Below are positions 1 through 64,000 of a stretch of DNA of 64,000 bases, one piece after another; position 1 is the first letter of the stretch; each line of letters starts with the position of its first letter. The DNA is from Flavobacteriales bacterium. GTDB lineage: Bacteria > Bacteroidota > Bacteroidia > Flavobacteriales_D > Sanyastnellaceae. Under the pieces are notes generated by a model. It was given only the letters and a program-made list of their open reading frames with translations. It was not told the DNA's origin and did not search any database. The stretch is taken from assembly GCA_015665315.1 (NCBI GenBank), contig JADFAK010000019.1:1-64000 (forward strand), given 5' to 3'. The position numbers and the translations under genes are program-made.

Positions 1-11
1 GTAGCATGCCC

Positions 12-1115
12 CTAGGTTTCCTTAAAAAGGGTGAATTGTCCGCCCTTGGTGCGCAAGAAGATGTCCGTATTGAGCGGTGGCAATTCTCGTCCGCGAATAT
101 ACCTGCTCGAAGCAATTTTTACCATATTTCGAATCGAGTCGGCGACACTTCCTTGCCCCCTCATTCTGCTTCCCCATAAACTTTCATTTAGCTTGCCATT
201 GTGGGTTTGTTTAATGAGCATGAGTACTTTTTCGGCACGATCTGGAAAAGCCAGTCGCAACCAATCTTCAAAAATCGACGCTACTTCTCCGTTGAGTCTA
301 AGCATGATATAAGTAACCGTATTTGCTCCTGCTTCTCCTATGGTTTTCACGAGTTCAAACACTTCATGGCTGTTGATACCGGGAATTATAGGTGCCATGT
401 TGACGTTGACCGCAATTCCGTTTTCGGTAAGCGTGCGCAATGTAAGTAAGCGCTGTTTCACAGTGGCCGTTCGCGGCTCCATCTTTCTGCGTGTTTCCTC
501 CGACAGTGTGGTGATGGATAGTGTGACGCGCAACAATCCAAGCGCATTGAGCTCTTTGAGTAGATCTAGATCGCGAAGGATCAAACTATTTTTGGTGATA
601 ATCGACACCGGGTTTCTGTATTGAAGAAATACTTTTAGCAGCTCTCGAGTAATCTCCATCTTTCGTTCGATGGGCTGGTAGCAATCTGTATTTCCAGAAA
701 CCATCACGACCTGTGGCTCCCATTTTTTCGACTTAAACGCTTTGGCCAAAAGCAGGGGCGCGCTTGGTTTGTAAAGAATATTCGTTTCAAAATCTTTGCC
801 GGGTCCATATCCCCAATATTGATGGGAATTACGCGCGTAACAATACACGCACCCATGCTCACATCCTTGATATGGATTTATTGAATAGTCAAACGAGAGG
901 TCACTACTGGTGTTTTTACTGAGGATCGTTTTCGGAAAAACTTCAATGAAATTTGTTGTGTTCGACTCTATTTCTTCCTTTTCTTCATAGCAATAATTCT
1001 TGTACGCATCTTCCAGCACGTAGTTAGTTCGATTGAATTTATTATCGGGATTGCTTTGAGCTCCCCTGCCTTTCTCCAAATTCCTTTGCATCGCATCTAA
1101 CTTTCGATTTCCCAT
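12..1115 (-). CDS. PA0069-family radical SAM protein
   Basis: This 367-aa protein belongs to the radical SAM enzymes related to spore photoproduct lyase (SplB/PA0069 type). The sequence shows the [4Fe-4S] cluster motif CEHGCVYC (C-x3-C-x2-C) about 85 residues in, preceded by NPYQGC, as is typical of the family. The substrate of PA0069-type proteins is not established; similarity to SplB suggests nucleic-acid repair. It is the last gene of a minus-strand cluster dinB, SRAP, dnaE and radical SAM. Its start codon lies 19 nt inside the end of dnaE, so the two are translationally linked. The company of error-prone polymerases supports a role in DNA damage handling, which is inference. Confidence 0.9.
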   Translation of the reverse strand: MGNRKLDAMQRNLEKGRGAQSNPDNKFNRTNYVLEDAYKNYCYEEKEEIESNTTNFIEVFPKTILSKNTSSDLSFDYSINPYQGCEHGCVYCYARNSHQYWGYGPGKDFETNILYKPSAPLLLAKAFKSKKWEPQVVMVSGNTDCYQPIERKMEITRELLKVFLQYRNPVSIITKNSLILRDLDLLKELNALGLLRVTLSITTLSEETRRKMEPRTATVKQRLLTLRTLTENGIAVNVNMAPIIPGINSHEVFELVKTIGEAGANTVTYIMLRLNGEVASIFEDWLRLAFPDRAEKVLMLIKQTHNGKLNESLWGSRMRGQGSVADSIRNMVKIASSRYIRGRELPPLNTDIFLRTKGGQFTLFKET

Positions 1116-4100
1116 TGTCGAGAAGATTTTTCTACCTCTTGTGAGTGCCGTATGCGGGTTGTGGTGCGTGAGTCCGAGAATCGAGGATCTTCAATAATGT
1201 CCAACTTATGCATCGAAGTCGTTTCTATATTGATGCAATCGAACTCTTCGATAACCATTCCTTTGATGACATAAATTCCCCGTCCGCGAAATGGATACTG
1301 CTCGGCCACAGGAGGAAAATGAACTGTGTCCAACCACGCTCCTTTTAAATCCAAAAAAGTTCCGAAGTACATTCCTTTCCCATTGTGGGTTCTCGTATTC
1401 TTGATTGTTACCAGGTAACCAGCAATTTCTACTTCCTTGCCTATGTAGTTGGGTAAATCGGCAGCGAGTAATGTGGAGGGTTTTTCTTGGCGCAGGAGCG
1501 CAAATGGATCTTCCAGTGAAAATCCAAGCAACTCCAATTGATCAAAAACATCTTCTGCCAGTTCCGACGACAAGACAGGAAGTTCGAATGAGCGCGGCTG
1601 CTCGTAAAACAAAGTGAGTGATTGGTTGACCTTCTTCTTTGCCTTTCCCAGCAGGAAGTGTGATTGCCACAACAACTCTTTCTTTGTTTTTCCGCTGAAT
1701 CTAAATGCCCCAATGCGGACTAAAATTGCCAGTTGCTCTTGCGACAAATTTACCCTGCGGACAAAATCTACCAAGGACTCAAAAGGCCCTTCTTCCATCC
1801 TATTGGCTAAAAGCAACTCAATGGCATGGTGCTCTAGTTCCTTCACCAAACCCAATCCGAGAAAAATATCCTTTCCATATATGACCGTCTCGGCGCCCGA
1901 CCGATTCACGCATGGGGCTTCAATCGTCGCCCCATGCATTCGGGCTTCGTGAACATATAACTCTGTTCGATAGAATCCGCCGAAATTATTGATCGTGGCC
2001 ACCATGTATTCGAGTGGGTAGTAAGCTTTCAGGAATAAACTCTGGTAGCTCTCAACAGCATAGGAAGCCGAGTGTCCTTTGGCGAAGGCATAGCCGGCGA
2101 AACTTTCTATTTGTCTCCATATTTCATCCACCAATTTTGGTTCGTGCCCCTTCTCTTCTGCCTTTCTAAAAAATGCTTCTTGGGCCTTTTTAAATTCCTC
2201 TCTAGATCGAAATTTGCCCGACATACCCCGTCGCAATACATCGGCCTCCCCCATATCCAAACCAGCAAAGTAATGGGCTACCTTGATGACATCTTCCTGG
2301 TAAACCATCACACCAAAAGTCTCTGGCATGATATCTAATAAAATGGGGTGTGCGTCTTTTCGCCGCTCGGGAAATCTAAACCGTAGAATATACTCCCGCA
2401 TCATTCCACTCCTCGCAACCCCCGGCCTAATCACCGAACTGGCCGCCACCAAGCCCAAGTAGTCGTCCACCCGAAGCTTCCTCAATAACATTCTCATTGC
2501 GGGCGATTCCACGTAGAAACATCCGATAGCCTTAGCGTTACGAAGCATGTCTTTGATGCGTTCATCTTCCTTGAATCGCTTGATGTCGTGTATGTCGATA
2601 AGCTCTTCTTCAGGCCGATTGATTTTGACTATTTCCACGGCATCCTTGATCTTGCCCAGTCCGCGCTGACTAAGAATATCGAACTTGTACAGCCCCACAT
2701 CTTCGGCCACGACCATATCAAATTGGGTCGTGGGGTAACCTTTGGGAGGTAGAAATGTCGCCGTGAACGATGTGATAGGCGTGTCGGCAATGAGGATTCC
2801 TCCGGCGTGGACACTGAGGTGATTTGGGAATTCTTGGATGAGGGTGCTGTATTGCAATACCAACTTGGCCAATTGGTCTAGCTTCTCCATGCGGAAACGA
2901 CCCTTGGTGAGCACATCAATTTCATGTTTGGGCAGACCAAAAACTTTGCCCAGTTCGCGTACAACTGCCCGATACTGAAAAGTGCTATAGGTCGCAATGA
3001 GCGCAACATGCTCAAACCGATCGAAGATATAGCGTGTCACATCATCTCGATCGGTCCACGAAAAATCGAGGTCGAAATCAGGTGGATTCTTTCGATATAA
3101 ATTGATGAATCGCTCAAAATACAAGTCCAATTCAATGGGATCGACATCTGTAATACGAAGAATGTAAGCCACAACGCTGTTGGCCCCACTGCCCCGGCCG
3201 ACGTAGAAATATCCTTTGCTTCGGGCATAGGACGTAATGTCCCAATTGATGAGAAAGTAGGAAAGGAAATCTTTTTCGCGAATAATATTCAACTCCATCT
3301 TTACTCGCTCAAGTATCTTCTTGGTCGGTTTTGGATAGCGGTAGGCCATTCCCTCCTTGCACAGCTTCTCCAAGAGAAGGTAATCATCAACCTTGCTGGT
3401 CGTATAATACTGCAGGTTTTTATGTGGCTGCTCGGTGCCGAAAGTGAAGTGAATCGAACACTGACTGATTAGTCGATTGGTATTGTCAATAATCTCTGGA
3501 AAATCCTCAAAATGGGCACGCAGTTCCTCGGGCCGACTCATTAGGTGCCATGGTTTTCCTTCTTCAGACGTGGGAAGTTTACTTAGTAGTGTATTGTTGT
3601 CAATTGCTCTTAGTAAGCGGTGCGCATTGAAGTCCCTTTTATTGCGAAAACTCACCGTTTGTAAAATCACCATCTTGTGCGACATTCCCAACCATGGTGA
3701 TAACCTCAGCTGGGGAAGTTGTTCGCTATGAACCCCCACGAATTCATGGTCTTTCAAATCTTGTCCGCGATAAGACTGGAAGGGGTATACCACAAAAGCA
3801 TTTTCAAAATGGGGAGCGCGGCAGTCAAAAGCTTTGTGTCGATGAATATGCTCGCTCAGATGTTCATTGAGTTCGCGATAGCCCTCATTGTTTTTGGCAA
3901 TACCCACATACTTTTGATCTGCCCCATTTCGAAAATCGACACCTACTACTGGCCGAATATTTCGCTTCTCACTAAGCCGAACAAAATCGAGGCATGCCGA
4001 CGTATTATTGATATCGGTGAAAACCAATGACTCTAGGCCAAAACCAACAGCTAGGTCTAGCAGTTCAACGGGTTTGAAAGTCCCATATCGCAGAGAGTAA

Positions 4101-4123
4101 TATGAATGACAATTGAGGTACAA
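1097..4123 (-). CDS. dnaE2: Error-prone-type DNA polymerase III alpha subunit (short DnaE, DnaE2/ImuC-like)
   Basis: This 1008-aa C-family polymerase has an N-terminal PHP domain, a catalytic palm with the aspartate motif PPDFDLDF near residue 355, and a C-terminal OB-like segment. It is shorter than replicative DnaE (about 1150-1450 aa), which is typical of DnaE2/ImuC error-prone polymerases. In the PHP domain the first metal motif reads NCHSYYSL, so the usual HxH has lost its first His and the domain may not bind metal normally. It lies downstream of a Y-family polymerase and an SRAP gene on the same strand, 56 nt after SRAP. The expected role is translesion synthesis after DNA damage. The exact DnaE subclass is inferred from length and neighbours. 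Confidence 0.88.
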   Translation of the reverse strand: MYLNCHSYYSLRYGTFKPVELLDLAVGFGLESLVFTDINNTSACLDFVRLSEKRNIRPVVGVDFRNGADQKYVGIAKNNEGYRELNEHLSEHIHRHKAFDCRAPHFENAFVVYPFQSYRGQDLKDHEFVGVHSEQLPQLRLSPWLGMSHKMVILQTVSFRNKRDFNAHRLLRAIDNNTLLSKLPTSEEGKPWHLMSRPEELRAHFEDFPEIIDNTNRLISQCSIHFTFGTEQPHKNLQYYTTSKVDDYLLLEKLCKEGMAYRYPKPTKKILERVKMELNIIREKDFLSYFLINWDITSYARSKGYFYVGRGSGANSVVAYILRITDVDPIELDLYFERFINLYRKNPPDFDLDFSWTDRDDVTRYIFDRFEHVALIATYSTFQYRAVVRELGKVFGLPKHEIDVLTKGRFRMEKLDQLAKLVLQYSTLIQEFPNHLSVHAGGILIADTPITSFTATFLPPKGYPTTQFDMVVAEDVGLYKFDILSQRGLGKIKDAVEIVKINRPEEELIDIHDIKRFKEDERIKDMLRNAKAIGCFYVESPAMRMLLRKLRVDDYLGLVAASSVIRPGVARSGMMREYILRFRFPERRKDAHPILLDIMPETFGVMVYQEDVIKVAHYFAGLDMGEADVLRRGMSGKFRSREEFKKAQEAFFRKAEEKGHEPKLVDEIWRQIESFAGYAFAKGHSASYAVESYQSLFLKAYYPLEYMVATINNFGGFYRTELYVHEARMHGATIEAPCVNRSGAETVIYGKDIFLGLGLVKELEHHAIELLLANRMEEGPFESLVDFVRRVNLSQEQLAILVRIGAFRFSGKTKKELLWQSHFLLGKAKKKVNQSLTLFYEQPRSFELPVLSSELAEDVFDQLELLGFSLEDPFALLRQEKPSTLLAADLPNYIGKEVEIAGYLVTIKNTRTHNGKGMYFGTFLDLKGAWLDTVHFPPVAEQYPFRGRGIYVIKGMVIEEFDCINIETTSMHKLDIIEDPRFSDSRTTTRIRHSQEVEKSSRQWEIES

Positions 4124-4179
4124 AACGACGGATTTCGAAAGTGACTGCGCTGAATCATTTGCGCGAAGCGAGAAAAAAA

Positions 4180-5007
4180 TTAGAACAACTGCCCTTGTTC
4201 GCTTTCATCTTGTTTTCTCGTCCGCGCCCGCGACTCTCCCATTCCAAAGAGTTCAATCTCCTTGTAAATCTCAAATTCAAATTCCTTGTAGATTCTTTGG
4301 CCGACAGGCTCTAGGAGGTGCGACCCATTCAACCGAGGGTTCTTGATGTCGGAAGAAATTGGATAGGCATTTAGTCGCTCTGCTGGAAACGGCTTGAGCA
4401 TGGAAGTCACTTCTCCTAAAGGCAGACTAGGGTCGATCCAATTTTGCTCTTCATCGGGGGTTAAGATGACGGGAGATCGATGGTGTCCAATTCGGGTCAT
4501 TAGGTCGTTGGCTACTGTAGTTATGACCGCAAATGAGTTGATCACTTCGCCAGTAGTTTCATTGACCCAACTGTCCCAAATTCCCGCCATGGCAAAAGGG
4601 CGTTCTCCATTGCGGAGATAGACGACATAGGGTTTGTTGAGTTTCTCTTTTTTAGGTCCTTCAATAAAACAATCGGCCACGACCAAGCATCGTTGAGAGC
4701 GAATTGATTTTCGGAACATCGGTTTATTGATAATCCCTTTCTCTCCAGTATAGTTCGGGTCGTCTTGTTTGTTGTGATCCCCTTCAGCCCGAGCATTGAT
4801 CATGTAGAATTGCTTTTTGGCCCAGGCAGGAGTAAAACCAAACTGAAAAAATTGCAGGTCGTGCGGCTTGTCTCCTGTTATTACAGGAGCATACTCACCA
4901 TGTGAAATATTCGTGTTCGGCTCGTACAGTAGGGGCTGACTAGCTTGAACATTGAACCGTTTTTCAATGGCTTTAATCTTGGTTACCGTGGTATATCTTC
5001 CACACAT
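4180..5007 (-). CDS. SOS response-associated peptidase family (SRAP, YedK/HMCES-like)
   Basis: This 275-aa protein begins MCGRYT, so Cys2 becomes the N-terminal catalytic residue after Met removal. In the YedK/HMCES family this Cys forms a covalent crosslink with abasic sites in single-stranded DNA, shielding them from strand breakage. Other family signatures are NARAE in the middle and GHHRSPVI towards the C-terminus. The gene lies 72 nt downstream of dinB and 56 nt upstream of dnaE on the same strand, which fits a damage-tolerance operon: abasic-site protection combined with translesion polymerases. The C-terminal 45 residues are charged and probably disordered. Confidence 0.93.
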   Translation of the reverse strand: MCGRYTTVTKIKAIEKRFNVQASQPLLYEPNTNISHGEYAPVITGDKPHDLQFFQFGFTPAWAKKQFYMINARAEGDHNKQDDPNYTGEKGIINKPMFRKSIRSQRCLVVADCFIEGPKKEKLNKPYVVYLRNGERPFAMAGIWDSWVNETTGEVINSFAVITTVANDLMTRIGHHRSPVILTPDEEQNWIDPSLPLGEVTSMLKPFPAERLNAYPISSDIKNPRLNGSHLLEPVGQRIYKEFEFEIYKEIELFGMGESRARTRKQDESEQGQLF

Positions 5008-5079
5008 CGCTGATAATTTATGAATTATTACTGAATCATCTAATGGTCAAGCTGGTCGTTTTACGTTGATTTGGCCGAC

Positions 5080-6294
5080 TTACGATTTTCTATTTGCCAA
5101 TAGGATGGGCGGCTCTCCATTGAATGGATTTGGTCCGCCAATCGTTCTTGCCCCCATCCCCGCCGCTGAGACAATTGCCCGGTCGCCATAGCGTATTCTC
5201 ATGCGATCCATGGCTTGATAAAGATTGACCCGCTCTTCTGTATCGTCAAACAGATTAATTTGATAGCCTCCTCCAACAAGGTGACTAAACCTAACACCTA
5301 CTAATCGGACCAATAAACGCCTGTTGTACAGTTTATCGAATAGCTCCATAACTTGCGGAAAAAGGATGTGATCGGCCGAGGTATAGGGTATTCTTTTTTG
5401 AAGGGAGTAGGTATTGAAATCGGAGTACCGGATTCGAACCGTTACGCAGGCCGTTAATTTTTGCCCTCTTCGCAATTGAAATGCCAGGTTTTCTGCCATG
5501 GCCGCGAGAATTCCCTTCAACTTCCCGATGTCAATGGTGTCCCGTTCAAAGGTTCGTTCGGTGCTAATTGACTTCCGCTCGTTATACTGGACAACGGGAC
5601 TATTATCCAGTCCTCTAGCCTTTTTCCATATCATGATTCCATGCTTTCCCAGAACCGTCTCCATCAGCTCCATTGGCATCTCCTGAACCGTCTGCACAAC
5701 CTTAACCCCCAAGTGCCTGAGTGTCTGATAGGTTTTATCACCCACCATGGGGATTTTCTTTACCGACAACGGCGCTAGGAAGGGCATTTCCTCTCCTCTA
5801 CATACTTGGATTTCATTGTTCGGCTTAGCTTCACCAGTGGCTATTTTAGAAACTGTTTTGTTGTTGGACAAGCCAAATGAAATGGGCAATCCCGTCTCCC
5901 TAATTATCCGTTGTCTGAGCTCATGAGCAAACATCATACAACCATAAAACTTATCCATCCCACTTAAATCGGCATAGAACTCATCGATGGAGGACTTCTC
6001 ATAGAGCGGAACATGTTCTTTGACGATCTCTGTTACCATTTGAGAATATTTCATGTAGTTCGACGAGTTTCCTCGAATGACTATAGCCTCGGGGCATAGA
6101 TCTCGTGCAAGCTTCATGGGCATCGCTGAATGCACTCCAAAAGACCTCGCCTCATAACTGCATGAAGCTACCACACCACGGTCGCTCGTGCTTCCAATAA
6201 GAATAGGTAGATCTCTTAAACGGCTATCCATAAGCCGTTCCACCGAAACAAAGAATGTATCGAGATCCAAGTGCATGATTGATCTCTCCTGCAT
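5080..6294 (-). CDS. dinB: Y-family DNA polymerase (DNA polymerase IV, DinB)
   Basis: This 404-aa translesion polymerase shows the Y-family catalytic signatures: MHLDLDTFFVSVE near the N-terminus (metal-binding Asp), CSYEARSFGV in the fingers region, and SSIDEFYADLSG with the Asp-Glu pair of the active site. A little-finger domain follows in the last 150 residues. The first ATG is used; an alternative ATG lies six codons downstream, directly before the conserved core. It is the first gene of the four-gene minus-strand cluster ending at the radical SAM gene. Its upstream region carries repeated GCTAA/TTAGC sites shared with the promoter of the LexA-like regulator at 14.2 kb, pointing to damage-inducible control. 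Confidence 0.95.
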   Translation of the reverse strand: MQERSIMHLDLDTFFVSVERLMDSRLRDLPILIGSTSDRGVVASCSYEARSFGVHSAMPMKLARDLCPEAIVIRGNSSNYMKYSQMVTEIVKEHVPLYEKSSIDEFYADLSGMDKFYGCMMFAHELRQRIIRETGLPISFGLSNNKTVSKIATGEAKPNNEIQVCRGEEMPFLAPLSVKKIPMVGDKTYQTLRHLGVKVVQTVQEMPMELMETVLGKHGIMIWKKARGLDNSPVVQYNERKSISTERTFERDTIDIGKLKGILAAMAENLAFQLRRGQKLTACVTVRIRYSDFNTYSLQKRIPYTSADHILFPQVMELFDKLYNRRLLVRLVGVRFSHLVGGGYQINLFDDTEERVNLYQAMDRMRIRYGDRAIVSAAGMGARTIGGPNPFNGEPPILLANRKS

Positions 6295-6352
6295 AATGGG
6301 TCAATTGAAATAAGTAACTCGAAATAGGTAATTCTCTCGCAAAAGAGGGGAT

Positions 6353-6394
6353 GCTAATTTAATCTGTTTTTTAATTCTCGCTAATTATTTTAGC
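6353..6394 (-). promoter_or_regulatory. Candidate LexA-like operator region of the dinB cassette
   Basis: About 60-100 nt upstream of dinB lies a perfect inverted repeat GCTAA-N5-TTAGC (6380-6394), and 17 nt closer to the gene a third half-site inside GCTAATTTAA (6353-6362). The last 10-mer, read on the minus strand as TTAAATTAGC, is identical to 14209-14218 in front of the XRE/S24 regulator. Shared sites in two damage-related promoters suggest binding by that regulator. The protein-DNA link is inference. Confidence 0.5.
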
Positions 6395-6488
6395 ATTTTA
6401 TTTTTGTGTCTAAGAATGATTTAAGAATTTGATTTCCATCAAACTCATCAAAAACAAAGAGTTACAGCGAAAATTTGGGCACAAAAAA

Positions 6489-6508
6489 AGCCGCTTAAAA
6501 AAGCAGCT
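6489..6508 (-). terminator. Rho-independent terminator after the acidic lipoprotein
   Basis: On the minus strand the stem AGCTGCTT / AAGCGGCT (one G-T pair, 4-nt loop) is followed by a run of seven T. It lies 25 nt beyond the stop codon of the lipoprotein gene and separates it from dinB. Confidence 0.75.
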
Positions 6509-6532
6509 CGATATCAAAATAAAAGGAAGGGA

Positions 6533-6820
6533 CTAAATCGTCGATGTAGATCCACGTTGTGTATCACTGTCGTCTTCATCTTCATCATCATCCTCATCTG
6601 TAATACCGCCAGTATCATCGTCCTCATCGTCGTCATCCACATCATCGCCTCCACAGCCTGCCGCGGAATCGTCGTCAACATCCATATCATCACCATCTAA
6701 AGCACGGTAATCCAACTGCTCAACATCGCCAGCAGGGTCAATCACGTCCAACTTCGTACAGCCTGTAAACACCAAGGCCATAACGAACAAAAGGGTCAAT
6801 ATGTAGGTAATATTTTTCAT
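6533..6820 (-). CDS. Small Asp-rich lipoprotein
   Basis: This 95-aa protein starts at MKNITYI (an in-frame ATG six codons upstream lacks a signal peptide directly behind it). It has a lipoprotein signal peptide with lipobox FTGC, and a mature region of which roughly 40 percent is Asp or Glu, with runs of up to five acidic residues. Two Cys occur in AGCGGDD. It probably sits in an envelope membrane and could bind calcium or other cations. I recognise no domain. It lies 64 nt downstream of the propeller histidine kinase stop on the same strand and is closed by its own terminator, so it could be co-transcribed with the LytTR/kinase operon. Confidence 0.7.
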   Translation of the reverse strand: MKNITYILTLLFVMALVFTGCTKLDVIDPAGDVEQLDYRALDGDDMDVDDDSAAGCGGDDVDDDDEDDDTGGITDEDDDEDEDDSDTQRGSTSTI

Positions 6821-6884
6821 TCCAATATGAGGTTGCACTTCACAACACCAACAAATATAGTGAAGATCAGTCGGTTAACCAAAA

Positions 6885-9866
6885 TTAATTGGGGTAAATC
6901 TCATGAAAATTTATCGGTAAAATTATCTTCACTTCAGTACCCGAAACGGCATCATTCACATCACGAATCTCATACGGGCCGCGCAATTCAACGCGTTCAC
7001 CACACATCTTATTTAACAGTTCTATGCGGCCAGAAGTAATCGACATCCCTTGAGAAATATGACTTTCACTGGCTTGTTTATTCCTCAAACTTGTCTCAAT
7101 ACCTATACCGTTATCCGTGATTGTGAATTCGATACTACCATTTGAACGTGTTATACGGATCAATATTTCTCCGGGTTCCTCTTTTGGCAAAATACCATGC
7201 CAAATACTATTCTCCAAGAAGGGTTGAAGCAGCATAGCCGGGACTTTAATGCCGTCTTGATCAACATCTTCCCCAACCTCAACTTGGTAGGAAAACTTGT
7301 CTTGAAACCGCATATGTTCCAGGGTGAGATACAATTCCAATCGCTCTACTTCATCCCGCAAGGAGGTGAGATTAACTTGTGAGCTATCCAAGTTCTTTCG
7401 AATGAGTTTGGCAAAAGCCGACAAGTACTTATTGGCTGCTAATCGATCTTGCCGATTGATGTAATACTGAATAGAATTAAGAGCATTGAAAATAAAATGT
7501 CTGTTCATGCTGGAATTCAGGGTTTGTTGCTCAAGCAGCAGCATTTTCGAACGGTACTCGAATTTTTCCTTTTCCAACTTTGTTATCAGTTCTCTCTTGC
7601 GGCGTTGATACACCAACAAAACAAGTCCCACAGCCGCTCCAACACTCAGTAAAACAAACCACCAAGACAACCAAAATGGCGGGGCAATGCAAAAGCGAAA
7701 AGACACATCTTCACTCATAGACCCCGCCTTTCCCAGCGTCCTGACCTTGAACGTAAATTCATCAAACGGCAGGTTGGAATAGTTGGCAAAATTTGCCGTC
7801 GTCACAGGTTGCCAATCTCGATCAAAACCTTCCAACATGAATTGATATCTCACATCTTCAGGATAGGTCATGCTTATACCATCAAAGTAAAATGTGAAGT
7901 GGTTCTGATCATGGCTAACCTTGAGAAAATCCGGTAAGGATGCGCTCGATGAAAACTCCACATCCAAATCATCCCAGTTGGGGGTTTCCAAGTTAATTGC
8001 CAATGAAGTCAGATAAATACGGGGCTTGATCAGCTCAGGGCTTCGCACACCAGCATCCATATCAACTCGAACTAAGCCGTTGGCCGTTCCAAACCAGAAC
8101 TGGTTCTTGCTGTCCAAAAAAGTAGCATTCAAATTCGTTTCCAAATCGACCAATCCATCCTCTATCGTATAGTGATCAAAATGTAACTTGTCTATTTCCT
8201 GGCCAACAAAACACCTAAATAATCCATCATTACTTCCTATCCACATTTGATCATCGATGCTCTGAATAAAATTGACCAAAATATTCGCCTGTTCGCCAGG
8301 GGATACCGCGAGCCATTGATCCCCAACTAAAATACTCAAACCTCCACCTGTACCAGCCCAAATTCGTCCATAGGCATCAGAAGAAATACAATAAGTAGAC
8401 ATATCGGCTAGACCATCATCGGTCGTGTATTGTCGGACACCTTCTTTTCCAATTCGCCACACTCCCTGTTTACTCGCCACCCATAAGTCATCGTTTTTAT
8501 CGCTTGTAATTCCACGAGCTCTAACTCCTCGCAAGGCATCAATGCTTTTGAAATTAGTCGAAGACAAAGAGTCCAAATAATTAAGTCCAGTAGATGTTCC
8601 TACCCACAACCTGGCTTCTGAATCTTCATGTAGACATAATATCTTGGAGCTTAGTAATCCATTCTCTTTTCCAAGGGCCTCAAATTCTCCTCCAGAATAG
8701 CGCACTAAATTATTCGAAGAACCCAACCACATTTGCCCAGAGGAATCATACAAGCTGCTCCAAAATCGCTTGTTATTCGTGGTGTACTGGTCCAAATTAA
8801 AATGCTCAAATTTCCCCTCATACAATCGGCAAACTGCATTGTCGTAGCTGGCAAACCATAGCGCACCGACGGAGTCTTCAGCAACCGACATGATGGCCGA
8901 ACTACAGAGACCATCTTCCGCGGTGAAGGTCTCGAAATTATCGCCGACAAATTTTACCAAACCACCACCCTGTGTCGCGATCCAAATATTCCCTTCATCA
9001 TCTTCCAAGGTCTTACGAATATCATCGACTGGCAGACCACTATAGGTTGAATAATTCACCACTCGAGATCCCTTGAGTTTCGTGAGTCCGTGAATCGATG
9101 AGAGCCAAATATTGTTGTTGTGATCGACTAGCACATCCGCCATAGTTGAGCTGATGAGTCCGTCCAAGACTGAGTATTCTTTCACAACACCATCCTGAAT
9201 GGAAAGCAATCCGGGATTTTTACAAGCCACCCACAAGGTGCCCTCGGAATCATACTCGGCGTCAAACAGCACTGTTTCTTCCGTGACATGGTAGATTTCA
9301 TGAACCTGCATCCCTACCACTTCAAGGATGGCCTCGCGAGTAACCAAAACCCATTCCCCATCACTAGTCCTCAATATCTTCTTGATGTTTTGCTGAAAGC
9401 CCCCGTGGTCCGATTCAATGGGCACAAGGGTCTCCCCATCAAAGACCAACAATCCAGCATTGGTTCCTATCCACAAAAGTCCAGTGTCCAGTTGAACCAT
9501 GTCATTGACTTGGGCCTCTGCGAGAGATTCGGGAAATAGGAAGTTGAGAATTGTATCCTTTTGCAGGATCGAAATTCCCCCTCGAGTTCCGAATACTATT
9601 CGATTATCCTTGAGTTGACAGATGCTATTTATGTGCGTACCGAATAAGCCATCTTTGGCTGAATAATTTACAAACTCACGCCCATTGAACTGGCTAGCTC
9701 CACCAAGTGTGCCACACCAGAGATAGCCCTGTGCGTCCTGAAACACACATTGTACTTGAGATTGGGCCAGTCCGTCGGCACCCGTATATTGAATGAAACT
9801 GTATTTCTGAGCATTGACAGTTCCTCCAAGAAGTACTAGAAAGAAAAAAAGTGAGAGTATTCTCAT
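6885..9866 (-). CDS. Two-component sensor histidine kinase with periplasmic beta-propeller (Reg_prop / Y_Y_Y / LytS-type His_kinase)
   Basis: This 993-aa membrane sensor has a signal peptide (cleavage after VNAQ), many repeats of the two-component-propeller type (pattern D..G.lWiGT..Gl) over residues 20 to 640, a Y_Y_Y immunoglobulin-like domain near 650-730, one membrane helix near 740-765 and a short coiled coil. It ends with a PF06580-type kinase domain whose phospho-acceptor motif reads MNRHFIFNALNSIQ (Arg replaces the usual Pro) and an ATPase domain with N-box LENSIWH and DNGIGI. The ligand is unknown. The start codon overlaps the stop of the upstream LytTR regulator by one base (TAATG), so they are translationally coupled and presumably partners. 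Confidence 0.93.
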   Translation of the reverse strand: MRILSLFFFLVLLGGTVNAQKYSFIQYTGADGLAQSQVQCVFQDAQGYLWCGTLGGASQFNGREFVNYSAKDGLFGTHINSICQLKDNRIVFGTRGGISILQKDTILNFLFPESLAEAQVNDMVQLDTGLLWIGTNAGLLVFDGETLVPIESDHGGFQQNIKKILRTSDGEWVLVTREAILEVVGMQVHEIYHVTEETVLFDAEYDSEGTLWVACKNPGLLSIQDGVVKEYSVLDGLISSTMADVLVDHNNNIWLSSIHGLTKLKGSRVVNYSTYSGLPVDDIRKTLEDDEGNIWIATQGGGLVKFVGDNFETFTAEDGLCSSAIMSVAEDSVGALWFASYDNAVCRLYEGKFEHFNLDQYTTNNKRFWSSLYDSSGQMWLGSSNNLVRYSGGEFEALGKENGLLSSKILCLHEDSEARLWVGTSTGLNYLDSLSSTNFKSIDALRGVRARGITSDKNDDLWVASKQGVWRIGKEGVRQYTTDDGLADMSTYCISSDAYGRIWAGTGGGLSILVGDQWLAVSPGEQANILVNFIQSIDDQMWIGSNDGLFRCFVGQEIDKLHFDHYTIEDGLVDLETNLNATFLDSKNQFWFGTANGLVRVDMDAGVRSPELIKPRIYLTSLAINLETPNWDDLDVEFSSSASLPDFLKVSHDQNHFTFYFDGISMTYPEDVRYQFMLEGFDRDWQPVTTANFANYSNLPFDEFTFKVRTLGKAGSMSEDVSFRFCIAPPFWLSWWFVLLSVGAAVGLVLLVYQRRKRELITKLEKEKFEYRSKMLLLEQQTLNSSMNRHFIFNALNSIQYYINRQDRLAANKYLSAFAKLIRKNLDSSQVNLTSLRDEVERLELYLTLEHMRFQDKFSYQVEVGEDVDQDGIKVPAMLLQPFLENSIWHGILPKEEPGEILIRITRSNGSIEFTITDNGIGIETSLRNKQASESHISQGMSITSGRIELLNKMCGERVELRGPYEIRDVNDAVSGTEVKIILPINFHEIYPN

Positions 9867-10636
9867 TACATAGCGGCTAATCGATCGAGGAACGAAGGTA
9901 ACTTTCTCCTTGAAATAGGAATTTCAACTTCGTTGCTCATGATTGCCACGTTGCCTTCAGATCTCTTGAATTCTTTGAGATGATGGGCAATATTGATAAT
10001 GTGGGATTTATGCGTGCGAAAAAACATCTGATCACTCAACTTGTCCTCGTAAACTTTGATGGTTTTCGAACTTAAATATTTGCGATTCTCGGTGAGAAAA
10101 ATAGTTGTGTAACTCTCGCTTGCTTCTAGATGAATGATTTCCGAATTCTTGACTATGGCCATTCCATCGCGTGTAGGTATCGATGTCTTTTCAGAAGAAT
10201 TAGCCATAGCCATATTCTCCAGAATCTGCGTAATACGATCTTCACTTAGACCGCGTCCTGCTCGAGCCTTTTTGTGCTGAAGAGCCTTTTGAACTGCCAG
10301 TTGCAAATCTTCAATATTAATCGGCTTTTCAAGATAATCTATGGCGCTTTCTTTAATCGCTTTGAGGGCAAATTCATTATGAGCTGTAGTAAAAACAACC
10401 GCAAACTTCCGGTCCTCTACTTGCTGAAGGAATGAAAATCCATCTTCACCGGGCATCATGATGTCTAGAAAAACCAAATTAGGATTCAACTCATCCACAA
10501 GTTTTCTTGCTTCCGCCCCGCTTGTTGCCATGTCCATTACATTTACCTCAGGGCAAAACTCCTCGATCAGCATTTTCAAATTCTCTCGGGCAAACTGCTC
10601 GTCATCGACGATTATGGCATTGATCCTATCAGACAT
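9866..10636 (-). CDS. LytTR-family response regulator (partner of the propeller kinase)
   Basis: This 256-aa regulator has a receiver domain with acidic pocket DDE near residue 11 and phospho-acceptor Asp58 in VFLDIMMPG, followed by a LytTR DNA-binding domain in the last 100 residues (FFRTHKSHIIN is a LytTR signature). It is directly coupled to the histidine kinase gene downstream. Two perfect 16-bp direct repeats with a 21-bp period sit about 90 nt upstream of its start, matching the way LytTR proteins bind DNA, so autoregulation is likely. Confidence 0.94.
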   Translation of the reverse strand: MSDRINAIIVDDEQFARENLKMLIEEFCPEVNVMDMATSGAEARKLVDELNPNLVFLDIMMPGEDGFSFLQQVEDRKFAVVFTTAHNEFALKAIKESAIDYLEKPINIEDLQLAVQKALQHKKARAGRGLSEDRITQILENMAMANSSEKTSIPTRDGMAIVKNSEIIHLEASESYTTIFLTENRKYLSSKTIKVYEDKLSDQMFFRTHKSHIINIAHHLKEFKRSEGNVAIMSNEVEIPISRRKLPSFLDRLAAM

Positions 10637-10723
10637 AAGCTCAGAATTAAAGGATGAGTAATGCTGGAATTTAAAGAATTAACAGTCATCGAAAAGGGGC
10701 AAACCGATCAAAGCACCTGTTCA

Positions 10724-10760
10724 CGAAACCATCGGTAGTAAACGCGAAACCATCGGTAGT
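10724..10760. promoter_or_regulatory. Tandem 16-bp direct repeat, candidate LytTR binding site
   Basis: The sequence CGAAACCATCGGTAGT occurs at 10724-10739 and again, without mismatch, at 10745-10760. The centre-to-centre distance of 21 bp equals two helical turns, the spacing known for LytTR regulators such as AgrA and ComE. The pair lies between two LytTR regulator genes, upstream of the regulator/kinase operon. Which of the two proteins binds is unknown. Confidence 0.6.
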
Positions 10761-10762
10761 CT

Positions 10763-11554
10763 CTAGCCTAATTTTTTCGCTTGTGTCAGAAACTCACTCA
10801 ATCTAGCTCGTGCAATAGGCACACTGGAACCATCGGTCATTATGGCGAAATGCCCGTCTTGGCTAGAATACTCTTTGAGGTGATCTAGGTTCAGAATATG
10901 AGATTTATGAATTCGAATAAACCTTTCAGGATCCAACAAATCCTCGTACGTTTTCAACGTTTTTGTGTCGAGGTACTTGGATCCATCGACAAAGAAAAAA
11001 GCCGAACAACCGCCATCGGCCTCAAGTCGAACGATATCGACTGTGTTGATGATATTAAACCCTTTGCTGTGAAAAAGGGTGAGCTTAGCTGGCTTTCTTC
11101 GATCGAGCATGTTGGAAGTTAATTCCCGCATACTTTGCAAGTACAAGTTCAAGTTTGCGTCAGACTCGGCGAATGACTGCTGATAGTCCACCAACTTAGA
11201 AACGGCATACTGCAGATCCTCAATATCTATAGGTTTAAGCAAATAGTGAATTGCATTTGCGTTTAGCGCCTCAATCGCATAATCCTTAAACGCGGTAACA
11301 AAAACTACTTGGAAGGCCTTCTTCTCTATACTCTCCAAAAGCTCAAAACCTTCTGCACCGCTTGGCATGCGAATATCGAGAAACACAACTTGGGGACGGA
11401 GGGATTCTATTTTTTGTCGGGCTTCATCCACTCCACCTGCGACTCCAATGACCTCAATCTCGGGACAGAACTCCTCGAGCATGAACTTCAAGTTCTCTCG
11501 CGCAAGGGATTCGTCATCGACAATTAAAGCAGAAAGTCGTTTCCTAATTTCCAT
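10763..11554 (-). CDS. LytTR-family response regulator (second copy)
   Basis: This 263-aa protein has the same layout as the regulator at 9866-10636: a receiver domain with VDDE near residue 12 and Asp60 in VFLDIRMPS, and a C-terminal LytTR domain with FIRIHKSHILN. The two are clearly paralogous (both have ARENLK..LEEFCPE in the receiver). It stands 126 nt upstream of the other regulator and has no kinase directly next to it. It could act with the kinase at 6.9-9.9 kb or with the orphan propeller kinase at 25.8-28.9 kb; neither can be decided from sequence. Confidence 0.93.
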   Translation of the reverse strand: MEIRKRLSALIVDDESLARENLKFMLEEFCPEIEVIGVAGGVDEARQKIESLRPQVVFLDIRMPSGAEGFELLESIEKKAFQVVFVTAFKDYAIEALNANAIHYLLKPIDIEDLQYAVSKLVDYQQSFAESDANLNLYLQSMRELTSNMLDRRKPAKLTLFHSKGFNIINTVDIVRLEADGGCSAFFFVDGSKYLDTKTLKTYEDLLDPERFIRIHKSHILNLDHLKEYSSQDGHFAIMTDGSSVPIARARLSEFLTQAKKLG

Positions 11555-11696
11555 GAAAGCACACTTTGGGCACTAAATGTAGTCAACAATCAAAAACCAC
11601 GGGTAAAAATGCAAAGAATTGCCCCCTAAACCGAAACATGTAACCAAGAGGGATGAATCACGTACAGGAAACTACCTAACCAATCTCGCTAGAATT

Positions 11697-11966
11697 ATGT
11701 TTTCCTTCTTTAATCCGATTAAACTCTCATTCGACGATTCTCAGAATTATCTCGAAATTGATTACGAGCCGCGGTCATCTAAGCCCATCTACGATATTTG
11801 TGATCTTCATGGCAAGATTATTAAAACAGGCAAATTCACTTCTGAAAGAATAAAAGTTGCGGTGAATGACCTTCTTAATTCGTATTACGTACTCTTAATC
11901 CTAGATGGCGACGAAATAAAAACACGCCGCTTCGAAATCAGCCGTAAATCGAACATGGCTAGCTAA
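11697..11966 (+). CDS. Stand-alone T9SS sorting-domain-like protein
   Basis: This 89-aa protein, counted from an ATG giving MFSFFNPIKLSF, has no signal peptide. Its C-terminal 75 residues resemble a type A T9SS C-terminal sorting domain: a beta strand, then YDICDLHGKIIKTG (compare the usual v.D..GK.v..g), a strand, L....Y.v.i, and a final basic strand. Such domains normally form the tail of a much larger secreted protein. An in-frame ATG at 11619 would add 26 residues of uncharacteristic sequence and was not preferred. The stop overlaps the stop of the convergent metalloprotease-like gene by 4 nt. Function unknown; the homology is my reading of the pattern. Confidence 0.6.
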   Translation: MFSFFNPIKLSFDDSQNYLEIDYEPRSSKPIYDICDLHGKIIKTGKFTSERIKVAVNDLLNSYYVLLILDGDEIKTRRFEISRKSNMAS

Positions 11967-14098
11967 GGACAGGTGGCTCCGAAAAACTGCAGCATAGTAA
12001 GCAAATCCAACGAATCAGTCGTACCATCACCATTGATGTCGGCCACACAATTCGAGGTGCATCCATAATCTGCCAAGCCAACAAGTAAATCTTGAAGGTC
12101 TACGACGTTGTCGCCGTTAAAATCTGGCGGACAATTATTCACACACGCCGGAGGTGCATTGAACAATCCAAGTATTGTAAGCGAACATCCAGGCTCATCT
12201 GAAAACTGCGCTGTCACATCCACCGGCGCACCATTTGCCGGCAGGCCAGTCAAGAAAATTAACATGGGGCTAGGTTGAATCGCGTATGATTGACCGTTCA
12301 CATCCAAGGTTCCGGTCGCGGGAGCAGTCACATATTCTATAGCTATTTCCTGAATAAACTCATTTTGATTGCACACACCCTGAATTCCGGGGAGCATTGA
12401 AATAATCTGACAAGGCGGAGGACTTCCCTCCCAAAGGCTCACTCCATTTTGTGTTCCATTTCCCGTGTATGTAAATGGAGAAACGTCGGTCACAAAATCT
12501 CCCAAACCCCAAATCCCTTTGGCCACTGCAACCGCTTCATATCCATTGCCACCACTTCCCCATTGGACAAAATCCTCCAAATCATCAGGTGAAAGTACAT
12601 CGGCCGAAGGCAAGTAAAGATCCATATCCGTTCCAGTAGGATCAGGACTCCATGCATCCCATTGGAGGACAACTGTGGACCCTGGAGCAAGATTTAATGC
12701 GCCCGAAACGACCGTCATGTTGGACAATGTTTCACATACTAACTCCGAACAAAGCTGGTAGGTGGAAAGATCAATGCTACACGTTCCATAATTCTCAATA
12801 GTCACTTGTTTCAAGGCTGTGTCAATTGCGACCAATCGGTTATTCGTGCAACATGGTGAAGGTGCCGTAAACACGTCGGAGGCGTTGAATGTGCAACTTC
12901 CATCGGCTGTAAATGAGACAGCGATGTCGACCGATAACCCATCGGATGGAAGGTTGTTCATAGTCACGGTTTGCGGACTGCTGAGGATGGGGTAATTTGA
13001 CCCATTTATCGTGATAAATCCGGATGCTGGGGGATTGATAAAAGACACTTGAATTTGCTGACTGTAGGTGTTTGTGGCCGGATTGCAAGGGAATTGATTG
13101 GTGGCCACGACCGACTGAATTTCACACCCACCTACGATCCAGGCCATGTCTTCAAACATGCCATAGGTAATTGGACCTGGGCTATGAATCGCTTCGGCTG
13201 AACCAAGGAAGGGAGTCATAAGCGAATTGGCATTTCCCGACGGGTAGGTCGATTCATTGAGATGCGAATAACTCGATCCGCCGTTCCATGAACTTGGGGC
13301 GTACAATCGCGGGCGCGTACCACCGTTGGCAGTCATAGCGAATGGACCAAACCAATACACCGAATTTGATGTGAGAGCATCTCCTAAAGCTGTTGTCCCA
13401 CTCGCATACGAGATTATATCGGTTCCATCACCTTCCTCAGCAAATCGATCATAAATGTATGGGCTTCCCGCAGTGCCATAGGATCCAACTCCACCAGAAA
13501 CGTTTCCAGAACCAACAAAACCGAGTCCGTGACCAAGCTCATGTAACACCACAGAAACGAAATCATATTGTCCACCAGGCGTGTTTCCATCGGTACCATA
13601 ATACCAATTGAAGTCGGTATTAAACGTACAAGTAATATCGTCTTGTCCAGCAGCTAGATCGACACCGGCTAGCTGATTGGCAAGTGCAATGGGATACCAC
13701 GTATTGGCTTGAGGAGCACCGGAAAAATTTCGCCGAAGGGTCACGGGACCTGCGAAGCCCAAGGTACTACCTCCGAGGGAAGACATAGTGGCATCTATAT
13801 GAATGGGAACGCCGGAAGTTAGATTGGCAGCCCAAATGTCGACCGCATAGGCGAAGGCTGCCTGTTGCGTTGCTGTGAATCCGTTGTAGGTTACATTGAT
13901 TACAACCGCTCTATCGGCTCCTGGGACAAAGTGAGCCGGTGGAGGAACGAAACTAAACATGTCTTGATCCAGCGCTTGCAATCCATGTTCACAGTTACTC
14001 TCATGATAATTTTGAAGACCGCAAATCATTTGCGCGCATGCGCCAAACGAAAAAAGAGTGAAAACAAACAACAATGATAGGGTAGAAAGAGCTCTCAT
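11963..14098 (-). CDS. Secreted metalloprotease-like protein with dockerin-like C-terminus
   Basis: This 711-aa protein starts at MRALSTLS, with a signal peptide ending ACAQ; a longer reading frame begins at 14167 but puts 23 residues before the signal peptide. Residues 186-190 form HELGH in a metzincin-like setting (HELGHGLG), but the position expected for the third zinc ligand is Gly. A downstream SHLNE and a Met-turn-like SLMTP probably complete the active site. The middle holds beta-rich repeats. The last 50 residues carry two dockerin/EF-like calcium motifs (DFNGDNVVD and DINGDGTTD). It is paralogous to the N-terminal 340 residues of the protein at 48845-53398 but lacks its T9SS tail. 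Export by T9SS is therefore uncertain. Confidence 0.8.
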   Translation of the reverse strand: MRALSTLSLLFVFTLFSFGACAQMICGLQNYHESNCEHGLQALDQDMFSFVPPPAHFVPGADRAVVINVTYNGFTATQQAAFAYAVDIWAANLTSGVPIHIDATMSSLGGSTLGFAGPVTLRRNFSGAPQANTWYPIALANQLAGVDLAAGQDDITCTFNTDFNWYYGTDGNTPGGQYDFVSVVLHELGHGLGFVGSGNVSGGVGSYGTAGSPYIYDRFAEEGDGTDIISYASGTTALGDALTSNSVYWFGPFAMTANGGTRPRLYAPSSWNGGSSYSHLNESTYPSGNANSLMTPFLGSAEAIHSPGPITYGMFEDMAWIVGGCEIQSVVATNQFPCNPATNTYSQQIQVSFINPPASGFITINGSNYPILSSPQTVTMNNLPSDGLSVDIAVSFTADGSCTFNASDVFTAPSPCCTNNRLVAIDTALKQVTIENYGTCSIDLSTYQLCSELVCETLSNMTVVSGALNLAPGSTVVLQWDAWSPDPTGTDMDLYLPSADVLSPDDLEDFVQWGSGGNGYEAVAVAKGIWGLGDFVTDVSPFTYTGNGTQNGVSLWEGSPPPCQIISMLPGIQGVCNQNEFIQEIAIEYVTAPATGTLDVNGQSYAIQPSPMLIFLTGLPANGAPVDVTAQFSDEPGCSLTILGLFNAPPACVNNCPPDFNGDNVVDLQDLLVGLADYGCTSNCVADINGDGTTDSLDLLTMLQFFGATCP

Positions 14099-14186
14099 GA
14101 CCGTGGACGTTATATAGATAAGGGTAATGCAGGCGGACTGCTTCACAAAGTTAATCAAGAATCTCACATAGGGAATTGCGATGAAA

Positions 14187-14218
14187 GCTAATACTATTGG
14201 AATTATATTTAAATTAGC
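14187..14218 (+). promoter_or_regulatory. Candidate autoregulatory operator of the LexA-like regulator
   Basis: GCTAAT (14187-14192) and ATTAGC (14213-14218) form an inverted repeat with a 20-nt spacer that ends 4 nt before the chosen ATG. The right arm lies in TTAAATTAGC, identical to a site upstream of dinB. A -7-like TACTATTG begins at 14192, so a bound repressor would block initiation. Confidence 0.5.
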
Positions 14219-14222
14219 CTCA

Positions 14223-14996
14223 ATGAATTACTTGCCTACCAATCTCAAAGTCCTTCGAAAAGCGAGGAAGCTGACACAATCTGATCTTGCCGAAAAAATT
14301 GGCGTTAACAGAAGTGCCATTGGGGCTTATGAAGAAAGTCGGGCGGATCCACGGGTGCAGACATTGATACGGATTGGTCTGTTTTTCAAATTGAGTGTCG
14401 ACGACCTCTTAAACACAGATCTTCGTGTGTCGGCAGGAAAAAACTACGTGGCCGATCAGCTTCGCGTGCTTCCAATTATAGTGGATAGGGAAAGTGACCA
14501 AGAGTTGATTCCATTGATTCCCGAAAAAGCGGCGGCTGGTTATTTGAGCAATTACAACGATCCTGAATTTGTCGCCGACTTACCTCGTTTTCAATTGCCT
14601 TTTCCGCAACTGGCAGCAGACCGCACCTATCGCATGTTTCAGATTTCCGGAGAAAGCATGCTGCCCGTTCCATCTGGGGCCTACATTATATCGCAGTACA
14701 TAAGCTCTGTTGATGAGCTCAAAACCGGTGAATGTTACGTGTTTGTGACGCGGGAGGAAGGACTTGTATACAAGCGCTTGGAGAGCAAGGTAGACTCGAG
14801 CATCGTATTACAAAGTGATAATCCAGAATTCAAACCGTATTCCATCAACCACGATGCAGTGCTTGAAGTTTGGAAAGCACTTGGATACATCAGTTTTGAA
14901 TTGCCAGATTCGGGTACGTATCAGCCAGCCTTGCATGAGATATCGACGGCCATCAAAGGCATTCAAGCACAATTAAAAGAGAATAGCCGGAATTGA
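14223..14996 (+). CDS. LexA-like transcriptional regulator (XRE HTH + S24 self-cleaving protease domain)
   Basis: This 257-aa protein is counted from MNYLPTNL; an in-frame ATG at 14181 lies before the candidate operator and would add 14 unusual residues. Residues 5-62 are a Cro/XRE helix-turn-helix. The C-terminal half is an S24 peptidase fold: a possible self-cleavage site Ala105-Gly106 in EKAAAGY, nucleophile Ser145 in SGESM and general base Lys184 in VYKRL. The Ser-Lys spacing of 39 residues is close to that of LexA (37). It is therefore expected to be inactivated by RecA-stimulated self-cleavage after DNA damage. Shared promoter sites suggest that it represses itself and the dinB cassette. 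RecA dependence is inference. Confidence 0.88.
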   Translation: MNYLPTNLKVLRKARKLTQSDLAEKIGVNRSAIGAYEESRADPRVQTLIRIGLFFKLSVDDLLNTDLRVSAGKNYVADQLRVLPIIVDRESDQELIPLIPEKAAAGYLSNYNDPEFVADLPRFQLPFPQLAADRTYRMFQISGESMLPVPSGAYIISQYISSVDELKTGECYVFVTREEGLVYKRLESKVDSSIVLQSDNPEFKPYSINHDAVLEVWKALGYISFELPDSGTYQPALHEISTAIKGIQAQLKENSRN

Positions 14997-14998
14997 GT

Positions 14999-15634
14999 TT
15001 ACATTTCTTCGGCGACTACTTCTTGAACTACGTCTAATTTCGAACGCAATAAATTTTCAATTCCTCCTTTGAGGGTCTGCATACTCGAGGGACATCCACT
15101 GCATGCACCTCTTAATTGCACGTACACCTTTCCTTCGTGAAATGCTTTGAAATCAATCGCACCTCCGTCTTGTTCAACGGCCGGTCGTACAAATTCATCC
15201 AATAGAAACTTGATTTCCTCGTCTGCTTCGGTAGGTCCCATGCCCGAATAATCGATGGATGACACGCGCTTTTCTTCACTATCATTTTCATCAAAAGTCG
15301 CTGAAGGTTGTAGTTTTTCGGGTACAAAAGCCACGGCTACTTCGTGTTCAACCAACCACTCTCGGATGTAATCACGGAGTTGTTGCATGATCATTTCCCA
15401 TCCCAAGGTTTCGTCTTTGGCCACAGCTACGAAATTGCCGCTAATGAACACCGCTTTGACAAAAGGAAAGTTAAACAGTTCATCGGCTAGAGGAGATGCC
15501 TCGGCACATTGCTCTTTGCTGGTGAATTCAACTTGCTGCCCTCCTTCAATAAGCATGCGGTTGGTCACAAACTTCATGGTCGCCGGATTGGGCGTCATTT
15601 CGGCATATACTTCTGTTGGAATTCGAGTACTCAT
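14999..15634 (-). CDS. nfu: Nfu-type Fe-S cluster carrier protein
   Basis: This 211-aa protein starts at MSTRIPTE; an upstream in-frame ATG at 15673 lies beyond the predicted -7 box. Residues 1-90 are an Nfu N-terminal domain (TPNPATMKFV is its signature). The C-terminal 75 residues are a NifU-like domain with the cluster-binding pair CSGCPSS. Nfu proteins carry [4Fe-4S] clusters to target enzymes in the cytoplasm. It converges with the LexA-like gene, the stops lying 2 nt apart. It works in the same pathway as the suf genes at the right end of the window but is not linked to them. Confidence 0.93.
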   Translation of the reverse strand: MSTRIPTEVYAEMTPNPATMKFVTNRMLIEGGQQVEFTSKEQCAEASPLADELFNFPFVKAVFISGNFVAVAKDETLGWEMIMQQLRDYIREWLVEHEVAVAFVPEKLQPSATFDENDSEEKRVSSIDYSGMGPTEADEEIKFLLDEFVRPAVEQDGGAIDFKAFHEGKVYVQLRGACSGCPSSMQTLKGGIENLLRSKLDVVQEVVAEEM

Positions 15635-15650
15635 GTGGTCAAATTTTAAG

Positions 15651-15658
15651 CAAAGATA
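15651..15658 (-). promoter_or_regulatory. -7 box of the nfu promoter
   Basis: TATCTTTG on the minus strand matches the Bacteroidetes -7 consensus TAnnTTTG and lies 16 nt before the nfu ATG. No good -33 element was seen. Confidence 0.5.
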
Positions 15659-15770
15659 ACCAGAACAACGCACCTTTTACTTACACAGGTAGTCATTTGC
15701 CTTTATGGCGAATGAAGTGAAATTGGATAATACATCACAAGTTGAAAAGATGCGAGACGCGAGGTTTTAA

Positions 15771-15778
15771 TACATTTG
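15771..15778 (+). promoter_or_regulatory. -7 box of the large amidohydrolase promoter
   Basis: TACATTTG matches TAnnTTTG, 23 nt before the ATG at 15802. This supports the start at 15802 over the in-frame ATG at 15742, which lies upstream of the promoter. Confidence 0.5.
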
Positions 15779-15801
15779 CTCACTTCCTAAAAGAAAATCA
15801 C

Positions 15802-18800
15802 ATGAGACTAACCATTGGCTTGCTGTTTTTGGGGCTTTCGATCCTCGCCAAAGCGCAAGAGACTTTTCCACAAAATGGCGCTTCCGACAAGGACCTAATC
15901 ATGCATGCATTTACCCATTGCAAGGTTCACGTCGATTGGGAAACGACGATTGACGATGCCACGCTGCTCATACACCACGGTAAGGTAGTCGCCTGCGGAC
16001 AGGACATTCTAATACCCAAGGGAGCAGTAGTGGAAGATCTCACGGGATTGGAAGTATACCCCGGATTTATCGATCTTAACTCGTCCTATGGCATGCCTAA
16101 AGTTGAGCGGGCACCTTGGGATCCAAAGCCGCAAATGGAATCGCTTACAAAAGGTGCTTTTGGTTGGAATCAGGCGACAAAACCAGAGTACGATGCAGCT
16201 CATAATTTCGTCCACGACGCGGATGCTGCCAAGGCGTATCGCGAAAAAGGATTTGGTGCGGTGCTTACCCACAGGAAGGATGGAATCATACGTGGAACGG
16301 GGACCGTGGTGACTTTGGGAAGCAATGAACATTTGAACGTGATCCTTGAAAATGCAAGCGCGAATTACTCATTCAGAAAAGGTTCTTCTCGCCAAAAATA
16401 TCCTTCATCATTGATGGGTTCGATTGCCCTTTTGCGACAGAGCTACTATGATTTGGATTGGTACTATAGCGCGTCGGACATTCGAGAGACCAACCTTTCG
16501 CTATCGGCATGGAAATCTCAAATGGATTTACCCCAGTTTTTTGACACTGGCAACAAATGGGATGTGCTTCGAGCCGATAAGATTGGTGATGAATTTAACA
16601 CCCAATATATTTTCTTCGGCAATGGAGACGAGTACCAGCGAATAGCCGACATCGCAGCCACTCAAGGCGCCTTGGTCATTCCTATCGACTACCCTGCAGC
16701 CTACGATGTTTCTGATCCATTCTTAGCTCGAATGGTTGGTCTGGACGAACTCATGCATTGGGAAAATGCTTCGCGTAACATCGCCTATTTGGTGGACGCC
16801 AACATTCCCTTTGCGGTGACGTCGGAAGGTACCAAAGACGCCAAGGAGTTTTTTGCCAATCTCAGGAAGGCCATGGATCACGGCGTGGATGAATCGACTT
16901 TGTTAAAAGCCTTGACCTTTACCCCAGCGACCTTGGTACGCGCCGAAAATGTGCTTGGAAAATTATCTGCCGGTATGCAGGCCAACATGATTTTATGTTC
17001 TGGCCCAATCTTCGAGGAGGGAACAGAGATATACGAGAACTGGATTCAAGGGGAGCGCTTTGTGTTGAAAGATCGTAAGGCTTTGGATTTATCAGGAAAT
17101 TATAATTTCACCTTGGAGTCGACCATGTATGAACTCAAAGTCAAAGGAAAGCGCGGTGAAAACAAGGGTAGCATCCAACTTATAGATTCCGAATCTGGTG
17201 ATACAACGACGGTTGACGTCACAATCAATGCCGATCGCGATCAGGTCAATATGAAATTCAGCTTAAAGGACTCCCATTACGATGGCATGCTAAGACTGGC
17301 TGGAACGATTCATATGTCGAGCACGATATGGGATGGAAAGGGCCAGGCGCCTGATGGAAGTTGGTTCGATTGGGTGGCTGTTAAGCAAGGGATTGAGCCT
17401 TCGGCAAATGTTGATACGGACGAAGATGAAAATGGAGGCGAAGAGGAGGACATTTCCACGGCACAAGATTATGAAATAGTCTATCCATTTATGGCTTATG
17501 GACGCTCGCATTTGCCGGAGGCGCAGACCATATTGATTCGCAATGCGACGATATGGACATGTGAACCGGAGGGAATACTCGAAAAAGCGGAACTACTCAT
17601 ACGGGATGGAAAGATTGCTGCTGTAGGCCGAGACCTCAACTTGAATTTACTTTTTCCGAAAGAAGTCATCGAACCAATTGTGATCGACGCGAAAGGCAAG
17701 CATATTTCACCAGGAATTATCGATGAGCATTCGCATATAGCCGTGACAAGAGGTGTAAATGAAGGAAGTCAGGCCAGCAGTGCAGAAGTCCAAATAGGCA
17801 CAGCACTTAACCCTGAGGACATCAACATCTATCGTCAGCTCGCTGGAGGAGTAACTTGTTCTCAGCTATTGCATGGATCGGCCAATCCTATAGGCGGACA
17901 AAGCGCATTGATTAAATTGAGATGGGGTGCGACAGCCGAGGAAATGTTAGTTGAAAATGCCGCGCCCTTTATCAAGTTTGCTTTGGGAGAGAATGTAAAA
18001 CAAAGCAACTGGGGCGATTACAATACCGTTCGTTTTCCACAAACTAGGATGGGCGTAGAGCAAGTGTACTACGACTTATTCCTACAAGCTGCCGAGTACG
18101 ACGCTGTGTGGACCGAGTATAGGGAAAGTTTGCTTAAGATAACAAGAAAGCAACGCCGACAAGGCTATGAACCAGAAGCGCCAAGGCGGGATTTGGAGCT
18201 TGAGACATTGGCGCAAATTTTACGAGGAGAGCGTTTTGTAACCTGTCATTCTTACCGCCAAGATGAGATAAACATGCTTATGCACGTAGCCGACAGCATG
18301 GGATTTCGTCTCAATACGTTTACCCACATTTTGGAAGGTTATAAAGTAGCGGATAAAATGGCTAAGCATGGTGCAGGAGCATCTTCATTTAGCGATTGGT
18401 GGGCGTATAAATACGAGGTACGTGATGCCATTCCGTACAACGGAGCATTGTTGCATGAGCAAGGCATCGTAACTGCATTCAATAGCGATGATGTTGAGAT
18501 GGCGAGGCGCTTGAATCAAGAAGCCGCGAAGGCCGTTAAATACGGTGGCGTGAGTGAAGAGGAAGCACTGAAATTCGTCACCTTGAATCCCGCCAAACTC
18601 TTGCATGTTGACGACCGAATGGGATCAATCAAAGTGGGCAAAGATGCCGATTTTGTCATTTGGAGCGACAATCCACTTTCAATTTACGCACAAGTAGAGC
18701 AGACCTATATCGACGGCCGATGTTATTATAGTAAGTCTGCCGACGAACAACAGCGCAAAGCAATCCTCACCGAACGGTCTCGTCTTATTCAGAAGATGAT

Positions 18801-18894
18801 GAACGCGGATGAAAAGGGGGCGAAACGTAAACCATCACCCAAGCAGGTAAGGCATTACCACTGCGACAGTGAATTTGACGAATCAAACGATTAA
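15802..18894 (+). CDS. Secreted amidohydrolase with duplicated amidohydrolase-like halves
   Basis: This 1030-aa protein has a signal peptide (MRLTIGLLFL to AKAQ). The N-terminal half (to about residue 430) resembles an amidohydrolase but reads GFIDLNSSYG where the metal-binding HxH should be, so it looks catalytically dead. The C-terminal half (about 590-1010) is imidazolonepropionase-like and keeps ligands: DEHSHI, CHSY, FTHILEG and NSDD. An acidic linker separates the halves. It is probably periplasmic or outer-membrane-associated and hydrolyses a cyclic amide or peptide-like substrate that is not predictable. The next gene, 11 nt downstream, is a related shorter protein, forming a two-gene operon. 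Confidence 0.88.
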   Translation: MRLTIGLLFLGLSILAKAQETFPQNGASDKDLIMHAFTHCKVHVDWETTIDDATLLIHHGKVVACGQDILIPKGAVVEDLTGLEVYPGFIDLNSSYGMPKVERAPWDPKPQMESLTKGAFGWNQATKPEYDAAHNFVHDADAAKAYREKGFGAVLTHRKDGIIRGTGTVVTLGSNEHLNVILENASANYSFRKGSSRQKYPSSLMGSIALLRQSYYDLDWYYSASDIRETNLSLSAWKSQMDLPQFFDTGNKWDVLRADKIGDEFNTQYIFFGNGDEYQRIADIAATQGALVIPIDYPAAYDVSDPFLARMVGLDELMHWENASRNIAYLVDANIPFAVTSEGTKDAKEFFANLRKAMDHGVDESTLLKALTFTPATLVRAENVLGKLSAGMQANMILCSGPIFEEGTEIYENWIQGERFVLKDRKALDLSGNYNFTLESTMYELKVKGKRGENKGSIQLIDSESGDTTTVDVTINADRDQVNMKFSLKDSHYDGMLRLAGTIHMSSTIWDGKGQAPDGSWFDWVAVKQGIEPSANVDTDEDENGGEEEDISTAQDYEIVYPFMAYGRSHLPEAQTILIRNATIWTCEPEGILEKAELLIRDGKIAAVGRDLNLNLLFPKEVIEPIVIDAKGKHISPGIIDEHSHIAVTRGVNEGSQASSAEVQIGTALNPEDINIYRQLAGGVTCSQLLHGSANPIGGQSALIKLRWGATAEEMLVENAAPFIKFALGENVKQSNWGDYNTVRFPQTRMGVEQVYYDLFLQAAEYDAVWTEYRESLLKITRKQRRQGYEPEAPRRDLELETLAQILRGERFVTCHSYRQDEINMLMHVADSMGFRLNTFTHILEGYKVADKMAKHGAGASSFSDWWAYKYEVRDAIPYNGALLHEQGIVTAFNSDDVEMARRLNQEAAKAVKYGGVSEEEALKFVTLNPAKLLHVDDRMGSIKVGKDADFVIWSDNPLSIYAQVEQTYIDGRCYYSKSADEQQRKAILTERSRLIQKMMNADEKGAKRKPSPKQVRHYHCDSEFDESND

Positions 18895-18905
18895 TATAAA
18901 GTAGA

Positions 18906-20207
18906 ATGAAAAAGATAGCAAGTGTAATCGTTCTTCTTGGCTTAGTGGTGAGTATTGGTGTTCAGGGGCAGACTGCTCCGAGCTCGGCTCAAACGGAGTC
19001 AATTCTACTGTTAGGTGGGACCGCACATCTTGGAACAGGAGATAAAATTGAAGGTGCAGCGATCGGATTTGAAAACGGCAAAATCACCTTTATCGGCTCA
19101 GAAAAAAACGTAGATCCAGCCTCATGGGACCGTGTTGTTGCGACAGGTGGCAAGCATATATATCCAGGGTTTATCGCTCCCAATTCACGTTTGGGACTAG
19201 TTGAAATTGGGGCCGTGCGTGCTACACGAGATTACAATGAGGTGGGAACATTCAAGCCCCATGTACGAAGCGCCATCGCGTACAATGCTGATTCAGAAAT
19301 CACACCTACCGTTCGCGCGAATGGCGTATTGATCGGTCAGATCACCCCTGCTGGTGGAACCATAAGCGGCACTTCGTCAATTATGCAGTTTGATGCCTGG
19401 AACTGGGAGGATGCCCTGTTGGTTGAGGACGATGGCGTGCATGTCAATTGGCCATCTGTTTATCACAAGCACTACGATAAAGGGAAAATATCGATCGAAA
19501 AAATAAAGTCCTACGACCAACAACTACAAGAAATTGAGTCATTCTTCACCATGTCGAAAGCCTACTGTGATTATACTGGAAAACAGACGGATATCCGACT
19601 GGAGGCCATGCGAGGTCTTTTTGATGGGACCAAGCATCTGTATGTTCACGCTCACGACATGAAGCAGATAACTGAGGCCGTATCTTTCAAAAAGCGCATG
19701 GGAATAAAAACCATGGTTATTGTGGGCGGACGAGATAGTTATTTGGTAGCCGACATGTTGCGAGACAATGCTATTTCGGTTATGGTTCAATGTCCGCACA
19801 CCGTTCCAAGGTATGAGGAAGACGATATTGACTTGTCATTTAAGCTGCCGAAGTTACTTCAGGACGAGGGTGTATTGTTCTGCATCGAAAACGAAGCTAG
19901 AATGTCAGAAATTAATGCTCGAAACATTCCTTTTCTAGCTGGCACGGCCGTGTCGTATGGGTTAACCTACGAGCAGGGAGTGATGGCGGTGACATTGAGC
20001 ACGGCTAAAATATTGGGCATAGACGAGTTTACGGGGTCTATTGAAATGGGAAAGGATGCTACCTTATTTGTAAGTGAGGGCGATGCCTTGGACATGCGAG
20101 GAAATGACCTGACCCATGCCTGGATTCAAGGACGTGACACAGATCTTGACACCCGACAAAAGCAATTGTATCGCAAGTACAAGGCTAAGTACGATGCCCA
20201 GAAGTAG
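18906..20207 (+). CDS. Secreted amidohydrolase-like protein, probably inactive
   Basis: This 433-aa protein has a signal peptide ending about GVQGQ and an amidohydrolase-like fold with the flanking composite beta-sandwich (FENGKITFIG near residue 55). The metal motif normally HxH reads APNSRLG, so it lacks the usual ligands. It resembles the dead N-terminal half of the preceding 1030-aa protein, and the two are probably made together from one operon. It may form a structural partner of the active half. No substrate can be predicted. Confidence 0.82.
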   Translation: MKKIASVIVLLGLVVSIGVQGQTAPSSAQTESILLLGGTAHLGTGDKIEGAAIGFENGKITFIGSEKNVDPASWDRVVATGGKHIYPGFIAPNSRLGLVEIGAVRATRDYNEVGTFKPHVRSAIAYNADSEITPTVRANGVLIGQITPAGGTISGTSSIMQFDAWNWEDALLVEDDGVHVNWPSVYHKHYDKGKISIEKIKSYDQQLQEIESFFTMSKAYCDYTGKQTDIRLEAMRGLFDGTKHLYVHAHDMKQITEAVSFKKRMGIKTMVIVGGRDSYLVADMLRDNAISVMVQCPHTVPRYEEDDIDLSFKLPKLLQDEGVLFCIENEARMSEINARNIPFLAGTAVSYGLTYEQGVMAVTLSTAKILGIDEFTGSIEMGKDATLFVSEGDALDMRGNDLTHAWIQGRDTDLDTRQKQLYRKYKAKYDAQK

Positions 20208-20218
20208 GATCCTCCACC

Positions 20219-21073
20219 TTACAGGTTTCGAGCATTGAATGTATCACCCTGACGAATATCGCCCGTCTCGTACCCGAGCTTAAACCAGCGGACTCTTTGT
20301 TCTGATGTTCCGTGTGTAAATGAATCGGGCATTACTGTTCCTCGGCCCATCATTTGGATGTGGTCATCGCCAATTTTAAAGGCGGCATTCAAGGCCTCGT
20401 CAATATCACCTTCTTCCACAATTCCCGCCAAGGAATTGGCATAATGCGCCCAGACACCAGCATAAAAATCAGCCTGCAATTCCAACATAACCGATAGTTT
20501 GTTATAGGACTTTTCATCCAGGTTTCTTCTTTGGCTGTGTACCTTTCCGGTGGTGCCTTGAAGGTTTTGGACATGATGGGCAACTTCATGTGCAACAACG
20601 TACGCCATCGCGAAATCTCCTGGTGCTTTGAATCTGTTTTTTAGCTCGTTGTAGAAGCTTAAGTCGATGTACAATTTGTTGTCCCCCGAACAATAAAACG
20701 GCCCTGTTGAGGCACTGGCGCTTCCACAAGCTGAATTGACTGTTCCGCTAAAAAGGACTAAGGTAGGCTCTTGGTATTCACGACCGAGTTGCTCTCGAAA
20801 AATCATGTGCCAAACATCCTCTGTTTCATTGAGGACAACGCTCACCATTTCGGCAAGCTCCTTCTCTTGTGCCGACTCCACATACTCGGTTTGCGGACTT
20901 GCTTCCACGCCCAAGCCAGATTGATCCAAAGCCTCTTGCGGATCACCTCCAAGAACGACATACAACACGAGAATGATGATACCACCAATTCCCATTTTGC
21001 CTATAGTTTTTCCTCCTTTACGGCCTCTTACATCCTGTACGTTAGAGCTTCTTTGTCTGCCTTTCCATTTCAT
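20219..21073 (-). CDS. YpfJ/KPN_02809-type neutral zinc metallopeptidase
   Basis: This 284-aa protein has a basic N-terminal tail (MKWKGRQRSS), one membrane helix near residues 28-46 (GGIIILVLYVVLG), and a soluble domain with the zinc motif HEVAHHVQN around residue 165. GSASASTGPFYC and ELQADFYAGVWAH are family signatures. Family members are membrane-anchored proteins of unknown substrate, often called putative neutral zinc metallopeptidases. It converges with the amidohydrolase pair, with 11 nt between stops. Confidence 0.93.
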   Translation of the reverse strand: MKWKGRQRSSNVQDVRGRKGGKTIGKMGIGGIIILVLYVVLGGDPQEALDQSGLGVEASPQTEYVESAQEKELAEMVSVVLNETEDVWHMIFREQLGREYQEPTLVLFSGTVNSACGSASASTGPFYCSGDNKLYIDLSFYNELKNRFKAPGDFAMAYVVAHEVAHHVQNLQGTTGKVHSQRRNLDEKSYNKLSVMLELQADFYAGVWAHYANSLAGIVEEGDIDEALNAAFKIGDDHIQMMGRGTVMPDSFTHGTSEQRVRWFKLGYETGDIRQGDTFNARNL

Positions 21074-21161
21074 GGTAATCGTATTTGAGTAGCGAAGTTG
21101 CTAAAAAAGGTTGGGTTCAAGAAATTAGACGGCCTAGGTTGATAGAAGTCACCGTGACTTG

Positions 21162-22055
21162 CTAGCGTTTCTTTTGATTCACGAGATAGATACCTCCGAG
21201 AATTAGGGCTCCGAAAATGAGCATTTCCCAGCGTAGATTTTCTCCGAACACCCAACCCCATGCGACCGCGACAATGGGTATAAGGTAGGTTACCATGGAT
21301 GCAAAAACACCGCTTGTCATTTGAATAAGGCGATTGAATAGCACAAGTGCAAATGCTGTTCCTAAGACACCTAAAATTCCGACAAAACCCAGGCCTTCCC
21401 ACGCTCCGGGAACCGAGGTCAGACGACTGGTGAAATCAGTGCCAAAAAGGAAAATAGCACTTGGGACCCCCGCAATGAGCAAGGCGAAAGAGGCGATAGT
21501 GAACGGATTGACGCCCGCGAGTTTCGAATGAAGAATGTTCACGCTAACACCGTAGCATACTGTCGCAATGACGGCATACATCGCATAGATTAAGTTTAAC
21601 GTTTCACCTTCACTTTGAAGAAGGAGCAATCCTGTTGCCCCGCCCAGGCCAACGGCCACACCTATAAACTGAACGACCCTGAGTTTCAATTGGAAGAAGC
21701 TCACTCCTATGAGCAAGGTAAAAAAAGGCGTAAGGGCATTCAAAACACCAGCATATGCGCTTTCGATTTGCGTCTCTGCCAAGGTGAAGAGATAGGCTGG
21801 AATGCCATTTCCAATGAGACCGACCAGCGCGATAGCACCAAGCTGACGAAGGCTTACTTTTTTCCTATTGATAAAGGCGATGGGAGATAGAATCAATCCT
21901 GCAAATACTAAACGCAATGCGCCCACTTGCCATGAAGTAAAAAGAACCTCCCCGTCGGCGGTATACAATCCCAGCTTCATCAGGATGAATGAACTTCCCC
22001 AAATAATAGCCAAGACTACTAGTAGAAAAATCGGAAGAGTTTTGGGCTGATTCAC
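21162..22055 (-). CDS. EamA/DMT-family transporter
   Basis: This 297-aa membrane protein has about ten hydrophobic helices and two EamA repeats (IIWGSSFILMKLGL in the first). I place the start at GTG 22055 (VNQPKTLP): a -7-like TACTTTCG lies just upstream, and the longer frame to 22106 adds polar residues not expected of the family. Drug/metabolite transporters export amino acids, nucleotides or other small molecules; the substrate is not predictable. It stands alone, divergent from the metal-binding lipoprotein gene. Confidence 0.88.
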   Translation of the reverse strand: MNQPKTLPIFLLVVLAIIWGSSFILMKLGLYTADGEVLFTSWQVGALRLVFAGLILSPIAFINRKKVSLRQLGAIALVGLIGNGIPAYLFTLAETQIESAYAGVLNALTPFFTLLIGVSFFQLKLRVVQFIGVAVGLGGATGLLLLQSEGETLNLIYAMYAVIATVCYGVSVNILHSKLAGVNPFTIASFALLIAGVPSAIFLFGTDFTSRLTSVPGAWEGLGFVGILGVLGTAFALVLFNRLIQMTSGVFASMVTYLIPIVAVAWGWVFGENLRWEMLIFGALILGGIYLVNQKKR

Positions 22056-22168
22056 GCAGTTAGATTTGACGGCGAAAGTAAGGCGAATCTGCTTGAAGAC
22101 GTCCAAGAATCATGTGAAAAGCTGACCGATTTCACCCACTGCCAATGCTTACTAGTCCCTAAACTGAT

Positions 22169-22176
22169 TACTTTTG
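22169..22176 (+). promoter_or_regulatory. -7 box of the HMA lipoprotein promoter
   Basis: TACTTTTG matches TAnnTTTG, 15 nt upstream of the ATG at 22192. This supports that start over the in-frame ATG at 22174. Confidence 0.5.
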
Positions 22177-22191
22177 CAAAAACATCACGTC

Positions 22192-22533
22192 ATGAATAAG
22201 TATATATCTCTTTTTATTGTTGCCTTTGCCCTGGTTTTTAACTCATGTGGTGAAGTGGAAGAAACGAAGCATATTGACGCTGCCAATCTCGGAGTGGCTC
22301 ATATTGAGATTGAAGGTATGATGTGCGGCGAAGGCTGTGGGGGAAAGATTAAAAAGGAACTCAAAGAATTGGATTGTGTAGCCAGTGCTAACATCGAATT
22401 TGACGCAGAAAACCCTGTTGACATCGCGGTAGTTGAATTTGACAAAAGCCAATGCGAGGAGCAGGCCTTCGTCGATAAAATTCAAGCTATTGGAGACGGC
22501 AATTACCATGTGAAGTCGGTCTCAATTCAATAA
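22192..22533 (+). CDS. Heavy-metal-associated (HMA) domain lipoprotein
   Basis: This 113-aa protein has a lipoprotein signal with lipobox FNSC, followed by a single HMA fold (about residues 33-110). The metal motif is GMMCGEGCGG, a C-x3-C spacing instead of the usual C-x2-C, a variant that I recall from other Bacteroidetes HMA proteins. It is expected to bind copper or a similar soft metal at the cell envelope. No transport ATPase or efflux gene is nearby, so its partner is unknown. Confidence 0.85.
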   Translation: MNKYISLFIVAFALVFNSCGEVEETKHIDAANLGVAHIEIEGMMCGEGCGGKIKKELKELDCVASANIEFDAENPVDIAVVEFDKSQCEEQAFVDKIQAIGDGNYHVKSVSIQ

Positions 22534-22613
22534 CTTTCTCTGTTCGGGCAAACTTTAACAATTGCTTCACGCGAATTATATGTGCTGTACCGTTATAGCG
22601 CAAACTTCTCGCT

Positions 22614-23312
22614 GTGACTTATATTGACTTTTGGCGTTCTCGCCTTGGAAAAATGATTTTCCACCCCTTGAACTTTTGTCTAGGACTTGGTATCGCTTTT
22701 AGTTTTGGACTGCTCTTCATGCGCTTTCACTTATCTGGAAACGAACGCTATCTCTTTCTTGTTTGGAACTTGTTTCTCGCCGGACTTCCATTGGTTGCTT
22801 CAACTACTTTGAAATTTTTACATGAATCTGGCAAGTGGAGGTGGTGTGCGGCTTGGCCACTTATGTTTTTTTGGCTGGCATTTTTACCCAATGCTCCGTA
22901 CATACTCACCGACTTATTTCACTTGAAAGCAACGCGACATGTCCCGCTTTGGCTAGACTTAATGCTCATACTTTCTTTTGCTTGGAATGGGCTCATCTTT
23001 GGACTCATATCGGTTCTGGATATGCAAAATATCTTTTCCGAAAGGTGGACCCGTTTTAGCGGATGGATCATCGCGATAGGAGCTTTGATCGCCTCAAGTT
23101 TCGGTATATATCTTGGTCGTTTTCTTCGTTGGAATACCTGGGATATAGTTTCGCGACCCGAGGCTTTACTTAAGGATATTATTTCCCCAATTCTTCATCC
23201 GCTTCAACATCCCACTCCACTGGGCGTTACATTGAGTTTTTCAGTATTTCTAATCCTGGTCTACCTCACTTTACACGCACTTCTCAGGCAATATCGATTG
23301 AATAATGTGTAG
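22614..23312 (+). CDS. DUF1361 membrane protein
   Basis: This 232-aa protein uses a GTG start and has about six hydrophobic segments. Family motifs are FLPNAPYILTDLFHL near residue 95 and HPTPLGVTLSF near residue 200. DUF1361 proteins are uncharacterised integral membrane proteins. It lies 66 nt upstream of the glycosyltransferase gene on the same strand but appears to have a separate promoter between them. Confidence 0.88.
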   Translation: MTYIDFWRSRLGKMIFHPLNFCLGLGIAFSFGLLFMRFHLSGNERYLFLVWNLFLAGLPLVASTTLKFLHESGKWRWCAAWPLMFFWLAFLPNAPYILTDLFHLKATRHVPLWLDLMLILSFAWNGLIFGLISVLDMQNIFSERWTRFSGWIIAIGALIASSFGIYLGRFLRWNTWDIVSRPEALLKDIISPILHPLQHPTPLGVTLSFSVFLILVYLTLHALLRQYRLNNV

Positions 23313-23350
23313 GCATTTACGAGCAAACCTATATTTCTGGTCACTCTTCT

Positions 23351-23358
23351 TATCTTTG
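23351..23358 (+). promoter_or_regulatory. -7 box upstream of the glycosyltransferase/pyrC operon
   Basis: TATCTTTG matches TAnnTTTG, 20 nt before the GTG start at 23379. It probably drives glycosyltransferase, dihydroorotase and DUF4296 together. Confidence 0.5.
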
Positions 23359-23378
23359 CGCCACTCATTTAGAATAGC

Positions 23379-24107
23379 GTGCAAGATAGTCTAGTTATAA
23401 TCCCTACGTACAACGAGAAAGAGAACATTGAACGGATGCTCCGAACCGTGTTTGATTTACCTCACCCTTTCCACGTTTTAGTGGTCGACGACGGCTCACC
23501 TGATGGAACTGGCGCTATCGTGAAATCCTTGCAGTCTGAATTTGCCGATAGGCTTCACATTCAAGAACGCTCGGGAAAACTTGGATTGGGTACTGCCTAC
23601 ATCCATGGTTTTCGGTGGGCATTAGAAAGAAGTTACGCCTACATTTTCGAAATGGATGCCGACTTTTCGCACAATCCAAAAGATCTTATTCGTCTGCGTG
23701 AAGCATGCGTGAATGGTGCCGATCTCAGTGTTGGTTCTCGCTACGTCAAAGGTGGAAAGGTCGAAAACTGGCCATGGAATCGTGTAATGATGAGCTACTT
23801 TGCTTCGGTTTATGTGAACACCATTTTGTGGACGGGCATACGTGATTGTACGGCGGGGTTCAAGTGCTACACCAACAAGGTCTTGGAGACGATTGATTTG
23901 GACGGAATTCAGTTTATCGGCTACGCCTTTCAGATTGAGATGAAGTATACCGCTCGACGATTGGGATTCAAATTAACCGAAGTGCCTATTACTTTCATTG
24001 ACCGTCAGCTTGGTGTATCTAAAATGAGCATGAACATCTTCAAAGAAGCCTTTTGGGGCGTCTTGAAAATGCGTTTTAAAAAAATCAGGCGCAATACCAA
24101 AGCCTAA
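23379..24107 (+). CDS. Polyprenol-phosphate mannose synthase-like glycosyltransferase (GT2)
   Basis: This 242-aa protein starts at GTG, immediately before the GT2 core VIIPTYNEKENIERM. The nucleotide/metal motifs VVDDGSPDGT and FEMDADFSH (DxD) are present, and the C-terminal part matches dolichol-phosphate mannose synthases (GYAFQIEMKY). It has no extra membrane domain, so it is the short DPM1-type enzyme that transfers a hexose from a nucleotide sugar to a polyprenol phosphate at the inner membrane. The pairing with dihydroorotase and DUF4296 is a recurrent Bacteroidetes arrangement as I remember it. Confidence 0.92.
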   Translation: MQDSLVIIPTYNEKENIERMLRTVFDLPHPFHVLVVDDGSPDGTGAIVKSLQSEFADRLHIQERSGKLGLGTAYIHGFRWALERSYAYIFEMDADFSHNPKDLIRLREACVNGADLSVGSRYVKGGKVENWPWNRVMMSYFASVYVNTILWTGIRDCTAGFKCYTNKVLETIDLDGIQFIGYAFQIEMKYTARRLGFKLTEVPITFIDRQLGVSKMSMNIFKEAFWGVLKMRFKKIRRNTKA

Positions 24108-24110
24108 ATC

Positions 24111-25460
24111 ATGAGCACAACTTCTTTCCTTATTCGAAACGCACAAATGGTGAACGAAAACCAAGTGCAGTTTGCCGACGTGCGTGTTAAAGCCGGACTG
24201 ATTGATACGATTGGCAAAGGCGGATCGCTAAGCCCACTTCCCAATGAAGAAGTCGTGGATGCCGCTGGGTTATATCTCCTGCCTGGAGCAATCGATGATC
24301 AAGTTCATTTCAGAGAACCAGGTCTGACTCACAAAGGAGAAATTGAAACAGAATCTCGCGCAGCTGTGGCTGGAGGTGTGACTTCCTATATGGAGATGCC
24401 CAATACCGTTCCCCAATCATTGACTCAGGATTTACTTGAGGAAAAGTACCAACGGGCAGCTCAAGTTAGCTATGCCAACTACAGTTTTTTCATGGGTGCT
24501 TCGAACGATAATTTGGACGAAGTCCTGAAAACAAACCCGAAGAATGTGTGCGGGGTTAAGGTATTTATGGGTTCTTCTACAGGGAATATGCTAGTGGACA
24601 ACCGCAAGACATTGGAAGGACTGTTTACCGAATGCCCTATGTTGATCGCCACGCATTGCGAGGATGAAGGTACTATTCGGGCCAATATGGCGACATACCA
24701 GGCCAAGTATGGGGATGATATTCCGATTCGTTGTCATCCAGAAATTAGAAACGTCGAAGCCTGTTACAAATCGTCTTCCATGGCGGCAGATTTAGCGACG
24801 AAGCACAATACAAGACTTCATATACTTCATATCTCTTCGGCGAAGGAACTCGGTTTGTTTCGGAATGATATTCCCCTTTCAGAAAAACGAATCACGGCTG
24901 AAGCATGTATTCATCATCTGTGGTTTTCGGATGCGGATTACGATACCAAGCAAACCTTGATCAAGTGGAATCCGGCCGTGAAAAGCAGCCAAGATCGAGA
25001 TGCCATATTCCAGGCCGTATTGGATGACACGATTGACGTGATAGCAACTGATCATGCACCACATACCTTGGAGGAAAAACTGAATAAATATACATCTGCA
25101 CCTTCAGGCGGACCATTGGTCCAGCACAGCCTCGTGGCGATGTTGGAAAAACACCACGAAGGCAAGATTTCTCTTGAAAAGATCGTTGACAAGATGAGCC
25201 ACAAAGTCGCCGAATGTTTTCACGTCGAGAAAAGAGGATATATTCGAGAAGGTTATTACGCCGATCTTGTTCTAGTGGACCTCAACAGGCCTTGGGAAGT
25301 GTCCAAGTCGAATATTCTGTACAAGTGCGCTTGGTCTCCATTTGAGGGGCAAACGTTCAAGTCAAGAATCCTCAAGACGTGGGTGAATGGACATCTGGCG
25401 TGGAATGATGGCAAGATCAACGAAGAAAGAGCAGGACAAAGATTAACATTTGAGAACTAG
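24111..25460 (+). CDS. pyrC: Dihydroorotase (class I)
   Basis: This 449-aa enzyme of pyrimidine synthesis converts carbamoyl aspartate to dihydroorotate. Metal-ligand motifs are visible: DDQVHFREPG (HxR variant), the region GVKVFMGSS with the bridging Lys, THCEDEG, LHILHISSA and ATDHAPH. The length fits class I dihydroorotases/AllB-like enzymes. It starts 3 nt after the glycosyltransferase stop and its end overlaps the DUF4296 start by 11 nt, so the three form one operon. Confidence 0.93.
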   Translation: MSTTSFLIRNAQMVNENQVQFADVRVKAGLIDTIGKGGSLSPLPNEEVVDAAGLYLLPGAIDDQVHFREPGLTHKGEIETESRAAVAGGVTSYMEMPNTVPQSLTQDLLEEKYQRAAQVSYANYSFFMGASNDNLDEVLKTNPKNVCGVKVFMGSSTGNMLVDNRKTLEGLFTECPMLIATHCEDEGTIRANMATYQAKYGDDIPIRCHPEIRNVEACYKSSSMAADLATKHNTRLHILHISSAKELGLFRNDIPLSEKRITAEACIHHLWFSDADYDTKQTLIKWNPAVKSSQDRDAIFQAVLDDTIDVIATDHAPHTLEEKLNKYTSAPSGGPLVQHSLVAMLEKHHEGKISLEKIVDKMSHKVAECFHVEKRGYIREGYYADLVLVDLNRPWEVSKSNILYKCAWSPFEGQTFKSRILKTWVNGHLAWNDGKINEERAGQRLTFEN

Positions 25461-25833
25461 GAAATCACATAGCATATTCATCCTTCTGCTAACAATTGTA
25501 ACGCTGGCATGCGGCAGTTGTTCTTCGGAAAGCGACCATACGATTGTACCTGAAACTATTCTTTCACAAGAGAGGTTCACCGAAGTATACACGGAAGCGA
25601 TGATTATCGAAGCTGCATTCAAGCAGAAAATGTATAAAACAGAGGACCCTCAGATTTGGTTGGCGAAACAATACAACGTGCTATTTGCCAATCAAAACAT
25701 TAGTTCGGAAACCTATGACGAGTCCTATACGTGGTACTCAACAAGGCCTGAGCTTCTCCTAGAAATTTACAGTGAAGTGATCGAGAATTTAGGAAAGCAA
25801 GAAGCCAAGCAAAATGCTGAGACCAATCCTTAA
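25450..25833 (+). CDS. DUF4296 lipoprotein
   Basis: This 127-aa protein uses a TTG start overlapping the end of pyrC. It has a lipoprotein signal (ILLLTIVTLACG) and the DUF4296 pattern: short N-terminal segment, ILSQERFTEVYTEAMIIEAAF, then a Tyr/Trp-rich helix ending YSEVIENL. The family is Bacteroidetes-specific and uncharacterised. Its place right behind dihydroorotase is a conserved context. Thirteen nt separate it from the histidine kinase gene, so read-through into the kinase is possible. Confidence 0.85.
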   Translation: MRTRKSHSIFILLLTIVTLACGSCSSESDHTIVPETILSQERFTEVYTEAMIIEAAFKQKMYKTEDPQIWLAKQYNVLFANQNISSETYDESYTWYSTRPELLLEIYSEVIENLGKQEAKQNAETNP

Positions 25834-25845
25834 ATTGCAGCTTAT

Positions 25846-28800
25846 ATGCGCATAGCGAGGTGGTTTTTCCTACATAGTATTCTTTTTTTATTCTTTAGCC
25901 TATCGGCAAATGGGCAGCATTACAATTTTCGAAATTTCTCGGTAAGAGATGGGCTCGCTCAATCTCAAGTATATACCATGTTGCAGGACAGCCGAGGCTA
26001 CCTATGGTTTGGAACTCGCGGTGGCGGAATAAGTCGGTATGACGGAGTTTCCTTCCTCAATTATACGCTACGAGACGGGTTGCCCAACAATACGATCAAC
26101 TGTTTAATCGAGGGTGCCGACCACACCTTATGGATTGGCACGCACGATGGCCTGTCTCAATTTGATGGTCGGTCATTCAAGAACTATCGACCATTGAAAG
26201 GGCTTTCAACAGAAGTCGAATGTCTTACACTGGACAACGAAGGGAAACTCTGGCTAGGCACTGAAGCGGGAATATTCTATCTGGAGAACGATTCACTAGT
26301 TCACTGGAACAACGGACAGGACTGGGCACACGAAACTGTTTACGACATGGTGTTTGACCATGACGGACGACTATGGGGAGGGACAGATCGAGGTCTCTTC
26401 TGCTATTCTGATTCAAAATTCACACTCTTTGATCGAAGGAATGCGTTCAATACAAACTTAGTTACCTGCGTCGACATCGATTTGGACGGGAATATATGGG
26501 TTGGCCTTTATGGCGATGGAGTATATCAATTTTCCCCCACAGGATTGGCCAAGATTACAGAAATCCAGGCCAACGAGATTTTCGATCTTCTTTTCGTCGC
26601 TGACGGAAGTGTGTGGATTGCCACCTTGGAGAATGGTGCACTGCTGTATAACCCAGCAACTGATGAAGTGACCCCGTATTCAGAAAGCGAAGGGCTAGCT
26701 GTCAACCAAGTTCGTTCGCTGATGGAAGACGACTGGGGGACAATTTGGATGGGCACGTCCGGGGGCGGGGTGTCACGATTTAGCGGACAACAGTTCCAAT
26801 ATTTCAGCACAAATAATGGCTTGCCCGGCCATCAAGTCTACTCGATTACGGAAGACCTTTCCTGTAATATATGGATTGGTGTTGGTGATCAAGGTTTGTG
26901 TCGAATAGACACTGAAAGCGGCATCGTTTCGCAGGATAGTGTGCTCAACAATGGAAAAATCAAAGCCCTGTTCACCGATCTAGCCGGACGAGTTTGGGTA
27001 GGGAGCAATGGCAAAGGAATATCAATTTACGATCGCGACACCGTGATCACCTTGAACATGCAGTCGGGCTTAAGTTCGAATTGGATAAGTGCCATCGAAC
27101 TGCATGGCGCCAAATATTATGTAGCGACATTAGGTGGAGGAATCAATATTCTCACACCTTTGGATTCGACACATCGTTCCTTCGACGTAGATATTTTCAG
27201 CGAGAGCCGTGGCGTAGACAACCGAATTTCAGATATGGCCTCCGATCAAAATGGACGCTTGTGGTTTTGCTCGTTGAGTGCTGGAGTTGGTGTGATGCTC
27301 CCGAATGGCGACGTGCTACAATTTGACGAATCGCATGGCTTACCTAGTACATCCGTGCGATCATTGGCTATTGACGCTTCGGGATGGCTATGGCTGGGGA
27401 TGGCAGGAAGTGGATTGGCGCGTATGAATCTCAACGCCGAGGTTCTTGCCTTTGAGCAATTCGAAAGTGAAGTACCGTTGGCATCGGACAATGTTTATTT
27501 CCTGCAGTTTGACGACGAACAGAACTTGTGGGTAGGCAGTGAAAGCGGAATCGACAAGATTACTTTGGAGTCTGACCGAATTCCTTTGGAAGTTACTCAT
27601 TTTGGACGTCAAGCTGGAATCGTAGGGGTGGAAACATGCAGTAATTCGGCCTACAAATCGTCGGATGGCAACTTGTGGTTCGGGACGATCGACGGTCTAT
27701 GTCGCACTACACCGAGCAGCAAATGGCGTAACACGCAAGCACCGAAGATTTTAATCCAAAATGTGAATCTATTCTACAAACCCTTACAAGAAACGCATCT
27801 GAGAAGCTTCGTCGGACCGTGGGGACAGGTTAAAGATACCTTGATTCTGACTTATGATCAGAATCATTTGAGTTTCGATTTCGTGGGATTGGATATGCTT
27901 TATCCTGAAAAAGTGAGCTACCAATGGGTCTTGGAAGGAGAAGAAGAAGATTGGTCACCATTGTCGAGCAGAACAAGTGCGACGTATAGCAACCTGCAAC
28001 CTGGCGCTTACACATTTCGCGTGCGGTCGTGCAATGGCGATGGAATATGCAATGAGCAAGAGGAAATTATCCGCTTTAACATTTTGATGCCTTTTTGGCA
28101 AAAGACCTGGTTCATGATCGTAGCCATTCTGGCGGTGGTGTTAATAGCTATTTCTCTATACCTGATACGAATAGGTCGTATTCGCGACGAAGCACGTGAG
28201 AAGAACGAGAAATTGAACCTTGAAAAATCGGTCATTGAGTTGGAGCAAAAAGCATTGCGCTTGCAGATGAATCCGCATTTTATCTTCAATTCCCTGAATA
28301 GCATTCAAGGATTAATTGCGAAAGAAGATGCCAAAACTGCGCGCTTGTATCTCAGCAAGTTTTCGAAACTGATGCGGCAGACTTTGGAGAACAGTCGAGA
28401 AATGATGATCACCTTGGCCGATGAGATTTCGGCTTTGGAGAATTACTTGGACATTGAAAAGTTTACCCATGAGAATCGTTTTGACTACAAAATAGAATGT
28501 GAAGTAGAAACGGAAGATTTCCTCATTCCACCATTGGTCATCCAGCCCTTTGCCGAAAATGCGATTATTCATGGATTGATGCCGAAGGGGGCGGGCGGTC
28601 AATTGCTTATTCGATTTGCAAAAGATGGAGATGACTTGCTAGTAGAAATCTGGGACAACGGAGTGGGGAGAAAAGCTGCTGCTGCCAACAAGGCGCAACG
28701 ATCAAATTACCACAAATCGGCTGGCTTGGAAGTTACCCAAGAACGGCTCGATCTTCTGAATGGAGCGGAGACGAAAAGTTTGGAAATTATCGACGTCCAA

Positions 28801-28884
28801 GACAGCGTGGGCAATGCCCTTGGAACAACCGTCAAGATCAGACTCAAAGGGTCTTTGGTGGATCATGGGGATTGGGATAACTAG
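25846..28884 (+). CDS. Orphan two-component sensor kinase with periplasmic beta-propeller
   Basis: This 1012-aa protein has a signal peptide (to SANGQ), two-component-propeller repeats through about residue 620 (WFGTRGGGISRYDG, WIGTHDGLSQFDG and so on), a Y_Y_Y domain, one membrane helix near residue 755-775, a coiled coil, and a PF06580-type kinase domain with LQMNPHFIFNSLNSIQ and ATPase motifs FAENAIIHG and WDNGVG. It resembles the kinase at 6885-9866, but has no response regulator beside it. A candidate partner is the unpaired LytTR regulator at 10763-11554. Its 3' end is the left edge of the genomic island. Confidence 0.93.
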   Translation: MRIARWFFLHSILFLFFSLSANGQHYNFRNFSVRDGLAQSQVYTMLQDSRGYLWFGTRGGGISRYDGVSFLNYTLRDGLPNNTINCLIEGADHTLWIGTHDGLSQFDGRSFKNYRPLKGLSTEVECLTLDNEGKLWLGTEAGIFYLENDSLVHWNNGQDWAHETVYDMVFDHDGRLWGGTDRGLFCYSDSKFTLFDRRNAFNTNLVTCVDIDLDGNIWVGLYGDGVYQFSPTGLAKITEIQANEIFDLLFVADGSVWIATLENGALLYNPATDEVTPYSESEGLAVNQVRSLMEDDWGTIWMGTSGGGVSRFSGQQFQYFSTNNGLPGHQVYSITEDLSCNIWIGVGDQGLCRIDTESGIVSQDSVLNNGKIKALFTDLAGRVWVGSNGKGISIYDRDTVITLNMQSGLSSNWISAIELHGAKYYVATLGGGINILTPLDSTHRSFDVDIFSESRGVDNRISDMASDQNGRLWFCSLSAGVGVMLPNGDVLQFDESHGLPSTSVRSLAIDASGWLWLGMAGSGLARMNLNAEVLAFEQFESEVPLASDNVYFLQFDDEQNLWVGSESGIDKITLESDRIPLEVTHFGRQAGIVGVETCSNSAYKSSDGNLWFGTIDGLCRTTPSSKWRNTQAPKILIQNVNLFYKPLQETHLRSFVGPWGQVKDTLILTYDQNHLSFDFVGLDMLYPEKVSYQWVLEGEEEDWSPLSSRTSATYSNLQPGAYTFRVRSCNGDGICNEQEEIIRFNILMPFWQKTWFMIVAILAVVLIAISLYLIRIGRIRDEAREKNEKLNLEKSVIELEQKALRLQMNPHFIFNSLNSIQGLIAKEDAKTARLYLSKFSKLMRQTLENSREMMITLADEISALENYLDIEKFTHENRFDYKIECEVETEDFLIPPLVIQPFAENAIIHGLMPKGAGGQLLIRFAKDGDDLLVEIWDNGVGRKAAAANKAQRSNYHKSAGLEVTQERLDLLNGAETKSLEIIDVQDSVGNALGTTVKIRLKGSLVDHGDWDN

Positions 28885-28922
28885 ATTGGGTAAGACATTT
28901 GCGTTTATCGCTGAAAAAAGCC

Positions 28923-28975
28923 AAGAGAAAAGGGCCACCCCCACTGGAGATAGCCCTTTTCAACCTTTAACCTAT
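28923..28975. repeat. attL: left direct repeat of the genomic island (with terminator hairpin)
   Basis: This 53-bp sequence recurs at 46143-46194 in the same orientation. Both start with an identical 18 bp (AAGAGAAAAGGGCCACCC) and end with an identical 31 bp (left 28945-28975); between them are only a one-base gap and one mismatch. It includes the inverted repeat AAAAGGGC / GCCCTTTT, a bidirectional terminator shape, 38 nt behind the kinase stop. Integrase genes lie inside the bounded segment. Confidence 0.8.
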
Positions 28976-29052
28976 CCCGATGTTGATGTTAGGCATTGTT
29001 CGAGCATTTCTTCCAGATGCACCGCCAATCCTGGGATTCCTCATTCTACGTC

Positions 29053-29110
29053 GTACATTTCGATACATCTCAGTACATCAAGAATGCCCCTTTTTTGACT
29101 GAAATGCCCT
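29053..29110. promoter_or_regulatory. Candidate integrase arm-type sites near the left end
   Basis: TACAT occurs three times at exact 10-bp steps (29053, 29063, 29073), followed by AATGCCCC (29082-29089) and AATGCCCT (29103-29110). AATGCCCC recurs at 46069-46076 next to the right repeat. Helically phased short repeats by the end of an element are typical of integrase arm sites; the assignment is inference. Confidence 0.35.
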
Positions 29111-29117
29111 CAATATG

Positions 29118-29141
29118 CCTCATCCAATGAGGGTAATTTTG
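29118..29141 (+). promoter_or_regulatory. Integrase promoter with operator-like inverted repeat
   Basis: The perfect inverted repeat CCTCAT-cca-ATGAGG (29118-29132) directly precedes a -7 box TAATTTTG (29134-29141), 19 nt upstream of the integrase ATG. A repressor bound there would block transcription. Confidence 0.45.
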
Positions 29142-29160
29142 GAGAAACAAATCAGTCATT

Positions 29161-30417
29161 ATGAAAAGGAATTTTTATTTACAGAATCCGTCGGCGGCCA
29201 AACCTACACCAATCATTTTTACTGGAATCCAAAACGGACTCCGTAAACGCATCTCACTTGGAGAATCCATTAACCCCATTCATTGGGATAGTAAGAAGCA
29301 ACTGCCAAAACCTGGGGCACGCAACGCAAAAAGGATACGTGAACTCATTGAGGCCGTGAATGGTCGGGTTACCGCTCTACAGCATGAAAAAGAGAGCAAA
29401 GGTAAAGTAGCACACATCGACTGGATTTTCTATGAACTGCGGAGAGACGATTACAAGGACCCGCTTGAGTATGCTCCACATTATTTAGAAGTAAAAGGGC
29501 TTGGAAAGAAATCTCATGAGCGATACAACCGACTGCTCAAGTACCTGGAAGACTTCAAGAGCAGAAAGGGAATTAGTCTTGATTGGAGTGCTCTGGACTC
29601 TATGTTCTTCAAAGAATTCGACACCTATCTCAGAACTACCTGGAAGAACGGACGAACCACCAGAAACAGCTACTTCGGCACCTTAAAAACCATTATCAAA
29701 GCAGCACAAGACGACGGTCTTCATTCTAATGGGGCTTATAAATACTGGAAGATGAAAGTCATCAAGAACAAGCAGACTGCTCTCAATGATGAAGAGTTGT
29801 TTGCCATCCATTCACTAGCAATGCCAAATGAGCGTCTAGAACGCATTCGAGACATCTTCATCCTGAACTGTTACACTGGTCTCCGCTTCTCAGACTGGAA
29901 TCTAAAACCTGAATTCATAAGGGAGAAGAAGATTACAGCCATGAATCAAAAGACGAAGGAGATTGTCGAATTACCGATTCACCCGATAGCAAGATATTAT
30001 CTGGACAAGTATGAATCTGAGATTATCACACGAAGCTATAACACCGAATACTATTGTCTTCGAGACCTGTTTGAGTATCTGGCAGCAGAACTGGATTTCT
30101 TGAATGACGAACTACCCTATTGGATTGAGGTAGACGGGGAGTATATGAAGAGTTCCAGAAAGCGTGTAGATGCCATGGGAGCGCACACTGCTCGCAGGTC
30201 TTTTTGCTCGAACCTTTATCGCAACTCTGCGAAATATGGACTTACTGTTCGAGACATTATGGCTTTCAGTGGTCACACCTATGTAGATACCTTCATGAAC
30301 TACATCTGTGTGGAAAGCAATATGGCAGAACAGGTGACTGAAGCAATGGAAAGGGAGTTCAATGAATTGCTAGCGGTGACGAGTGACCGACGTCCCCAGC
30401 GAATTCTTTTTGCCTGA
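29161..30417 (+). CDS. Tyrosine recombinase / integrase (left)
   Basis: This 418-aa phage-type integrase has an N-terminal arm-binding region, a SAM-like core-binding domain (about residues 100-195) and a C-terminal catalytic domain. Catalytic residues visible are Arg242 (TGLRFSD), His342 and Arg345 (HTARRSF), His372 (SGHT) and the nucleophile Tyr381 (MNYI). This layout is common in Bacteroidetes conjugative and genomic-island integrases. It lies about 190 nt inside the left direct repeat and probably catalyses integration and excision of the island. Its 3' end overlaps the convergent HTH gene by 48 nt. Confidence 0.93.
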   Translation: MKRNFYLQNPSAAKPTPIIFTGIQNGLRKRISLGESINPIHWDSKKQLPKPGARNAKRIRELIEAVNGRVTALQHEKESKGKVAHIDWIFYELRRDDYKDPLEYAPHYLEVKGLGKKSHERYNRLLKYLEDFKSRKGISLDWSALDSMFFKEFDTYLRTTWKNGRTTRNSYFGTLKTIIKAAQDDGLHSNGAYKYWKMKVIKNKQTALNDEELFAIHSLAMPNERLERIRDIFILNCYTGLRFSDWNLKPEFIREKKITAMNQKTKEIVELPIHPIARYYLDKYESEIITRSYNTEYYCLRDLFEYLAAELDFLNDELPYWIEVDGEYMKSSRKRVDAMGAHTARRSFCSNLYRNSAKYGLTVRDIMAFSGHTYVDTFMNYICVESNMAEQVTEAMEREFNELLAVTSDRRPQRILFA

Positions 30418-30759
30418 ACGGCGTGTCTTGGATGGTTCAGTTTGCTCGGAATCAAGTTCGTGTCGCATGGCGATGCGGACTTGAGCACGGCTGAATAACA
30501 AGGCATTGCCTGACTTTCCTTGTGGCTCCTCACCTGAGGATTCAAGCCACGCTCGCACAGTACGTTTATCTCTTTTGAAGAATTCAGCCAGCTCAGGAAC
30601 TGTGTGAGGAGTAGTCTCATCAATGCTGAATTCATCTTCTCGAATCGCATTTAAAAGACGAATTTCCTGGGCATTCTCCCTTGCTTCGAGAAATTGCTCA
30701 AAGACTTCCAATAACGGATAATACTTCTGAAATCTTTTGTGGTCTTCCTCACCGTACAT
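30370..30759 (-). CDS. Small HTH DNA-binding protein (possible excisionase/regulator)
   Basis: This 129-aa protein has a helical N-terminus, then a helix-turn-helix-like segment TVPELAEFFKRDKRTVRAWLESSG near residues 52-75 followed by ALLFSRAQVRIAM, like MerR/excisionase-type domains in which a helix-turn-helix leads to a wing with a reading of a DNA helix. The C-terminus is basic. It overlaps the integrase end in convergent orientation, so both genes share sequence at 30370-30417. Island location suggests control of integrase or excision. The precise family was not recognised. Confidence 0.65.
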   Translation of the reverse strand: MYGEEDHKRFQKYYPLLEVFEQFLEARENAQEIRLLNAIREDEFSIDETTPHTVPELAEFFKRDKRTVRAWLESSGEEPQGKSGNALLFSRAQVRIAMRHELDSEQTEPSKTRRSGKKNSLGTSVTRHR

Positions 30760-30976
30760 CGGGATGCACTACCTTTGCGATATGTCACCGCTGGTCAAAC
30801 ATCAACTGAGCAATTCTGCTGAGCTGTGCCAGGCTCTCTGGCGTCCCGAAAACAAATGATTGGAGGGGTGAAAATTAACCCTGTTCAAAGATGCAACGGG
30901 AGTAATATACGGTCAGAAGTAAAAAAGGTTTCATAATGAGCCAATTTCTTGTGTACGCGTGAATTAGGGCAAGGTT

Positions 30977-31858
30977 TCAATTGAAGTTCTGGGCCAAGCC
31001 GTTCGCCGAATCCCGCAACCCTTCGAGTTGGCCTCGCACATTTCCGAGATTCGTTGCCAAATATCCCTTCTCCATATTTATCTCATTGAGTGCCATGTTG
31101 CATCGCTTTAATGATGGCCCCACTTCTTGGGTATAATCATCAGCGATGTTAGCAACAATCAAATCAATGGCTGGTAAAATGAAATCATCTTGCACTTGGA
31201 AGAAAGGAATGTTTCCAGTCTGGAGATGAGGCTTTAAGTGAGCGACGAAAAGTTCGTCGACCTGCCTAAGGAATTCGTTTTCTTTGAAATTCTGTCCTTC
31301 CTTTTCTAGCTGACGTATTATCGAAGAAAAAGCACCTAGGAATTCATTGAGACCAAGCTTGAATTCGTTCACTTGTGCAGATGAATTGTTCTTGTATTCA
31401 AGGAATTTTTCCTGAACAGTCTCCAAGTGAGTTTCTGCGATTCCAAAGTAGGAGACTATCTGGTTGGCTCTGGTCGTCGCTTGTTCCTTGGTCAGCTTAA
31501 ATCTATTGCGACTCAAATAGGATTGTAGCGAAGACTTTGGTAGCGATTTTGCAGTTTCACATTTCAACTGGGTTGTAATTCCTAACTCTGGCGACTCAAG
31601 AACTGGCTTGTTGTGTTCATCAAGGAATTCGTCAATCTGGTCGATTTGCTTCTGCACTGGAGTTGCCAAGTACTTGAGTTCGCCAATCCATTTCTTTCCA
31701 TCACGATTCTCTCTCCGTCGTTCGAAAAAGACATCCAGAACTCTGTCAAGAGCAGCTCCAAGAATCAATGTGATAATTGGCAATCCAATTTCCCAAAACT
31801 TCGATGCTCCATTCTCACCGCCAATTATCGAAATATCAATATGTAGAAGTGTGTCCAT
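30977..31858 (-). CDS. Membrane-anchored protein of unknown function, last gene of the type I RM operon
   Basis: This 293-aa protein has a short periplasmic N-terminus, one membrane helix (about residues 24-45, IGLPIITLILGAALDRVLDVFF), a basic stretch ERRRENRDGKKW and then a mainly helical cytoplasmic part. I recognise no domain. It begins 12 nt after hsdR on the same strand, so it is almost certainly transcribed with the restriction operon. Single-helix proteins with helical cytoplasmic tails often act as effectors or sensors in defence islands, but no function is shown. Confidence 0.7.
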   Translation of the reverse strand: MDTLLHIDISIIGGENGASKFWEIGLPIITLILGAALDRVLDVFFERRRENRDGKKWIGELKYLATPVQKQIDQIDEFLDEHNKPVLESPELGITTQLKCETAKSLPKSSLQSYLSRNRFKLTKEQATTRANQIVSYFGIAETHLETVQEKFLEYKNNSSAQVNEFKLGLNEFLGAFSSIIRQLEKEGQNFKENEFLRQVDELFVAHLKPHLQTGNIPFFQVQDDFILPAIDLIVANIADDYTQEVGPSLKRCNMALNEINMEKGYLATNLGNVRGQLEGLRDSANGLAQNFN

Positions 31859-31870
31859 AGTTATACATAT

Positions 31871-34252
31871 TTACCCCACCTCCTCATACAAGTACCCCTG
31901 GAACCCAACAAACACCTCACGAATTGAGATTGGGTCTCCGAGAGCTGCTTTTGCATCGGCGATGGAGTCGTATTTCAGTTTAAGTAGTTTCGATAGTCTT
32001 TCGTCGTCGAGTTCTTCCACGCCTTTCTTGACATAGTTCTTCAGCACAAAGTCAAGGAATTCCTGTTGTGCTGGGTCGTAGTCGTTGAAATGAATCTTAG
32101 CTCGTTCTGCGCGACTGGTACGAGACTTCATTGTGCTATCATAGGCCACATAGGCCAAGACATCAAAGAGGTCAGAATCCTTGCCGTCGACGATGTCCTG
32201 TAGCTCCTCTAGATGGTCTGGCGAATAACCTTTTTCTTTCAGTTCATCTAGCAATTTTCTACGGGTGCCTGGCATACTCCAAATTCGGCGTAACTCCTCT
32301 TCGTCCTTGAGCAGCTCAGGGAGTTCCTTAAACAGCAGCTTTAAAAAATCCGCTGCCGATATAATTTCACCCTTTGGACCATAAAAGCTGGTCTTAACGT
32401 TGCTTTTAATCGAACGTTTTGTTCCATCTCCAAACTCGACTTCGGTGAGGTAATCTGAAGGGGGTTCTCCTATACATACGCAAGGCCAATTTTCGCAAAC
32501 TGGACATTCTTCTGGTGGTGTCTTTTCACAAATACAAGGTTTTTCACCACACACCTTACATTTCTTTTTTGGCATTGGCTCATATGGTTCTGGCTCCAAT
32601 GGCTCGCCATCCCATTCAGGGTCTTTGAAGTGGAAATGGTTGTTGCAGAAGTCATAGATGGTGAAGTAGTCCTTTCCATCAAAGAGTCGGGTTCCACGCC
32701 CTACGATTTGCTTGAACTCAACCATGCTTTTCACAGGACGTAAAAGCACAATGTTTCTGACCTCAGGTGCATCGACTCCTGTACTCAACTTTCTGGAAGT
32801 CGTGAGTATTGTTGGTATTGCTTTCTCGTTGTCTTGAAAATCTCGAAGGTGCTGCTCACCAATTCCTCCATCATCTGCAGTTACTCGATGACAGTAGTTC
32901 GAGTTCATCGTATCCGAAAGCTCATTAATCAGGTCACGAACCATAGCGGCATGACGCTGGGTTGCACAAAAGATGAGTGTCTTCTGACTCTGAATCATTT
33001 GCTGAAGCAAAAGCTTTACACGGTGTTTCTCCCGATGTCGGACTTCGATTATTCTGTTGAAATCGTTCTCTGTGTATGTTCTTTGTTCATCAATTTCCCC
33101 TGAAACCACTTTGTCGCCTGCAGCAAATTGATAGCTATCGATATTCGAACTGATTTCTTTCAAACGGAATGGCGTAAGGAAGCCGTCTTCGATTCCTTCT
33201 TTCAGAGAATACTGATACACTGGTTCTCCGAAATACTTGTAGGTATCTCCGTTCACATCTCTCTTTGGTGTAGCGGTCAAACCCAGTTGAACTGCTGGGG
33301 AGAAGTACTCAAGAATAGCTCTCCATTGACTTTCATCACTCGCACCCCCACGATGACACTCATCTATAATGATGAAGTCGAAGAAATCTTCTGGGTACTC
33401 TCCGAAGTATGGTGTGTCATCAGGCCCCGACATGAAGCTTTGGAAGATGGTAAAGAAGAGATGTCCGTTCTTGGGCACTCTTCCCTTTTTTTTGACTTCG
33501 CTTGGTCGGATTCTGACCAAGGCATCTTCTTCGAATGCTCCAAACGAGTTAAATGCCTGGTCCGCTAAAATATTTCTGTCTGCTAGGAATAGAATTCGCG
33601 GTCTTCTGGAACCATCTCGTTGCAGGTTCCAATGCGATTCAAATAACTTCCAGGCTATCTGGAAAGCGATGGCTGTTTTCCCTGTTCCCGTTGCTAACGT
33701 GAGCAGGACACGTTGCTCTTTTCTTGCAATAGCTTTGAGAACACTTTCTATAGCATTCTCTTGGTAATAACGCGGTTGCCAGAATCCTCCATTTGTTTCA
33801 AACGGGGTATCGAAGAAGCGCTTCTCCCAATCCGAAATTTCAATAGTCTCCTCCGTTTTTGGATGAGTAAAAGTCATCTTCCATAACTCTTCTGGAGTAG
33901 GGTAGCCAGTCACATCCGATTCGATGCCTGAGGCCATATCCGCAAAACGGATTTTATCTCCGTTGGTGGCATAGGTATATCTGAGTCTTAATCGTTCAGC
34001 ATAGTCTTTGGCTTGAGGGAGACCTTCAGTGTAATATTTATCTCTTGCTTTGGCTTCTATGACCGCCAAGCGCTGACCTTTGTAGTACAATACGTAGTCC
34101 GCAAAGAGCGGAGTCTTTCTGCGACCTTGACCAATGAGTCTACCCTTGGTTACAGGGTATTCCCGATGAATGCGAGTTCCTTCCACAACACCCCAGCCTG
34201 CAGCTCTTAGAGCAGGTTCAATTAATTCGGCTTTGGTGTTGGATTCGTTCAT
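31871..34252 (-). CDS. hsdR: Type I restriction endonuclease subunit R (EcoEI-like HsdR)
   Basis: This 793-aa protein starts at an ATG overlapping the upstream stop (TGATG). The N-terminal nuclease has FADYVLYY and VIEAKAR (PD-ExK type, about residues 50-70). The motor domain has Walker A LATGTGKTA (near 187), DECH (near 298) and LTATP (near 326). The C-terminal part fits the EcoEI_R_C family. Around residues 590-625 is an insert with eight Cys (CKVCGEKPCIC, CPVCENWPCVC) that looks like paired zinc knuckles. It translocates and cuts unmethylated DNA when assembled with HsdM/HsdS. It is separated from them by three other genes, unlike the classical order. Confidence 0.92.
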   Translation of the reverse strand: MNESNTKAELIEPALRAAGWGVVEGTRIHREYPVTKGRLIGQGRRKTPLFADYVLYYKGQRLAVIEAKARDKYYTEGLPQAKDYAERLRLRYTYATNGDKIRFADMASGIESDVTGYPTPEELWKMTFTHPKTEETIEISDWEKRFFDTPFETNGGFWQPRYYQENAIESVLKAIARKEQRVLLTLATGTGKTAIAFQIAWKLFESHWNLQRDGSRRPRILFLADRNILADQAFNSFGAFEEDALVRIRPSEVKKKGRVPKNGHLFFTIFQSFMSGPDDTPYFGEYPEDFFDFIIIDECHRGGASDESQWRAILEYFSPAVQLGLTATPKRDVNGDTYKYFGEPVYQYSLKEGIEDGFLTPFRLKEISSNIDSYQFAAGDKVVSGEIDEQRTYTENDFNRIIEVRHREKHRVKLLLQQMIQSQKTLIFCATQRHAAMVRDLINELSDTMNSNYCHRVTADDGGIGEQHLRDFQDNEKAIPTILTTSRKLSTGVDAPEVRNIVLLRPVKSMVEFKQIVGRGTRLFDGKDYFTIYDFCNNHFHFKDPEWDGEPLEPEPYEPMPKKKCKVCGEKPCICEKTPPEECPVCENWPCVCIGEPPSDYLTEVEFGDGTKRSIKSNVKTSFYGPKGEIISAADFLKLLFKELPELLKDEEELRRIWSMPGTRRKLLDELKEKGYSPDHLEELQDIVDGKDSDLFDVLAYVAYDSTMKSRTSRAERAKIHFNDYDPAQQEFLDFVLKNYVKKGVEELDDERLSKLLKLKYDSIADAKAALGDPISIREVFVGFQGYLYEEVG

Positions 34253-35895
34253 CAATCAGATTTTAAAGTTTGCAGTTGCCCGTGAATCTTTGCTGGCCAT
34301 TCATTTCTTATCCACTGATTTTCCTCACCTCTTGGGTATGGGTGGTAATAGTGAAATTCTTTGCCAGGCTTCGTCCATCCGAACATCTCTCTGCCTGATG
34401 GCACAAGGACTTTGTTGAATATCTGCTTCTTTATGCTGAAGCCTGATTCGTTCATTCCCCACGCCATGATGACAGGACTAGCCTCCGACAATTCAGTTAG
34501 TAAGCCATCCAATTCATTTCTTCGGTCAGAATGAAAAATCGATTCTTCAAGCAATGACTTGTCCGAGATATATCGCTCAAAAACATTTCTCGAATCAGTA
34601 TCACAAATGTCAAATAGGTTGATAACAGCGACGAAACTCCACCCCCTTAAGTTCATTAACCTGCAAATTTGATATTGAGTAGAATCTGGGCTGCACGGAA
34701 CTAGCCGAGTTTTCTCAGCGTCAAGTGGAACTTTATCCTGAAAGTCATCGGAGTTCAGGGGATAACTACCTCCAGGGTTTATCATAATCACGAGGGCATC
34801 ATAGCTCACTGCTGTTTGTTCCTTTCTTTTCACTGTGAGCAAATTTCTATACCCTACATGCTTCACTTTATAGTAAGAACCGAAAAAATCAAACTCTTCA
34901 TTCAGCTTGTCTTGCTGAGCTAATTCGTCCATTTGGCGATTCTTGTCCTTCATTTTGGCAGAGACCTCTTGAATCAACTTTTGAAGTAAGAGGGAGGGTG
35001 TTCCAAATCGACGTTTGTCAAATTTCAGAACAAGGTTCATTTCATCAAATGTTCCAGCCAGCACAGCATTCACTGCACAGCCAGGAGTCTTTTCAAGAAA
35101 CATTTTATAGAAATCACTCTGTTGGTAGCGACCTTTAGAAATCAACAGCTTTTCCTTTGCTCCTCCTTCATTTTGAAAATACTTGACCGCATAGAAAGGA
35201 TTCTCCAGATACTTGAAGTTCAAATAAACTCTTCCCCAAATCAACCCTGTTTGCTCTGTCAATCCAACATCCAAAAATTCAGGTTCAGGTTCTTCCACCT
35301 GGGACTGAAACTCTGAAAGCATGTTTGCCCTTTCAGACTCCATCTCTTGTCGAAGAGTTTCGAGCTGCTTGATGTGTTCTTCTTCCTGAGATTGAAATTT
35401 AGCCAGATACTCCTCCTCAACCATTTCTTCTGGAAGCTTAATAGGCAATAAATCCTTATTAAAAACTGGGATTGTGTCGTGATTGTCGAGAACATTTACG
35501 TAGAACCACTCAAGTACATCTCTTAAAAGCCCCAATAGCCGAACCGCCTCTTTGTCGTTGAATTGGGCAAGTTTCTTCCCTGAAGATTCATGGGTAGCAC
35601 TATTTGCTAAATCCCTTGCGGTATCCCATTTATTAAATATTCCTACGTCTGTATCATGCATTAATTCTTCAAAGCACTCTAGGTAAATGAGTTCACCTAT
35701 CGTGTAGTGCTTCTTTCTGCCTTCTCTAGGAATGGACAGTAATGGGTGAGAGGCATAGGATTTATGGACGATTTGTTCTAAAGCTCTCCTTGCCTTCCAG
35801 CCTGATAATTCAGGTATAGTGAGGCAATACTTCTCCGCTTCAACTAAGTTGTTATAAAATGCCTGTCCATATGTGAAGTCGAAATTGGATTCCAT
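34252..35895 (-). CDS. DUF4145-like / DUF1643 fusion protein in the RM operon
   Basis: This 547-aa protein uses ATG 35895 (a TTG at 35904 is possible). Residues 1-140 resemble the DUF4145-type helical domain often fused to HsdR (AEKYC, RALEQIVHKSY, ANSATHE). Residues 160-200 form a coiled coil. The C-terminal 190 residues match DUF1643: VIMINPGGSY, CRLMNLRGWSFVAVINLFDI, ASPVIMAWGMNE and YHPYPRG. DUF1643 is uncharacterised and frequent on mobile elements. The gene ends 1 nt into the hsdR start, so the DUF4145-like part may act with HsdR in trans. Function unknown. Confidence 0.75.
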   Translation of the reverse strand: MESNFDFTYGQAFYNNLVEAEKYCLTIPELSGWKARRALEQIVHKSYASHPLLSIPREGRKKHYTIGELIYLECFEELMHDTDVGIFNKWDTARDLANSATHESSGKKLAQFNDKEAVRLLGLLRDVLEWFYVNVLDNHDTIPVFNKDLLPIKLPEEMVEEEYLAKFQSQEEEHIKQLETLRQEMESERANMLSEFQSQVEEPEPEFLDVGLTEQTGLIWGRVYLNFKYLENPFYAVKYFQNEGGAKEKLLISKGRYQQSDFYKMFLEKTPGCAVNAVLAGTFDEMNLVLKFDKRRFGTPSLLLQKLIQEVSAKMKDKNRQMDELAQQDKLNEEFDFFGSYYKVKHVGYRNLLTVKRKEQTAVSYDALVIMINPGGSYPLNSDDFQDKVPLDAEKTRLVPCSPDSTQYQICRLMNLRGWSFVAVINLFDICDTDSRNVFERYISDKSLLEESIFHSDRRNELDGLLTELSEASPVIMAWGMNESGFSIKKQIFNKVLVPSGREMFGWTKPGKEFHYYHPYPRGEENQWIRNEWPAKIHGQLQTLKSD

Positions 35896-35904
35896 CGAAG
35901 TCAA

Positions 35905-36156
35905 TCAGTCGTAAAAACTGTTTAAGTCGTTTTCTCTGTACAGCAGGATAGTACCGTAGTTTCCAAAATCAGGCTCACTGTTCTTCGTGCTTTTGCCGAG
36001 GGATAAAAGTTCTTTTGCCTCACGACCATTGGTAGCTGTGCTGTTATCAGAATGGCCTACTTTCTTTTTATAAGTCCAGATTGACATCCAGTCCTCACCA
36101 TCGATTCTGTAATGTCCATTTGAGATGTATTCGGGGTCTCCTTTTTTATAGCTCAT
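35905..36156 (-). CDS. Small protein of unknown function in the RM operon
   Basis: This 83-aa protein (start MSYKKGDPEY) is rich in charged and aromatic residues, with no signal or membrane segment. It lies 22 nt behind the KAP ATPase and about 10 nt before the DUF4145/DUF1643 gene, on the same strand, so it is a real operon member by position. I recognise no domain. It could be an adaptor or regulator of its neighbours. Confidence 0.65.
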   Translation of the reverse strand: MSYKKGDPEYISNGHYRIDGEDWMSIWTYKKKVGHSDNSTATNGREAKELLSLGKSTKNSEPDFGNYGTILLYRENDLNSFYD

Positions 36157-36178
36157 AGATATCTAAGGTTTTGTCGAT

Positions 36179-37597
36179 TCAGTTATCATCGTTCGTTTGA
36201 AGGTCTGCAATCAGGCTAATCTTTTCAGTTAGAGCGTGTATCTTCAAGTTTCCACCTCTGAAGTTGTTTCCATATGCTCGGACGAATTCTCCTAAACGAC
36301 CAGGTTCCTTTGTACTAAAGAGTGATTGAAGGCTATCCTCATCTCCATCGATATGAACACTAAACTGAAAGTCATTCGACTTGAAATTGAGGGAGTTGTG
36401 GTAAGTCAAAAGAAACCGAGCCTCCATTCCTAATAGAGCATCTTCAAACTCCTCTGAAACTTTCTTCGGGAAAAACGCTCTTAGTTTTTCCTGAATTTCT
36501 TTCACCTCAAATTTCTGAGATACTATGCCTTGATAGAAGGCTTTGTCCTTGAGTCTGATTACAAGGAGAACCAGCAGTAGCTCTGGAAACGCGTAGCTAT
36601 TTTTTCTGAAACACAGGATGGCAGCTTTTAGATTGGCTAAAGTTTTTTCCTGTTCTCTCAAGCTGAGGTCTAGCTCAATGAACATTAGATTGGATAGTAC
36701 AATCAGATTCCTGCCATCGTTTTTAAGTTCTTCATGGTTGGAGCGAAATTCTGACTCGAAGTATTCCGAAAAACTAAAGTGTTTGTACAGGAATTTAACG
36801 AAATCCAGATTGTTCGGTCTAGGTAAGGAGTATTCAAGGTCGATGAAGCGCCGTAAATACTCTGAAGCATCCATCTGTTCACTGCCATATACACCCCGTA
36901 CCGCGTGTTTTAGCTGAGTTTTATCTATAGACAAAACAAAGACGATACCCTTGACATCAAAGAAGTGTTTCATCACCTCCAAAGTATGCACGGCATAGTC
37001 TGGGCGACAACGGTCCAACTCGTCAATGAAGAATACCAAAGGCTTCGATTCGAGTTTCGATAGAAGCTTGGTCAAGTCACTTTTGAAGTCGTACAGTCCT
37101 TTCTTTTTTTCAGCGTATTCCTTTATAGATTCGGCCAATCCGTCTGAAGCAGCTTCGGTGACTCCTTCAATTAGCCCAGAGGCAAATTCCTCATCCGTCA
37201 ACCTTCGTACGATTGCCTTAGCAAGCTTAGGGATAAGCTTTGGAGCAAGAGGCCCAGCTCTCTTGACTAATTTCTTGAAGGAAGTTAAATTCTTTTTCTT
37301 GAAGAACTCCAGCTCGCTCAATTCAGCAAGAATCGAGGTTAATGCATCCTGTTCGAAGTCATTCTCCCATGCATTGAAATAGATGGTTTCTATTGATTGA
37401 TTGCTTAGGTATTGACGCCACATCTTCACAAAAGTGCTTTTCCCTGTACCCCAGGGATTATCCAAGGCCAATACCATTCCGTCATCATGGGTCTTAACGA
37501 TTTCGGATAATATCTCAGCATAGCGTTTCCGACCAAGCGCACACTTGGAAAATGGGTTGTTCTCGTCAATTGATATTTCTGGCGAACGAACACTCAT
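36179..37597 (-). CDS. KAP-family P-loop NTPase embedded in the type I RM operon
   Basis: This 472-aa ATPase has Walker A NPWGTGKST (residues 47-55), YFNAWEND just after, and Walker B LVFFIDELDRC (about 187-197), all characteristic of the KAP family (PF07693), with the family's long insert between A and B (here a helical, basic segment and not two obvious membrane helices). KAP ATPases act at membranes; T7 exclusion protein PifA is a family member. The start overlaps the hsdS stop by 4 nt (ATGA). It is therefore a likely defence accessory or independent abortive-infection effector made with the restriction system; this role is inferred. Confidence 0.9.
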   Translation of the reverse strand: MSVRSPEISIDENNPFSKCALGRKRYAEILSEIVKTHDDGMVLALDNPWGTGKSTFVKMWRQYLSNQSIETIYFNAWENDFEQDALTSILAELSELEFFKKKNLTSFKKLVKRAGPLAPKLIPKLAKAIVRRLTDEEFASGLIEGVTEAASDGLAESIKEYAEKKKGLYDFKSDLTKLLSKLESKPLVFFIDELDRCRPDYAVHTLEVMKHFFDVKGIVFVLSIDKTQLKHAVRGVYGSEQMDASEYLRRFIDLEYSLPRPNNLDFVKFLYKHFSFSEYFESEFRSNHEELKNDGRNLIVLSNLMFIELDLSLREQEKTLANLKAAILCFRKNSYAFPELLLVLLVIRLKDKAFYQGIVSQKFEVKEIQEKLRAFFPKKVSEEFEDALLGMEARFLLTYHNSLNFKSNDFQFSVHIDGDEDSLQSLFSTKEPGRLGEFVRAYGNNFRGGNLKIHALTEKISLIADLQTNDDN

Positions 37598-38781
37598 ACC
37601 ACAACCTCCTTCTCAGTTAACTCACCAGAAAATGCTTTTTGGAGAAGGGATTCTTTTAGCATGCTCACTTTGACCAACTTGGATACGTATTTCATTGATA
37701 TATCAAGAATGCTTCTCTCTAGTTCTGTAAGTTCTTGCACAATTTTATCCTGGTAGTCCAGGGGAGGGACATGAAGCTTGTAGTTGCGCATAGACTTCAA
37801 GGAAAAGTTCTTGATTGTGGCCCCTGTTGACTCCGCTGACATATTGTCGAAAAAAAGTGGGCTCTTAATCAAGTACTTGATATAATGCTTATTTACTTCA
37901 TCATGAAAGTTTATATAGCATGCACTCTTTCCAAGAATTATCGGTTCATGGTTATAGAATGCGACTTTCCCTAAAGTGCCATTTATAGAAACTAGCACTG
38001 TGTTTGGAGTAAGCGGTCGAGAATACTTATGATATTCCTCTTCACTGATTCTCTTCGTATTCTCTTTTATCTCAATCTCTCCGTTATTTAGGTTATTACC
38101 ATTGATAAAGAAGTATTGACCCGATTCATCATACTTTGGAGTTCCATGAAGGCCATCACCTATTCGGCTTGAGAGCTGTTCAAATGTCTTCTCCTCCCAA
38201 CCATCACCTTCCTGCCCAAACAGCTCATTCAACTTACTCTGAAACAACTCCTCCGCATTCTTAATATTCCGCTCAATATTCGCCTGGGCCTGGTCGATGG
38301 CCTCGAAGGCCTGGTCCAGGATGGCTACGATGCGTTTTTGTTCGGGGAGAGGGGGGAGGGCGATTTGAATTCTTCTTAAATCATCATTATACAATCTTGA
38401 AATAGTTGCCCCTTTAGATGGATTCCAATCACAATAACCATAAAAAGCATACAAGTATTCATTAGAAACTTGTGACTCATCATTCGCTATCCAAACAATA
38501 TTTGAATCTTGGAAATAGGCAGGTTCGCCATCATAAATAACTCTTCTTCCAATTGTTCCAGAAGCGGAAATTAGTATGTCTCCTTTTTTAGGAAATGAAT
38601 ACTTTTCTTTGAATTCCGTATAGATTTCATTCGAAATAAATGCATTAGCCTCCTTTCCAAAAGTTCCAATTTTGTAAAAAGGGATTCCACTTTCAGAATT
38701 GGTTTGTTTCTTAAGAATCCTTTTGCACATCGAAACTTTGCCAATATCCCCTAACGATTTAATTACCCAATCTTCACTCAT
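37594..38781 (-). CDS. hsdS: Type I restriction-modification specificity subunit S
   Basis: This 395-aa protein has two target-recognition domains (about 1-150 and 190-350) separated and followed by conserved helices; the central one reads LPPLPEQKRIVAILDQAFEAI and is preceded by RIQIALPPLP. The last helix is LKESLLQKAFSGELTEK. This is the standard two-TRD layout that reads a bipartite DNA target. It overlaps hsdM by 4 nt upstream and the KAP ATPase by 4 nt downstream. It appears intact; the target sequence cannot be predicted. Confidence 0.94.
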   Translation of the reverse strand: MSEDWVIKSLGDIGKVSMCKRILKKQTNSESGIPFYKIGTFGKEANAFISNEIYTEFKEKYSFPKKGDILISASGTIGRRVIYDGEPAYFQDSNIVWIANDESQVSNEYLYAFYGYCDWNPSKGATISRLYNDDLRRIQIALPPLPEQKRIVAILDQAFEAIDQAQANIERNIKNAEELFQSKLNELFGQEGDGWEEKTFEQLSSRIGDGLHGTPKYDESGQYFFINGNNLNNGEIEIKENTKRISEEEYHKYSRPLTPNTVLVSINGTLGKVAFYNHEPIILGKSACYINFHDEVNKHYIKYLIKSPLFFDNMSAESTGATIKNFSLKSMRNYKLHVPPLDYQDKIVQELTELERSILDISMKYVSKLVKVSMLKESLLQKAFSGELTEKEVVV

Positions 38782-40232
38782 ATCAACTCCTTAATTGATT
38801 CAAGAATTGACTTTGTCTCTGAATCCAAATTCTCCATTTCCGCCAGAATCTCAGCTGGACTTCTCAACGGAGCTTCTTCTGGTTCGTTGGGATTCTTTAC
38901 ACTGAGGTCAAAGGTGTCTTCGTCGATACTGGTCACATCCAGATTCCAGGATTGCTCTGTCTCTGGCTTGGTGTTGGAAAACTCTACAAACTCCTTGAGG
39001 TCGTTATCGTTGAGAGGATTGGTCTTGCCCATATTTCGACCTGGGTCCAACTGATAGAACCAAGTGTTCTTTGTCGGCTCACCTTTCTTGAAGAATAGCA
39101 CAACCGTTTTCACACCCGCACCAAGGAAAGTTCCTGAAGGCATATCCAAAACCGTGTGCAGGTTGCAAGTTTGCAGTAGATGTTTTCTCAAGCTAACCGA
39201 AGCGTTGTCTGTATTGCTCAGGAAGGTGTTCTTGATAACAATAGCCGCACGTCCACCTGTTTTCAAACTCTTGATGAAGTGCTGTAGGAAGAGGAAGGCA
39301 GTCTCACCAGTTTTGATGTCAAAGTTCTGTTGGACTTCTTTTCTCTCCTTTCCACCAAATGGCGGATTGGCCAGAATCACATTGTATCTGTCTTTCTCCT
39401 GGATATCGCGTATGCTCTCCCCAAGGGTATTGACATGCTGTATGTTTGGAGCTTCGATTCCATGAAGAATCATGTTCATGACCCCAATCACATAAGCCAG
39501 GTTCTTTTTCTCCTTTCCATAAAGCGTCTTTTCCTGGAGTGTTTTTAGGTTATCAGTGGTCTTCTCCATGCGGTCATAGATGTACTCATATGCCTCACAC
39601 AAAAAGCCTGCAGAACCCACTGCTCCATCGTACACCTTGTCTCCAATCTTCGGTTTCAGCACCTGAATCATGGCTCGAATCAAAGGTCGGGGAGTGTAAT
39701 ACTGTCCACCATTGCGACCAGCATTCCCCATGTTCTTGATTTTCGTCTCGTAAAGGTGGCTCAGTTCGTGCTTGTCTTTGGAAGAGCGAAACGGGAGTTC
39801 ATCAGCCAATTCCAGAATCTCACGAAGGTTGTACCCGCTTTGAATCTTATTCTTTAGCTCAGAGAATATCTCCCCAATTTTATATTCGATGCTGTCGGGG
39901 TTATCGGACTTCGCTTTGAATCCTGCGAGATATGGAAAGAGTTCCAGGTCGACAAACTGCACCAGGTCAGGACCTGTCTTAGCCACATGATGGTCCAGCT
40001 TGCCATCGCCGCCTTTAGGCATAGCCCAGATAGGCCATCGGTATTTTTCGTCCAGAATATAGTGGTAGGGCTTTCCTTCTAATGCAGCAGTATCCGCCTT
40101 CTCTTGCTCCAGCTCATCCAGATAACGAAGAAAGAGTACCCAGGACGACTGCCCAACATAATCCAGTTCACTATCAGCACCTGCATCCTTGTACAGGATG
40201 TCATCTATATTCTTGAACGTCTGTTCGAACAT
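38778..40232 (-). CDS. hsdM: Type I restriction-modification DNA methyltransferase subunit M
   Basis: This 484-aa protein starts at MFEQTFKNID; the open frame continues upstream to 40346 but that part overlaps the XRE gene. It has the N-terminal HsdM helical domain, SAM motif DGAVGSAGF (about 202-210, normally DPAxGxGGF) and the adenine-methyltransferase motif NPPF at 289-292. It methylates adenine at the HsdS target. Five nt separate it from the XRE regulator stop, and it is co-transcribed with hsdS and the rest of the operon. Confidence 0.94.
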   Translation of the reverse strand: MFEQTFKNIDDILYKDAGADSELDYVGQSSWVLFLRYLDELEQEKADTAALEGKPYHYILDEKYRWPIWAMPKGGDGKLDHHVAKTGPDLVQFVDLELFPYLAGFKAKSDNPDSIEYKIGEIFSELKNKIQSGYNLREILELADELPFRSSKDKHELSHLYETKIKNMGNAGRNGGQYYTPRPLIRAMIQVLKPKIGDKVYDGAVGSAGFLCEAYEYIYDRMEKTTDNLKTLQEKTLYGKEKKNLAYVIGVMNMILHGIEAPNIQHVNTLGESIRDIQEKDRYNVILANPPFGGKERKEVQQNFDIKTGETAFLFLQHFIKSLKTGGRAAIVIKNTFLSNTDNASVSLRKHLLQTCNLHTVLDMPSGTFLGAGVKTVVLFFKKGEPTKNTWFYQLDPGRNMGKTNPLNDNDLKEFVEFSNTKPETEQSWNLDVTSIDEDTFDLSVKNPNEPEEAPLRSPAEILAEMENLDSETKSILESIKELI

Positions 40233-40237
40233 GTAAA

Positions 40238-40459
40238 TCAGTTTAAGTCTTTGCGTTCCACTAAAAGCTCGGACACCTCGACATCCAACAATCCAGCGAC
40301 CCGATACAGGTCTTCCAAACCAGGCTGCACCTGATTCGTGACCCAAAGGGACATGGTGTTCTCACTCTTACCCAGTTGCTGAGCCAGCCACTTCTGACTT
40401 CGCCCCTGAGCTTTTAGGATTTCCTTGAGCTTATTCAATGGAATTCTTTCTATGCGCAT
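40238..40459 (-). CDS. XRE-family regulator of the type I RM operon
   Basis: This 73-aa protein starts at MRIERIPLNK; an open frame reaching 40579 would add 40 residues of unusual sequence. It is a single Cro/XRE helix-turn-helix (SQKWLAQQLGKSENTMSLWVTNQ). It is the first gene of the restriction operon and probably sets the timing of methylase and nuclease production, as controller proteins do in other RM systems. An inverted repeat ATCCCAAT-N26-ATTGGGAT lies 26-67 nt upstream of its start and is a candidate operator. Confidence 0.85.
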   Translation of the reverse strand: MRIERIPLNKLKEILKAQGRSQKWLAQQLGKSENTMSLWVTNQVQPGLEDLYRVAGLLDVEVSELLVERKDLN

Positions 40460-40484
40460 AAAGATAGATTTAATATAGATGAAA

Positions 40485-40526
40485 ATCCCAATGAGAGTTG
40501 GATTTGATAATGCGTGAAATTGGGAT
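40485..40526. promoter_or_regulatory. Inverted repeat upstream of the RM operon
   Basis: ATCCCAAT (40485-40492) and ATTGGGAT (40519-40526) are perfect complements separated by 26 nt, in the region where the minus-strand promoter of the XRE-hsd operon should lie. It may be the operator of the XRE protein, or a part of the structured region described next. Confidence 0.4.
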
Positions 40527-40612
40527 TGGAGAATGTGAAAGGATTCGACGTAGATGTGAAGAACTTTTCTTTTGCCCATTTGACAAGGGATTCAACCCTA
40601 TTTCCGTAGGAA

Positions 40613-40744
40613 ATCATAGAAGGCAACTTGATTTTCTGAAAATCTATGATAATTATTAGCAGCATCATCTCGATGAAGTAACCACGGCGATTAAGGAGGA
40701 GTCTCAAACTTCCTCCACGCCACATCGGGAAAATGCGTGGTTAC
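40613..40744. repeat. Cluster of nested inverted repeats in the divergent intergenic region
   Basis: The 370-nt gap between the RM operon and the possible HUH gene holds a dense set of inverted repeats: ATCATAGA (40613-40620) with TCTATGAT (40643-40650); GTAACCACG (40678-40686) with CGTGGTTAC (40736-40744); inside it GGAGGA (40695-40700) with TCCTCC (40711-40716). A second option pairs CCACGC (40715-40720) with GCGTGG (40735-40740), competing with the 9-bp stem. This could be an origin of transfer or replication, or a structured leader RNA. No gene was found in the gap. Confidence 0.5.
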
Positions 40745-40829
40745 ATATCAATTCCAGCTATTCCAACATTATAAAATGAGCAGAGGAACACCATCTCCGC
40801 AAAGGTTGGGGTCTGTTTAATCCAGAAAG

Positions 40830-41495
40830 ATGTATACACAAGAACTGCAACGAAATCAAATAGAGGATGCCTTCGACATCGTCACCAGAGACCTGCCTGC
40901 AGAGTTCTATGGATATATGGTCACTATCCAGTTGCCTAGACACCATCTTTGGGTTGACTACGCCAAGCTGATACCCTACGAGGATAAAATTCGTTTTGAG
41001 AATGCCAGGGTCATTCGCATTCCAGAGTTTGAACGAGATACAGCAACGGGTATCAAGGGTGATTACAATCCCTCAAGGATGCACCTTCACCTATCCGTGT
41101 TTACCGATGAGGATGTCAATGCACTCATCGATGCGTTGAATGCCAACGAAGACTTTGATGCCATCTTCCATGTGAGGAGAGAAGACAACAGGGGAAAGCA
41201 CATTGGCTATGTGATTAAGCAAGCTGGCCTCAAAGAACTGCCACCCATCACGATAGAATATCATGAATCATTTAACGAAGAAAAGAAAGCGGCAGAGCCG
41301 CAAGCAGCAATTGAATTAGCTGAAAAGCTTGAAAGAGAGTTGAGTTTATCGACCGAACCATCCCATAGCCAAGACACTTTGCGTGAATCCATCGAAGTTC
41401 CAACCTGGCCCTACTTCTGGTCTTTGTTAGTGCACGCTGCGAAAACCGCAATAGGCGTGGTGACCTGCCTATTCAGTTTCCCCAGGGACGGCTAA
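40830..41495 (+). CDS. Possible HUH-type (Rep/relaxase-like) protein, otherwise unknown
   Basis: This 221-aa protein has a possible HUH nuclease layout: a first strand YGYMVTIQLP (about 27-36, motif I-like), HLHLS at 85-89 (His-hydrophobic-His) and Tyr127-x-x-Lys130 (YVIK) on a later helix. The spacing fits small Rep-type HUH domains. A variable tail and a hydrophobic C-terminal segment (WPYFWSLLVHAAKTAIGVVTCLF) follow. The assignment rests on motif order only and may be wrong. It is divergent from the RM operon, and the adjacent inverted-repeat cluster is where an HUH enzyme would act. A perfect palindrome CCCTAATTAGGG follows its stop. Confidence 0.5.
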   Translation: MYTQELQRNQIEDAFDIVTRDLPAEFYGYMVTIQLPRHHLWVDYAKLIPYEDKIRFENARVIRIPEFERDTATGIKGDYNPSRMHLHLSVFTDEDVNALIDALNANEDFDAIFHVRREDNRGKHIGYVIKQAGLKELPPITIEYHESFNEEKKAAEPQAAIELAEKLERELSLSTEPSHSQDTLRESIEVPTWPYFWSLLVHAAKTAIGVVTCLFSFPRDG

Positions 41496-41948
41496 GCCCT
41501 AATTAGGGGGTTAAATAAGCGTATCAATAGTAAGAGGCTAATTAGCAACGAACATTTAGTGGTGACCCTACCCCTCAGAAATTTTTTTCTAGTTTTTTTA
41601 GCTTCATTATCTGACCCCTCTGAATCGGTAGTACCCTCATTTTCTTGCGTTAGAATAACGGATTGCCCTTTTTTGGGATAAATTTTGTGCATTTGGGCTA
41701 AGGGTCGAATGTTTTGTTAGCCTTCTGATTCTTGTTGACCCCCACTTTTTGGCTGAATCCAGCAAGTTGAATCCTAACCAAACCTGCATGAAATCGCACC
41801 ATTTTAGTGAAGAAATGGAGACATCAATTACGACCCAGTCAATGGCTTTACAGTAATGACCAATTGACGGGGGAAACGGATAAGAGAGAAACAGTAACGA
41901 ATACTCCTAATCCAAGTATCCTGTTCCGTTTGTTTCTAGTTTTATGAT
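41496..41948. other. Gene-poor stretch with palindromes
   Basis: I see no convincing gene here. The stretch holds CCCTAATTAGGG (41497-41508) directly behind the preceding stop and GCTAATTAGC (41537-41546), whose halves equal those of the LexA-like operator sites. It also holds an imperfect inverted repeat (GTCAATGG with CCAATTGAC, near 41840-41876) upstream of the next gene. An open frame at 41492-41692 on the minus strand is weak. Confidence 0.4.
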
Positions 41949-42293
41949 ATGAAAACAGAAAAGAGACAAACTAAATGGCGCAACGGCAAAATTCATGAGG
42001 AATACGAAGTATTCATCTTCGAGTACAAAGGAGAGCCCAAATGTGTAAAAACTGGAACATCGAAGAACTACGAAGTGGATGGTATTTTGAAGGAAGAATG
42101 TGATTATGAAATCACGACATACCGCGACAGAGAAGGTAATTCATTTTATGGCCACTCGAAGAAGACCAAAAAGCACTATGCCATCAACGGTGGGTTAAAG
42201 AACACTGAAACTTGGGTTCCTGTATATGGTTCTCCGTATGGAGGACCTGGAAGCTTGCACACCTTTACGCTGAAGGAAAGAATTGAACACTGA
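41949..42293 (+). CDS. Hypothetical island protein
   Basis: This 114-aa protein (MKTEKRQTKW) is rich in Lys, Glu, Tyr and Gly with alternating beta-type pattern, and has no signal or membrane segment. No family recognised. It stands alone on the plus strand between the gene-poor stretch and the 50-aa gene at 42495, within the right half of the island. Confidence 0.55.
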   Translation: MKTEKRQTKWRNGKIHEEYEVFIFEYKGEPKCVKTGTSKNYEVDGILKEECDYEITTYRDREGNSFYGHSKKTKKHYAINGGLKNTETWVPVYGSPYGGPGSLHTFTLKERIEH

Positions 42294-42494
42294 AACGCTG
42301 TCCTAAATTATCGCCTTAAACCTCGCTAAAAGACCACTATTTGGAAGGTTTTTAGAAGGTCAAACTTGAGGAGAAGTCAGAACGATTGTTTCGTAGACTT
42401 TCCACGCATATTGCAATAGTTCTTGTAAGGATTATTGCGACGTATCAATTTGTAAAAATCAAAATTTAGTACATTGAGTTGAAAATTTCCTCTT

Positions 42495-42647
42495 ATGCCA
42501 ACATGGAAAGTTATATATCGACTCAATGGTCGAGGACCCTACAGTGAAGAAGTTCAGGCTTCAAACAGTTCAGATGCGCGTCGTTTGATTGAATCTAAAT
42601 ATGGAAAAGACGTTAGTGTTGAGCGCTGCGGAGTGGCGAAATATTAG
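42495..42647 (+). CDS. Small 50-aa protein of mobile-element type
   Basis: This short gene reads MPTWKVIYRLNGRGPYSEEV, then QASNSSDARRLIESKYGKDV, and ends VAKY. The pattern of a short beta strand pair, then a helix with A-x-x-LI-x-x-x-YG and a last strand is seen in small proteins of Bacteroidetes mobile elements, as I recall them. Its role is unknown. No clear ribosome binding site, as usual in this genome. Confidence 0.5.
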   Translation: MPTWKVIYRLNGRGPYSEEVQASNSSDARRLIESKYGKDVSVERCGVAKY

Positions 42648-42726
42648 AATTGAGAGCAAATTCCAAATGCCATGTAGGTTTGAATCCACCTTTACCAAGG
42701 TTAATAATCTTCACGGGTAGGTCTGA

Positions 42727-43040
42727 ATGAAAATCATTAAAAACCTGATACGATGGTGGGTAGTCGGTAACCTAGACTATATATTTCGATGGTATAGGAA
42801 TATGATAATCCTTCCTCTATTTTATATTTCTCTTGTTCTTTTGAATGAAGAAATAGACTTGGTAAGATTGGTTTAGAATACCTCATAATCTTTGAAGGTC
42901 TGGACTTTCTTGAGAATATATTCATCCTATTGATATTCAGAGAGATTTTTTGGGAGGTGTTGAATTGGATATTGAAAGTGTACAGAAGAAGGAAAGCCAG
43001 GAGAGAAAACAACCTTAGCGGGTTAAACAAATATCTATAA
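42727..43040 (+). pseudogene. Frameshifted small membrane protein
   Basis: An ATG at 42727 opens a frame of 49 codons (MKIIKNLIRWW, hydrophobic segment MIILPLFYISLVLL) that stops at 42874-42876. From about 42849 another frame continues without interruption to 43038-43040 (GLEYLIIFEGLDFLENIFIL, then RRRKARREN). One extra base near 42869-42871 (TTGG to TTGGG) would join them into one protein of about 104 residues with two hydrophobic segments and a basic tail. This looks like a one-base deletion; a sequencing error or programmed shift is possible. The antisense frame at 42737-43075 is the alternative reading. Confidence 0.4.
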
Positions 43041-43106
43041 CCAGTAATAATCAGAAAGGAGTATTTTACGTTCAAAGAATTTGCAATTGCTTACTCGCCT
43101 CACGTC

Positions 43107-44384
43107 TCAATTGAGCTGAATCTCTTCTGTGAATCGAGCTAGTCGAATGCCCGCTGTTTCCTCGACAGGTATATTACGGAGCTGCTTCATAAACAATACT
43201 GCATTATCCTTTATAGAAAGCCTATCATAACTCGCAAAGACTCTGGTTGCGCTTGGGATACTATGGCCAACTACACGTCGAAGGACTGACTCTTGTACAA
43301 ATGGGAGTAGATTGGTGATGAAACTTCTGCGAGCAGTGTGAGCGCTGATTCTAGCTGCGGTTTCCTTATCGAACACTTTGGTCAAGAGAAGCTTGATTCT
43401 CCTGTGCAAGGTAGAAATGGACACGTCATGTGGTCTGTCGTTCAACATGATTTGTCGAACAGGCTCAGCACAAGGAATCACCACTTCAGGACAAGGTGAT
43501 TTACTCAATCTGAATCGTGACCAACCAAAGGGTACATCGTCATGGTAGTTCATCACGAACTTGTGCAAGTCACCAACTCGAATACCCGTGAACAGAAGGA
43601 GAAGGAACACGCTTTTCGTGTTCCTCATCTGAGGCGTTTTTGCTTCAAAGTCCATTAGCTTACGAACCATCTCCCAATCCAGGTACATCTTGTCAGTCTG
43701 CTGATACCGAGTTGTTCGTCGCCATTCATTTGCGTCATTTAGCAAACCTCTTTCCCTGGCAATAGACCTAAACTTAAAAATGAGCTTTTCCCAATTCCAA
43801 ATCGTATTGACAGAAAGGTCAAATCGTGTTTGCAGCCAGGCCAGAAACTCTTCGTGCAGCTCCAGCGTGTAGTTTTGCCAATAGCATGCTTGCTTGGATT
43901 CAGACTCAAACATTCTCATGCGGGTTGCCAGTAAAGTGAACTGAACCTGGGTCGAGTACTTTTCAGACTTCGACTTGGCTACATAATCGTTGACGAAATG
44001 CGGAATTCGAGATTGGACCTGAACTTTTCTGAGTTGTCCAGTCATCTGCAGATAACACTGCTTAACGTCTCTAGTGGTAACTAATTCTATCAATGGGTTG
44101 TCCATCACTTGCTCATGAGCCTGGGTCAAGAAATTGACTTGCTCATCCAGGTAACGATGAAGTTTGAATCTGTCCCTTGCGCTGTATTCTGCCGCCGGCC
44201 GACCCAACTCTACATTCCAAAACTGGGGTAGAATCCTATGCTTGAGTTGAATCTTGAGGGTCTGATACTTGACTTCTCCAGTGATGCTATCCTGGCTGCG
44301 AAATCCTGCATTTAAGGCAAGCTGAATAGCCCTCTTCTTTTTACCTGGGACTTTGATAAGTGATACTCGTATTCTGGCTGCCAT
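43107..44384 (-). CDS. Tyrosine recombinase / integrase (right)
   Basis: This 425-aa integrase has an arm-binding N-terminus, a core-binding domain and a catalytic domain with Arg269 (TGIRVGD), His349 and Arg352 (HTARRSF), His374 (VGHS) and nucleophile Tyr386 (ASYDR). It differs strongly from the left integrase outside these motifs. It lies 1.7 kb from the right repeat and points inward. Two integrases in one island suggest that it is composite, or that this gene belongs to a nested older element whose own ends I did not find. Confidence 0.92.
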   Translation of the reverse strand: MAARIRVSLIKVPGKKKRAIQLALNAGFRSQDSITGEVKYQTLKIQLKHRILPQFWNVELGRPAAEYSARDRFKLHRYLDEQVNFLTQAHEQVMDNPLIELVTTRDVKQCYLQMTGQLRKVQVQSRIPHFVNDYVAKSKSEKYSTQVQFTLLATRMRMFESESKQACYWQNYTLELHEEFLAWLQTRFDLSVNTIWNWEKLIFKFRSIARERGLLNDANEWRRTTRYQQTDKMYLDWEMVRKLMDFEAKTPQMRNTKSVFLLLLFTGIRVGDLHKFVMNYHDDVPFGWSRFRLSKSPCPEVVIPCAEPVRQIMLNDRPHDVSISTLHRRIKLLLTKVFDKETAARISAHTARRSFITNLLPFVQESVLRRVVGHSIPSATRVFASYDRLSIKDNAVLFMKQLRNIPVEETAGIRLARFTEEIQLN

Positions 44385-44467
44385 GCCTACAATGAGTCAG
44401 AATTTGGAGGGGGAGTGAAATAGTGAATACTTTTTTTATATCAACCAATTAAAATTCCAACTATACT

Positions 44468-44878
44468 ATGGAGTTCCTACCATCCCTTTTGCTTATTGTT
44501 ACCTGCGGGAATCTTTGGTCGCAACAGTCCTATTGGAATGACTTTCCTAACCAAAAGAAGCAAGAACATGTTGAAGTTCTAACCAAAATTGATTCTTTAG
44601 AACTAAACATTGAGTTTAAGGGGTTTGCCCATAAGTATGAGAATGCAGAGACTGATTTGAAAAGGTATATCGAACGTGAATTCCTTGATAGACGAATTGA
44701 ATTGGCTAAACAGGCAGGTACCTGGGCAAAGTCCATTGAGGAGAAAAGACAGATGAAGTCCAAAGGAAATATTAATCCATCATATACTCATCTAGCAGAT
44801 GTGAATGTTCGGGTTTACATGTACGACTTGGTGTGTGAAATTTATTACGTTTCAAGTATCTGTCCGCCATCCAATTAG
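44468..44878 (+). CDS. Hypothetical exported protein
   Basis: This 136-aa protein has a signal peptide (MEFLPSLLLIVTCGNLWSQ) and a mostly helical, charged mature part with a predicted amphipathic helix rich in Glu, Arg and Lys. The C-terminus has CEIYYVSSIC. No domain recognised. It is divergent from the right integrase, 83 nt away, inside the island. Confidence 0.5.
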   Translation: MEFLPSLLLIVTCGNLWSQQSYWNDFPNQKKQEHVEVLTKIDSLELNIEFKGFAHKYENAETDLKRYIEREFLDRRIELAKQAGTWAKSIEEKRQMKSKGNINPSYTHLADVNVRVYMYDLVCEIYYVSSICPPSN

Positions 44879-45080
44879 CTCTGAAAGGGTTATGTCTGAA
44901 TGTGTCTCACACCCAATTTCGCCCAGAAATCCGTTAGTAGAAGAAATTTCTCCATTACTCGCTTAACCACATGAATCCTGCGGCTCAGAGGAGAACATAA
45001 TTTTTAGAAATACGCTAAATCAATCCCCTGCGGATTCGGGGACCATAGGTGCTATGAGTCATTTTTTGGAGAGGGGTGAG

Positions 45081-45566
45081 CTAAAACTTGACGAGTAAAA
45101 CCCAAAGAACCATTACAACAACGACCGCGACGATTTGAAATACCCATAACTTCTTCTGGTGTTTACACTCTTCTCCACAGACCGTCTCAAAAAATCCACT
45201 AACCGCCAATGATGACACAGCGGAGTAAACGACACTAATACGAGAGTTATCAATGAAGATTGAGTCCAGCCAACTGACTATGAAAACGGAATATATAATT
45301 GCTCCCAAGAGGAGAATCAATGAAAGGAATTTGTACTGTGATAATAATAATCCTGAGCCGACTAGTATCAGTGGGCCTCCAGCCAAAACTATGTCAATCC
45401 AGTCCCCTTCATTCCATAATAGGTTCCAAAGGGTATTCCCATTTTCAATTAGGGGAATAAACCCAGCTATAACCACGATAACAATCAGCCCAAACGTAAC
45501 CACAGTATAACTACGAGAATTCTTTTTGTCTTCTTTATTCTCGTTTGCTTCTATTGCCTTCGACAT
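45081..45566 (-). CDS. Hypothetical four-helix membrane protein
   Basis: This 161-aa protein starts at MSKAIEANEN; the open frame goes up to 45671 but that part overlaps the upstream lipoprotein gene. After a charged N-terminus there are four to five hydrophobic helices (VVTFGLIVIVVIAGFI, LAGGPLILVGSGLLL, LSLILLLGAIIYSVFIV and VFQIVAVVVVMVLWVLLV). No family recognised. It follows the lipoprotein gene by 28 nt on the same strand, forming a small operon at the right end of the island. Confidence 0.55.
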   Translation of the reverse strand: MSKAIEANENKEDKKNSRSYTVVTFGLIVIVVIAGFIPLIENGNTLWNLLWNEGDWIDIVLAGGPLILVGSGLLLSQYKFLSLILLLGAIIYSVFIVSWLDSIFIDNSRISVVYSAVSSLAVSGFFETVCGEECKHQKKLWVFQIVAVVVVMVLWVLLVKF

Positions 45567-45594
45567 ATAGCCTGCTTTAGATAAATAATTAAGG

Positions 45595-45987
45595 CTATTC
45601 AGGAATCCGTCTGTAGAACTCCTCTCCACCATAAATATCACCATCAACAGTAAATTCAAAAGTTTGGTCAATCCCTTTATGCCGTTTTATTTTCGAGCAG
45701 TCCTCTCCAGAAAATAAATACTTCCCAGAAACATATTTAGCGGCCTGTTCTCGTGTAGAGTTGTCATAAATTTTAACATCAAAACTGTCATCAGTAACTG
45801 GAAGAATCACGATTTCTTTATCACAGCCTTTGCACTTCCAAGAACCCACAAAGTCCGACTCTCTCGAATTACAACTCTCCGCCTTTTCCGAATTACAACT
45901 CTCCGCCTTTTCCGAATTACAACCGACAATTAGTAGCAACACAAAAAGAATCGGAAAGTAGACGCGTATTGCCGATGGATATGTCAT
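45595..45987 (-). CDS. Hypothetical lipoprotein with tandem Cys repeats
   Basis: This 130-aa protein has a lipoprotein signal with lipobox LIVGC. Directly after it comes an 8-residue repeat, CNSEKAES, twice and then a partial CNSRES; the encoding DNA is an exact 24-bp tandem repeat (45865-45888, 45889-45912). Because the lipobox Cys is part of the repeat unit, each copy restores a Cys. The rest has WKCKGCDKEI and looks like a beta-barrel lipocalin-type fold, but the family is not recognised. First gene of a two-gene unit. Confidence 0.6.
   Translation of the reverse strand: MTYPSAIRVYFPILFVLLLIVGCNSEKAESCNSEKAESCNSRESDFVGSWKCKGCDKEIVILPVTDDSFDVKIYDNSTREQAAKYVSGKYLFSGEDCSKIKRHKGIDQTFEFTVDGDIYGGEEFYRRIPE
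45865..45923. repeat. 24-bp tandem repeat inside the lipoprotein gene
   Basis: Two exact 24-bp units (45865-45888 and 45889-45912) and an 11-bp partial third copy (45913-45923) encode the repeated CNSEKAES octapeptide. The number is in frame, so slippage would change the length without breaking the gene. Confidence 0.85.
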
Positions 45988-46142
45988 AAGCTATAATTTA
46001 TGTTTCTCAGACAAAAATATAAAAATATTTCTATTCAGAATTGGGAATCCAATGCTTACTGCCCCCAAAATGCCCCTAGTAGCAAATCAACTCACCCATT
46101 TCATTAAAACTTGTTCCTCCTGCATCCCCCGCCAATCGACAA

Positions 46143-46194
46143 AAGAGAAAAGGGCCACCCCAATGGAGATAGCCCTTTTCAACCTTTAACCTAT
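46143..46194. repeat. attR: right direct repeat of the genomic island (with terminator hairpin)
   Basis: This 52-bp copy of the sequence at 28923-28975 ends with the same exact 31 bp (46164-46194) and begins with the same 18 bp. Its AAAAGGGC / GCCCTTTT hairpin is the terminator of the small minus-strand gene at 46213-46359. AATGCCCC, also found near the left end, lies at 46069-46076. Confidence 0.8.
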
Positions 46195-46212
46195 TTATTT
46201 AACCACACCGGT

Positions 46213-46359
46213 CTAGTGACCAGCAGCTATTTGAATCAATTGGAGGCGTACGTCGTGTACTTCTTGAAGTTTTGCGAGGTAGGCGCTTATTTTTCCTGCA
46301 CTCATAAGTTCTAATGCTTGACTCTTGAGGGCTGTATATCTGTTCTTTAGTTCTTTCAT
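46213..46359 (-). CDS. Small conserved Flavobacteriales protein
   Basis: This 48-aa protein starts at MKELKNRYTALKSQAL and continues LMSAGKISAYLAKLQEV. It is a helical, Lys/Leu-rich peptide of a type I recognise as widespread in Flavobacteriales (relatives start MxxLKxxYxxLKxxALELMxxG). Function unknown. The open frame extends upstream to 46455 but the added residues are atypical. Before the island inserted, this gene and the histidine kinase gene at 25846-28884 were convergent neighbours sharing a terminator. Confidence 0.65.
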   Translation of the reverse strand: MKELKNRYTALKSQALELMSAGKISAYLAKLQEVHDVRLQLIQIAAGH

Positions 46360-46484
46360 GATCGTAGGTATTAAGTTAAACTTACCCATCATCTTGCAAC
46401 GACCGTGCCAAAACCATTTCATGGCAGTGTGAAAAAAACTTAAAACAGTCTGCACCCTTCACTCACAAAGGGATACAGGACATC

Positions 46485-47087
46485 CTATTCGTACAGAAAA
46501 TTATTGGAAATGTAGTTGATGACTGCCTCAGGGAGCAGGTAACGAACGTCTTTTTTATCGCGGATAGATTCACGAATGAAGGTCGACGAGATCTCCAACA
46601 AAGGAGCATCGCACAAGGTTATTTGGGCATCCTTGAATTCAACTGGGAGTTCTTGCTTCAGATCACGCTTTCCGGCCGAAGTTGAAATGCGAGGGTAGAC
46701 TAAGATTTTATACTTGGCAAGAAGCTCTTGGTAGTCGCGCCATTTTTGCAGACCGACCAGGTTGTCCTCTCCCATGATAATAGAAAACTCGATATCTGGG
46801 TAAAGATCTTTCAGGTGGCGCATGGTATTGACGGTATACGAAGGCTTCGGTAGATCAAACTCAGCATCGCATACTTGTAGATTTTCATTTTCCTTGATGG
46901 CTAGACGCGCCATTTGCAATCGGTGGGCGTCGGGCATGAGTTTCTTGATATCCTTTAAGGGATTATGTGGTGAAACGACCAGCCATACTTCGTCTAATTG
47001 TCCGTGTGTGGCCATGAAGTTTCCTATGACCAGGTGCCCGATGTGGATCGGATTGAACGTTCCAAAATACAGCCCTACTTGCTTCAC
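46485..47087 (-). CDS. nadD: Nicotinate-nucleotide adenylyltransferase
   Basis: This 200-aa enzyme of NAD synthesis transfers AMP to nicotinate mononucleotide. It shows the nucleotidyltransferase motif FGTFNPIHIGHL near the N-terminus, VSPHNPLK in the middle, and the ISSTFIRESI signature near the C-terminus. It overlaps the end of gmk by 4 nt and is the last gene of the yicC-gmk-nadD operon. Confidence 0.95.
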   Translation of the reverse strand: MKQVGLYFGTFNPIHIGHLVIGNFMATHGQLDEVWLVVSPHNPLKDIKKLMPDAHRLQMARLAIKENENLQVCDAEFDLPKPSYTVNTMRHLKDLYPDIEFSIIMGEDNLVGLQKWRDYQELLAKYKILVYPRISTSAGKRDLKQELPVEFKDAQITLCDAPLLEISSTFIRESIRDKKDVRYLLPEAVINYISNNFLYE

Positions 47088-47668
47088 GACTTTAGGAAAT
47101 CTCGAACTAGTGAATCGGCCGTGTTGATGGCTTCGTGCAGATTATCATTCAACAGTTGGACGTCGAATTTATCGGCATAGGACATTTCGTCTTTGGCTTT
47201 GGCCAATCGGCGCGCAATACTCTCCTTTGTTTCGGTATCTCTCGAGTTGAGGCGATCGCGAAGTGCTTCCAACGATGGCGGCATGACAAAAATGGCCAGA
47301 GCTTTATCGCCAAAGTGCTTTTTCAAATTGATCCCGCCTTCTACATCGACATCGAAAATAACATGGTTTCCAGCAGCCCAGATGCGATTAATCTCTCGCT
47401 CCAGCGTACCATAAAATTGATTGGTGTATACCTCTTCCCACTCTAGAAATTCGCCGTTTGCCACTGCAGCCTTGAATTGTTCAATGGACATGTAGTGGTA
47501 ATCTTTGCCATCGCGTTCTATATTTCTACGTTCGCGAGTTGTCGCTGAGATTGAAAACTCCAATCCCAATTTACGGTGAAGAAGATGGTGAACTATCGTC
47601 GTTTTTCCTGCCCCTGATGGCGCCGAGAAAATGATTGCTTTTCCGTTATGTGAGCTTTCCTGTTCCAT
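47084..47668 (-). CDS. gmk: Guanylate kinase
   Basis: This 194-aa enzyme phosphorylates GMP to GDP. The P-loop APSGAGKTT is at about residues 16-24, the GMP-binding RERR....GKDYHY follows, and FDVDVEGG is characteristic. It overlaps yicC by one base (TAATG) and nadD by four, so the three genes are tightly coupled. Confidence 0.96.
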   Translation of the reverse strand: MEQESSHNGKAIIFSAPSGAGKTTIVHHLLHRKLGLEFSISATTRERRNIERDGKDYHYMSIEQFKAAVANGEFLEWEEVYTNQFYGTLEREINRIWAAGNHVIFDVDVEGGINLKKHFGDKALAIFVMPPSLEALRDRLNSRDTETKESIARRLAKAKDEMSYADKFDVQLLNDNLHEAINTADSLVRDFLKS

Positions 47669-48540
47669 TAAAGGACATTGAGTACCTGTTCTTTTATTTT
47701 TTCAAGTTCATCCTTCATTTGAACGACAATCTTTTGCACCTCAGCATTGTTGGCTTTGGAGCCCATAGTATTAATTTCTCGACCAATTTCTTGTCCGATA
47801 AAACCAAGTTTCTTTCCCGCGGCATCTTCATTCTTGAGTACCTCCAAGAAATAATCGCAGTTGCTTTTGAGGCGGACACGTTCTTCGGTCACATCGAGTC
47901 TTTCAAGGTAAAAAATCAACTCTTGCTCAAAGCGATTTTTATCAATCTTCTCAGCATCCAGGAATTCATCTAGGTTGCCTTGAATGCGCTCACGTACTTG
48001 CACCATTCTCGTGCTCAAAGGCTCTTCCAATTGATCATATAAGTTCATGATGGTCTGAATGCGATCCTTGAAATCTTGCTCGAGCTTTGCCCCCTCAGTC
48101 ATTCGGTATTCATCCAAGCGATCAACGGCTTCATTCACCATTTCTGCTATGGTTTTCCATTCGTTTTCATCCAAAGTTTCGCGCTCAGGGCGAAGGATGT
48201 CTGGAATACGCAGCAAAATTCCCATGAAGTCGGTATTCTCTTGTCCGATCGCATCAGAAACCTCTTTCAAGTCGTTGTAGTAATTCTCCATCAACGCTTT
48301 ATTGATGGTGACCTTCTTCTCGGTGGCGTCCGATTCGTAGAAGATCGTCATATCGGTTTTACCCCGTACAACGCGGTCGGCAAGCGAGGAGCGCAAGATC
48401 ATTTCCTTCTCCTTGTACACACTAGGCATGCGTAAATTGACATCGAGCAACTTGCTGTTGAGCGTACGAATTTCGATGGTAAATTTCCGCGGACCGATAG
48501 TACCTTCCGCTCGGCCAAAGCCTGTCATAGATTTGATCAT
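47668..48540 (-). CDS. yicC: YicC-family endoribonuclease
   Basis: This 290-aa protein starts at MIKSMTGFGRAEG, the family hallmark; an upstream in-frame ATG at 48573 lies beyond the predicted promoter. The conserved C-terminal segment ending GREINTMGSKANNAEVQ is present. YicC-type proteins are ring-shaped ribonucleases. It is the first gene of the operon with gmk and nadD. Confidence 0.94.
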   Translation of the reverse strand: MIKSMTGFGRAEGTIGPRKFTIEIRTLNSKLLDVNLRMPSVYKEKEMILRSSLADRVVRGKTDMTIFYESDATEKKVTINKALMENYYNDLKEVSDAIGQENTDFMGILLRIPDILRPERETLDENEWKTIAEMVNEAVDRLDEYRMTEGAKLEQDFKDRIQTIMNLYDQLEEPLSTRMVQVRERIQGNLDEFLDAEKIDKNRFEQELIFYLERLDVTEERVRLKSNCDYFLEVLKNEDAAGKKLGFIGQEIGREINTMGSKANNAEVQKIVVQMKDELEKIKEQVLNVL

Positions 48541-48556
48541 GTGCTCATCTTTCCCG

Positions 48557-48564
48557 CAAAAATA
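48557..48564 (-). promoter_or_regulatory. -7 box of the yicC-gmk-nadD promoter
   Basis: TATTTTTG on the minus strand matches TAnnTTTG and lies 16 nt before the yicC ATG. The 304-nt gap 48541-48844 holds this box and a terminator, and no gene that I can see. Confidence 0.5.
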
Positions 48565-48793
48565 GGAATTCAAATGGGGTCTACGACTTTTGCGAGGTGT
48601 GATGGTGACAATTGGCTTAAAACTGTTTAAAATTTCGCGGCTTTAGCCTTCGGCAAATGGTCAAGTAGGTCGGTGGGTGGAAATGCATGTCGACCTGTGT
48701 TAATGCATTTGCCTTGTGCTAAAGAAAAGAACATTCACACCTGCCTATGATTGTACATGTACCACTCAACAGGGGTGAAAATAGCGGACAATA

Positions 48794-48828
48794 AAAAGGG
48801 TGGCTCCCAAATTGGAAACCACCCTTTT
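48794..48828 (-). terminator. Terminator of the large secreted protein gene
   Basis: The perfect 10-bp stem AAAAGGGTGG / CCACCCTTTT with a 15-nt loop lies 17 nt behind the stop codon. Its A/T flanks would work in both directions. Confidence 0.8.
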
Positions 48829-48844
48829 ACTTAGTTTGAAATGA

Positions 48845-51800
48845 CTATCGACGGATGATCAACTGATCAACTGCAACAGTCTCATTGCTTCTCAATCGGA
48901 TAACGTAAATACCGTTGGCCAAATTGCTTAAGTCCATCGCTTGGTTCTGATCGGCAGACAAAATCAACTCGTGGCTTTCAACCAGCTTACCAGTGGCATC
49001 TAGTATTTCTACAATTGTCTTTCCTTCGAAATTATTCGTTTGGATAGTGAATAGTCCGTTCGTAGGGTTCGGATACAGGGCAAACGAAGATGCTTCTAAT
49101 TCGTCAACACTCACATCACAGTTGTTATTCTGAGGTGGTGAAGAAACGATACAACCATCAAGCGTCAACGAACTTACCAGGATAACCACTTCGATGTTGT
49201 TACCGAAAGGTCCGAGTTCAATGGATCCGTTGAAAGAAATTTCGAATTCATTGGCATTGGCGTTGTTGGTCACCGAATATGGCGCGCCATTACCCAAGTC
49301 AGATATATCCATTTCAATGTAGTAAACATCTGGTTCACCAGGCTCACAGAAAGGAGTGTAGGTAATATCTGGGAAATCGCAGTTGAAGATACATGATCCA
49401 TCGTCGATAGTTGCCGCTGGGTCATAGTTCAATGCTTCGCTATCGGTACAACCTTCAATACCTCCGTAGACGCATGAACCGTCGTCGATAGTAGCTGTTG
49501 AATCGTAGTTATCGGCTAGAGGATCAGTACAACCTGCGCACGACACGAATTCACAAGAACCATCATCATCCGTTGCAAATGGATTGTAGTTACAGGCTTC
49601 ATCGTCGGTACAACCTTCAACCACCTCATACGAACATGTTCCGTCATCAATTGTGGCATTGGCATCGTAGTTCAAGGCATCTGGATCGGTACAGCCATAA
49701 CAGCTATAGTCACATGTTCCATTTTCTATTGTGGCTTCAACATCGAAGTTACACGCCAAGAAATCGGTACAGCCAGCACAAGTTAAATACTCGCAAGAGC
49801 CATCGTCGTTCGTAGCAAATGGATTGTAGTTACACGCACTGTCGTCGATACAGCCATCCACTTGGTCATAAGAACAAGTACCATCATCAATGGTCGCTTC
49901 AGAATCATAATTCAAGGCCGTAGTATCGGTACAACCGTAGCAGCTAAAGTCACAGCTTCCATTTTCGATTGTCGCTTCGCTGTCGTAGTTGCACGCTTCC
50001 TCGTTGGTACATCCAGCGCATGAATTGTATTCACAAGAACCGTTTTCTAGAATGGCATCTTCGTCGTAGTTGCATGCATTTGGGTTGGTACAACCGGCAC
50101 ACGAATCAAATTCGCAGCTTCCATCGGCAAGTGTTGCGTCTGGATCGTAGTTACATGCAGATGGGTTCATACAACCGGCGCACGAGCTATACTCGCAGCT
50201 ACCGTTATCTATAGTTGCATCGGCATCGTAGTTACAGGCTTCTGAATCGGTACAACCAGGAGTTTCAATGATTTCACAACCGTTATTAGGAGGTAAATCA
50301 CCGCCACAAACGTTATTTGGATCATCCGTTGGTGAACCGTCAATATCTCCACAATCATAACCCCATGCAGCACATTCGAAGTCTACAAACTGACCGTCCC
50401 ACTCGTACGCGTTGTTGTCGGCAAAACCGTCACCAATCCAAACAATAACACCAATCGTATGTTCTGTTCCAGCACAGTCGCAGATTGTCTCATCGTACGT
50501 ACATGAGCCATCATCAATGTCGGCATTTTCATCGTAGTTGGTAGCGTATGGATTCACACAACCCTCAACTTGAACACAAGAGGTAATCGTAAGTGATCCT
50601 AGAGGTGAAGAAGAACCATCGTCAAGTGAATAATAGAATTCCCAAACACCTTCGCCTAGTCCGTTAATACCCCATACATCTCCTGAACCAAGATCATTTC
50701 CAATCATAGGGAAGCAGCCTTCGTCTGCAGAGAAAGTAGATTGGTAACAAATTTCTGTAACCAAGCAATCTCCTTCGTAGTCGAATTCAAAGAACATCAC
50801 ATCGGTTAACGATTCCCCGCATCCGTCGATATACACGTTGATTCCGTTGTACGAGCAATCGCCTCCACCGGAACAACCGTTGTTTGGAGGAAGATCACCA
50901 CCGCATGTATTGTAAGGATCATCGGTTGGAGAACCATCGATGTCTCCGCAGTCATAACCCCATGTAGCACATTCGAAATCAACCAATTGGCCTTCCCATT
51001 CGTAGGCATTGTTATCGGCATAGCCATCGCCCAACCACGTAAGAACTCCAATTGAATGCTCTGTTCCGGCGCAGTCGCAAATCGTCTCTACATCGTCACA
51101 ATTGCCATTGGCGAAGAAATATACATCTGACTGACTACCATCAGAAAGGGTGTAGTAGAATTCATAGTCGGTATCGGCAAGAGCGGCGTTGAAGTTCACA
51201 CCATCGCCATCTCCTGTTTCCAGGGCCGTGATATCCTCACAAGCGAAGGCTCCGCCATTCTCAGAAGCACAAATTTCATCAATCGTACATCCTCCTTCGA
51301 TTGAGAATACCATATTGATAATCGGATTAACTCCGTTGCATGAGTTTGAAGACAAAACTACATCTAACACGCATCCACCGCCGGCACAACCATTGTTAGG
51401 AGGCAAGTCACCACCACATGTATTGTACGGATCATCGGTTGGAGAACCAGCGATATCTCCACAGTCGTAGCCCCAAGTTTCACACTCGAAGTCAACCAAT
51501 TGACCTTCCCATTCGTAGGCATTGTTATCGGCATAGCCATCACCTAACCACGTAAGAACTCCAATTGTATGCTCCGTTCCCGCGCAATCGCAAATTGTTT
51601 CAAAATCGTCACAACTGCCATTGGCGAAGAAGTATAAATCTGACTGACTTCCGTCGGACAGGGTGTAATAAAATTCATAGTCTGTATTGGCCAAGGCCGC
51701 GTTGAAGTTCACACCTCCGCCATCTCCGATGAGTAGGGCTGAGATATCTTCACAGGTAAAGGCTCCACCATTTTCAGACGAACAAATTTCGTCAACTGTG

Positions 51801-53398
51801 CAACCACCGTCGATGGTAAAGAACATCGTAATGACAGGGTTAACACCGTTGCAGGTAGTCGATTCAAAGGCCACGTCGGCCATGACACATCCTGCCCCAG
51901 CGCAACCATTGTTAGGAGGCAAGTCACCACCACAGGTGTTATAAGGGTCATCCGAAGGAGAACCAGCGATATCACCGCAGTCATAGCCCCAAGTTGCGCA
52001 TTCAAAGTCAACCAATTGACCATCCCACTCGTAGGCATTGTTATCGGCATAGCCATCACCTAGCCATCCCAAAACTCCAATTGTATGCTCCGTTCCTGCA
52101 CAATCGCAGATAGTTTCAAGCTCGCCACAATTGCCATTGGCATAGAAGTAAACACCTGATTGCGTGCCATCAGAAAGTGTGAAATAGAACTCATAATCGG
52201 TATCGGCTAGAGCAGCATTGAAGTTCACACCCCCGCCATCTCCGATGAGAAGTCCTGAAATATCTTCACAGGCAAATGCGCCTCCATTTTCGGAAGAACA
52301 AATTTCATCAATAGTACATCCGCCATCGATGTTAAAATACATCGTGATAATCGGATTGTCGCCATTGCAGGCAGTCGATTCAAAATCAACCGATGCCATA
52401 GCACAACCGCCACCGCTGTTATCAACTTCCCAGCCGATATCGGCCATCAAGCCAAGAATAATAGGTCCTGGGGAGTGAATCGCTTCAGCATATCCAATTT
52501 GTGGAGTCATGAGGGAATTTGCATTACCTTCCATGTAGGTTGACTCATTCAAATGTGAGTAGCTAGAACCTGGCTCCCAAGGAGAAGGGGCATACAAGCG
52601 CGGTGAAATTCCGCTATTCGCAGCTTCGGCATTTGAACCATTCCAGTACAAGCTGTTTCCAGTAAGTTGTGTCCCTAGGGCTGTAGATGGATTTGTGTAG
52701 GATGTTATTGCCGTACCACTTCCATTTTCAACATAGAGGTCATAGACGATTGGGTAGTCAAAAGACCCTAAGCCAAGGTATCCAGTCGAACCAATTTTAT
52801 CGGCAGATCCTTGAACACCTAGTCCGTGTCCCAATTCATGAAGAACAACAGACACAAAGTCAAATTCATCAAAGGCTGGATTACCATCCGTACCAAAATA
52901 CCAATCGGTACCACTATCAAAGTTGGCTACGACGTCAGGAAACCCTGGATCAAGGTCGTATCCAGCAAGCTTATCTGCCAGTGCTGAAGGATAGTACACA
53001 TTGGAACTTGGTGCTCCAGTAAAATTGTACCAAAACCCTTCTGCGCCTGCAGAACCGAGGGTATTTCCCGGCAGGTCGGACCAAGTAGCATCAATTAAGA
53101 TAGGCACATTGGATGTAAGTTGCGAGGCCCAGATATCAACTGCGTATTGAAACGCATTTTGGGCTGCTGTAGTGAAACCGTTGTAGGTAACGCTAATGAC
53201 CACATCACGCTCACCACCGAAGTCGAAATTCGCTGGTGGAGCAACATATGTGTTCATTGTTTCGGTAACACCTTGCAGACTGGTCGAAATAGTACCATTC
53301 ACTTTAACACCCGATTGGGCAAAAGAAGTCGTCCCAAGGAGGACTACAAGCATGAATAAGGCTGACCCAATAAAGGAGGAATGTAAAGTTGTTTTCAT
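48845..53398 (-). CDS. Large T9SS-secreted metalloprotease-like protein with cysteine-rich repeats
   Basis: This 1517-aa protein has a signal peptide (to SFAQ) and a metalloprotease-like domain with HELGH at 187-191, again with Gly at the usual third-ligand position, and downstream SHLNE and SLMTP. Three copies of a module of about 160 residues follow (start about 333; signatures DGGCT.DEICSSENGGAF, CDCAGTEH.IGVL.WLGDGYADNNAYEW, GWDYCGDI-like GYDCGDI), then a partial one. Next are 12 repeats of about 26 residues of the form GCxxxxAxNYDxxATxDDGSC. It ends with a type A T9SS sorting domain (SFALYPNPTNGLFTI to QLIIRR). It is expected to be exported and anchored at the cell surface. The first 340 residues are paralogous to the protein at 11963-14098. 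Confidence 0.88.
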   Translation of the reverse strand: MKTTLHSSFIGSALFMLVVLLGTTSFAQSGVKVNGTISTSLQGVTETMNTYVAPPANFDFGGERDVVISVTYNGFTTAAQNAFQYAVDIWASQLTSNVPILIDATWSDLPGNTLGSAGAEGFWYNFTGAPSSNVYYPSALADKLAGYDLDPGFPDVVANFDSGTDWYFGTDGNPAFDEFDFVSVVLHELGHGLGVQGSADKIGSTGYLGLGSFDYPIVYDLYVENGSGTAITSYTNPSTALGTQLTGNSLYWNGSNAEAANSGISPRLYAPSPWEPGSSYSHLNESTYMEGNANSLMTPQIGYAEAIHSPGPIILGLMADIGWEVDNSGGGCAMASVDFESTACNGDNPIITMYFNIDGGCTIDEICSSENGGAFACEDISGLLIGDGGGVNFNAALADTDYEFYFTLSDGTQSGVYFYANGNCGELETICDCAGTEHTIGVLGWLGDGYADNNAYEWDGQLVDFECATWGYDCGDIAGSPSDDPYNTCGGDLPPNNGCAGAGCVMADVAFESTTCNGVNPVITMFFTIDGGCTVDEICSSENGGAFTCEDISALLIGDGGGVNFNAALANTDYEFYYTLSDGSQSDLYFFANGSCDDFETICDCAGTEHTIGVLTWLGDGYADNNAYEWEGQLVDFECETWGYDCGDIAGSPTDDPYNTCGGDLPPNNGCAGGGCVLDVVLSSNSCNGVNPIINMVFSIEGGCTIDEICASENGGAFACEDITALETGDGDGVNFNAALADTDYEFYYTLSDGSQSDVYFFANGNCDDVETICDCAGTEHSIGVLTWLGDGYADNNAYEWEGQLVDFECATWGYDCGDIDGSPTDDPYNTCGGDLPPNNGCSGGGDCSYNGINVYIDGCGESLTDVMFFEFDYEGDCLVTEICYQSTFSADEGCFPMIGNDLGSGDVWGINGLGEGVWEFYYSLDDGSSSPLGSLTITSCVQVEGCVNPYATNYDENADIDDGSCTYDETICDCAGTEHTIGVIVWIGDGFADNNAYEWDGQFVDFECAAWGYDCGDIDGSPTDDPNNVCGGDLPPNNGCEIIETPGCTDSEACNYDADATIDNGSCEYSSCAGCMNPSACNYDPDATLADGSCEFDSCAGCTNPNACNYDEDAILENGSCEYNSCAGCTNEEACNYDSEATIENGSCDFSCYGCTDTTALNYDSEATIDDGTCSYDQVDGCIDDSACNYNPFATNDDGSCEYLTCAGCTDFLACNFDVEATIENGTCDYSCYGCTDPDALNYDANATIDDGTCSYEVVEGCTDDEACNYNPFATDDDGSCEFVSCAGCTDPLADNYDSTATIDDGSCVYGGIEGCTDSEALNYDPAATIDDGSCIFNCDFPDITYTPFCEPGEPDVYYIEMDISDLGNGAPYSVTNNANANEFEISFNGSIELGPFGNNIEVVILVSSLTLDGCIVSSPPQNNNCDVSVDELEASSFALYPNPTNGLFTIQTNNFEGKTIVEILDATGKLVESHELILSADQNQAMDLSNLANGIYVIRLRSNETVAVDQLIIRR
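49395..50255. repeat. DNA repeats encoding the 12 GCxxxxAxNYDxxATxDDGSC units
   Basis: Roughly 70-80 bp units recur 12 times between about 49395 and 50255, with an isolated copy near 50500. They are diverged copies of a coding repeat in the large secreted protein and not a CRISPR array. Confidence 0.75.
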
Positions 53399-53426
53399 TT
53401 AATGTTCTTTGGATTCATATTTAGGT

Positions 53427-53434
53427 CAAAAATA
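53427..53434 (-). promoter_or_regulatory. -7 box of the large secreted protein promoter
   Basis: TATTTTTG on the minus strand matches TAnnTTTG and lies 28 nt before the ATG at 53398. Confidence 0.45.
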
Positions 53435-53502
53435 CACACAAGTTTGTACAACTTTTACGCACAATTTATGCCTTAATGAAAATCGCATTGTTCAATTTAA
53501 AA

Positions 53503-53510
53503 TATCTTTG
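53503..53510 (+). promoter_or_regulatory. -7 box of the polyprenyl synthase promoter
   Basis: TATCTTTG matches TAnnTTTG, six nt before the ATG at 53517. The transcript would have almost no leader. It argues for the start at 53517 over the longer frame from 53409. Confidence 0.5.
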
Positions 53511-53516
53511 CGGCAC

Positions 53517-54491
53517 ATGCCAACTGTAGATTCAATAAAAGCCCCGGTTGCTGAGGAAATGCAAATGTTTGAGTCGCGTTTTCGTCAGGCCATGAAAAGC
53601 AACACACCGCTGCTTGACAAAATCACTCATTACATCATTAAAAGGAAGGGTAAGCAGATGCGGCCGCTCTTCATTTTTTTGACGGCGAAAGCGACTGGAT
53701 CAGTCACAGATTCTACCTATACAGCAGCGAGTTTAATTGAGTTATTGCACACGGCCACATTGGTACATGATGATGTGGTGGATGACGCCAATACACGCCG
53801 CGGCTTCTTTTCCATTAACGCTCTGTGGAAGAACAAGATAGCCGTCCTTGTGGGCGACTATTTACTCTCCCAGGGATTGATGTTAAGCATAGACAACGGT
53901 GAGTTTCGGCTCTTAAAAATTGTCTCCAAGGCGGTCAAGGAAATGAGCGAGGGGGAGCTACTTCAAATTGAAAAGGCGCGCAAGCTGAATATCACTGAAG
54001 AAGTGTATTATGACATCATTCGCCAAAAGACTGCCTCTCTCATCTCAGCCTGTTGCGAAAGTGGTGCAGCATCGTCTGGAGCATCGGAAGAAGTGCAGGT
54101 GAAAATGAGTTTGTTTGGTCAATATGTAGGCATGGCTTTTCAGATAAAGGACGACCTATTTGACTACGGTAACGGTGACAATATTGGAAAGCCGACTGGG
54201 ATTGATATTAAGGAGCGTAAATTGACCTTGCCATTGATACACGCATTGAACCAATCCAGCAACGGGCAGCGGCGGAAGATTATCAATACAATTAAGAATC
54301 ACAATGAAGATCCGAAAAGAGTCAAGGAGGTTGTGGATTTTGTTGTTTCGTCGAGTGGCATAGCGTACAGCGTACAAAAGATGAACGAGTTACAATCCAA
54401 GGCACTTGCTATTCTTGAGGAGTTGCCTGAGTCAGAAGCAAAGTCTGCCCTGCGCGGACTAGTGGAATACACAATAAGTCGAAAAAAATGA
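53517..54491 (+). CDS. Polyprenyl diphosphate synthase (trans-isoprenyl)
   Basis: This 324-aa enzyme elongates farnesyl or geranylgeranyl diphosphate to the long isoprenoid side chain of menaquinone. The two Asp-rich motifs are seen as LVHDDVVDDA (first, DDxxD) and QIKDDLFDYG (second), with KGKQMRP near the N-terminus. Chain length cannot be read from sequence by eye. Its stop overlaps the start of the next gene by 4 nt (ATGA), so the lipoprotein is co-transcribed. Confidence 0.93.
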   Translation: MPTVDSIKAPVAEEMQMFESRFRQAMKSNTPLLDKITHYIIKRKGKQMRPLFIFLTAKATGSVTDSTYTAASLIELLHTATLVHDDVVDDANTRRGFFSINALWKNKIAVLVGDYLLSQGLMLSIDNGEFRLLKIVSKAVKEMSEGELLQIEKARKLNITEEVYYDIIRQKTASLISACCESGAASSGASEEVQVKMSLFGQYVGMAFQIKDDLFDYGNGDNIGKPTGIDIKERKLTLPLIHALNQSSNGQRRKIINTIKNHNEDPKRVKEVVDFVVSSSGIAYSVQKMNELQSKALAILEELPESEAKSALRGLVEYTISRKK

Positions 54492-54898
54492 AATATTTCT
54501 TGTGGATCGGATTTTTACTGCTTGTTTCTTGTGGTAAGCAGACTTATGACAAAGTAACCAAGACCTACTCGTCGGGCAATCCGGAGACGATCATGGTTTA
54601 TGAAGAAGGAAGTGACAAGCTTGTTTACCAAAAGGTCATGTACGACAACCAAGTCCTTAAAATTGAAGGTGCTATGTTGGACGGTGAGCGTGACGGACTT
54701 TGGACTTCGTATTATGATGACGGAACCATATGGACTAAAAACAACTACAAAGGTGGTGTTTTAGATGGGTCATATGAGATGTTCAATCGAAACGGCACCC
54801 CCAAATTAAAGGGTCAATACAAAAAGGGAAAGGAAACTGGAAAGTGGACAGTCTTTGATGAAAACGGCCAATTTGTCGAAGAACGATTGATGGATTAA
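54488..54898 (+). CDS. MORN-repeat-type (YwqK-like) lipoprotein
   Basis: This 136-aa protein has a lipobox LLLVSCG and three to four MORN-like repeats (GERDGLWTSYYDDGTIWTK, GVLDGSYEMFNRNGTPKLK, GKETGKWTVFDENGQF). Such repeats are common in Bacteroidetes envelope proteins; the family is sometimes named after an antitoxin (YwqK), but nothing here indicates a toxin-antitoxin pair. It follows the polyprenyl synthase with overlapping stop and start. Confidence 0.85.
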   Translation: MKYFLWIGFLLLVSCGKQTYDKVTKTYSSGNPETIMVYEEGSDKLVYQKVMYDNQVLKIEGAMLDGERDGLWTSYYDDGTIWTKNNYKGGVLDGSYEMFNRNGTPKLKGQYKKGKETGKWTVFDENGQFVEERLMD

Positions 54899-54954
54899 CA
54901 CCAAATTGTTCATATCCGACGTTTATTCATTTACAGGTTAGGTAAATCCGTATT

Positions 54955-54962
54955 TAGCTTTG
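54955..54962 (+). promoter_or_regulatory. -7 box of the glucosaminidase promoter
   Basis: TAGCTTTG matches TAnnTTTG, 29 nt before the ATG at 54992. Confidence 0.45.
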
Positions 54963-54991
54963 CTAGAATAAGGTTTATTGTAATACAGTGA

Positions 54992-55984
54992 ATGATGAAA
55001 TCAATTATCGCCACGATTATCTCATTATCGCTGACCTTGGCATTGTATGCCACGGATAAGCGTATTAGCAGGAACGAGTACATTGATCAATGGAAAGATG
55101 CGGCCATCTACCAGATGGTCGTTCACAAGATTCCAGCGAGTATCACTTTGGCTCAAGGAATCCTTGAGAGCGGAGATGGTAACAGTCGATTGGCTCGAGA
55201 AGCCAACAATCATTTCGGGATCAAATGTCACAGCGATTGGACGGGTGAATCAATTCGTGAAAACGATGACAAGAAGAATGAGTGCTTTCGTAAATACGAC
55301 GATGCCGCGGCTTCTTTTGCCGACCACAGTGACTTCCTCTTAAAGAAGCGATATGCTCCATTGTTTGAACTGAAAACAACGGATTACAAGGGATGGGCAA
55401 AGGGATTAAAAAAATGCGGTTACGCAACGAATCCAAAATACGCTGCTCGGCTTATAGAAATTATTGAAGCCAATGGTCTGGAAAAATATGATGAAGAGGG
55501 AATGCGCATGATTAAGAAAGGTGCTATCCCTGTAGAATTGGCTGAGGCAACTAAACCCACACGCAAGGAAAGAAAGAACAATAATGTGAGTGAAGCGGAC
55601 GAAGCCTTACCGGGTGTGGAGGTGAATTTCAGCAGGGCAACACTAACATCAGAGAATAACATCCTCTACGTGAAGGCAAAAAGTGGCGACACGTTTAATA
55701 CGATTGCAGAGGATTTAGACTTAATGCCTTGGCAGATCAAGAAGTACAATGATTTCGAAGATAGTTCGAAAATAGAAGAAGGTGAGGTGATTTACATCAA
55801 GCCCAAAAGGAACAGAGCGAAGCAAGAAACGCATATCTTGAAAGAGGGCGAAACGATGCATGATGTCTCACAGAAATATGGGATAAAGCTTTCAGCCTTG
55901 TATAAAAAGAATAATTTATCACCTGGAAATCAGCCTGAGGTTGGGACTAAGCTCTCCTTACAGAAACGTGTACGACCTACTTAA
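54992..55984 (+). CDS. Glucosaminidase with two LysM domains (peptidoglycan hydrolase)
   Basis: This 330-aa protein has a short signal peptide (to LYATD), a glucosaminidase domain at about 25-160 (SITLAQGILESGDGNSRLAREANNHFGIKCH, with the catalytic Glu in LESG), and two LysM peptidoglycan-binding motifs (about 220-265, VKAKSGDTFNTIAEDL, and 282-325, HILKEGETMHDVSQKYG). It should cut N-acetylglucosaminyl linkages in peptidoglycan in the periplasm. It converges with the epimerase gene, the stop codons being directly adjacent. Confidence 0.92.
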   Translation: MMKSIIATIISLSLTLALYATDKRISRNEYIDQWKDAAIYQMVVHKIPASITLAQGILESGDGNSRLAREANNHFGIKCHSDWTGESIRENDDKKNECFRKYDDAAASFADHSDFLLKKRYAPLFELKTTDYKGWAKGLKKCGYATNPKYAARLIEIIEANGLEKYDEEGMRMIKKGAIPVELAEATKPTRKERKNNNVSEADEALPGVEVNFSRATLTSENNILYVKAKSGDTFNTIAEDLDLMPWQIKKYNDFEDSSKIEEGEVIYIKPKRNRAKQETHILKEGETMHDVSQKYGIKLSALYKKNNLSPGNQPEVGTKLSLQKRVRPT

Positions 55985-56995
55985 TCATTTGCGCGCAGCG
56001 AGAAAATACTGAGCTGTATGATGAATTGCCTCATCGATAGGGGTATAAGCGAAGTCGATATGCTCGGTGATTTTCCCACCTAGGTAGCTCACATTATTCG
56101 TAGCACTTTTAATGCTTTCGCGCGTGAGAGTTGCTTTACGCAAACCAATTCCTGCAAGGATGGAGTCGACAATCCACGCGAACTTCAACATCTTTTTTGA
56201 AATTTTCTTGGTCGTGGGCCTTTTACCCAAGGCGGTAGACACTTTGGAGAAAAACTCGTGGTAATGCAGGTTCTCGGCACATAGCACGAATCGCTCACCG
56301 AAAACTTCTTTTTCCATCAAATTGATGCAAACTTTGGAGACATCCTTTACTCCAACGAAGCCATTGCTGCCGGTGGGGTGAAAGGGGATTCCTTTCCAGG
56401 CTCGATGAAAAATCTGCATGCTCGACCTAGGAGAATTTCCTGGTCCGACCACGATACATGGGTTCACAATGCACACGTTCAATCCTTCCTCCTTGCCACG
56501 CCACAACTCTCGTTCGGCTGAGTACTTGCTTATTGCGTATTGGCTATTCAAGGGTGAATTCTTCCACATGATTTCTTCATGAATCACTTCACCCGGTTTG
56601 CTCCTTCCAATCGCAGCCACCGAACTTACAAAGCAAATTTTCTCGATGTTGCCATCAAGACAAGCATTGACTACGTTGGAAGTACCCTCTGAGTTGACCT
56701 TCATCATTTGATCGTGGTCTTTCTTATGGAAGGACACCATAGCAGCTACATGGTAGACATTTTGCACGCCATCCATCGCCGCTAAGAGTGATTCAATATC
56801 TAGGACATCCCCTTCAATCCATTGAATTTGGTCGGCTCGAGTTCCGGCGCCTTCTTCCCAATGCTCGAACAAGCGAGCCATACCAGACTTGCTTTGCTCA
56901 TCGCGATAAATTGCACGTACGGCCTGGCCTTGAGCAAGTAAATCAAATAGTATTCTAGATCCGACAATTCCGGTGCCTCCCGTGACCAAATTCAT
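55985..56995 (-). CDS. NAD(P)-dependent epimerase/dehydratase (extended SDR)
   Basis: This 336-aa protein has the Rossmann motif TGGTGIVGS at the N-terminus, YHVAAMVSF, the catalytic YAISKYSAE (YxxxK) near residue 158, and a C-terminal substrate domain. It resembles the dihydroflavonol-reductase-like group of extended SDRs that act on nucleotide-sugar-like or steroid-like substrates. The actual substrate is unknown. Confidence 0.9.
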   Translation of the reverse strand: MNLVTGGTGIVGSRILFDLLAQGQAVRAIYRDEQSKSGMARLFEHWEEGAGTRADQIQWIEGDVLDIESLLAAMDGVQNVYHVAAMVSFHKKDHDQMMKVNSEGTSNVVNACLDGNIEKICFVSSVAAIGRSKPGEVIHEEIMWKNSPLNSQYAISKYSAERELWRGKEEGLNVCIVNPCIVVGPGNSPRSSMQIFHRAWKGIPFHPTGSNGFVGVKDVSKVCINLMEKEVFGERFVLCAENLHYHEFFSKVSTALGKRPTTKKISKKMLKFAWIVDSILAGIGLRKATLTRESIKSATNNVSYLGGKITEHIDFAYTPIDEAIHHTAQYFLAARK

Positions 56996-57082
56996 GGGAC
57001 AAAGCTAATGAATAGGTGATTGCCGAACTAGGAAAGTCGATTACAACTCGCAGAGTCGAGACAAGTGATTAGTTTTGCATCC

Positions 57083-58888
57083 ATGCCCGCAAAGAAAGAC
57101 ATAGCAGCCATGTTACAACGATTACCTACGAAACCAGGGATTTATCAATTCTTCGATTCGGATGGGACCATCTTGTACGTAGGAAAAGCTAAGAATTTAA
57201 AAAGTCGGGTATCCTCCTATTTTAATAAAAACAAGTATGACAGCGGCAAAACGAGGATTCTTGCCAAGAAGGTCGACAATATTAAGTTCTTGGTTGTAGA
57301 GACCGAGATGGATGCTCTGTTGTTGGAAAACAACTTGATCAAAGAGAATCAACCTAAGTACAATATACTGCTCAAAGACGACAAGTCATTTCCTTCAATT
57401 GTTATCAAGAAGGAACGCTTTCCACGGATCTATCCAACGCGCCAATTGATCAAAGATGGCTCAGAGTATTTTGGTCCGTACGCCAGTGTAAAGACCATGC
57501 ACAAGGTGCTCGACCTCATTCGGAAATTGTACCCTATTCGCAGCTGCAGTTACAATCTAGCCGAGAAGCATGTCGACGCGGGCAAGTACAAGATCTGCCT
57601 GGAATACCACATCGGCAACTGCCTAGGTCCGTGCGAAGCTCGAATCTCTGAAGCCGAGTACGACCAAAATGTTGATGCAATACGCAAGATAATCAAGGGG
57701 CAATGGGACGGGCCGCTCAAAGAACTGAAGGATAAAATGAAATCGGCAGCCGAGGGCTTGCACTTTGAAAAGGCCGCCGAATACAAGTCTAAAATTGAAC
57801 TTCTACAGAGTTTCCAGGCGAAGAGCACTATAGTCAATCCGAACATAGACAAGGTTGACGTATTTAGCATTGTCTCAGACAACCAAGCGAGTTATGTGAA
57901 CTACATGAAGGTGAACAATGGGGCGATTATTTTAGGTCAAACCTCGGTGCTCAAACGCAAATTGGGTGAGACAGATGAAGAGGTGTTGTCCTATGCTATT
58001 CCAGAGCTGCGAAGGCGTTATCAAAGCGACAGCAAGGAAGTGTATATCCCCTTCGAGCTTGAACTCGAAATGGAGGGAGTAAGTTTTCATGCTCCTCAAC
58101 GGGGAGAAAAACTACGCCTGATCCAGTTGAGCGAAAGAAATGCTAAGTTTTACATGCTCGATCAGCAAAAGCAGCAAGACCAAGTTGATCCCGAGGCAAG
58201 TCAGAATCGCATATTGAGCACCTTAAAAGACGATCTTAAACTGAAAGAAATGCCAAGGCACATTGAGTGCTTTGACAATTCTAATATCCAAGGCACCAAT
58301 CCGGCATCGGCATGTGTTGTGTTCAAAAATGCCAAGCCTAGCAAGTCGGACTACCGAAAGTTCACCATCAAGACGGTCGATGGACCTGATGATTTTGCCT
58401 CGATGGAAGAAGTTGTTTTTAGACGATATCGCCGACTAAAAGAAGAGAACCAACCCTTCCCACAGTTGATTATAATAGACGGTGGTAAAGGTCAGCTCAG
58501 CGCCTCTCTAAAAGCTTTGGACCGCTTAGAACTTAGAGGTAAAATTGCGATTATAGGCATCGCCAAAAAGCTAGAAGAAATCTACTTTCCGGGCGATTCA
58601 CTTCCTCTTTATATTGATAAGCGTTCTGAATCCCTAAAGCTGATCCAGCAGCTGCGCAACGAGGCACACCGATTTAGTTTGGCGCATCATCGAAGCAAGC
58701 GAAGCAAGGAAGCGTTGAAGACCGAGTTAACAGAAATTCCTGGTGTGGGCGAGAAGACTGCCCAAGAGTTACTCGTAAAATTTAAGTCGGTCAAAAACAT
58801 CAAAGAAGCCACCAAGAAAGAATTGGAGGCGGTGGTCAACTTGAAGATCGCCCAAGCTGTGTGGAAACACTTCAATGAGTACGACTAG
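57083..58888 (+). CDS. uvrC: Excinuclease ABC subunit C
   Basis: This 601-aa nucleotide-excision-repair nuclease is counted from MPAKKDIAAM; a GTG at 57065 is an alternative start. Domains in order are GIY-YIG nuclease (PGIYQFFDSDGTILYVGKAKNL), a UVR segment near 205-240, the RNase H-like nuclease (IECFDNSNIQGTNPAS, IIDGGKGQL) and tandem helix-hairpin-helix motifs at the C-terminus (IPGVGEKTAQELL). UvrC cuts on both sides of a lesion marked by UvrA/UvrB. A single GCTAAT half-site lies upstream, but no complete operator is evident. Confidence 0.96.
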   Translation: MPAKKDIAAMLQRLPTKPGIYQFFDSDGTILYVGKAKNLKSRVSSYFNKNKYDSGKTRILAKKVDNIKFLVVETEMDALLLENNLIKENQPKYNILLKDDKSFPSIVIKKERFPRIYPTRQLIKDGSEYFGPYASVKTMHKVLDLIRKLYPIRSCSYNLAEKHVDAGKYKICLEYHIGNCLGPCEARISEAEYDQNVDAIRKIIKGQWDGPLKELKDKMKSAAEGLHFEKAAEYKSKIELLQSFQAKSTIVNPNIDKVDVFSIVSDNQASYVNYMKVNNGAIILGQTSVLKRKLGETDEEVLSYAIPELRRRYQSDSKEVYIPFELELEMEGVSFHAPQRGEKLRLIQLSERNAKFYMLDQQKQQDQVDPEASQNRILSTLKDDLKLKEMPRHIECFDNSNIQGTNPASACVVFKNAKPSKSDYRKFTIKTVDGPDDFASMEEVVFRRYRRLKEENQPFPQLIIIDGGKGQLSASLKALDRLELRGKIAIIGIAKKLEEIYFPGDSLPLYIDKRSESLKLIQQLRNEAHRFSLAHHRSKRSKEALKTELTEIPGVGEKTAQELLVKFKSVKNIKEATKKELEAVVNLKIAQAVWKHFNEYD

Positions 58889-58928
58889 ACATGTATAAAT
58901 AAAAGCCGCTGTTGATTCGTTATTTAAC

Positions 58929-58957
58929 TTGCAACTAGAAATTAATTATTACATTTC
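58929..58957 (+). promoter_or_regulatory. Promoter of the 506-aa conserved hypothetical gene
   Basis: TTG (58929-58931), an 18-nt spacer and TACATTTC (58950-58957) fit the Bacteroidetes -33/-7 pattern with one mismatch, 30 nt before the ATG at 58988. Confidence 0.4.
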
Positions 58958-58987
58958 TATCAAGTCACGAACTAACACAATAGTCAC

Positions 58988-60508
58988 ATGTCAAACAAAG
59001 CCTCAGACAACCTACACAAGTTGATCAAATCCATGTCTAAGCCTGAAAAAAGGTATTTCAAGGTGTTTTCATCTAGGCATGTGATAGGAGATCAGAACAA
59101 TTATCAGATCCTGTTCGACGCTATTGATAAGCTCGATGAGTACGACGAAGACAAACTAATGCGGAAGTTTAAGAATGAGGCATTCATTCATCGGTTCTCC
59201 ATTGCTAAAAGTCGGCTCTACCAATCAATTCTCAAAAGCTTGGATGCATTTCACTCGAACAGTTCGGTGGAGGCACAACTCAAGAGACAGCTTCACTGTG
59301 CAGAGATCTTGTACAACAAATCCCTCTATGACCAGAGCTACAAGCTGCTTCGAAGTTCTAAGAAAGTTGCCGAGAAGTATGAGAAAGTGACGACCTTGAT
59401 TGAGATCCGAAATTGGGAAAAGAGGCTGTTGGAGAAAGATAATTATGACAATGTTACAGACGAAGACCTGGCCGCCATTCTCACCAAAGATCAAGATCTT
59501 GTTGAAATCCTGAAGACCTATGACAAGCTGTGGAATTTGAAGAGTCAGATTTTCAAAACACTCTACGTCAAAGGAAAAGTTCGATCGGAGTCTGAACTGA
59601 AACAATTCAAAGCGATTCTTGACAAGACCAAGCATGACCAAGGTGCTGGCCTGAACCACCCTGGCAATATGTACCTCTTAAACCATCTTTCGAGCGCCTA
59701 TTATTTTGGTTTAGGCGACTACGAAACGTGCTATCCATTTTTGGTGAAAAACATCGACTTGATACAATCCAAGCGGCACATTTTCGACGAAGAGCCCAAT
59801 GTGTATATGAGTGTATTGACCAACGCCATTCACGTGGCGACTCGACTGGGTAAAGTTGAAGAAGCGTACGGACATATTGACTTGTTGGAGGAAGCGAGCA
59901 AGGCCGAAAACGAATCGACGAATGAAGATCGAGAGATGCGTATGTTTTCAATCTCACGAAGTGCACAGCTGAATTTACTCATCCAGCAAGGAAAATTTGC
60001 CGAAGGTTTAAACATGATACCTGAAATTGAGGAGGGGCTAGTTAAGTATGAGGAGAAACTCAGTTCGGTGAGAAAGGCGTCATTGTACTTTAATATCGCC
60101 ATCGCATTTTTCGGACACGGGGATTACAACGAGTCGCTCAAATGGACCAACCAATTGTTGAATAACATCGATATCGACAAATCCCAAGACATTCACTGCA
60201 TGGGGCAAATCTTGAATTTGATCATTCATTTGGAACTTGGAAACAAGAGCTTGTTGCCTTACACTTTACGTTCAACGCAGCGCTATCTAGAAACGCGGAA
60301 CAAGGTGTATCAATTCGAAAGTGTCTTTTTGGCCTTTATCAATGAGGTTTTGAAAAAGCGGCAAACCAAACCCACACAGGAGCTTTATGCTGGATTGGCC
60401 AAGGATTTAACCAAGCTGAAGAAAGATCACTTTGAGCGACATGCATTCGACTTTTACGACTTCCTTGCCTGGGCCGAGAAACACGCGCAGATGCAAGAGC
60501 AAGACTAA
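58988..60508 (+). CDS. Conserved Bacteroidetes hypothetical protein with helical repeats
   Basis: This 506-aa cytoplasmic protein has no signal or membrane segment and is almost wholly alpha-helical, with features of TPR-like solenoids (repeating helix pairs with conserved small and aromatic positions) and high Lys/Glu content. Long proteins of this type beginning with LHKLIKSMSKPEKRYFK occur throughout Bacteroidetes as I recall; their function is not established. It follows uvrC with its own promoter. Confidence 0.75.
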   Translation: MSNKASDNLHKLIKSMSKPEKRYFKVFSSRHVIGDQNNYQILFDAIDKLDEYDEDKLMRKFKNEAFIHRFSIAKSRLYQSILKSLDAFHSNSSVEAQLKRQLHCAEILYNKSLYDQSYKLLRSSKKVAEKYEKVTTLIEIRNWEKRLLEKDNYDNVTDEDLAAILTKDQDLVEILKTYDKLWNLKSQIFKTLYVKGKVRSESELKQFKAILDKTKHDQGAGLNHPGNMYLLNHLSSAYYFGLGDYETCYPFLVKNIDLIQSKRHIFDEEPNVYMSVLTNAIHVATRLGKVEEAYGHIDLLEEASKAENESTNEDREMRMFSISRSAQLNLLIQQGKFAEGLNMIPEIEEGLVKYEEKLSSVRKASLYFNIAIAFFGHGDYNESLKWTNQLLNNIDIDKSQDIHCMGQILNLIIHLELGNKSLLPYTLRSTQRYLETRNKVYQFESVFLAFINEVLKKRQTKPTQELYAGLAKDLTKLKKDHFERHAFDFYDFLAWAEKHAQMQEQD

Positions 60509-60533
60509 GGAGGATCAGTTGGTCGCCGACTGA

Positions 60534-61574
60534 TTAATCTTCGCCCTTCATCGCATTCCAACCTTGCGCCTTCAATTCTGTGACGTGTCCGTTTTTGGCG
60601 ATGAGTTGATTTCCGGCAGCTTGGTCGGTCATATAACCGATAACAGTCATGTCGGGATGATTTCTAATTTTTTCGTAATCGTCTTGGCTGACCGTGAACA
60701 AGAGCTCATAATCTTCACCTCCACTAAGGGCACACATAGTAGGATCCAGTTCAAATTCCCTTGCGGTATCGTACGTAGTGTGGTCGATAGGAATCTTCTC
60801 TTCATAGAGGACGCTTCCCAAACCGGAATCATGCGCCAGGTGCAAAATTTCCGAAGACAGCCCATCCGAAATATCAATCATACTCGTAGGCTTGATCCCC
60901 AATTCTTTGAAAGCGCGAATGACATCTACTCTTGCCTCTGGCTTCAATTGCCGTTCAAGGATATAGTCGTGACCCGCAAGGTCGGGCTGAATTTGAGGGG
61001 CGTCGACAAACACACTTTTTTCTCTTTCTAGGATTTGCAGACCCATATACGCTCCTCCCAAATCACCTGTAACAACGAGTAGATCTTTGTCCTTGGCCGT
61101 CGATCTCAGAATAGTCTCTCCCTCATCGGCATACCCCACTGCTGTGATTGAGATGACCAATCCGGCAGCGCTGGCCGACGTATCACCACCTACTAAGTCT
61201 ACATTGTAAACTTCACACGCTTTAAGCATACCAGCGTACAATTCTTCCACAGCTTCAACAGAAAAGCGATTGGACATGGAAATCGAGACTAAGATCTGCG
61301 CAGGAGTAGCGTTCATTGCACATAAGTCTGAAATATTGACAACAACGGCCTTGTAACCCAAATGCATCAATGGCATATAAGATAGGTCGAAGTGAATTCC
61401 TTCCGTTAGTAAGTCGGTAGATATCACCACCTGCTTTCCTTTCGAATCTAGTATTGCCCCGTCGTCACCAACGCCCAATTTGGTGTGGGGTGAACTCAAA
61501 GATATGGTAGAGGTAAGGTGTCGTATTAACCCAAATTCTCCCAATTCACTTAATTCAGTTCTCGTCTCAGACAT
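60534..61574 (-). CDS. thiL: Thiamine-monophosphate kinase
   Basis: This 346-aa enzyme phosphorylates thiamine monophosphate to thiamine diphosphate. It shows the AIR-synthase-like fold motifs: VGDDGAI near residue 35, LVGGDTSAS (metal-binding), DISDGLSSE and SGGEDYELLF. The length matches the family. It converges with the 506-aa gene and is transcribed away from the suf operon. Confidence 0.95.
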   Translation of the reverse strand: MSETRTELSELGEFGLIRHLTSTISLSSPHTKLGVGDDGAILDSKGKQVVISTDLLTEGIHFDLSYMPLMHLGYKAVVVNISDLCAMNATPAQILVSISMSNRFSVEAVEELYAGMLKACEVYNVDLVGGDTSASAAGLVISITAVGYADEGETILRSTAKDKDLLVVTGDLGGAYMGLQILEREKSVFVDAPQIQPDLAGHDYILERQLKPEARVDVIRAFKELGIKPTSMIDISDGLSSEILHLAHDSGLGSVLYEEKIPIDHTTYDTAREFELDPTMCALSGGEDYELLFTVSQDDYEKIRNHPDMTVIGYMTDQAAGNQLIAKNGHVTELKAQGWNAMKGED

Positions 61575-61589
61575 GTGTCAATTTTTTTG

Positions 61590-61597
61590 CAAAGCTA
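61590..61597 (-). promoter_or_regulatory. -7 box of the thiL promoter
   Basis: TAGCTTTG on the minus strand matches TAnnTTTG, 15 nt before the thiL ATG. Confidence 0.45.
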
Positions 61598-61678
61598 AAC
61601 ATCGTTTGCTTTCCATTGCCATTCTATGCATCCCTTCTTCCTAATTAAGGAATCACAAAACTCGAAAAATTGGCTATA

Positions 61679-61701
61679 CTATTTAGAAAACGTCTAAATA
61701 G
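61679..61701 (+). promoter_or_regulatory. Operator-like inverted repeat in the suf promoter
   Basis: CTATTTAGA (61679-61687) and TCTAAATAG (61693-61701) are perfect complements separated by 5 nt. The element ends 5 nt before the -7 box TATCTTTG (61707-61714), so it covers the region where the polymerase -33 contact falls. A Fur-type or Rrf2/IscR-type iron or Fe-S sensor is the likely ligand; which one is not known. Confidence 0.6.
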
Positions 61702-61706
61702 ATGAG

Positions 61707-61714
61707 TATCTTTG
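61707..61714 (+). promoter_or_regulatory. -7 box of the suf operon promoter
   Basis: TATCTTTG matches TAnnTTTG, 43 nt before the sufA-like ATG, and lies directly behind the inverted repeat. Confidence 0.55.
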
Positions 61715-61757
61715 CACTAGCAAGTCCTATGAGGACGGCTAAAAAAGAAAGAATGTC

Positions 61758-62084
61758 ATGATTAAAGTAAACGACAGCGCACGCATTCAAGTAGCTAATT
61801 TGATTGCATCGGAAGGTCATCCAGACGACTCCTTTGTACGAGTTGGCGTGAAGGGCGGCGGTTGCAGTGGATTGATGTATGAATTGGATTTTGACAACGT
61901 GATGACCGAAGGCGATCAAGTTTTCGAGGACAATGGTGTCAAAGTGGTTGTCGACAAAAAGAGCTTTTTATACTTGGTAGGAACGGAACTGGAGTATTCA
62001 GACGGCTTGAATGGAAAAGGCTTTGTTTTTAGAAATCCGAATGCCAATAGAACCTGCGGATGTGGGGAAAGTTTCTCCATCTAG
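61758..62084 (+). CDS. sufA: HesB/IscA-type Fe-S assembly scaffold (SufA-like)
   Basis: This 108-aa protein has the A-type carrier signature: a first Cys in GCSGLMYELDF and the terminal pair CGCGESF. A-type carriers receive clusters from the SufBCD scaffold and pass them to target enzymes. It is the first gene of the suf operon, 63 nt before sufB. The name SufA is chosen from gene context. Confidence 0.92.
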   Translation: MIKVNDSARIQVANLIASEGHPDDSFVRVGVKGGGCSGLMYELDFDNVMTEGDQVFEDNGVKVVVDKKSFLYLVGTELEYSDGLNGKGFVFRNPNANRTCGCGESFSI

Positions 62085-62147
62085 AAGCCGAAGAAAAGAA
62101 CGATTAAGTAGGACTCCAAAAACTTTCATTTTCGAAAGTATCATCAT

Positions 62148-63590
62148 ATGAGTGAAGAAGATAAGATAATAGCCGAGGTCACGAACAAAGAATACGAATA
62201 CGGCTTCACGACCGATATTGAGAGTGACACGGCGCCTCCTGGAATAAACGACGACACCATTCGCTTCATTTCTGCGAAGAAAAACGAACCAGCTTGGTTG
62301 CTTGAATGGCGACTACAAGCTTTTCATGCGTGGCAGGAAATGGCCGAGCCTGAATGGGCGCATGTGAAATACGACAAGCCGGATTTTCAGGGAATTAGCT
62401 ACTACTCTGCCCCAAAACAGAAGAAAGAGCTAGCCAGTTTGGATGAACTCGATCCTGAATTGCGAAAAACAATGGATAAGCTTGGCATCTCTATCGATGA
62501 GCAAAAACGCTTGTCTGGTGTTGCCGTTGACTTTGTTATTGATTCGGTTTCGGTGGCGACTTCGTTCAAAGAGAAGTTAGGCGAATTGGGCATCATATTT
62601 TGCTCGATGAGCGATGCTATTCAAGAGCATCCCGAGTTGGTGAGAAAATATATTGGCTCCGTTGTTCCTCAAAAGGACAACTTTTACGCCGCTTTGAACT
62701 CGGCCGTGTTTACCGATGGTTCGTTTTGTTATATCCCGAAGGGTGTGCGCTGTCCTATGGAGCTTTCGACCTATTTCCGAATCAATGAGAAGGGAACTGG
62801 TCAGTTTGAGCGAACCTTGGTCATCGCCGACGAAGGCAGTTATGTGAGTTACCTAGAAGGTTGTACGGCACCTCAACGCGACGAGAATCAATTGCACGCT
62901 GCGGTAGTTGAATTGGTCGCGCTGGACCGAGCGGAGATTAAATATTCTACCGTTCAAAATTGGTATCCGGGAGATTCGAAAGGTAAAGGAGGTGTTTTCA
63001 ATTTTGTGACCAAGCGAGGGATCTGTGAAAATCACGCCAAGATCAGCTGGACCCAGGTAGAAACTGGATCGGCAGTAACGTGGAAATATCCTTCTTGCAT
63101 CTTGAAAGGTGACCACAGTATCGGTGAGTTTTATTCTGTGGCAGTGACAAACAACTACCAGCAGGCTGATACAGGAACCAAGATGATTCACATCGGCCGC
63201 AATACGAAGAGCACCATTATATCGAAAGGTATATCGGCGGGCCAAAGCCAGAATTCATACCGCGGCTTGGTTCAAATCAATAAAACCGCCACCAACGCCC
63301 GCAACTTCAGTCAGTGCGATTCATTGCTCATGACCGACCGCTGCGGCGCCCACACATTCCCATACATCGAAGTGAACAATAGCACGGCGAAAGTTGAGCA
63401 CGAGGCGACCACTTCAAAAATTGGAGAAGATCAAATATTCTACTGTCTGCAAAGAGGTATTCGCGAAGAAAAAGCGATTGCACTCATTGTGAACGGTTAT
63501 GCCAAGGAAGTGCTTAACAAGCTTCCAATGGAATTTGCCGTCGAAGCACAAAAACTCCTAGCCATTAGTTTGGAAGGATCAGTAGGATAA
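62148..63590 (+). CDS. sufB: Fe-S cluster assembly scaffold protein SufB
   Basis: This 480-aa protein is the core of the SufBCD scaffold. Signatures include [20 protein letters not shown] near residue 85, [23 protein letters not shown] and [11 protein letters not shown]; the long beta-helix with its conserved Cys and Glu/His cluster-assembly residues appears complete. It lies between sufA and sufC on the same strand. Confidence 0.96.
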
Positions 63591-63629
63591 AATAATAAGC
63601 AAGAAAAGAACAAGAATACCTGGAAGGAC

Positions 63630-64000
63630 ATGAAATTGAAAATCAACAATCTGCACGCTCAAATAGAGGACAACGAGATCCTCAAAGGATTGAACTTAGA
63701 AATAGGACCGGGAGAGGTGCATGCTATCATGGGACCAAATGGTTCGGGAAAAAGCACTTTGGCCTCCGTACTTGCTGGCAACGATGCTTTCGAAGTAACT
63801 GAAGGCTCGGTCGATTTCGATGGCAAAGATCTTTTAGAGATGGATGCAGATGTACGCGCAAAAGAAGGTTTGTTCCTCGCATTCCAATATCCTGTTGAAA
63901 TTCCAGGTGTCAGCAATATTAATTTCCTCCGTGCGGCCATCAGTGAAATTCGTGAGTACCACGGACAAGACGCTGTTTCTGCCAAGGACTTTTTGGCGAT
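63630..64000 (+). CDS. sufC: Fe-S assembly ATPase SufC (3' end cut by the window)
   Basis: The reading frame runs from ATG 63630 to the window end (about 123 codons) without a stop. It starts MKLKINNLHA, has the Walker A motif MGPNGSGKST near residue 35, and the Q-loop-region FLAFQYPVEIPGVSN, which is characteristic of SufC. GGAAGGA six nt upstream is a good ribosome binding site, unusual in this genome. SufC is the ABC-type ATPase that powers the SufB/SufD scaffold. The downstream part (signature motif, Walker B) is not in the window. Confidence 0.93.
   Translation, partial: MKLKINNLHAQIEDNEILKGLNLEIGPGEVHAIMGPNGSGKSTLASVLAGNDAFEVTEGSVDFDGKDLLEMDADVRAKEGLFLAFQYPVEIPGVSNINFLRAAISEIREYHGQDAVSAKDFLA

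Follow-up and report, generated by a model that had tools for sequence, protein, structure and literature searches.

The window, a stretch of 64,000 nucleotides from a Flavobacteriales bacterium, encodes on its minus strand three co-directional genes: gene B (10763-11554), gene A (9866-10636) and a propeller kinase gene (6885-9866), whose start overlaps the end of gene A. Pfam analysis assigned Response_reg and LytTR domains to both B and its paralogue A, so that the genes on either side of the 126-nt gap between them both encode a LytTR DNA-binding domain. The kinase carries Reg_prop, Y_Y_Y and His_kinase (PF06580) domains. A solved-structure search with the LytTR domain of B returned one relative (3d6w, E 2.3e-05), and the best three matches shown for the whole protein were receiver domains. 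A His_kinase (PF06580) protein is encoded together with a receiver-LytTR response regulator, as in LytS/LytTR two-component systems. The locus was not assigned to the LytTR Regulatory System (LRS) class, because the partner is a Reg_prop/Y_Y_Y/His_kinase protein and not a membrane inhibitor. Pairs of a LytTR regulator and a propeller kinase are numerous in Bacteroidetes; in the genome that contains the window, a search with A gave 34 matches, which need not all be LytTR proteins or linked to a kinase. Downstream of the kinase gene, positions 6533-6838 encode a small Asp-rich, lipoprotein-like protein without a Pfam match.

The gap between B and A contains an exact 16-bp word, CGAAACCATCGGTAGT, in two copies at 10724-10760 with a start-to-start period of 21 bp. 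The preliminary description had given the same coordinates and had placed the repeats ahead of a regulator/propeller-kinase operon, and the gene order and Pfam domains bear this out. Both copies read ACTACCGATGGTTTCG on the minus strand, match exactly and align with the conserved ladder described below. The promoter-distal copy lies at 10745-10760 (core ACCGATGGT, 10749-10757) and the promoter-proximal copy at 10724-10739 (same core, 10728-10736). The 5' copy starts 2 nt past the stop codon of gene B, and the 3' copy ends 87 nt ahead of the ATG of gene A, the first gene of the putatively controlled operon. In five first-order Markov simulations of the window, the longest exact direct repeat within 100 bp was at most 12 bp, as against the 16 bp observed.

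The window holds one longer close repeat, at 45865-45923 (period 24, 35 bp exact), inside a reading frame. This frame (45595-45987, minus strand) is lipoprotein-like and repeats CNSEKAES, beginning with the apparent lipobox cysteine; the mature N-terminus would therefore carry copies of its own start. Elsewhere in the window, positions 1097-6294 encode DNA polymerase III alpha, SRAP and Y-family polymerase genes (Pfam), as found in induced-mutagenesis cassettes; we take the DNA polymerase III alpha to be DnaE2-like from its size and context. On the same contig, positions 14181-14996 encode a regulator with a helix-turn-helix and an S24 peptidase, a LexA/CI-like make-up.

Conservation of the repeats and their promoter register

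A match to A was present in all of 60 scanned genomes, the window's own among them. A scan for contigs of named genomes with an A alignment gave 80 loci, to which the window and a same-genus relative (G001) were added. Regulators were sorted into A and B by tblastn and kept at an identity of at least 44%; weaker matches were dropped, which left out L095 and L112. The retained set comprised 35 A genes that follow B (tandem), 23 that stand alone and 56 B genes; some A start codons are uncertain (e.g. L071, L087). In a tree of 124 proteins, from which proteins shorter than 200 aa had been dropped, the A clade comprised 59/59 A proteins (support 0.857) and the B clade 55/55 B proteins (support 0.99), and ten other LytTR-like regulators fell apart from both. 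The compared genomes are nearly all MAGs, and related genomes were counted as independent.

To obtain the period test, EM analysis and held-out test described here, near-duplicate gaps were removed (35 to 33). A self-match analysis of these 33 non-redundant Flavobacteriales B-to-A gaps, made with no motif assumed, gave 296 at a period of 21, the best among periods 12-45. Other periods gave 209.2 +/- 7.5, a period of 42 came second with 240, and 200 shuffles reached at most 230. EM analysis of the gaps identified a paired half-site motif, ACCGTTYAATCA, which scored 490.5 at a spacing of 21 and 307.5 at 17, the next best. With a held-out motif model, 31/33 gaps, including that of the window, reached p <= 0.01 (L049 and L093 missed it), and 32/33 scored better at 21 than at six other nearby spacings. 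A period of 21 topped all four sets of regions, but outside the B-to-A gaps it did so weakly and within the shuffle range: 148 against 136.0 +/- 4.4 for A alone (shuffles up to 153; L067 and L076 included), 233 against 219.3 +/- 5.4 for B in tandem (up to 235), and 160 against 145.9 +/- 4.2 for B alone (up to 163).

Some loci have three copies, as in G001, where AACCGTTCA, TACCGTTGG and TACCGATCA follow one another in successive 21-bp steps. At the place expected for the third copy (10707-10715, minus strand), the window reads TGCTTTGAT, with no recognisable copy (score -8.8, versus 3.4 in G001). Perfect identity over 16 bp is peculiar to the window genome; what is conserved among its relatives is roughly 10 bp of core, repeated every 21 bp. 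The identity of the window copies, whereas those of relatives differ, is what a recent functionless tandem duplication of 21 bp would leave behind. Against such an origin stand the held-out conservation of the same period in 31/33 gaps and the promoter register described below, and we regard it as highly improbable.

The window pair has the format of a LytTR operator, with a 9-bp core and a 12-bp spacer; the format used for comparison was two repeats of 9-11 nt separated by 11-13 nt, as given in the available sections of PMC4847170. Flavobacterial sigma-A promoters have a -7 box, TANNTTTG, at -12 to -5 (PMC9723704, available sections). We examined its position relative to the repeats with all 35 gaps, near-duplicates retained. 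The pair score was at least 14 in 33 of these, which are a different set from the 33 non-redundant gaps; these score counts and the register come from a model trained on the same gaps, the held-out version being the 31/33 test. A -7 box matching 5/6 letters lay in phase with the ladder in 18/33 model-positive gaps, compared with 3.12 +/- 1.71 (maximum 11) in 1000 shuffles. At 16/33 loci, a distance of 41-43 or 62-63 bp separated the box from the beginning of the best pair's second core; in L044 and L052 an in-phase box was present at 20 bp only. With a 19-nt spacer, a distance of 41-42 bp leaves 9-10 bp between the half-site and a hypothetical -33 element, which comes near the 10 bp that LytTR operons elsewhere are reported to have (PMC6193735, available sections).

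In the window, the candidate -7 box is TAAATTCC (10666-10673, minus strand). It is weak, matching 4/6 letters, and its position is the main argument for it: the start of the proximal core is 63 bp away, so that the window pair is one 21-bp step farther from its box than the 41-43 bp of many relatives. From this distance and the 4/6 match, the third half-site may have decayed in the window genome. A scan for sigma-70 promoters, which are not expected in Bacteroidetes, found none. The register seen in relatives suggests that the operator sits just upstream of a putative internal promoter for A and the propeller kinase.

The location of the repeats between co-directional genes would also suit an RNA element of the intergenic B-A transcript, be it a hairpin, a terminator or a riboswitch. 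The fold of the gap is not unusual (z = 0.49), and the gap contains no terminator-like site and no Rfam match at gathering score, which makes this explanation very unlikely. The geometry, the conservation at the orthologous place and the register of the -7 box instead uphold the proposal of the preliminary description that the repeats resemble a LytTR operator. They are probably such an operator, conserved at the orthologous spot in many relatives.

Position alone does not give the sign of regulation. Polymerase could be blocked by a ladder with as many as three half-sites, and the operator might repress the A/kinase promoter or set a pulse rather than activate it. However, the half-sites lie upstream of the hypothetical -33 element, 41-43 or 62-63 bp from the -7 box as found at the 16/33 loci, and this position is the one published for LytTR activators (PMC6193735 and PMC4227749, available sections). 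Repression is therefore an improbable reading, and activation is preferred.

Distribution of the site in genomes with and without B

The two paralogues that flank the repeats could both be the binder. The site lies directly before A, and promoter-adjacent repeats with autoregulation are a documented LytTR pattern (PMC6193735, available sections); it might then be an autoregulatory operator of A, in positive feedback with its kinase as in other LytTR operons. We searched all 23 A-alone genomes for B, and scored B as undetected when the best match was A itself. Since nearly all the genomes are MAGs, an undetected B may reflect incompleteness. Only two of the 23 A-alone loci (L067 and L076) had a pair scoring at least 14. 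None of the 21 A genes in genomes without a detected B had such a pair (0/21), and a kinase match was still present beside A in 15/21. De novo analysis of 17 non-redundant A-alone loci without B revealed no preference for a spacing of 21 (80, versus 91 at 20 and 84 at 24).

An unlinked B was found in four genomes (L067, L076, G050 and G038), and all four proteins belong to the B clade. The site before A scored 14.4, 21.4, 14.8 and 9.2 in these genomes, respectively; in G038 and G050 the repeats had already been noticed by eye prior to the B search there. The site was thus present before A in 3/4 genomes with an unlinked B and in 0/21 with no B detected (Fisher ~0.002, related genomes counted as independent). 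Of the unlinked B genes themselves, L194 and L200 are preceded by a reversed site (13.7 and 16.7), and L195 and L196 by none.

We then compared the regions upstream of B. In tandem loci, no pair scoring at least 14 was found there (0/32, after upstream regions of 60 nt or shorter had been dropped, 34 to 32), and de novo analysis again showed no preference for 21; B would therefore not regulate itself in these loci. The 22 B-only loci include nine from Crocinitomicaceae, Fluviicola or Crocinitomix. A was absent from 13/13 B-only genomes searched (best match 37-40% identity). De novo EM of 20 non-redundant B-only loci preferred a spacing of 21 (192, versus 139 at 22; EM without a shuffle control) and yielded a motif similar to that of the gaps, ACAGTTTAATAA, with variants such as ACCGTTTAATAA. 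It is the weaker of the two, because only 1/22 B-only loci (L097) reached a score of 14 with the gap-trained model. The best pairs lay on the strand opposite to B in 19/20 loci, some of them weak. Reversed LytTR-like pairs about 100-160 bp before B were seen in L099, L104, L105, L108, L111, L114 and L115. The nearest upstream open frame is co-directional with B in 20/22 B-only loci; the reversed site would therefore most simply serve B's own promoter.

Cross-genome co-occurrence with the site points to B as the binder. Autoregulation by A is unlikely, though somewhat less so than repression: the 21/21 A genes without a detected B lack the site, 15/21 of them with a kinase match still alongside, and B-only genomes without A retain a similar motif. 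The site may nevertheless serve A, or both A and B. The suggestion that the repeats provide a motif valid for the sensor family as a whole did not hold up, since the site tracks the B lineage and is missing before the 21/21 A genes in genomes without a detected B.

Taking B as the proposed binder, the operator would consist of two half-sites in head-to-tail orientation, placed two helical turns apart, with the core ACCGATGGT at this locus and ACCGTTYAATCA across the family. Phosphorylated B would bind them on one face of the helix, just upstream of the internal promoter, and recruit RNA polymerase, leading to more of the A/kinase pair. One LytTR regulator would in this way control the operon of its paralogue. 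We put the probability of this reading, a LytTR operator read by B that activates the internal promoter of A and the propeller kinase in a two-step relay, at roughly 75%. The binding of DNA, the identity of the binder, activation over repression and the dependence on phosphorylation are all parts of it that we infer.

Further targets and comparison with known LytTR systems

To search for other copies, we scanned the assembly of the window genome (99.27% complete). The 16-bp word occurred nowhere else in it with zero or one mismatch; at two mismatches it matched six other places, and so did the backward control. With no further close copies in the assembly, a mobile repeat was rejected. With a relaxed pair pattern, there were 181 matches at period 21, against 193 at 24, 184 at 18 and 93 for the backward control; because periods 24 and 18 match as often, the excess over the control reflects composition and not a regulon, and a wider regulon in this genome was rejected. 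Zero-mismatch pairs numbered two at period 21, one at 24 and none at 18; the two at period 21 are the window site and C1:55993-56021, which is internal to an open frame of 406 aa. Of the 181 relaxed matches, 29 other places were examined as loci: the pair falls at an open-frame start in L139 and L153 and within an open frame in all the others. The L139 and L153 pairs (locus positions 1501-1529; C39:4396-4424 and C2:66397-66425) are period-21 relaxed pairs with 1 and 2 mismatches and may be weak targets or chance matches. A single-unit pattern with the CTCAATCAAAG spacer was found at 14 places in the genome, versus 20 in the control.

In 16 relatives, the strict pair at zero to one mismatch occurred once each in 7, always as the sequence of the known gap. 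At two mismatches it matched three places, two of them known gaps; the third, G062:C37:24103-24131 (L175), belongs to the same genome as L077 and lies outside the B-A gap. At three or fewer mismatches, there were 58 matches in the 16 relatives, compared with 91 in the backward control. The preliminary description had named a lack of other copies, together with no binding by either regulator, as grounds for refutation. The scan found no other convincing copies, but the lone copy does not refute a function, because the site is conserved across species. As no convincing wider regulon appeared here or in the 16 relatives, the site is likely to be a dedicated local switch, on a scan in which weak sites elsewhere would be missed. 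We consider it slightly more probable than its opposite that the A/kinase internal promoter is the only detectable conserved target of B, with a ladder of two to three half-sites at 21-bp spacing kept across Flavobacteriales, and that B genes without A have a similar reversed ladder before B.

Published LytTR sites have geometry and core in common with the window site (PMC6193735, PMC4847170 and PMC4227749; here and below, statements on these papers refer to their available sections). In the LRS of Streptococcus mutans (HdrRM/BrsRM), there are direct repeats such as ACCACTTAT-12 bp-ACCGCTTAT, with a 21-bp period as here; they lie at the regulator's operon, upstream of the -35 element by 4-11 bp in S. 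mutans and in most other cases by 10 bp, and binding of HdrR to them was shown by EMSA (PMC6193735). In LRS loci the partner of the LytTR regulator is a membrane inhibitor, in contrast to the full response regulators and propeller histidine kinase found here, and the LRS regulator controls its own operon, whereas in the present case control of the next operon seems to come from the upstream paralogue. LRS-like operons of Bacteroides, also Bacteroidetes, have predicted repeats that precede, by 11 bp, a promoter whose -7 box is TATCTTTG (PMC6193735, Table 3). Unlike the present site, these are 11-bp repeats of the TCCGGTATTCA type with an 11-bp spacer (22-bp period), and they are associated with membrane-spanning regulators and other genes.

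The YpdB/yhjX and YehT/yjiY pairs of Escherichia coli resemble the present case in having LytTR response regulators and tandem repeats; the YehT probe from yjiY contains ACCGCTTA and ACCACTCA, 21 bp apart (PMC4847170). YpdB has a single direct target gene, which encodes a putative transporter, whereas the putative target here is another LytTR regulator with its kinase. AgrA of Staphylococcus aureus, also a LytTR regulator, binds a pair of direct repeats that lie upstream of the promoters P2 and P3 (PMC4227749); unlike here, it is part of the agr system, its host is Gram-positive, and the promoters are of the sigma-70 type (-35/-10). The regulator described in the available sections of PMC6222199 is of the OmpR family. 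Searches of open-licence PMC papers turned up no study of LytTR targets in Flavobacteriales or beside propeller kinases. This geometry is already established for LytTR sites, and the relay wiring from B to A, as read from the genomes, would be the new part.

For one regulator lineage, the site provides a motif that is defined, a promoter and a likely binder. The same approach, following a site across genomes that hold just one of two paralogues, allows a binder to be assigned from sequence only.
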